23,750 nt of DNA from a virus: IMG/VR virus record IMGVR_UViG_3300048928_000138, positions 1-23,750 of that record; one strand, 5' to 3'. The notes beneath the pieces are model-generated. The model worked only from the letters and a program-made list of their open reading frames with translations. It was not told the DNA's origin and searched no databases. Within the stretch, counting starts at the first letter, position 1. Every line of letters starts with the position of its first letter. The position numbers were made by a program, and so were the translations under genes. This document shows positions 1 through 23,750 of the stretch, one piece after another.

Positions 1-53
1 TACACTATATTTTGTATTGTGGTGATTTGCGCCACGGCAGAAACAACCCCTTG

Positions 54-78
54 AGCGGCTGAATGGCCGCTTTTTTTT
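54..78 (+). terminator. Rho-independent terminator of an upstream plus-strand gene
   Basis: A perfect 6-bp stem (AGCGGC at 54-59 with GCCGCT at 66-71) and a 6-nt loop run into an eight-T tract at 71-78. The T tract lies only on the plus-strand side, so it should end a plus-strand transcript that enters from before the window. The minus-strand genes to its right do not get a T tract from it. Confidence 0.85.
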
Positions 79-109
79 GGCAAGCTTTTACAGCGGTGAA
101 ATTGAGGTT

Positions 110-334
110 TCACTCGAGCATTCTTGCCATATTCGCAGCGCGCTCTGCCGATAGTTTTACGTCGCCATCACTGTAGTCGAATGCTCTCATTACGTAACGA
201 GCCAGATCTTCCTTATCTTCCTGCGAAGTCGGGAGGCGACCTAAAATCTCGCAGCAAAGGTTATATGCTTTTTGGAGCGAGTTTAATTCCTGAGGGGTAA
301 ATATCCCTTGATAGGCTGCGCTTTTAAACGGCAT
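110..334 (-). CDS. Small conserved-type hypothetical protein (74 aa)
   Basis: The product starts MPFKSAAYQGIFTPQELN and is soluble, probably helical and mildly acidic, with no Cys and no membrane segment. The ATG at 334 is chosen because TAGGAG sits at the right distance upstream; ten further codons could be added upstream but they bypass this site. The 'FTPEEL...L...' opening resembles short uncharacterised proteins that recur in Rhizobiales genomes, but this is recalled resemblance and no function is known to me. It is the last gene of the minus-strand accessory block and is followed by no terminator on its own strand. Confidence 0.7.
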   Translation of the reverse strand: MPFKSAAYQGIFTPQELNSLQKAYNLCCEILGRLPTSQEDKEDLARYVMRAFDYSDGDVKLSAERAANMARMLE

Positions 335-370
335 GTCGGTTCTCCTATTATAAAAGGAAAACACCCGATG

Positions 371-580
371 CTATTTTTGCGCAATCAAACTAAACGTTAC
401 CCGGTATAACACTTGCTGCGCTCGTTTGAGCCAGGAAAACAGCTTTTCGCTATAGATCACAAAATCGATTCCACACGATCCGCAGGTGAGAAGATCATTG
501 GTTTTAAGCCAAGCCGTCGTCTTCTCGGTCTTATGAGAACATACAGGACAAGCAACCCCGATTTTTTGATCTTCAAACAC
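371..580 (-). CDS. Small zinc-ribbon protein (69 aa)
   Basis: The protein has two CxxC knuckles, CPVC at residues 11-14 and CGSC at 33-36, 18 residues apart, the layout of a single zinc ribbon that would bind one zinc. A basic, hydrophobic tail (residues 45-69) follows. The start is GTG at 580, with CGAGGGG about seven bases upstream. It lies just upstream of the 110-334 gene on the same strand with a 36-bp gap, so the two may be co-transcribed. Tiny zinc ribbons of this kind are common in alphaproteobacterial genomes and phages; nucleic-acid or protein binding is possible but nothing in the sequence decides it. Confidence 0.65.
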   Translation of the reverse strand: MFEDQKIGVACPVCSHKTEKTTAWLKTNDLLTCGSCGIDFVIYSEKLFSWLKRAQQVLYRVTFSLIAQK

Positions 581-709
581 GAAAAACCCCTCGGTAATTC
601 AGCATACGCTAATTTATACGATTACAACGTTTCCAGTAATCGCTCCACTCTGCAGGGTAATTTTTCTGTGGGGATGTTCGTTGTGTACGAGAGATCGGCT
701 ATTTTATAG

Positions 710-802
710 TCACACCCCCACGACGAAAGCCAAATATAGGCTCCACGCCAGTGTTATCAGGAAGATTCCGACCAAAATTTTTGTGACTGTCTCTGGAGCC
801 AT
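710..802 (-). CDS. Putative single-helix membrane peptide (30 aa)
   Basis: An ATG at 802 opens a 30-codon frame (MAPETVTKILVGIFLIT...) ending in TGA at 710-712. Residues 9-30 form one continuous hydrophobic helix and the N-terminal nine residues are polar. The only Shine-Dalgarno-like bases (GGA) lie very close to the ATG, so translation is uncertain. It is supported mainly by its likeness in size and layout to two other minus-strand one-helix peptides in this window (2109-2195 and 22493-22597). No function can be assigned. Confidence 0.35.
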   Translation of the reverse strand: MAPETVTKILVGIFLITLAWSLYLAFVVGV

Positions 803-881
803 TTCCAATAACCGCTAGAAACTACTTCATAGGCGGTATGATATGAGAACTGGTCTCCATTTTTGCAAGAACTAAGGAAAA

Positions 882-1184
882 TTACTTGCCGCAACGCTGC
901 GGGAACAGTTTCACATCAAACTGCCGCGCACCAACCATCTGCCTCTTTTGAGGTGCCGTTACAATCACTGCTCGAATAGAGCACGGTCCAGCGATGACCT
1001 GGTATTGATCGCGCTTCTGATAAATCACTTTCGTAATAGGATGAGCGGGAACTTGCTCCGCAACGGCTTCAATGATCGCCGTTAGCTCTTTTGCCCTTTG
1101 GTAATTTGGAGCAAGCGCGGCATGCGAAGCGGTTGATAAACCGACTAGACCCATGGTGCCAATTAAAGCGGTTTTCACATACAT
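882..1184 (-). CDS. Small exported protein with signal peptide (100 aa)
   Basis: The ATG at 1184 has GAGGAG eight bases upstream and gives a classic signal peptide: MYVK, a hydrophobic core to about residue 18, then the ASHA-ALAP cleavage context near residue 22. The mature part of about 78 residues is basic and holds two Cys (in GPCS and at the QRCGK end), which could form a disulphide in the periplasm. An in-frame extension up to 1298 exists but skips the good ribosome site and the signal start. It is probably secreted to the periplasm. I do not recognise a family. A TATAAT box lies 61 bp upstream of the start. Confidence 0.7.
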   Translation of the reverse strand: MYVKTALIGTMGLVGLSTASHAALAPNYQRAKELTAIIEAVAEQVPAHPITKVIYQKRDQYQVIAGPCSIRAVIVTAPQKRQMVGARQFDVKLFPQRCGK

Positions 1185-1244
1185 CGTAATCTCCTCGTCG
1201 GGCTTCACTTGGGCAGACAAAACAATATAATTGACGCCAATTAA

Positions 1245-1273
1245 ATTATACAAAAGCGGATTGACAAGAATAA
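1245..1273 (-). promoter_or_regulatory. Putative promoter for the exported protein gene
   Basis: Read on the minus strand there is a perfect TATAAT (1245-1250), 17 bases downstream of TTATTC (1268-1273), a weak -35. It would start transcription about 50 bases before the ATG at 1184. The -35 match is poor, so this rests mainly on the -10 box and its position. Confidence 0.4.
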
Positions 1274-1400
1274 GCATGTGCAAATAGGAGGCGATCAAAG
1301 GTCCATTTTGCTGCTTGGCAGCGCACTCCTTCCCAAAGTGCCAATTGGATTACGGGTAAAATGCTCTTTCGCCTGAAATGATCCTGTGTTCAGATACTGA

Positions 1401-1664
1401 ATGGATTGTTATTTTCACGCAGGTCAATGCCCTTTATGCAGGCAAGGTTTACTCTACTTAGTCAAAAACCTTGCCGAAAACACCGTTTACGCTCATTGCG
1501 GTGAGTGTGAACAAGGTTTCGATACCCCTGACGATATCGGAAACAAGACTGGATATTTGACCCTCGACCTGGATTTCGAAGCTGAAATGGCGACAGAGGA
1601 GGATGCTAAACGCAGCGTGTGGGCTAATTATGCGCTCTACACTGTTGAGAAGCATCATATTTAA
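1401..1664 (+). CDS. Small zinc-ribbon protein (87 aa)
   Basis: CPLC at residues 10-13 and CGEC at 33-36 form a Cx2C-x19-Cx2C zinc ribbon, close in spacing to the minus-strand ribbon at 371-580. The C-terminal half (residues 40-87) is acidic and ends in a polar tail. It is the only plus-strand gene of the left block. The ATG at 1401 lacks a strong ribosome site, which lowers confidence in the start. A 5-bp hairpin without a T tract (1668-1680) follows the stop. The ribbon suggests a small nucleic-acid or protein-binding role, not more. Confidence 0.6.
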   Translation: MDCYFHAGQCPLCRQGLLYLVKNLAENTVYAHCGECEQGFDTPDDIGNKTGYLTLDLDFEAEMATEEDAKRSVWANYALYTVEKHHI

Positions 1665-1706
1665 TTCGAGGCAACGCCTCAACGGAATATGGGATCAGTA
1701 GGGCAT

Positions 1707-1922
1707 CTATTTGCTTCGTGATCGGAAAACAGACCGTATTGCAATAAATAGAAATACTGCTGCGAATAAGCCCCAAAATTGGCCGCCGCCGGTGAGGTTG
1801 CTCCCATCTTCAGTCAAGCAGCTTGATGACGCTTCAGCGATACAGTCTCGCCAGCGCCAGTACCGCTCATAGTAAAGGTAGCCAAAGCCAAAACTGGCTA
1901 GAAGATAGCAGATGGTTTTCAT
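1707..1922 (-). CDS. Small membrane protein, two helices (71 aa)
   Basis: The product has a hydrophobic N-terminal segment (residues 3-16, KTICYLLASFGFGY), an aromatic/basic stretch (YYERYWRWRD), a polar middle with two Cys, and a second hydrophobic segment (about residues 46-63) before a basic SRSK end. The N-terminal segment could be a membrane anchor or a poor signal peptide. The ATG at 1922 is chosen because MKT plus hydrophobics is a natural membrane-protein start, but no good ribosome site precedes it; a GTG at 1970 would add 16 residues. Holin function is conceivable from size and topology, but no sequence motif supports it. Confidence 0.5.
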   Translation of the reverse strand: MKTICYLLASFGFGYLYYERYWRWRDCIAEASSSCLTEDGSNLTGGGQFWGLFAAVFLFIAIRSVFRSRSK

Positions 1923-2108
1923 GCAGGTGATATGGCCTGATACGTTTGCTAAGTAAACAAGACCCGCCACGCTTCGGCGTACCCCGGTGGGTTACTAAAT
2001 CAGAACGGCAGCACGGAAAGTAGACGTGCCAAGTATTGGGTAATCAGGTTGTACTCGAGAAGTTCGCGACAGACTGCGAAAGCCGGGGTAGCGTCCGGCC
2101 CGTTCTGA

Positions 2109-2195
2109 TCAAAGCCAAAATCCGTAATGGATGCCAACTTGCCAGATTATGAAAATGATTGAAGCGAAGGCAGCGGTCTCTAACAGGTAGCGCAT
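2109..2195 (-). CDS. Single-helix membrane peptide (28 aa)
   Basis: The ATG at 2195 has an excellent GAGGAG site seven bases upstream. The 28 residues (MRYLLETAAFASIIFIIWQ...) are almost one transmembrane helix. The same frame stays open upstream to 2456, but that extension runs through a hairpin-rich stretch and bypasses the ribosome site, so the short form is preferred. A good ribosome site on such a short frame makes expression likely. No function is recognised. Confidence 0.5.
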   Translation of the reverse strand: MRYLLETAAFASIIFIIWQVGIHYGFWL

Positions 2196-2268
2196 GTCGG
2201 AACTCCTCATAATGTCCGACACCCTGATTAAGCCTGAGATGGTTTCCGCACAAAGCACAGGTTTTAGT

Positions 2269-2292
2269 CCCGCCTTTGAGCGGGGTTTTTCT
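2269..2292 (+). terminator. Rho-independent terminator-like hairpin, plus strand
   Basis: A 5-bp GC stem (CCCGC 2269-2273 with GCGGG 2280-2284), a 6-nt loop and TTTTT at 2286-2290 form a standard intrinsic terminator on the plus strand. No plus-strand gene lies just upstream, so the nearest transcript it could end is that of the zinc-ribbon gene ending at 1664, or antisense transcription. Read on the minus strand it is a hairpin in the leader of the 28-aa peptide gene. Confidence 0.5.
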
Positions 2293-2298
2293 ATGTAG

Positions 2299-2395
2299 GG
2301 AGCGGGTATCTCCAAACGAGACAGCCGGTCGCTTGGAACAAGGCCACATTCGAGGCTGTAGAAGCCGTCCGTCCGCTCCGGGGTCCGATTTCCCC
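2299..2395. other. Dyad-rich stretch, possible structured RNA
   Basis: A 7-bp perfect inverted repeat (GGAGCGG 2299-2305 with CCGCTCC 2373-2379) encloses three short hairpins: TCTC/GAGA (2309-2312, 2318-2321), CTTG/CAAG (2332-2335, 2339-2342) and GGCT/AGCC (2354-2357, 2363-2366). GGGG/CCCC (2380-2383, 2392-2395) follows. The span is tRNA-sized and could fold as a closed multi-branch structure on either strand. It lacks a canonical T-loop, D-loop or CCA and is not called a tRNA. Four-base stems arise often by chance, so only the outer stem is notable. Confidence 0.3.
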
Positions 2396-2425
2396 TCATA
2401 ATGCGGATCAAGTGGGCAAGACCGG

Positions 2426-2959
2426 TCAGTAATCCAGATAGGAAGGGTTCATGCACGTTCTCTCAGCGACGTCGCCGAATGTTTCAATGAGGAACCGGGG
2501 CCATTGCGAGGGAAGTGGCGATGAAAATGTGTACCTAAGAGCAAAAGAGCTCTGCTTGCCGTGTAGGAATGACATACTCCTAACGCCGTCAATCAATTTG
2601 GTTCTTGGGTCGCCTGTAAAATCGCCATGCCATTCGCCACTATCGCGGGCAAAGGTCCACATGTTTACCGCTGTATCTAAAATGTAAGTACGACTGACGC
2701 TGTTACCGTCAGCGTCCCACAGTTTCTGCAGGTCGTGACCGTACGCTTTTACAAGTTCTGACTGCGTGGCCCCCGATCTGAGTAAGGGATATTTCAGGAA
2801 CAGCTCGATGCCATGACAAAGCAAATGCAATGCAGGAACCTTGTGGTTGCTCTGCCAATTGTCACGTTCGGTAAGAAACTTCGCTGCACTCAGATAGCGA
2901 TGAGCGTTTGCGATGAATTGCCCCGCTTCCGTAGCGTAATAACCCACGTCATCTTCCAT
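2426..2959 (-). CDS. HEPN-like protein, divergent from the terminase genes (177 aa)
   Basis: The region from about residue 18 to 82 has the look of HEPN-fold proteins: a helix with A..L..A, then HLLCHGIELFLKYPLLRSG, then a YGHDLQKLW motif at 73-81. Many HEPN proteins are RNases or act in toxin-antitoxin and anti-phage systems, using an Rx4-6H motif. R127-x5-H133 is a candidate, but whether it sits in the right helix cannot be judged by eye. Start ATG at 2959 with AAGAGG upstream. It is divergent from terS with 35 bp between starts, so each promoter must lie inside or very close to the other gene. No antitoxin-like partner is adjacent. The fold assignment is moderately confident; the defence role is inference. 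Confidence 0.65.
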   Translation of the reverse strand: MEDDVGYYATEAGQFIANAHRYLSAAKFLTERDNWQSNHKVPALHLLCHGIELFLKYPLLRSGATQSELVKAYGHDLQKLWDADGNSVSRTYILDTAVNMWTFARDSGEWHGDFTGDPRTKLIDGVRSMSFLHGKQSSFALRYTFSSPLPSQWPRFLIETFGDVAERTCMNPSYLDY

Positions 2960-2994
2960 CTTTTGCCTCTTATTGAACCATCAGGAATACAACC

Positions 2995-3540
2995 GTGAGT
3001 CTCACCGCGAAACAAGAGCGATTTGTCGCTGAGTACCTGATTGACCTGAATGCCACACAGGCGGCGATAAGGGCAGGTTACAGTGAGAAGACTGCGACTG
3101 AGCAAGGCTCACGGCTGTTAACAAATGTTAAGGTGCAGCAAGCGATCACCAAAGGCCAAAACAAGACCGCTGAAAAGCTTGAAATCACAAAGGATCGGAT
3201 TGTTGAGGAGCTGGCAAAAATCGGTTTCTCGAACATGCTCGATTACATGAGGGCGGGTAGTGACGGAGACCCCTATCTCGATTTCTCCGATCTGACACGT
3301 GAACAAGCTGCGGCTCTATCCGAGGTCACGGTAGAAGATTTCAAAGACGGTCGCGGAGAGGATGCGCGAGACGTTCGCCGCATCAAGTTTAAGCTGCACG
3401 ATAAGAAAGGTGCGTTGGTCGATTTGGCTAAGATGCTCGGCTTTATGGTTGAAAAGCATGAACACTCCGGCCCAGACGGCGCTCCTATACAGACAGAGAC
3501 AAGAACATGGCGGGAAGTGCTGCGCAGCGAAAAGAGCTAG
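2995..3540 (+). CDS. terS: Terminase small subunit
   Basis: This is the DNA-recognition subunit of the packaging motor. The N-terminus (LTAKQERFVAEYLIDLNATQ, then AAIRAGYS) is the signature of the Terminase_2 family, whose helix-turn-helix binds the packaging site. Length (181 aa) is normal. The C-terminal third is charged and probably contacts the large subunit and mediates oligomerisation. The GTG start at 2995 is fixed by the family N-terminus, with AGGA upstream. The gene overlaps terL by 34 bases in another frame, so the two are translationally coupled. Confidence 0.93.
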   Translation: MSLTAKQERFVAEYLIDLNATQAAIRAGYSEKTATEQGSRLLTNVKVQQAITKGQNKTAEKLEITKDRIVEELAKIGFSNMLDYMRAGSDGDPYLDFSDLTREQAAALSEVTVEDFKDGRGEDARDVRRIKFKLHDKKGALVDLAKMLGFMVEKHEHSGPDGAPIQTETRTWREVLRSEKS

Positions 3541-4958
3541 AAGCCGGTACATATCTCACCAATCCGCATCTCTATGACTTTTGGGAGCGCGTTTTCCTCG
3601 GGAAAGCGGATATTGCAGTCCTTCACGGCGGTCGGTCGAGCTCTAAGACCAGAGACACGGCTTGCCAGCTTGTTCGATTGATCGACCACCTTCCCGTAAA
3701 GATGCGTGTTCTTTGCATTAGACGCTTTCAGAACCGCATTCAGGAATCAGTTTATACTGAACTGAAGTGGGCGATTAATCACCTCGGCCTGCAGGCTGCC
3801 TATGAAGTCCAGAAGACTACGATCATTCACCGAGCGACGGGATCAGAGTTCATATTCTACGGGATTGAGCGCAACCTTGAAGATATCAAGGGAACGTCTG
3901 ACGTTGACATTCTTTGGGTCGAAGAAGCTGAAAAGCTGACAGAGGATCAGTGGGTGGTTATCGGCCCGACGATCCGCAAGGAAGACAGCCTTGCAATCCT
4001 TCTCTTCAATCCGAAGTTTGTCACCGATTACGTGTGGAAGAACTTCGTCATTACTGAACAGCCTCACTCTGTTGTGAGGAAGATCGATTACACTGAAAAC
4101 CCGTTCCTGTCGCAAAAGGCGCTGCGCGATATCGCTGCAATGCAGGAACGTAACCCGGAGATGTTTGAACATGTGTACGGTGGCGTACCGTTGGGAGATA
4201 GTGAGCTATCAATCTTCAAGCGCCGCTGGCTGAATGCATGTGTTGATGCCCATAAGCTTCTCAAACTCGACCTGACCGGGCGAAACATAATCGGGTTCGA
4301 TCCGGCAGACGATGGCGAGGACAACAGCGCCACTGCGGACAAAATCGAAGGCGTCTTCGTTGATGCTGATGATTGGGCGTCTGGTAAGGATGAGCTTGTT
4401 CAGAATGCCAAGCGTGTCTGGGCAAAGGCGAAGCTACTTGGAGCCACGGTGTCTTACGATACGATCGGTGTCGGTGCTTTTGTCGGCGGCTATATCGATG
4501 AGCAAAATCGGATTGACGGATCAAAGGTCGAGCATTTCGCATTTCATGCCGGTGGCGCTGTCATGGATGGAGACAAGCCGAGCGATCCTGCCAACAGCAA
4601 CAGCCCGTTGAACAAAGACGAGTATCTGAACCTCAAGGCTCAGGCATGGGCGAATACTGCGCGCCGGGCAATGTTGACGTTCAACGCTGTCACGCGCGGA
4701 CAGTCAATCAAGCCAGAGGATGTGCTGTCGTTCTCGTCTGAAATGGGCAAGGCGAAGCTTGATGCGCTGTTCACTGAACTTTGCGTCCCTTGGTGGGTGG
4801 AAAGCGAAGGCAAGAAGCGCGTTGTTCCTAAGCTGAAGCTCAAAAAGGATCTGGGTGTGAAATCTCACAACCTGGCTGACGCAGTGATAGCGGCTGACAA
4901 TGTGAACATAGCCATCGAAGGCTACACCCTTGAACAGATGATGAAAGCTTACTCATGA
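3507..4958 (+). CDS. terL: Terminase large subunit
   Basis: The ATPase-nuclease that pumps phage DNA into the prohead. Length is 483 aa, normal for the Terminase_3 (PBSX/XtmB-like) group. An atypical Walker A, GGRSSSKT, lies at residues 41-48; the Walker B strand and catalytic acids are at VDILWVEEAE (133-142), and LLFNP (165-169) is the coupling motif. The C-terminal RNase-H-like nuclease has likely metal-binding acids at D265 (GFDPADDG), D318 (SYDTIG) and D458 (HNLADAV). The ATG at 3507 lies within the end of terS; no better start is available. The stop overlaps the portal start as ATGA. Confidence 0.95.
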   Translation: MAGSAAQRKELEAGTYLTNPHLYDFWERVFLGKADIAVLHGGRSSSKTRDTACQLVRLIDHLPVKMRVLCIRRFQNRIQESVYTELKWAINHLGLQAAYEVQKTTIIHRATGSEFIFYGIERNLEDIKGTSDVDILWVEEAEKLTEDQWVVIGPTIRKEDSLAILLFNPKFVTDYVWKNFVITEQPHSVVRKIDYTENPFLSQKALRDIAAMQERNPEMFEHVYGGVPLGDSELSIFKRRWLNACVDAHKLLKLDLTGRNIIGFDPADDGEDNSATADKIEGVFVDADDWASGKDELVQNAKRVWAKAKLLGATVSYDTIGVGAFVGGYIDEQNRIDGSKVEHFAFHAGGAVMDGDKPSDPANSNSPLNKDEYLNLKAQAWANTARRAMLTFNAVTRGQSIKPEDVLSFSSEMGKAKLDALFTELCVPWWVESEGKKRVVPKLKLKKDLGVKSHNLADAVIAADNVNIAIEGYTLEQMMKAYS

Positions 4959-6319
4959 CCGAGACAAAGCCCCGTGTTCGCGTCAACACCTCTGGCGTGA
5001 TTACGGATGGATTTGCCAATTTCGTCACCGGTCTAGGGGGCGGGAACGCGAAAACATCCGCCCATACCTACGTGATCGATCATGATCGGGTCACGCTTGA
5101 GAATGCCTATCGTGTCTCGACTTGGTTCGGGAAGATCGTTGACATCCCAGCTGATGATGCAACTCGTGAGTGGCGCACATGGAAGGCTGAGAAGGCGGAC
5201 ATCGAGATTATTGAGGCCGAGGAAAAGCGGCTACAGGTGCGCCAAAAGGTTCGACAGACTCTAATCTGGGCGCGTCTGTATGGCGGTGCCGTCATTGTTC
5301 CTATCGGTCTTCCGGGTGATAACAGCCAGCCTTTGAATGCAGATCGTATTGCTAAAGGCTCAATCAAGGCGCTCACAGTCCTTAGCCGTCATGAGATCAC
5401 AGCACAGGATATGATCACTGACCCGATGGACCCACTCTATGGTCATCCTCGGTCTTACACGATCAATTCTGGCAGCGGTCAGCAGGTTATACTGCATCCA
5501 TCCCGCGTGATCCGCTTCAACGGCAGAACGGTAAACAATCGTCGGTTAGGCACTGATGGCTGGGGCGATAGCATCTGGATGCATCTCTCTGATGCTGTTG
5601 CTGCAGCTGATAGCGCTGCATCAGTGATCGATGCTCTGTTGCAGGAAGCCAAGATTGATGTTGTCCGCATCAAGAACATGGTCAGTCAGATGGCCAATGG
5701 CGATGCTGAAGCGTCTTACATCCGCCGCTGGCAGATGGTCGCGGTACTTAAGGGCATCTCCAATGTGCTGATGCTCGACGGTGACGACGAATGGGATCAG
5801 AAGCAGATCACATGGGCTGGCCTGCCAGATGTCACAAACACGCTATTGAACATTCTGGCCGGTGCCTCGGATATCCCGCTTACGCGTCTCACAGGCAAGC
5901 AGGAGAGCGGCCTTAGCGGCAAGGATGAGGGATCACTCCGGAACTATTACGACAGCGTGAAGGCCAATCAGGAGCTTAAGATTGCTCCATCGCTGGCCCC
6001 GCTGGATGACATGCTCGTCCGGTCTGCACTTGGTCGCACTGATGCTGCCATCTGGTCACAGTGGGTTCCGTTGTTCCAGCTATCCGAATCCGAAAAGGCA
6101 GAGATCGACAAGAAGGAAGCCGAAACGGTCGACATCTATGCTCGCACCGGACTTATCCCGACTGATGCGCTCGCTAAGACCGCCCAGAACCGCATGATTG
6201 AAAGCGGACGCTGGCCGGGACTAGATGAGGCCCTTGAGGAAATTGATCAGGATTTTGAAGCAGTCCTGGATCCTAATGATCTGGAAACGGGCGAGGAAAA
6301 GAGCAGAGAGGCCGAATGA
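4955..6319 (+). CDS. Portal protein, DUF1073 type
   Basis: Forms the dodecameric ring at the head vertex through which DNA passes. The 454-aa protein has the DUF1073 pattern: an N-terminal A/S-rich arm, ENAYRVSTWFGKIVDIPADD (residues 49-68), WARLYGGAVIVP, and HPSRVIRFNG in the middle. Position directly after terL and before a MuF-like gene fits a portal. Automated pipelines may label this domain 'anti-CBASS Acb1-like'; context argues for portal. Start ATG overlaps the terL stop (ATGA) and its own stop overlaps the next start (ATGA). Confidence 0.9.
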   Translation: MTETKPRVRVNTSGVITDGFANFVTGLGGGNAKTSAHTYVIDHDRVTLENAYRVSTWFGKIVDIPADDATREWRTWKAEKADIEIIEAEEKRLQVRQKVRQTLIWARLYGGAVIVPIGLPGDNSQPLNADRIAKGSIKALTVLSRHEITAQDMITDPMDPLYGHPRSYTINSGSGQQVILHPSRVIRFNGRTVNNRRLGTDGWGDSIWMHLSDAVAAADSAASVIDALLQEAKIDVVRIKNMVSQMANGDAEASYIRRWQMVAVLKGISNVLMLDGDDEWDQKQITWAGLPDVTNTLLNILAGASDIPLTRLTGKQESGLSGKDEGSLRNYYDSVKANQELKIAPSLAPLDDMLVRSALGRTDAAIWSQWVPLFQLSESEKAEIDKKEAETVDIYARTGLIPTDALAKTAQNRMIESGRWPGLDEALEEIDQDFEAVLDPNDLETGEEKSREAE

Positions 6320-7137
6320 AAATCGACCTCAAATGGCAGGTAAAGGCAGCCGGCTATCGCAAGACAGATGTCGAACTGCCCCAGATCGAGCCGTCAAAGG
6401 CTCAGAGAGACGAGCTTGCCCGCATATACCTGACAGTTGTGCAGGTCTGGCGGGCAGGCGTGAAGGAGCGCATACTCCCAACCTATAAAACTGCCCTTGT
6501 TGAACAGATCGCTGCCGACAAACTCGTGCGGGATCGTGTGGGCTCGGTAGAGACAGAGATCGAAGTTGTCGAAGGCGAGGCCGTTCGCTCTGTCTTGTCT
6601 TTTCGTGGGTTGTTTCGACTATGGGCAACCCGGTTGCAGCTCTGGCATATGCGCCGCTTCATCTCGACATTGGTTTACGCGACTAAGGTCGATCTCACCA
6701 CGCAGATGCATTGGGGCGATGTGACCGAAACGCTTGATGACATGCTGGCGCGGAATGTCGCGTTGGTCAGAAATGTCTCTGATCAGGCGAGGGGGCGCAT
6801 TGCCGATATCGTCTATCGTGGCTTGCAGAACCGCACACCTGCGAGGGATGTTGCCCGGCAGTTGAGTGAAGCGCTTAAGATGTCGCGTGACAGGTCATTG
6901 CATATCGCTATCGACCAGACACAGAAGCTGTCATCTGCCCTCGATAAAGAGCGGCAGTTGCAAGTCGGCATGACTGAATTTGAGTGGCGGCACTCGGGAA
7001 AGAAGCACTTTCGCCCCGAACACTTGGCACGAAACGGCAAGGTATATTCGTGGAATAGCGAAGTTGCCAAAAATGATCCGCCGGGTTTCGCTCCATTCTG
7101 TGGCTGCAAAGCCAAGGGCATATTGAGGTTAGACTGA
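6316..7137 (+). CDS. MuF-like minor head protein
   Basis: A 273-aa protein of the phage Mu gpF/SPP1 gp7 family, usually bound to the portal and packed inside the head. The family hallmark is in the C-terminal third: FEWRHSGKKHFRPEH, GKVYSW, then the DPPGFAPFCGCKA box (about residues 252-265) with the paired Cys. A charged helical N-terminal part precedes it. No toxin domain is fused to the C-terminus, unlike some long MuF proteins; it ends soon after the box. Start is coupled to the portal stop, and its TGA shares a base with the next ATG. Confidence 0.9.
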   Translation: MKIDLKWQVKAAGYRKTDVELPQIEPSKAQRDELARIYLTVVQVWRAGVKERILPTYKTALVEQIAADKLVRDRVGSVETEIEVVEGEAVRSVLSFRGLFRLWATRLQLWHMRRFISTLVYATKVDLTTQMHWGDVTETLDDMLARNVALVRNVSDQARGRIADIVYRGLQNRTPARDVARQLSEALKMSRDRSLHIAIDQTQKLSSALDKERQLQVGMTEFEWRHSGKKHFRPEHLARNGKVYSWNSEVAKNDPPGFAPFCGCKAKGILRLD

Positions 7138-7547
7138 TGGCAACGATCAAAGGCATGGATCGGCACATCAAGCGTCTCAAGAATATGCAGAAGTCCGCGA
7201 AGCAAATCACAGGCGCGCTTTATGCTGCTGGGCAAGATATCGAGATAGACGCCGAGCATTCAATCACACAGGGCGCAGTTTCGGGCAAAGGGCATGTGCC
7301 TTCGTTACCCGGTCAGCCGCCGAATGCTGATACCCATACGCTTGATACGAACATTGAAACGACCGTCGAGGCACTCAACCCGCCGACAGTTCATATAACC
7401 AGCCATGCACCCTACAGCGCAGCCTTGGAATACGGCACGTCTAAGATGGCGGAACGTCCATTCATGCGCCCTGCCACCGAAAAGAACCGCAAGAAAGTAT
7501 CTGGCAAGGTTGCCGATGCAGTGCGGGTGACTATCCGCAGAGGTTAA
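7137..7547 (+). CDS. HK97-gp10-like neck/tail completion protein
   Basis: The 136-aa product carries the conserved C-terminal pattern of HK97 gp10-like proteins, APYSAALEYGTSKM followed by RPFMRPA (residues 91-113), with a helical N-terminal part. Members sit at the head-tail interface or complete the tail. In many siphophages this gene lies after the connector genes; here it directly follows the MuF gene and precedes the protease-scaffold gene. It starts with a TGATG overlap. Its TAA abuts the stop of a minus-strand gene with no base between them. Confidence 0.85.
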   Translation: MATIKGMDRHIKRLKNMQKSAKQITGALYAAGQDIEIDAEHSITQGAVSGKGHVPSLPGQPPNADTHTLDTNIETTVEALNPPTVHITSHAPYSAALEYGTSKMAERPFMRPATEKNRKKVSGKVADAVRVTIRRG

Positions 7548-7751
7548 TTAGGAGCTTATACCACAACGCCTTTGCAGCTCTTCGGATGACATTTCGTTGT
7601 GCCATTTCCACCTGGGCTCCAACTGCTCCCATAGCAAATCGCTCATACGCACGCCGTTGCTCTCCGCTATCGCCCGAAGGGTCGGCAGTCGAAGGATACG
7701 CCCACTGACAATAGTTTCCGCGATCTTTGGGTCAAAGGTCCAATTGTTCAT
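7548..7751 (-). CDS. Minus-strand moron in the head operon, unknown function (67 aa)
   Basis: The ATG at 7751 has a perfect GGAGG six bases upstream, strong evidence of a translated gene although it runs against the late operon. The gene fills exactly the gap between the gp10-like gene (stop at 7547) and the protease-scaffold start (7781). The product is Trp-rich (four Trp) and helical; residues 23-42 (LPTLRAIAESNGVRMSDLLW) look like a short helix-turn-helix or degenerate XRE-type segment, and two Cys-free charged helices follow except for one Cys near the end. I recognise no family. Position, orientation and its own translation signals mark it as a moron, possibly expressed from the prophage. 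A regulatory or superinfection role is speculation. Confidence 0.65.
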   Translation of the reverse strand: MNNWTFDPKIAETIVSGRILRLPTLRAIAESNGVRMSDLLWEQLEPRWKWHNEMSSEELQRRCGISS

Positions 7752-7780
7752 CTGATTCCTCCGCTGTGGAGACTGATATC

Positions 7781-8902
7781 ATGAAATTTGTAGATGCTGC
7801 ACCGATCTCGGGAACGAGACGGACCGAAGACGGCTATCTTGTCACGACTGCCCGCAGTGTTCGGACAGGCATCCAGTTGTATGCCGGTCAGGAAGTCGGC
7901 AGGCCTGATCTGACAGTTGTGCGAGTGTATCGCGATGCTGCCGAGGTTTTCGCACCTGACAGCTTGCAATCGTTCAGCCACGCGCCGGTAACGATCAATC
8001 ATCCGGATGAGTCTGTCACCGCGGACAACTGGAAAGAACTGTCTGCTGGTGAAGTCTCCACAGCCGCCAAGCAGGACGGCGACTGGATCATGTTGCCACT
8101 CATCCTGAAGGATAAGAAGGCAATTGACGCAGTGGAGCAGGGGAAGCGTGAGCTTTCCGCTGGCTATACCTGCAATCTGGACTGGACAGCTGGCACCACA
8201 GCGGACGGTCAGGCTTACGACGCTCAACAGCGCGACATCAAAATCAATCACTTGGCCCTCGTTGATAGAGCGAGAGCCGGTTCACAAGCTCGCATCGGTG
8301 ACGGTGCGTCATGGGGCGCCATGCCCGTTCAACAGGACAGCAATAAGGAGAAATCCATGTCCGATAAGCCACTGAAGACGGTCACCGTTGACGGGCTCTC
8401 GATCGAGGTTACCGATCAGGGCGCACAGGTGATTACCAAACTCCAGAAGCAGATTGCAGATGCCGATGCGGCTCAGACCAAGCTGGTTTCTGATCATAAA
8501 GCAGCGATCGACGCCAAAGACGGCGAGATTGCCAAGAAGGACGCCGAGATTGACGACCTCAAGGGCAAGGTGCTTGACGGCGCTGCTCTTGATGCCGCCG
8601 TGCAGGCCCGTGGCGATCTCGTCGTTAAGGCCAAGGCTATCGCGCCAGACGTGAAGACTGACGGTCTGTCCGACGCTGCTATCCGCAAAGCTGTTGTTGT
8701 GTCCAAGCTGGGCGATGGCATGGCCGACAAGGGCGACGCGTATATCGATGCTCGCTTCGACATTCTCGCCGAGGATGCAGCAGGCACCGAACAGCTGCGC
8801 GGCGCAATCACTCACATCAAACCGGTCGGTGACGCTGCCAAGGTCACGAATGACGCTTATTCCAAGAGCGTTGACGACCTCAATTCATGGCGCAACCAGT
8901 AA
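7781..8902 (+). CDS. DUF2213 head maturation protease fused to scaffold
   Basis: The 373-aa product joins two parts. Residues 1-175 match DUF2213, thought to be a capsid maturation protease: H74 (TINHPDE), S126 (RELSAGYTCNL) and H157 (KINHLALVDRARAG) are candidate catalytic residues. Residues 193-373 are charged, Ala/Lys/Asp-rich and include a coiled coil (QIADADAAQTKLVSD onward), typical of internal scaffold that the protease would later digest. The ATG at 7781 has GGAG nine bases upstream; an in-frame extension to 7727 overlaps the minus-strand moron and lacks a site. It precedes the cement and capsid genes. The protease role is from family knowledge; catalysis is not proven here. Confidence 0.85.
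   Translation: MKFVDAAPISGTRRTEDGYLVTTARSVRTGIQLYAGQEVGRPDLTVVRVYRDAAEVFAPDSLQSFSHAPVTINHPDESVTADNWKELSAGEVSTAAKQDGDWIMLPLILKDKKAIDAVEQGKRELSAGYTCNLDWTAGTTADGQAYDAQQRDIKINHLALVDRARAGSQARIGDGASWGAMPVQQDSNKEKSMSDKPLKTVTVDGLSIEVTDQGAQVITKLQKQIADADAAQTKLVSDHKAAIDAKDGEIAKKDAEIDDLKGKVLDGAALDAAVQARGDLVVKAKAIAPDVKTDGLSDAAIRKAVVVSKLGDGMADKGDAYIDARFDILAEDAAGTEQLRGAITHIKPVGDAAKVTNDAYSKSVDDLNSWRNQ
8357..8902 (+). CDS. Nested in-frame scaffold protein (probable internal start)
   Basis: Inside the protease-scaffold gene, codon 193 is an ATG preceded by AAGGAG with six bases between, a better ribosome site than that of the full-length gene. It lies exactly at the boundary between the DUF2213 domain and the coiled-coil scaffold. 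Initiation here would give a free 181-aa scaffold (MSDKPLKTVTVDGL...) in the same frame, like lambda Nu3 nested in C. Capsid assembly often needs more scaffold than protease, which such a start would supply. Inferred from sequence only. Confidence 0.65.
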   Translation: MSDKPLKTVTVDGLSIEVTDQGAQVITKLQKQIADADAAQTKLVSDHKAAIDAKDGEIAKKDAEIDDLKGKVLDGAALDAAVQARGDLVVKAKAIAPDVKTDGLSDAAIRKAVVVSKLGDGMADKGDAYIDARFDILAEDAAGTEQLRGAITHIKPVGDAAKVTNDAYSKSVDDLNSWRNQ

Positions 8903-8916
8903 GGAGGGCCGAGAAC

Positions 8917-9390
8917 ATGGCACTTACTTTCAAGGAAAATCTCGCCGCCTTTGCTGTTGGCCGTCGCGTCAACATGGAAGAGTGGAACGCTATCACGCGT
9001 ACACTTGAAGGCACCACGGCGCTCGGCTTTGGCGTTCCGGCTGTTGCAGGTACAGGAGCACATAGCTGTGTTCCACTCACTGCTGCAGATCAGAATGTCC
9101 TCGGCATCACTGAGGCCAGTGTGGTTCTGCCACGCCCCGGCGATCAGTACGCTCAGTATGACAACGTAGCGATCTGCGAAAGCGGCGTTATCGGCGTCCT
9201 GCTTGGCGCAAACGTCGCCAAGGGAGCTCAGGCTCGCTTCAATACTGCAAACGGCACTTGGACCGGTGCGGCTGCTTCGGCAACCGTTCTGACCATTCCC
9301 GGCGCGCAGTTTGAAGAGGCTGGCACTTCCGGCGCAGTCGGCGCAGTCCGCTACCGCCGTCCGATCCCATCTCTCGCAACTGGAGCTTAA
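8917..9390 (+). CDS. Capsid cement/decoration protein
   Basis: A 157-aa beta-rich, Gly/Ala/Val-rich protein placed directly before the major capsid gene, the usual place for the DUF2190/Gp24-like structural cement protein that coats and stabilises the head. Features include RRVNMEEWNAITRTLEG near the N-terminus and the GVLLGANVAKGAQARFN segment, which resembles DUF2190 beta repeats. The ATG at 8917 is chosen for AAGGAGG just upstream; ten residues of upstream extension would overlap the previous gene's end. Four bases separate its stop from the capsid start. Confidence 0.75.
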   Translation: MALTFKENLAAFAVGRRVNMEEWNAITRTLEGTTALGFGVPAVAGTGAHSCVPLTAADQNVLGITEASVVLPRPGDQYAQYDNVAICESGVIGVLLGANVAKGAQARFNTANGTWTGAAASATVLTIPGAQFEEAGTSGAVGAVRYRRPIPSLATGA

Positions 9391-9393
9391 ACG

Positions 9394-10380
9394 ATGAACC
9401 AGCTCGTTAATGACGCACAGGCGCTGGCCTTCGTTCAGGGTCAGGCTTACAAAGTCAATCAGACCATTTATGAGACGCGCTATCCCGATTGGGACTTTGG
9501 CCGTCTGGTCTTTGTTGACACGTCTGGTCCTGCATGGGCGCCGGGCATCCTCACTTACACGTCTGACCTCTCGGGCCGTGCAAACTGGCAGTCTGGTTAT
9601 GCCAAGGATATTCCTCTGGCTGATGTCTCTCAGGACATGCAGACCAAGAATTTCCATCTGGCTGCTATCGGCTATCAGTACAACATCGAAGAAGTGAACA
9701 CGGCTATTCAGATCGGCGGCAGCCTGTCTGATCGTCGTGCTCGTGCCGCTCGATTGGCGTACACCAAGTTCATGTACGATCTGACGCTTAAGGGATCTGC
9801 TGAAAAGGGTCTTGGCGGTCTGATCAACTATCCTGGTGTTCCGGTTGTCGCCATCCCTGCGGATGGTACCGGTGGCGTAACCTATTGGGTGAACTCTGCC
9901 GGCGTTGGCACAAAGACACCGGCCCAGATTGTTCGTGATATCAATCTGCTGCTTCAGGGCATCAGTCTGGCAACCTTTGAAGCGGAAATGGCAGATACTG
10001 TCCTTCTGCCTGTTGAAGCCTTCAACTACATCGCTGCGACTCCGTATGCCGCTACAACGATGGAAACTATCCTGTCGTTCATCCAGCGTACGAACATCTA
10101 CACGATGCAGACTGGGCGTCCTTTGACGATCCGGACGGTTCGTGAGCTTGGTACTGCTGGTGTTGCACCTTCTGCTGGCACTGGCCGTATCGTCGCTTAC
10201 AAGAACGATCAGGAATATGTGAAGCTTCACCTTCCGATGCCTCACCAGTTCCTGCCTGTTTATCAGGATGGTCCTCTGAATTGGGCTGTTCCGGGCATCT
10301 TCCGTACCGGTGGCGTTGAGCTGCTTACCACGGCAGCTTTCCGCTACGGCGACGGCATCAGCCAGCCACCAGCAGCTTAA
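9394..10380 (+). CDS. Major capsid protein, DUF2184 type
   Basis: The 328-aa protein forms the icosahedral shell. It resembles the DUF2184 capsid family: a helical N-terminus, YAKDIPLADVSQD, a long central part with GYQYNIEEVNTA, RAARLAYTKFMYDLTLKG and GLGGLINYPGVP, and a C-terminal VPGIFRTGGVELLTTAAFRYGDG-type end (split here for length). There is no obvious N-terminal delta domain, in agreement with scaffold being supplied by the separate DUF2213 fusion. An intrinsic terminator follows within ten bases of the stop, as is common after capsid genes. Confidence 0.9.
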   Translation: MNQLVNDAQALAFVQGQAYKVNQTIYETRYPDWDFGRLVFVDTSGPAWAPGILTYTSDLSGRANWQSGYAKDIPLADVSQDMQTKNFHLAAIGYQYNIEEVNTAIQIGGSLSDRRARAARLAYTKFMYDLTLKGSAEKGLGGLINYPGVPVVAIPADGTGGVTYWVNSAGVGTKTPAQIVRDINLLLQGISLATFEAEMADTVLLPVEAFNYIAATPYAATTMETILSFIQRTNIYTMQTGRPLTIRTVRELGTAGVAPSAGTGRIVAYKNDQEYVKLHLPMPHQFLPVYQDGPLNWAVPGIFRTGGVELLTTAAFRYGDGISQPPAA

Positions 10381-10387
10381 TATGATT

Positions 10388-10418
10388 GGGCCGGGGTAAT
10401 TCCTCGGCCCTTTCTCTT
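10388..10418 (+). terminator. Intrinsic terminator after the capsid gene
   Basis: A 9-bp stem with one G-T wobble (GGGCCGGGG 10388-10396 with CCTCGGCCC 10402-10410), a TAATT loop and TTTCTCTT form a terminator seven bases past the capsid stop. The T tract is interrupted, so partial read-through to the connector genes is likely. This would give more capsid mRNA than downstream mRNA. Confidence 0.7.
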
Positions 10419-10433
10419 GGAGAGGAAGGCGAA

Positions 10434-10811
10434 ATGATCACAATTAAGAACAGGACAAATAGTCCATACGATTTGCCGACCACAGCGGGGTTTGCTCGTC
10501 TTCCTGCTTTCGGTGAAGTTTCTCGGCCAACCGCAGATGAGCCGGGTGAGTTTGAACCGACGTATGTTGATATCCTCGAAGCCAGCATGGTTGTCGAAGT
10601 CATTCGCGATGCGACACCATCTGCTGAACTTGTCGGCAATTGGCAGAACGGCAAGCCTGTTACAGCAAAGAATGAAAAGGCGACCAACGAGGTTGATCCG
10701 GAACTTGCCAAGCTTCGTCAGGACTATAAGGAACTGACTGGCAAGAAGTTCTTCCACAAGTGGGATGTTGCGGAACTGCAGAAGCGGATCGACGCTGCAC
10801 TGGCAGGTTGA
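10434..10811 (+). CDS. Hypothetical head-tail junction protein (125 aa)
   Basis: The N-terminal half (MITIKNRTNSPYDLPTTAGF...) looks like a small beta domain; the C-terminal half (from about residue 80, EVDPELAKLRQDYKELTGKK) is a charged helical segment resembling the short helix-extension-helix ends seen in some phage head proteins. The ATG at 10434 follows GAGAGGAAGG. It lies between the capsid gene and the DUF4054-like connector, where small accessory head or adaptor proteins are usual. Function is inferred only from position. Confidence 0.65.
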   Translation: MITIKNRTNSPYDLPTTAGFARLPAFGEVSRPTADEPGEFEPTYVDILEASMVVEVIRDATPSAELVGNWQNGKPVTAKNEKATNEVDPELAKLRQDYKELTGKKFFHKWDVAELQKRIDAALAG

Positions 10812-10813
10812 TT

Positions 10814-11287
10814 ATGGCTTATGAAGCCCTCACACCCGCTCGTTTCAAACAGATGAAGCCACAGTTTGCCGCAGTCGATGATGCTGTCGTGCAGGGCTAT
10901 ATCGACATGGCATCGGTCTTTATCGATCAGTCATGGCCCGAAAAGCTATTCGAACAGGGTTGGATCGCCTACACATGTCACCTGATGACCATGGACGGCC
11001 TAGGAACGGACGCAGAGAGCCGTTCAGAGGCTTCCGGGCGCTCTCAGTATCAATCCATCAAGTCAGGTGAATTGACGCTCACACGCTTCCAGAAGGCCGC
11101 AGGCGATATGAATTATGGCGACTGGTTATCCCAGACCAAGTGCGGCGCTTACTTCTTCCAGCTTCTCAAGATGGTCAAGGGCGGTCCGCGTGTTGCTATC
11201 GGCGCAATCGGCGGCTGTTCGTCTGGCTATGCGAAAGATTGGCAAGGTCCGGCTTATGGCTGGCCCGGTGTCTTCGGAGGTCTGTGA
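10814..11287 (+). CDS. DUF4054-like head-tail connector
   Basis: The 157-aa protein begins MAYEALTPARFKQMKPQFAA and continues DAVVQGYIDMASVFIDQSW and WIAYTCHLMTMDGLG, the helical pattern of DUF4054 proteins, which act as adaptors below the portal. The C-terminal part is Gly-rich (GGPRVAIGAIGGCSSG). The ATG at 10814 starts two bases after the previous stop. Its TGA overlaps the next ATG. Position among neck genes supports the assignment. Confidence 0.8.
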   Translation: MAYEALTPARFKQMKPQFAAVDDAVVQGYIDMASVFIDQSWPEKLFEQGWIAYTCHLMTMDGLGTDAESRSEASGRSQYQSIKSGELTLTRFQKAAGDMNYGDWLSQTKCGAYFFQLLKMVKGGPRVAIGAIGGCSSGYAKDWQGPAYGWPGVFGGL

Positions 11288-11676
11288 TGGCTGGCCTTCT
11301 CGACACTGACGACATTCAGCAGCTGTTCGGGGATGTCTTTGGAGACATATTTGGCTCCGGCCAGTTAATCACTGTCACGATGGTGCGCGGCCCCGGTGGC
11401 GTTCAAATCCCGCAGGAAACCTCAGTTGCTTGCAGGGTGCAGGTTGATCGTTGTGATGAAGCGATGCGCCAGTCAGCAGGATACACCGCTGAGGACGTTA
11501 AGCTGCTGGTATTGCAGGCCGGGATCGCGATTGTGCCAGACAGTGACAGCATTGTCGTGGCGCGTGGTCAGAGATGGAAAGCCAAAAGCGTTCGATCAGA
11601 TCCTGCCAGTTCGTATTGGATTATCCACGGCACCAAGGACAACTCTACGGAGGAAGACGATGGCCAAGAAGATTAA
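11287..11676 (+). CDS. Putative head-closure/neck protein (129 aa)
   Basis: After an acidic helical start (MAGLLDTDDIQQLFGDVFGD) comes a beta-rich body with VACRVQVDRCDEAMRQSAGY, a middle strand LLVLQAGIAIVPDSDS and a VVARGQRWKAKSVRSDPASS end. The 'G.RW.v..V..DPA...W' ending resembles small head-tail joining proteins whose beta-barrel closes the head. It lies between the connector and tail-terminator genes. The start is a TGATG overlap; longer in-frame starts run into the preceding gene. The role is inferred from position and this weak pattern. Confidence 0.65.
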   Translation: MAGLLDTDDIQQLFGDVFGDIFGSGQLITVTMVRGPGGVQIPQETSVACRVQVDRCDEAMRQSAGYTAEDVKLLVLQAGIAIVPDSDSIVVARGQRWKAKSVRSDPASSYWIIHGTKDNSTEEDDGQED

Positions 11677-11902
11677 AGAGGTTGCCACGCAGCCCTCCAG
11701 CCGGTGGTTTCAGGTGACGGGCGAACGGTTTGATTGGAAGCCTAAGCCCAACGTTATGATCACATTTCCGCATGGATCGATTGGTTATCGTCCTTTAGCC
11801 TGCATCGAAGCCGGTCTTTCACTTGGCCTGATCAATGTCATTGAAAAGCCAGACGGTTACTCGGTCGATAAGGCCGGGAATGTGGTGCGCGATGGCAGTT
11901 GA
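11660..11902 (+). CDS. Small hypothetical neck-region protein (80 aa)
   Basis: The ATG at 11660 has GGAGG seven bases upstream and overlaps the preceding gene's end by 17 bases. The product is basic and beta-type (SRWFQVTGERFDWKPKPN, then PHGSIGYRPLACIEAGLSLG), with no membrane segment or known motif. Its own stop overlaps the next gene by 11 bases, so it is embedded in a chain of coupled genes and is surely phage-encoded. Small proteins in this position often have no known role. Confidence 0.65.
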   Translation: MAKKIKEVATQPSSRWFQVTGERFDWKPKPNVMITFPHGSIGYRPLACIEAGLSLGLINVIEKPDGYSVDKAGNVVRDGS

Positions 11903-12335
11903 TCTTTCCAGACCTCTTAAGGCTGCGATTGTTGACCACCTCTTTGCCGACGCTCGTTTGACATCTCTCGTGCCTGCTGATCGCATCTATGCGATGTCAC
12001 CTCCAGCAAGCCCAAAGTGGCCATTTGTTAGGTACGGCAGCCCGATAGCTTCGCCATACGAAGCCACATGCTGGAATGGCGCAACCGTAACAGTCACACT
12101 CCATGCGTTCGCGGAAACGAAAAAAGCCACGTCAACAGGCCCATTCTATGCGGGTGAGGATAGGGCGCTCGATATAGCCGCCGCGATAGTGAAAGCCATG
12201 GAGAAATTCGATCCTGACGGCCTAGACATTATCGAGTGCGAATGGACAGGCACACAGTGCGTAAAAGATAACGACGAAGCCGATCAATGGCATTCGTGGT
12301 GTCAGTTTTCGATAACGGTCATTCAGCCCCAATAA
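11892..12335 (+). CDS. DUF3168-like tail terminator/completion protein
   Basis: The 147-aa product fits DUF3168: LKAAIVDHLFADARLTSLVP at the N-terminus, DRIYAMSPPASPKWPFVRYG, a beta core (TVTVTLHAFAET) and AIVKAMEKFD before the C-terminal strands. Members cap the tail tube and join it to the head. The ATG at 11892 is inside the previous gene's end. It is the last gene before a terminator and the tail-tube gene, the usual place for this family. Confidence 0.85.
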   Translation: MAVDLSRPLKAAIVDHLFADARLTSLVPADRIYAMSPPASPKWPFVRYGSPIASPYEATCWNGATVTVTLHAFAETKKATSTGPFYAGEDRALDIAAAIVKAMEKFDPDGLDIIECEWTGTQCVKDNDEADQWHSWCQFSITVIQPQ

Positions 12336-12363
12336 GCATTAATCATTCAACCAGCCATGACGC

Positions 12364-12390
12364 CGCGCCGACTAGGTGACGGCGCGTTTT
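12364..12390 (+). terminator. Intrinsic terminator before the tail tube gene
   Basis: A perfect 7-bp GC stem (CGCGCCG 12364-12370 with CGGCGCG 12380-12386), a 9-nt loop and TTTT at 12387-12390. It separates the head/neck operon from the tail tube gene. Transcription past it needs read-through, antitermination or a further promoter; no clear promoter is seen in the 20 bases left before the next ATG. Confidence 0.7.
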
Positions 12391-12409
12391 GTTATGGAAA
12401 GGAAAACCC

Positions 12410-13153
12410 ATGGCACGAGAAAAGTATTCCGTTAAATTTGGTCAGCAGCAGCTCCTCATCGGTCCTGTCGTCAACGACAACGACAGTGTTCCGCCAGCAG
12501 GTTCGATCTTTTCCGCTCCTTGTGGCATCACAGGTCTGACCCGTGCGGTGACTACCAACACAAATGATGTCGCTCTGCCGCCTTGCGATGATCCTGAGGC
12601 CGTGATCTGGCTGGGCATCGACGCCGTTTCCAAGCGCATGACACTCACCTTCACCGGAACGCTTGCTGATGTGGCTCTCCCTGTCTGGGACGATTATTCG
12701 ATGAACGGCGATATGCGCTGGGTTCGTTGGTATCGCAATATCGGCGCTCCTAATCAGGGATATTGGGAAGGCCCGGCTTTGCTCACCGAGTATTCCGAAG
12801 AGAGCTCGGATCGTGGCCGCTATACGAACTCCGGCACAGTCATTTTCGATGGCCAGCCCGATTGGGTATCTATCCCGCCAGCGCCTAGCGTTACTTCTGG
12901 CGTTGCCATCCCGACAACGGCGCCCGTTCAGTCTGCTGCATTTGCTGCCACGCCTGGAACATATACCGGCACACCGTCGCTCGTTTACCAGTGGTTTGCG
13001 AATAACGTTGCAATCGCTGGTGCCACTACAGCCAGCTACACCCCGGCTGCAGGTGATGTAGATAAACGCCTGCATGTGGTTGAAACAGCAACAAATGCTT
13101 CCGGCTCCATCAATACGAAGTCGGACCAGTCTCTGCCAGTTATAGCGGCTTGA
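12410..13153 (+). CDS. Major tail tube protein with C-terminal Ig-like domain
   Basis: Forms the hollow tail shaft. The N-terminal 150 residues are the tube domain (beta-rich, with VIWLGIDAVSKRMTLTFTGT). From about residue 157 an Ig-like domain follows: PSVTSGVAIPTT, YTGTPSLVYQWFANNVAIAG, ATTASYTPAAGDVDKRLHVV and ETATNASGS. Such appended Ig-like domains decorate tail or capsid surfaces and are thought to bind cell-surface glycans weakly. The ATG at 12410 has GGAAAGGAAAA upstream. The position between the tail terminator and chaperone genes is canonical. An intrinsic terminator lies just upstream. Confidence 0.85.
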   Translation: MAREKYSVKFGQQQLLIGPVVNDNDSVPPAGSIFSAPCGITGLTRAVTTNTNDVALPPCDDPEAVIWLGIDAVSKRMTLTFTGTLADVALPVWDDYSMNGDMRWVRWYRNIGAPNQGYWEGPALLTEYSEESSDRGRYTNSGTVIFDGQPDWVSIPPAPSVTSGVAIPTTAPVQSAAFAATPGTYTGTPSLVYQWFANNVAIAGATTASYTPAAGDVDKRLHVVETATNASGSINTKSDQSLPVIAA

Positions 13154-13161
13154 GGTGATTG

Positions 13162-13557
13162 ATGAGCAGCCCAAACTTAAAGGCTGAGGTTATTCTGACG
13201 TGGGGTGACGGGGACTACCTGTTCGCCCTGCGTGGGAAAGAAATCGAAGAGCTGGAACATCAGTGCGGCAAAGTCGGTGTAGGCGCTATTTATCAGCGTG
13301 TCGTGATGGGCGTCTGGTTTTGGGGTGATCTTTACCACATCATCAGGCTGGGCTTAATCGGAGGAGGTACAGGCGCGGTCGAAGCAAAGCGACTTGTTGA
13401 TATGTATGTCGGCAAAGAAAAAGCGTCTATTCCATTGGTGACCGGTCCTAACAGCCCCGAAACCGTTGCTCAAGCAATTCTCAATGCTGCGTTTCACGGC
13501 GTCGGAGAGATTAACTCGGGGGAGCCGAAAGCCGGGGAAGCCCCGGCGACCGCATAG
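13162..13557 (+). CDS. Tail assembly chaperone, GTA gp10-like (G-type)
   Basis: The 131-aa product fits the GTA/Phage_TAC_11 type of chaperone that coats the tape measure protein during tail assembly: LTWGDGDYLFALRGKEIEEL, then a helical middle and RLGLIGGGTGAVEAKRLVDM, with the conserved GLIGGG. The end (from about residue 110) is a Gly/Pro/Ala/Glu-rich linker that stops at TAG 13555-13557. The ATG at 13162 follows GAGGTG; a TTG one codon earlier is possible. A -1 frame continues past its stop (see next feature), as in gpG/gpGT of lambda. Confidence 0.85.
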   Translation: MSSPNLKAEVILTWGDGDYLFALRGKEIEELEHQCGKVGVGAIYQRVVMGVWFWGDLYHIIRLGLIGGGTGAVEAKRLVDMYVGKEKASIPLVTGPNSPETVAQAILNAAFHGVGEINSGEPKAGEAPATA

Positions 13558-13769
13558 AGTTCGGCTCATATCGAGCGGCTTTCGTCCGCGCAGGTGTCGA
13601 TCCAAGAGCGATTGACACTATGAGCATGTACGAGATCGTGAGCACGAATGTTGCTCTTCAGAAAATGGATAAGAAGCAAATGCCTCAAGTCACGGACGAA
13701 GACTGGGCAGAAGCTGAAGCTATGCTTGCTTCCGTGACGATAAACGATCCATCGGTCCAAATTGGATAG
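13515..13769 (+). CDS. Tail chaperone C-terminal extension, probably by -1 frameshift (T part)
   Basis: In the -1 frame relative to the chaperone gene, the last in-frame stop is TAA 13512-13514 and the frame then stays open to TAG 13767-13769. Its first ATG is 13620, well inside the conserved-looking part, which begins about 13557 (IEFGSYRAAFVRAGVDPRAI, then DTMSMYEIVSTNV). No usable start precedes that, so fusion by -1 slippage is the simplest reading, giving a G-T protein. A run of five G at 13518-13522 is the best slippery candidate, allowing the Gly tRNA on GGG to re-pair one base back; it is not a classic X-XXY-YYZ heptamer. Position between chaperone and tape measure is exactly where such products lie. 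Confidence 0.7.
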   Translation, partial: LGGAESRGSPGDRIEFGSYRAAFVRAGVDPRAIDTMSMYEIVSTNVALQKMDKKQMPQVTDEDWAEAEAMLASVTINDPSVQIG

Positions 13770-13793
13770 AGTACAGATAACTCTAAACGCGGA

Positions 13794-14081
13794 CTAATGA
13801 ATCCATTCTATAGTATCGCAGTTGCGAACCACGATTTTCGTCAATTGGGCCTCATCGTTCTTGTTGGGCCGCGTACTATAAAACGGACCGCAGAACGATC
13901 GAACTTTTTTCGTTTCATATGATCCCGCTGGCGCGAACTTATGAAGTCGTTTCGTTGCGCCATCTTCGATTGCCTTGGTCTGATGCTTCTCACTGCCTTG
14001 CGCGGCAGAAGCCAAGTATATGCCAGCCGCTGTTATCGCAGCGCCAGCCGTAGCCATCGAGAATTTTAACCAGTTACCCAA
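13794..14081 (-). CDS. Minus-strand moron encoding a small exported protein (95 aa)
   Basis: A TTG start at 14081 has AGGGGG six bases upstream, read on the minus strand. The product has a short polar N-terminus (MGNWLKF), a hydrophobic helix (about residues 8-27, with AAITAAGIYLASAAQ) and a basic, polar exterior part with two Cys (C64 and C88 approximately), so it is probably exported or membrane-anchored. An ATG eight codons later lacks a ribosome site. The gene lies opposite to the late operon between the tail chaperone and the tape measure gene, with only 11 bp between its start and the tape measure ATG. Superinfection exclusion or cell-surface change is a plausible moron role but is inference. 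Confidence 0.6.
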   Translation of the reverse strand: MGNWLKFSMATAGAAITAAGIYLASAAQGSEKHQTKAIEDGATKRLHKFAPAGSYETKKVRSFCGPFYSTRPNKNDEAQLTKIVVRNCDTIEWIH

Positions 14082-14092
14082 GTGAGCCCCCT

Positions 14093-16318
14093 ATGGCCCT
14101 AACTGCTGATCAAGTTGTCGTTGAGCTCAAAGCTGAAGTCAACGCTTACATGCAAAATGTGGGCAGAGCTCAAACTGACTTCTCTCAGAAGATAGGAAAA
14201 ATGAGCGAAGATGCGGTTAAGGCCGGTAATGCATCTGCCGTCGCATTCAACAGCGCAACAGGAGCTTTCGAGAAGGCCGCGCCAGCAATCAAGAAGACCG
14301 GCGAACAGTCAAAAATGGCGCAGCAGCAAATGCGCAATCTCGCATTTCAGTTCCAGGATATCGGAACAATGCTTGCGGCAGGCCAATCACCGTTCATGCT
14401 GCTCGCACAGCAGTTGCCACAGGTGACAATGTATGGCGGGCAGATGACTGGTGTCATGGGCGCGCTTAAACAGACGGTTTCAAGTCTGATTAGTCCTCTC
14501 GGTATCGCGACAACGGCGTTCGTCGTTCTTGGATCGGCAGCCATCAGCTATTTTGATACTTGGTTCCAAGATGCGCCCGATATGGAGGAAATTCTAAAAA
14601 AGCATAAGTCAAACATTGATGCTTTGGGTCCTTCATACAAGCAAGCAATTGAAGACGCTAAGAAATATATCGAGCAAAATCAGGAAGTGGCGAAAGCCCT
14701 GTCGGAAGCTATCTTTGCCGACGCTAAAAAGACAGCGACTCAAGACGCCAAGGACTTGGTAAGCGAAGTCGGTAAGGCCATTGCATCTGCGTTAAGTGGC
14801 GCAGGTATAATGACATTCGATGGCGCTGGCGCTTTCCAGCCGCTTGTAGAAGCCTTTGAGAGGTTCAAGGCCTCGGTTGAGGCGGGAACGCCTGACATTG
14901 CTCGGCTTAGGGAGGAGATTGTTAAGGCTGGCAATTCGGATGCCTCAATCAAAAAGCTGTCTCTCTCTCTTTTGCAGCTAACAAACGATGCGAACGGTAC
15001 TGCTAATATCGTTTCGGGAATTGAAAAGGCGCTTGATCCTGTTGCTCTTGCCGTAGATCGTTTTTCGCAAGCGGTGGACAATGTCAAATCTGACGAGGCC
15101 AGAAAGGAGCTTTCAGCGTTTGAGGATAGGCTGGCAACCGGTAAAGTCTCGATTGAGGAAGTCGAGCAAGCGATAAACAGTCTGTCCGGGCGTTATCCCG
15201 ATCTTTCATCGGCACGTCAGGAACTACTTACGCTCGCGGCGGCAGCCATTCAGGCAAGAGATAGCATAAGCCGTGTTGTCACCACACCAAAAGGCGATGC
15301 TCTTCCGGGTCCAGGTCAGGACAAACGCTCAAAAGAACAGTCCGAATACCTCAGTGACCAACTCTCGCTGTGGCGAAGGATGAATCCAGAAGCTTTCAAG
15401 CTGGAAAAGACCCTTGAGCGGCAGAACAAACAGCTCGATAAGCAGGATAAGAAGAAGAGTAAAAAGGATAAAACGGATTCGTGGGATCGTTACAATCAGC
15501 GTCTTCAAGACAATATCGACCTTGCAGAAACTGAGTACACCGTCCAGCTGAAGCTGAACCCACTCGTTGAAGATTATGGGTATGCCCTCGAATACAATCG
15601 AGTTTATCAGGAAGGCTTGAACGCAGCTCGGAAAGCTGGCCGCACGCTAGATGCTGAAGAGTTGAAAGCACTTAGTGAAAAAGCTGCCTACCTCGCGATG
15701 GTGAAGGCTGGAACCGATCAAGTGCAGGAAGCTCAAGATCAGGCAAGGCAGGCTGCAGACTTCTTTAAAGACAGCATGTTTGATGCTTTCCAGTCGCTTG
15801 TACCTGCAATCGAAACCGGTAACAAAGCACTGGATCGCTTTCTGAATACGCTCATCGACACCGTCCTGCAGGCTGCGCTTCTGGGCAAAGGGCCTTTGGC
15901 GGGAATATTTGGTTCAGGTGGGGGAAGCGGCGGTCTATTCGGGTCACTGTTGGGTGGTCTGTTCCGAGAAAATGGCGGGCCAGTTAAAAAGGGCCAACCA
16001 TACATCGTGGGAGAGAAGCGCCCCGAAGTATTTGTTCCTGATCAGAATGGCACCATCTTGCCAAGAGTTCCTTCCGTGTCAGCGCCAACGTCGCCTGTGA
16101 CATCAGCGATAACGGGAGCCGCTGGTACAGCAAAAGCTCATGTGACAGTTGGCGTTAGCGTAGATACCGACGGCAACCTTCGAGCTTTTGTGAAGGACAT
16201 TGCCCAAAGAGAATCTGTTTCCACCAGTCGCGCTGCAATAGCGGCTTATGATAAAGGCGGGGCAGTCCGCACAGCCCGTGATCTTCGTCAGGTTAGTTCG
16301 AGAGGAATGGCAAAGTAA
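14093..16318 (+). CDS. Tail tape measure protein
   Basis: Sets tail length and is carried inside the tube. The 741-aa protein has a long helical N-terminus, the conserved block MRNLAFQFQDIGTMLAAGQS then PFMLLAQQLPQV (residues 80-111), a hydrophobic segment (about 132-154), a long helical middle, a Lys-rich stretch near residues 440-465, and a Gly-rich C-terminus with LFRENGGPVKKGQPYIVGE and EVFVPDQNGTI. By the usual relation of about 0.15 nm per residue the tail would be near 110 nm. The ATG at 14093 is only 11 bp from the divergent moron start. Its stop overlaps the next start (TAATG). Confidence 0.92.
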   Translation: MALTADQVVVELKAEVNAYMQNVGRAQTDFSQKIGKMSEDAVKAGNASAVAFNSATGAFEKAAPAIKKTGEQSKMAQQQMRNLAFQFQDIGTMLAAGQSPFMLLAQQLPQVTMYGGQMTGVMGALKQTVSSLISPLGIATTAFVVLGSAAISYFDTWFQDAPDMEEILKKHKSNIDALGPSYKQAIEDAKKYIEQNQEVAKALSEAIFADAKKTATQDAKDLVSEVGKAIASALSGAGIMTFDGAGAFQPLVEAFERFKASVEAGTPDIARLREEIVKAGNSDASIKKLSLSLLQLTNDANGTANIVSGIEKALDPVALAVDRFSQAVDNVKSDEARKELSAFEDRLATGKVSIEEVEQAINSLSGRYPDLSSARQELLTLAAAAIQARDSISRVVTTPKGDALPGPGQDKRSKEQSEYLSDQLSLWRRMNPEAFKLEKTLERQNKQLDKQDKKKSKKDKTDSWDRYNQRLQDNIDLAETEYTVQLKLNPLVEDYGYALEYNRVYQEGLNAARKAGRTLDAEELKALSEKAAYLAMVKAGTDQVQEAQDQARQAADFFKDSMFDAFQSLVPAIETGNKALDRFLNTLIDTVLQAALLGKGPLAGIFGSGGGSGGLFGSLLGGLFRENGGPVKKGQPYIVGEKRPEVFVPDQNGTILPRVPSVSAPTSPVTSAITGAAGTAKAHVTVGVSVDTDGNLRAFVKDIAQRESVSTSRAAIAAYDKGGAVRTARDLRQVSSRGMAK

Positions 16319-16929
16319 TGGCTGAACTTCTCCCATCTGGTCTTCGTTATGAAGCGACTTTCCCTGTGCTCAATCGCTCGGTCTCCATGTCAAAATATGG
16401 CGATCGGGCGATATCATTTATCGAGAACGGTGATCCATTTTGGACGTGGACAGCGAAGGTAGTAAGCCTCACGAATGCTGACCGAAATCGGCTAGAGGCA
16501 TTTATTGATCGCTGCCGGGGTGGACAGGTGACAGTCCATTACACGCCCAAGCACGTTTGCATTCCGCAGGCTTATTGGGGCGATCCTAACAATCCAACAA
16601 TCATTGGCAATCCGACACTCACAGCCATCAACGGCAATACAATTACCCTCGGAACTGTGGTTGTCGGATTAAAGCTGAAAGCGGGTGATCTCATTGGGCT
16701 GTCCAATGGTGATTATAACCTCATCGTCCGAGTGGCAGTCGATGCGACAGCAGCCACAACAAACTTGCAGGTTAGGATTGAGCCTTTTCTGCCTTCGTAC
16801 ATCACGACAGGTTCAGTGGTCCGGTTGAAAAATCCGATTATGAACATGCGTCTAATGCCGGGCAGTTGGAGCATTGGAGAGGGTAAATTCCCCGAAGCAA
16901 CCTTCCAGCTCGTGGAGGTTCCGAGGTAA
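16318..16929 (+). CDS. Distal tail / upper baseplate protein (203 aa)
   Basis: Beta-rich protein directly after the tape measure gene, where the distal tail protein usually lies. Features include RYEATFPVLNRSVSMSKYGD, FWTWTAKVVSLTNADRNRLE and FIDRCRGGQVTVHY at the N-terminus, then a small beta domain and a C-terminal strand pair (GSWSIGEGKFPEATFQLVEV). The first part resembles the tail-tip adaptor domain of lambda-like phages. The start overlaps the tape measure stop (TAATG) and its own TAA overlaps the next ATG. The exact family is not certain. Confidence 0.7.
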   Translation: MAELLPSGLRYEATFPVLNRSVSMSKYGDRAISFIENGDPFWTWTAKVVSLTNADRNRLEAFIDRCRGGQVTVHYTPKHVCIPQAYWGDPNNPTIIGNPTLTAINGNTITLGTVVVGLKLKAGDLIGLSNGDYNLIVRVAVDATAATTNLQVRIEPFLPSYITTGSVVRLKNPIMNMRLMPGSWSIGEGKFPEATFQLVEVPR

Positions 16930-17495
16930 TGGCTTTTCCAGCACGTCTGCAACAGCTTCTAAACGAGGGCAGAGGCAAGATTGCTTCTGCCGTCAAATTT
17001 GAGTTTGGCACCGGAACGTATGGCTTCTTCGCAGGCAAGGGCAGTATCGATTATGGCGGTTTGACCTATCACGGCAATACGCTGATCGATATTGACGAGC
17101 CTGTCTATGCGCTCGGAACCGCTGCGCAGCCGATCACAATGAAGCTGCCCGCTAAATCTGACTTCGGCCTCACACCTGACAAGCTCGGTCTGATCGAACA
17201 GGAGGATTACAAAAACCGACCTGTTACGTTCTACGACTTCTACTTTGACCCGGACAACAACGCCTTTCTCCATGCTGAACCGACGTTCTACGGCTATGTG
17301 GATGTCATTGATCATCGCGAAGAAGGTGACGAAGTCTGGCTGGAAGGGCATATCGAAACCGGCGCGGTCGATAACTTCCGGGAAGGGTATCGATATGCAT
17401 CGCATGAGGATCAGCAGCTCGTTTCACCGGGCGACATGTTCTTCGAATATGCAGCAAGGATCAAAAATGAATTCTTCAAAATCAAATTTGGCTAG
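16929..17495 (+). CDS. Baseplate hub-type protein (188 aa)
   Basis: A beta-rich protein in the position of the GTA gp13/DUF2163 or lambda L-type hub protein, just before an NlpC/P60-like gene. Readable pieces are KIASAVKFEFGTGTYGFFAG, SIDYGGLTYHGNTLIDIDEP and NRPVTFYDFYFDPDNN, a pattern of strands reading 'gldYdGltY.g..l..i' typical of such hubs. It ends in a helix (FFEYAARIKNEFFKIKFG). Its end overlaps the next gene by 29 bases. It probably links the tube to the J-like tip. The family name is inferred from position and pattern. Confidence 0.65.
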   Translation: MAFPARLQQLLNEGRGKIASAVKFEFGTGTYGFFAGKGSIDYGGLTYHGNTLIDIDEPVYALGTAAQPITMKLPAKSDFGLTPDKLGLIEQEDYKNRPVTFYDFYFDPDNNAFLHAEPTFYGYVDVIDHREEGDEVWLEGHIETGAVDNFREGYRYASHEDQQLVSPGDMFFEYAARIKNEFFKIKFG

Positions 17496-17904
17496 GGTGC
17501 CTGGTTGGGACCGGGCGGTTGAAGATCTTGCTTCTCAGCATGTGAATATTTTGCCGGAGTGGGGAAAATCCGACTGTCTGATGTGTGCTGCCGATGCGAT
17601 CAAGGCGGTTACAGGGATTGATCCACTCTTGAAGTTTCGTGGGAAGTATCAGACTGAAGCCGGGGCAGCGCGAAAGATGCGCCAGAACGGCTGCAAGAAC
17701 GTCAAAGATGTGTTCGAGACCTATCTTGGCCTTGAGCCTGTCAATTGCCTCTCCGCGCGCCGTGGCGACGTTGGCGTCATGAAACTGAACGGGGAGTATG
17801 TCGCCGGTTTCATTTGTAGTTCTGGCTTTGCAGTCAAACAGCCACAAGGGTTGACATTCTTTCCGGTTACGGAAATCGAGCAAGCCTACACTGTAGGCGA
17901 ATAA
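17467..17904 (+). CDS. NlpC/P60-like tail tip protein (DUF6950 type)
   Basis: The 145-aa protein sits between hub and J-like genes, where phages place a tail-tip peptidoglycan endopeptidase. EWGKSDCLMCAADAIKAVTG (residues 31-50) is the Cys-containing helix of the fold, with C37 as candidate nucleophile; RGKYQTEAGAARKMRQNG and RRGDVGVMKLNGEYVAGF follow. The usual catalytic His after the GDV strand is not visible, as in DUF6950 proteins, so hydrolase activity is open. The ATG at 17467 has AAGGA upstream and lies inside the preceding gene. An 80-base gap with no visible gene follows. Confidence 0.75.
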   Translation: MNSSKSNLARVPGWDRAVEDLASQHVNILPEWGKSDCLMCAADAIKAVTGIDPLLKFRGKYQTEAGAARKMRQNGCKNVKDVFETYLGLEPVNCLSARRGDVGVMKLNGEYVAGFICSSGFAVKQPQGLTFFPVTEIEQAYTVGE

Positions 17905-17984
17905 CAGCACCGACAATTTGCAATGACCAAGGCTCGTACCAGTGGCGGGCCAGCTTTGTTGCATTCATTTGCAAGGTTTATCTC

Positions 17985-20963
17985 ATGCCATTTCTTGCGC
18001 CTGTCGCTGCTTGGATCGGCGGAATTGTCTCGAGCGTGGCTGCATGGGCTGCCGCTAGTCCAATTCTTGCCGGTATCGCACAAACAGCCTTCGGCATTGC
18101 GCTGAAATATGCGGTCAACGCGCTGTTTCCGCCAAAGACACAAAGCCGTGCATCCGAGCTGGAAACGCAATATGGCGCAAACATTCCGCGCTCGGTCATT
18201 CTCGGCACCTGCGGGATTGAAGGGCATCATGTCTACCGGAATAGCTACGGCTCTGGGGGCAGGCTTATTCAGGACGTTTTTGCTCTTGCTAGCTTTCGTA
18301 TCACAGCCGTTCCGCGTGTTCGATACAACGGCGCATGGCGCGTTCTGGCAGAGCAAGATGCTGATGGTTATTGGCTGGTCCCTAACGAAGGCACAAGTGG
18401 CGATGACCATGACAACGTGCGCGTCAAATTCTACTACGGCACTATGGATCAGCAGGCCGACGCGACACTGATTAATCGTGCGCGTCCAGCTGGTCGTTGG
18501 ACCGCAAACCACCGTGGCGCAGGCGTTGCTTATGCGATTGTGTTCTCCGAACTGCGCAAGAACGGCGATGGCCTCACTTCTCCGGCAAAGTTGCTGTTCG
18601 AAGTCGTCGGCGCTCCGCTTTACGATTGGCGAAAAGACAGCACTATGGGCGGTTCAGGTCCTCATCGGTGGGATAATCAGAATACTTGGGAATACAGCGA
18701 TAATCCCGCGGTTCAAATTTACAACCTCGAACGCGGCTTCTTCAACGGTTCTCAGCGCATGGTTGGCAAAGCCGTTCGCGCAAGCCGACTACCTTTGGCA
18801 GAATATACGCAAGCTGCGAACATCTGCGACGAAGTGATGTCCGACAACACGAAACGTTATCGGTCAAACGCAATCGCAAAAGATGGCCCCGGTGCCAACC
18901 ATGATGCGAACCTCACGCCAATTCTTGAAGCGATGTGCGGTTCTTGGGTCGAGCGCGTTGATGGTGAGTTTCCGATTGCTGGCGCGCCACAAGCTATCGT
19001 GGCGACTATTACGGACAGTGATGTCAAGAAAGGCGCACCGCTCCGCATGAGCGTAAAGCGGAAGCGGACTGAGCTGATCAACACGGTCGCTGCGTCTTAT
19101 ATCTCAGCAGAAGATTTCTATGAAACGAAAGACGCCGCAACCCGCATCGACACAGGCGCTTTAGCAGAAGACCGCGAAACGCTTGCCAGTGCTATCCCAT
19201 ATGGCGCTGTCACCGATCCTAAGCAGGTTGACCGTCTCGCAGATATTGCCATTCGTGGCGCTCGCTATCAGGCGTCTGCCGAGATTACCGTTCATCCGAA
19301 GTTTCTTGATATGATCAAGGAAGGACGGTGGCTTCGTTGGAACAGCGCGAAGTATGGCGACCGAACGTTTCAGGTTCTCACGCGCCAGCTCGGCGGCATT
19401 AATACGGATGGCGCGCGTGATATCTCAATTGCGTTGCAGCAGATCAGCAACGGCGTATTCGATCCGACTGCGTATGAAACTAACCCTCCGAATATCGTGG
19501 TGGTTCCTCCGCCTCAGTATCTTGCTGAGGTTCAGAACTTCGATGTGCTGCCGATTATCGTTAAGGCTGACGGAGGTGGGGAGCTTCCGGGCGCACGCCT
19601 TCTCTGGGATCAGATTGACGATATTTCAGTTGTTGGCGTCGACATTGAATATTGGCCCGCCAATGACCCGACACAGGTGTTTAAGCGGTTTGTTACTTGG
19701 GATGTCACCAATGTCATCCTTGTGGAAGGGCTGACATCGCTCACGGATTGGTTTGTTCGAACCCGACTTCGTGTTGATAATGGCCGCTCTGTGTCTTGGT
19801 CTGCGGCAACGCCGTTTCGCACACTCAATGCGAATAACGGTAATCCCATCGATTACGAGGGGCTTGACGATGATCTGAAAGGTTATCTAGGCTGGATTGG
19901 TCCGCAGATGCGTGAAATCATCCGTCAGGCGGAAGAACTTGCGACAACGACATCTGACAACCACAACGCAAACTATGCAGATATCCAGCGTTTAAGCCGT
20001 CAGCTTACCAGCACGTTCAGCAATGCGCAGGCGAGCTGGCAAGAAGACATCCTTGTCGCAACTGGTCCAAACAGTGCAATTGGTCAGCAGCTTATCCGCA
20101 TCAATGCGCAGCTCTGGGATAATACCGGTGCTAGCATCGTCCAACTTCTTCAGGCCAGAGTTGATGGCGTTGAAGATGAGGTTGAAGCTCAGGCAACGGC
20201 AATCACCAGCCTGACGACTGTTGTGAACAATGTCAGCGCAAATGCGACATTCAGAATGGCAAGCTCAGTTGCGCCGTCTGGCTGGAACTCTCGTATCGGT
20301 ATGCAGGTTGAGGGCGGGACAGTTGGCGACTGGAAGAGCGCCGGACTGTTTCTGGATGTCAACAATACACAGGCCCGCATAGCGCTGATGGCTGCGCAGA
20401 TTGTTTTCACCAACGGCACTGAGTTTTTTCACCCGTTCGTCATTCAGAACAACGTCATGTATGGCGAAGGCTTCGTCATGGACTGGGCGAAGATCGTGAA
20501 TGTATCGATCGAGTGGGCGCAAATTCAGAATGCTGTGATCGACAATCTGATTGTGGGAACAAGCAACCTCGACTTCAACGCTGTGACGGGAACGACCGAC
20601 ACGTCGTACAATATCAACACGTCAGTCAATGACGTTACCTTAAGCTCATTCGTGATCAACAGCCCGCAAGGCAACACGATTTTGCTGGATTGGTACGTCA
20701 ATGCCACCCTGACCATCGTTGGCGGTTCAACGCAGTCAACGACCACGATATCGCTTATCAATACCACTACAGGGGCTGTCATTCGACAGTTCAGCTATGG
20801 TCTCACCACCGGTCAGAGCACAGCGGTTTCGATCAACACGGCAGCTATTGATAGCAGCGCGGTTCGTGGGAACAATACCTATCAGGTCAGAAAGACCAAC
20901 AACCAGACCGGAACGAACTTAAGCGGTTCAGGAAATCTGAAATCGCTCGTCTGGAAACGCTGA
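17985..20963 (+). CDS. J-like host specificity / tail tip protein
   Basis: At 992 aa this is the large central tip protein that contacts the host. The N-terminus is strongly hydrophobic (residues 1-48, FLAPVAAWIGGIVSSVAAWA), as is common in this class. Next come tip domains with RSVILGTCGIEGHHVYRNSY, then WVERVDGEFPIAGAPQA, a fibronectin-like part around 520-620, and a coiled coil near residues 645-745. A DUF1983-type section (FRMASSVAPSGWNSRIGMQV, GLFLDVNNTQ) follows, and last a Thr/Ser/Asn-rich beta tip that likely determines receptor binding. The ATG at 17985 has AAGG upstream. A separate fibre gene follows after 59 bases. Confidence 0.88.
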   Translation: MPFLAPVAAWIGGIVSSVAAWAAASPILAGIAQTAFGIALKYAVNALFPPKTQSRASELETQYGANIPRSVILGTCGIEGHHVYRNSYGSGGRLIQDVFALASFRITAVPRVRYNGAWRVLAEQDADGYWLVPNEGTSGDDHDNVRVKFYYGTMDQQADATLINRARPAGRWTANHRGAGVAYAIVFSELRKNGDGLTSPAKLLFEVVGAPLYDWRKDSTMGGSGPHRWDNQNTWEYSDNPAVQIYNLERGFFNGSQRMVGKAVRASRLPLAEYTQAANICDEVMSDNTKRYRSNAIAKDGPGANHDANLTPILEAMCGSWVERVDGEFPIAGAPQAIVATITDSDVKKGAPLRMSVKRKRTELINTVAASYISAEDFYETKDAATRIDTGALAEDRETLASAIPYGAVTDPKQVDRLADIAIRGARYQASAEITVHPKFLDMIKEGRWLRWNSAKYGDRTFQVLTRQLGGINTDGARDISIALQQISNGVFDPTAYETNPPNIVVVPPPQYLAEVQNFDVLPIIVKADGGGELPGARLLWDQIDDISVVGVDIEYWPANDPTQVFKRFVTWDVTNVILVEGLTSLTDWFVRTRLRVDNGRSVSWSAATPFRTLNANNGNPIDYEGLDDDLKGYLGWIGPQMREIIRQAEELATTTSDNHNANYADIQRLSRQLTSTFSNAQASWQEDILVATGPNSAIGQQLIRINAQLWDNTGASIVQLLQARVDGVEDEVEAQATAITSLTTVVNNVSANATFRMASSVAPSGWNSRIGMQVEGGTVGDWKSAGLFLDVNNTQARIALMAAQIVFTNGTEFFHPFVIQNNVMYGEGFVMDWAKIVNVSIEWAQIQNAVIDNLIVGTSNLDFNAVTGTTDTSYNINTSVNDVTLSSFVINSPQGNTILLDWYVNATLTIVGGSTQSTTTISLINTTTGAVIRQFSYGLTTGQSTAVSINTAAIDSSAVRGNNTYQVRKTNNQTGTNLSGSGNLKSLVWKR

Positions 20964-21022
20964 ACGTCTCAATCAAACAATCTGACTAACCAGACCGTGC
21001 TTTTGCATGGGGAGGCAAATCT

Positions 21023-21997
21023 ATGGCCGTTTTACCTGATTACGTGTCGGGAACGATTACTGTCACACAAGGTGACGTCAATTTCACCGGCACCAATACG
21101 CTTTGGCGAACGATGGGCTTTCGTGAGGGTGATACTGTGCAATTGCAAGGTTTCACAGCGATCATCAAGGGAACAAGCGAATTCGGTAATCCTATCGATA
21201 GCAATGTTACGGGTCAGTTCGTTGAGCCTTGGCCGGGAGAGAGCGGAACATTCTCGTACCGCATGCGATTTCTGCCAGATGGTGCGAGGTTTGCAGGCAA
21301 GTCTACAAACCTTATCGAACTTCTAGGAAATGGCATTCTGTCCAACCTCGCTGAACTTGGTGTCGAGGATGGCAAGGTGCCGGTTGGTAACGCAGCTGGT
21401 CAGTATGAGCTGAAGCCGACCTCAGGCTTCGGCATCCAAGACCCAAACGGCAGTCTTGCCAAGCTTGCCGCCTTAACGCTGGCTGCGAATAAAATCCTGA
21501 ACACCGATGGTTCTGGAAATCTTACGCAATCGGATATTACGGCTGCGGCTCTCGTGCTTTTGAAACTCGCTGGTACGGCTTCCGCTAACAAATTTCCCTT
21601 CTTTGATACAGCAACAAGCACTGCTCTTACGGATCTGACTTCTTTCGCTAGGCAACTGCTTTCAAAAGCCAATGCTGCCCAGATGTATGCTCTTCTTGGC
21701 GGATCGTCTGGCAGTGGTTGGGAAAGAACGCCGGGCGGGCAGTTAATCCAATACGGCGCAGAGGCTCAAACGACTAATTCGGCTGGTGGCTTTTCGATCA
21801 CTCTGCCCACCGCATACGGGGCAGCGTACTCTTATCGGCCAGTGATCGTGAACGGCAATTCAAATGTAGGTGTTAATTTTTCCGTCTGGCCGGAACAGAC
21901 GGCTAATGCCTTTTCAGCTGTTGCGAAATACGCGGACAGTGGAACGCCTGCTGTTGGCATTCTGGCGCAGGTAAACTGGCTCACGATCGGGGTTTGA
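21023..21997 (+). CDS. Tail fibre with gp53-like C-terminal receptor-binding domain
   Basis: The 324-aa fibre starts with a small beta attachment domain (VSGTITVTQGDVNFTGTNTL, then MGFREGDTVQLQGF) often used to dock fibres on the tip. A low-complexity middle follows (DGSGNLTQSDITAAALVLLK). The C-terminus (GWERTPGGQLIQYGAEAQTT to the end) matches the gp53-like domain: a 'lPgGliiqwG' turn, then ITLPTAYGAAYSYRPVIVNG and a strand-rich finish. It should form a trimeric fibre binding surface sugars. GGGGAGG lies upstream of the ATG at 21023. The fibre chaperone gene starts one base after its stop. Confidence 0.85.
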   Translation: MAVLPDYVSGTITVTQGDVNFTGTNTLWRTMGFREGDTVQLQGFTAIIKGTSEFGNPIDSNVTGQFVEPWPGESGTFSYRMRFLPDGARFAGKSTNLIELLGNGILSNLAELGVEDGKVPVGNAAGQYELKPTSGFGIQDPNGSLAKLAALTLAANKILNTDGSGNLTQSDITAAALVLLKLAGTASANKFPFFDTATSTALTDLTSFARQLLSKANAAQMYALLGGSSGSGWERTPGGQLIQYGAEAQTTNSAGGFSITLPTAYGAAYSYRPVIVNGNSNVGVNFSVWPEQTANAFSAVAKYADSGTPAVGILAQVNWLTIGV

Positions 21998-21998
21998 G

Positions 21999-22490
21999 AT
22001 GGAAAAGAAAATCTATGTAACCGTGGATGATGATGGTTTCCCGAACGGGTTTTGGGATATGGCCGCTTATCCGGACGACACCCAGATCGAAGTGCCTGCA
22101 AAGGCTATCGAAATAACACGCCAGCAGTATGACGATGTTTACCTCAATCGTGCGTCTCGGAAGCTGGAAAACGGTCGTTTCGTTGCGGTCGCTGTAGCAG
22201 ACCCTGTCCCGAGCGTTGAGCAGTACCGCCGAGCTATTCAGTCGCTAATCGACAGTAAGGCCGTGGCGCTTCAGTACGACAGCGGCGCGACCTTGGCGAG
22301 TTACGTCAACTCGACAATTGAACAATGGGCCGCTGAAGCCCAAGCGTTCGTCGCGTGGCGTGATGCTGTTTGGCTCTATGCGCTAGCTGAATTGGACAAG
22401 GTGCAGCGAGGTGAGAGCAATCAGCCAAGTGTCGAAGCATTCTTGGCTGAACTGCCGGTGTTTGAATGGTCTGGGGCCCAAAGCGGATGA
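21999..22490 (+). CDS. Tail fibre assembly-type chaperone (DUF4376-like)
   Basis: The 163-aa product follows the fibre gene by one base. The N-terminal half (MEKKIYVTVDDDGFPNGFWD, then EITRQQYDDVYLN) is of the kind found in fibre-associated proteins, while the C-terminal half is helical and Trp-rich: AVALQYDSGATLASYVNSTI, EQWAAEAQAFVAWRDAVWLY and PSVEAFLAELP. The latter resembles DUF4376 and related fibre-assembly chaperone domains. It probably helps fold or attach the fibre. It is the last plus-strand phage gene; no terminator is evident directly after its stop. Confidence 0.75.
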   Translation: MEKKIYVTVDDDGFPNGFWDMAAYPDDTQIEVPAKAIEITRQQYDDVYLNRASRKLENGRFVAVAVADPVPSVEQYRRAIQSLIDSKAVALQYDSGATLASYVNSTIEQWAAEAQAFVAWRDAVWLYALAELDKVQRGESNQPSVEAFLAELPVFEWSGAQSG

Positions 22491-22492
22491 CG

Positions 22493-22597
22493 TTACCGGA
22501 GAAGTTTTCGTTCTTCTTTGCAGCGCCACATCAGTGCACCCACGATAATTACAAAAACACTCACTGTCGCAATCGAAGCCCAGAATTCAGCCGGCAT
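22493..22597 (-). CDS. Small single-helix membrane protein (34 aa)
   Basis: An ATG at 22597 with GGAGA eight bases upstream opens a 34-codon frame: MPAEFWASIATVSVFVIIVG, then ALMWRCKEERKLLR. Residues 6-25 form one transmembrane helix and the C-terminus is strongly basic with one Cys. Its stop lies three bases from the fibre chaperone stop, tail to tail. Size and layout resemble small phage membrane peptides, but it is too short to assign as holin or spanin. The combination of ribosome site, clean helix and positive tail makes a real gene likely. Confidence 0.55.
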   Translation of the reverse strand: MPAEFWASIATVSVFVIIVGALMWRCKEERKLLR

Positions 22598-22654
22598 TTC
22601 ATTCTCCAAAGGTCCTAATGAAAACTTAACGCCATTCTGTAGACTTTGATCCAT

Positions 22655-22679
22655 AAAAAGAAAATCCCGGCAGTCGGGC
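22655..22679 (-). terminator. Terminator-like hairpin for the minus-strand gene at 22687-22935
   Basis: A short stem (CCCG 22666-22669 with CGGG 22675-22678) is followed on the minus strand by a T-rich run (22655-22664, complement of AAAAAGAAAA). It lies eight bases past the stop of the 22687-22935 gene. The 4-bp stem is weak. Its A-rich plus CCCGG layout resembles the two hairpin repeats at 22996-23140. Confidence 0.45.
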
Positions 22680-22686
22680 GTTCTAT

Positions 22687-22935
22687 TTAGTTCGCTCGTG
22701 TCTGCTCATGGTCCGTGTCTAGCAATATATGCTTCAATGTCAGTAACAGGATGAGTGCATCATCTCTCTGCATCGAGATGGCTTTCTGTTCTTGACCGTC
22801 AAGGAAATGGACACATACCGTCAGAATGTTCCCATGCCCGTCAGTGTCAAGGCTGGCGCCGAGCATCTTCGCATTTTTAATAGCGATAGCTGAGTGGCCG
22901 ATGTCGATATCGTCGTCTATGAAAATGTGCTTCAC
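22687..22935 (-). CDS. Small hypothetical protein (82 aa)
   Basis: The GTG at 22935 has AAGGGG eight bases upstream and gives MKHIFIDDDIDIGHSAIAIK, a short acidic strand-helix opening. Strands around residues 30-60 (GNILTVCVHFLDGQEQKAIS) and a C-terminal Leu-rich helix (DDALILLLTLKHILLDTDHE) follow. A longer reading from a GTG at 22968 has no ribosome site. It looks like a small soluble alpha-beta protein; no family recognised. It lies on the minus strand beyond the tail genes, in an accessory position near the probable prophage end. Confidence 0.6.
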   Translation of the reverse strand: MKHIFIDDDIDIGHSAIAIKNAKMLGASLDTDGHGNILTVCVHFLDGQEQKAISMQRDDALILLLTLKHILLDTDHEQTRAN

Positions 22936-22995
22936 GGTTTTCCCCTTACTAGAGCGAAAAATAATCACATAACCAAGAGAACACAGAGAATTTCG

Positions 22996-23034
22996 CTGAA
23001 GAAAACCCCGGACGACGGTAGGTCAAATCCGGGG
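22996..23034. repeat. Hairpin repeat copy 1 (A-rich plus CCCCGGA stem)
   Basis: CTGAAGAAAACCCCGGAC opens this copy; the 7-bp stem CCCCGGA (23006-23012) pairs with TCCGGGG (23028-23034) across a 15-nt loop. On the minus strand the stem is followed by a TTTTCTTC tract, so it could end minus-strand transcripts, though the loop is long. A second copy lies 100 bases to the right and a shorter related element at 22655-22679. Confidence 0.6.
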
Positions 23035-23095
23035 CTACACCTCCGGCAACTTTGACGGGCGGCCTTTGGTGCGATTTTATAATTTCAGAATACAA

Positions 23096-23136
23096 CTGAA
23101 AAGGAAACCCCGGACAGCGGGGGCCGTACCGGGGTT
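23096..23136. repeat. Hairpin repeat copy 2 (A-rich plus AACCCCGG stem)
   Basis: CTGAAAAGGAAACCCCGGAC opens this copy. The 8-bp stem AACCCCGG (23106-23113) pairs with CCGGGGTT (23129-23136), again across a 15-nt loop. The opening CTGAA and the closing CCGGGG are each exactly 100 bases from their counterparts in copy 1, while the loop sequence differs. Conservation of stem and loop length with a changed loop suggests the structure is what is kept. Confidence 0.6.
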
Positions 23137-23373
23137 ACTCACGTTACATTCAAGCGGGGGCTGTGATGCCGTGAATAACCGCTATCTAGAGCGAAACAGT
23201 GCAGTGTCAATGGACGAGAGATCCAACTCTTTTCACTGACCTCGTGCAACATAGCGCGATTGGAAAACGCATTTTTTCTGTTCTCGGAGTTGTAATTGTC
23301 TATTGCAACGCGATTAGCTTAATTAGATAGGGACAAGAGGTGAAGTTTTCCTCGAAATATGGAGAGTTGTCGG

Positions 23374-23750
23374 GTGGCGTCACTTACTGACCAGAATGAG
23401 AAAATAGCCATCTTCATCAAATCATTGAAGGGAGGCGGTGCCGAAAGATCAACTGTGAACCTTGCTAATGCTCTTGCTGCGTCGGGAGTCGATGTCGATC
23501 TTTTGGTAGTCGATGAAAAAGGCGTTTTCCATGATCTGGTTTCCGACAAAGTTAATCTTATCAGACTACGCCAAGCCTCCTTCGTCCAAACAATGCGTAG
23601 TCTGTGGCGCTATCCGATGGACGTATTATACCTGCTGCGACTAATCGTTATTCCCAGCTCACCAAAGCCCGCAGCTGCCGTGCCGGCTTTGGCTGATTAT
23701 CTTCGCAATACTCGGCCTCGAGCGCTACTGACTGCTCTAGATTATGGTAA
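23374..23750 (+). CDS. GT4-like glycosyltransferase, 5' part (runs off the window)
   Basis: The first 125 codons show the GT-B N-terminal domain of family GT4 enzymes: KIAIFIKSLKGGGAERSTVN, with the GGGAER loop, followed by LANALAASGVDVDLLVVDEK. The usual order is strand, Gly loop, helix, strand, with the sugar-nucleotide site in the missing C-terminal half. Such enzymes build lipopolysaccharide or capsule. GTG at 23374 is preferred because GGAGAG lies eight bases upstream; an in-frame ATG at 23359 lacks such a site. It is probably a chromosomal gene next to the prophage, though phage-borne serotype-converting transferases exist. The frame is still open at base 23750. Confidence 0.8.
   Translation, partial: MASLTDQNEKIAIFIKSLKGGGAERSTVNLANALAASGVDVDLLVVDEKGVFHDLVSDKVNLIRLRQASFVQTMRSLWRYPMDVLYLLRLIVIPSSPKPAAAVPALADYLRNTRPRALLTALDYG

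What the first reader, a model, noticed from the sequence alone, without database searches (positions are those of the whole stretch)
13794..14093. Second antisense moron: exported protein at the chaperone/tape-measure junction
This minus-strand gene has a TTG start whose AGGGGG site overlaps the complement of the tape measure start region (ATG 14093, 11 bp away). The product carries a hydrophobic helix and two Cys outside the membrane. Two independent antisense insertions in one late operon, both with strong ribosome sites, suggest lysogen-expressed functions such as superinfection exclusion.
Basis: partly seen in the sequence, partly recalled or inferred. Interest (0 to 1): 0.5.

Follow-up and report, generated by a model that had tools for sequence, protein, structure and literature searches.

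The report
Antisense membrane-protein gene beside tape measure
A small membrane-protein gene runs backwards between two tail genes of this bacterial virus; similar or unrelated exported proteins sit backwards in the same slot in several phages of Rhizobium and related bacteria, which suggests a swappable trait that may block rival phages.

Summary
A TTG-start, 95-codon frame (13794-14081, minus; "AS") fills the gap before the tape measure gene, with an AGGGGG site, a hydrophobic helix and Cys64/Cys88. It is a real gene: 8 of 9 viral loci found by searching with the neighbouring chaperone carry an antisense gene with the same start and anchor here, under purifying selection where measurable (dN/dS 0.10 in one close pair; weaker, 0.72, for the window's copy against L003). 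Relatives lie at the same place in cultured rhizobiophages RHph_Y3_1, AP-16-3, NV1.1.1 and 16-3 (unannotated there). RHph_X2_25 and Paracoccus phage Pkon1 hold unrelated antisense exported proteins in the slot; six other cultured phages examined have none. The anchor is kept while the exported part is exchanged. L003 and L005 add an antisense lipoprotein gene, which the window's lineage probably lost.

Best explanation: an antisense moron expressed from the prophage, most likely superinfection exclusion at DNA injection, working like HK97 gp15 (same slot, sense strand, no sequence similarity). Function is inferred: AS does not track the tape measure, and no promoter or terminator above chance was found for the window's copy. 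Spanin and purely antisense-RNA roles are less likely.

The parts
13794..14081 (-). AS: 95-aa antisense gene, TTG start, N-terminal hydrophobic anchor, Cys64 and Cys88
   Evidence: homologs with open frames at the same place
14087..14092 (-). AGGGGG ribosome site of AS, abutting the complement of the tape measure ATG
   Evidence: sequence; an SD-like site in the same position in relatives
14007..14069 (-). codons 5-25 of AS, predicted membrane helix
   Evidence: hydropathy; helix 5-25 in a low-confidence model (pLDDT 50)
14080..14086 (+). AAGTGAG, likely ribosome site of the tape measure gene, overlapping the complement of the AS start codon (14079-14081)
   Evidence: read from the sequence; inference
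13763..13818 (.). 56 bases (end of AS and spacer) that replace 509 bases of L003 holding an antisense lipoprotein gene and a terminator-like hairpin
   Evidence: direction of the change inferred
13620..13769 (+). 49-aa gene after the chaperone, conserved in relatives (pS 0.54, pN 0.04 against L003)
13159..13557 (+). tail chaperone / GTA-gp10-like gene (Phage_TAC_11; phrog_8985)
14093..16318 (+). tape measure gene (TMP_2; phrog_8892)

Best explanation
AS is a real protein-coding gene, carried as an antisense moron in a slot between the chaperone region and the tape measure gene of alphaproteobacterial siphophages, some of them temperate. Shown: the gene, its place and orientation, the conserved start and anchor, the exchange of the part after the anchor. 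Inferred: it is transcribed from the prophage while the late operon is silent; its product sits in the inner membrane (or is exported) with a small, perhaps disulfide-bonded domain in the periplasm, in some relatives with a lipoprotein partner; and there it obstructs DNA entry of competing siphophages at the step where the incoming tape measure protein crosses the periplasm and inner membrane, as proposed for HK97 gp15.
For: Antisense gene with the same start and anchor in 8 of 9 loci found with the chaperone as query (with 13, 23, 32 for individual loci); purifying selection in L013-L027 (14 synonymous, 5 nonsynonymous changes, dN/dS 0.10) and codon-position pattern 31/17/69 in L031-L041; annotated or open homologs at the same place in RHph_Y3_1, AP-16-3, NV1.1.1 and 16-3; unrelated antisense exported-type proteins in the same slot in RHph_X2_25 and Pkon1; antisense lipoprotein genes behind AS in L003 and L005; integrase in 4 of 11 contigs; promoter-like site just before AS in 16-3; [quoted passage not shown]
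Against: No expression or phenotype data. AS does not co-vary with the tape measure protein. No homology to gp15 or to any PADLOC defence model; no Pfam family above cut-off. No promoter or terminator above chance for the window's copy; in L003 the terminator-like count as a whole is not above shuffles (3 found, 4.2 expected). The window's copy shows weak constraint against L003 (dN/dS 0.72 over 95 codons; pN 0.056, pS 0.093 over the 88 shared codons). Seven of 11 contigs show no integrase (several are fragments). Six cultured phages with a related tape measure have no antisense gene there.
Confidence: 0.5

Rival explanations
1. An envelope moron that gives the lysogen another benefit (surface change, stress or symbiosis trait), not phage exclusion.
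For: Same anatomy and exchange of cargo; no co-variation with the tape measure; the CGxVNAKN domain of the L028 and Pkon1 proteins also occurs in PAJU2 gp26 and SEN5_30, away from this slot.
Against: Repeated use of the tape measure junction, where HK97 also keeps an exclusion gene.
Confidence: 0.27
2. Spanin-like or spanin-derived lysis protein (inner-membrane part, with the lipoprotein of L003/L005 as outer part).
For: Membrane protein plus lipoprotein in L003 and L005; weak matches to Rz-like spanin profiles (window phrog_1026 E 0.18; L003 lipoprotein phrog_3198 E 0.0024; L044 phrog_5151 E 0.014); phrog_12535, which strongly matches the protein behind the endolysin in G001 and also hits AS weakly; the AS profile reaches that protein in G002 at E 8e-6.
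Against: Contig G001 has an endolysin followed by a phrog_12535 protein and an overlapping lipoprotein frame elsewhere. Profile alignment covers 23 columns, the membrane helix, probability 21%; BLASTP none. The phrog_12535 search also rang in 8 of 14 control genomes at the loose cut-off used. AS is antisense to the late genes; most relatives and the window lack the lipoprotein gene.
Confidence: 0.1
3. The RNA matters: the AS transcript, complementary to the tape measure start, represses the tape measure gene of self or related phages (like STnc6030 of BTP1).
For: Interlocked start regions with 10-15 nt between the two starts in nine contigs; more identical codons in tape measure codons 1-20 than downstream in six pairs (for example 17/18 against 229/396; pairs not independent, not tested statistically); precedent STnc6030 (PMC7067206, passages).
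Against: Protein-level purifying selection. In 16-3 the promoter-like site lies between the genes, so that transcript would not cover the tape measure start. STnc6030 has no ORF over 60 aa, whereas here a conserved protein is encoded.
Confidence: 0.1
4. Spurious open frame without product.
For: About 1% of random gaps hold such a frame (46 of 5000); weak constraint between window and L003.
Against: Homologous open frames at the same place beside tape measures as little as 23% identical to the window's, dN/dS 0.10 in one pair, SD-like sites kept, annotated homologs in cultured phages.
Confidence: 0.03

Closest known systems
HK97 gp15 (superinfection exclusion moron)
   Same: Small predicted inner-membrane protein in the slot between chaperone and tape measure genes (PMC10883804 passages)
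   Different: gp15 is on the sense strand and followed by an annotated terminator; no sequence similarity (E 0.23 over 12 residues); exclusion not tested here
HK97 gp23 ('reverse moron product')
   Same: Antisense moron inside the tail operon (annotation)
   Different: Lies between the I-like and J-like tail genes; no comparison of sequence made
P22 SieA; Ltp of TP-J34; Sie2009
   Same: Prophage-encoded membrane or lipoprotein blocks of DNA injection (PMC10883804 passages)
   Different: Other sizes, places and hosts; no similarity found in the family searches made
STnc6030 of BTP1 (antisense RNA exclusion)
   Same: Transcript antisense to a DNA-injection gene inside the late genes, excludes self phage (PMC7067206 passages)
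   Different: Reported as non-coding; here a conserved protein is encoded
Rz/Rz1 spanins (phrog_12535, phrog_1026 types)
   Same: N-terminal membrane helix; a lipoprotein gene follows in L003 and L005
   Different: Similarity confined to the helix; a lysis cassette lies elsewhere in G001

Membership tests
Phage moron | Extra gene between two genes that are adjacent in related phages | tested here: met
   HMSP1-Susan: small gene ends 4987, tape measure starts 4992; phi3LM21: 2353 and 2360
Phage moron | Own promoter and terminator | tested here: inconclusive
   Window: 1 promoter-like site (1.0 expected), about 350 nt upstream; no terminator-like hairpin after AS. 16-3: promoter-like TGGACA-17-GATAGT just upstream. 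L003, L005: hairpins after the lipoprotein gene
Phage moron | Expression from the otherwise silent prophage | not testable with these tools
   No transcript data
HK97 gp15-type exclusion protein | Position between chaperone and tape measure genes | tested here: met
HK97 gp15-type exclusion protein | Sequence relationship to gp15 | tested here: not met
   BLASTP E 0.23 over 12 residues
HK97 gp15-type exclusion protein | Small inner-membrane protein | tested here: inconclusive
   Hydropathy 1.40 in the window, up to 2.39 in relatives; low-confidence helix 5-25; a cleaved signal peptide is not excluded
HK97 gp15-type exclusion protein | Blocks DNA injection, with escape through tail tube or tape measure genes | not testable with these tools
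   Needs plating and DNA-entry assays; indirect sign against: no co-variation of AS and tape measure
Rz/Rz1 spanin pair | Similarity to spanins beyond the membrane helix | tested here: not met
   23 columns, probability 21%; BLASTP none
Rz/Rz1 spanin pair | Place next to the endolysin, in the late direction | tested here: not met
   AS is antisense at the tape measure; in G001 the spanin-like pair follows the endolysin
Antisense-RNA exclusion (STnc6030 type) | Non-coding transcript | tested here: not met
   Protein-level selection in relatives

The most novel reading that the evidence does not exclude
The start of the tape measure gene in rhizobial and related siphophages is a dedicated, exchangeable immunity slot: an antisense gene whose start region interlocks with that of the tape measure gene, with a fixed membrane anchor and swappable periplasmic domains (sometimes plus a lipoprotein) that stop DNA entry of rival siphophages, the overlap helping to keep the immunity gene and the tape measure gene from being expressed together.
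Probability: 0.3. Interest if true: 0.7.

Novelty: new variant of a known kind. Interest (0 to 1): 0.5.

Why it matters
It points to an insertion slot that several unrelated exported-protein genes have used, always backwards in the cases listed here, in alphaproteobacterial phages, including an unannotated gene in the long-studied phage 16-3. Position and product type allow a direct, cheap exclusion test in a laboratory rhizobial system, and a kept anchor with exchanged domains could show how injection-blocking proteins diversify.

Tried and rejected
The genome-contig scan with the AS alignment found no relative among 133 candidate stretches; the second, with the tape measure alignment, gave one distant Caulobacter locus, where I saw no comparable antisense gene. 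Searches of 385 genomes of the class with the major tail protein (1 hit, E 4.7e-26), AS alignment A7 (0 hits) and the L027 tape measure (0 hits at E 1e-20), and of 7 genomes of one order with A7 (0 hits), gave no AS, so the window's host is not identified; the tools warn that an empty answer there shows little. tblastn of the window's own AS in phages and plasmids: no match. The cultured relatives appeared with the L041 member as query at E 0.003 (RHph_Y3_1, Y3_56_1) and 0.1-0.5 (AP-16-3, two records of 16-3, NV1.1.1); I accept these because place, strand and anchor agree. The seventh record, Lactococcus phage PLG-II (E 0.7), and RHph_Y3_56_1 were not inspected. Structure model of AS: pLDDT 50, pTM 0.28, not searched further. 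PDB sequences: nothing below E 0.18. Promoter inside the window's tape measure codons: TTGACT or TTGACA stands upstream in several relatives, but I found no convincing -10. RHph_Y3_1 has TTGTCA-18-TATAAG by eye only; the scan did not list it. 16-3 immX was considered and rejected: it is annotated at 18306-18740, AS lies at 9037-9204. caveats: for L033 my tape measure start was wrong (the script shows ACG), so its junction is read; for L027, L028 and RHph_Y3_1 the script reports a longer frame from an earlier start than the one I use. Its 23 records (15 with an antisense gene, 8 without, HK97 among the latter) are not a random sample; the chaperone search (8 of 9) is the fairer count. Y3_1, 16-3, AP-16-3, NV1.1.1, L041, L044 and L024 were found with AS itself as query.

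Full report
Observation. The frame is as described: minus strand 13794-14081, TTG, 95 aa, AGGGGG 5 nt before the start, 11 nt between its start codon and the tape measure (TMP) ATG, one hydrophobic stretch, Cys64 and Cys88. The likely TMP ribosome site (AAGTGAG, 14080-14086) overlaps the complement of the AS start codon, and the AS ribosome site abuts the complement of the TMP ATG, so the two start regions interlock (read). By chance about 1% of such gaps would hold a frame this long (46 of 5000).

It is a gene. Searching viral contigs with the chaperone gave 9 loci. Eight carry an antisense gene with the same start and anchor at this junction (contigs of L002, L003, L005, L013, L027, L028, L029, L031; in L028 the part after the anchor is unrelated); L033 does not. 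Searching with the gene itself added L041 and L044 at the same junction, and L024 at another place beside a Dam-methylase-like gene (identified from its sequence by recall, not by a search). L044 has a quite different TMP (19-25% identity over the aligned parts). Between L013 and L027 there are 14 synonymous and 5 nonsynonymous changes (dN/dS 0.10); L031 and L041 differ at 31, 17 and 69 first, second and third codon positions (dS is saturated in that pair and in most others). TMP pairs that could be measured gave 0.16-0.26. The window's copy against L003 is less constrained: dN/dS 0.72 over 95 codons, including the replaced end, and pN 0.056, pS 0.093 over the 88 shared codons, against pN 0.007, pS 0.127 for the chaperone. 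The window's own copy may be under relaxed or diversifying selection.

Cultured relatives. With L041 as query the phage collection gave RHph_Y3_1 and Y3_56_1 (E 0.003) and, weakly, AP-16-3, 16-3 and NV1.1.1 (E 0.1-0.5). The four phages inspected (RHph_Y3_1, AP-16-3, NV1.1.1, 16-3) have the gene antisense between the chaperone region and TMP, and all begin M-x-x-WLK-x-LI-x-x-AC. In 16-3 it is 9037-9204, complement, 55 aa, not annotated, with a promoter-like TGGACA-17-GATAGT just upstream (2 sites in the stretch, 0.2 expected). RHph_X2_25 and Paracoccus phage Pkon1 hold unrelated antisense genes with signal-peptide-like starts in the same slot. Pkon1 p57 shares a CGxVNAKN domain (phrog_2320) with the L028 protein and with PAJU2 gp26 and SEN5_30, which lie away from this slot. 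HMSP1-Susan, phi3LM21, Lucius, RC1, Ssp-JY39 and Nsp-JY10 have no antisense gene annotated there.

Exchange. Members fall into types: window, L002, L003, L029, L031, L041, L024 and, more distantly, L044 (two Cys 24-30 residues apart near the C-terminus); L005, L013, L027 and RHph_Y3_1 (shorter, two Cys 16-18 residues apart, then G-x-I and YRA); L028 (CGxVNAKN domain); 16-3 (55 aa, no Cys after the helix). Type does not follow the TMP: L029 and L027 share 80% of TMP but 33% of AS; L031 and L041 share 33% of TMP but 62% of AS. This looks like exchanged cargo. L003 and L005 follow AS with an antisense lipoprotein gene and a terminator-like hairpin; L041 with another antisense frame of 174 aa; L028 and L031 have a sense gene of 208-209 aa in the slot. 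The window has 56 bases where L003 has 509. Because L003 and L031 share the AS ending LMP and the window does not, loss in the window's lineage is the likelier direction; this is inference.

Mechanism. Four of 11 contigs have an integrase (several contigs are fragments), so at least some of these phages are temperate. A gene antisense to the late operon would suit expression in the lysogen, but there are no expression data. The product is a predicted membrane-anchored or exported small protein. HK97 carries gp15 in the same slot; [quoted passage not shown] PMC13190303 (passages) shows the tape measure protein as a target of another membrane defence, SNIPE. I therefore favour exclusion at injection, at 0.5. 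Against it: no AS-TMP co-variation, no homology to gp15 or PADLOC models, no promoter or terminator above chance for the window's copy.

Rivals. A spanin role is unlikely: G001 has an endolysin followed by a phrog_12535 protein and an overlapping lipoprotein frame elsewhere, and the profile similarity to AS is confined to the helix. But the AS profile does reach the G002 counterpart at E 8e-6 and phrog_12535 reaches AS in G004 and G005 at 1e-4 to 1e-3 (the same search rings in 8 of 14 control genomes at its loose cut-off), so a distant common origin is not excluded. A pure antisense-RNA role, as for STnc6030 (PMC7067206, passages), is weakened by selection on the protein and by the 16-3 promoter-like site lying between the genes. 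More identical codons in TMP codons 1-20 fit an overlapping element, but the pairs are related and no test was made.

Literature. Eight searches, combining moron, tape measure, opposite strand or direction, reverse orientation, antisense, rhizobium, exclusion and phage 16-3, listed no paper that I recognised from title or abstract start as describing this slot. The passages read in the AP-16-3 paper (PMC10460002) do not mention it. Only open-licence papers are held, the listings were read and not the papers, and the HK97 gp15 paper was not held. So novelty in print is likely, not proven.

Noticed in passing
window 7548-7751 (-): 67-aa antisense frame with a GGAGGA site between two head-region genes; the identical protein, also antisense, is in contig G003, absent by this search from 8 other related contigs.
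   Followed up: partly
L004 7831-8799 (window 16922/16929): About 970 bases inserted in the 97.8%-identical relative between the distal tail gene and the next tail gene, with two antisense frames (84 and 121 aa); the window has no insert there.
   Followed up: partly
window 17482-17964 (-): Long minus frame opposite a plus-strand gene with a DUF6950 match; probably a shadow.
   Followed up: yes
L051 3967-3989 (-): RHph_Y3_1 has a 9-pair sense-strand terminator-like hairpin just before the tape measure start, between it and the antisense gene.
   Followed up: no
   Followed up: no
NC_011103 9037-9204 (complement): Unannotated gene in Rhizobium phage 16-3, annotated as hypothetical in AP-16-3 and NV1.1.1.
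   Followed up: yes
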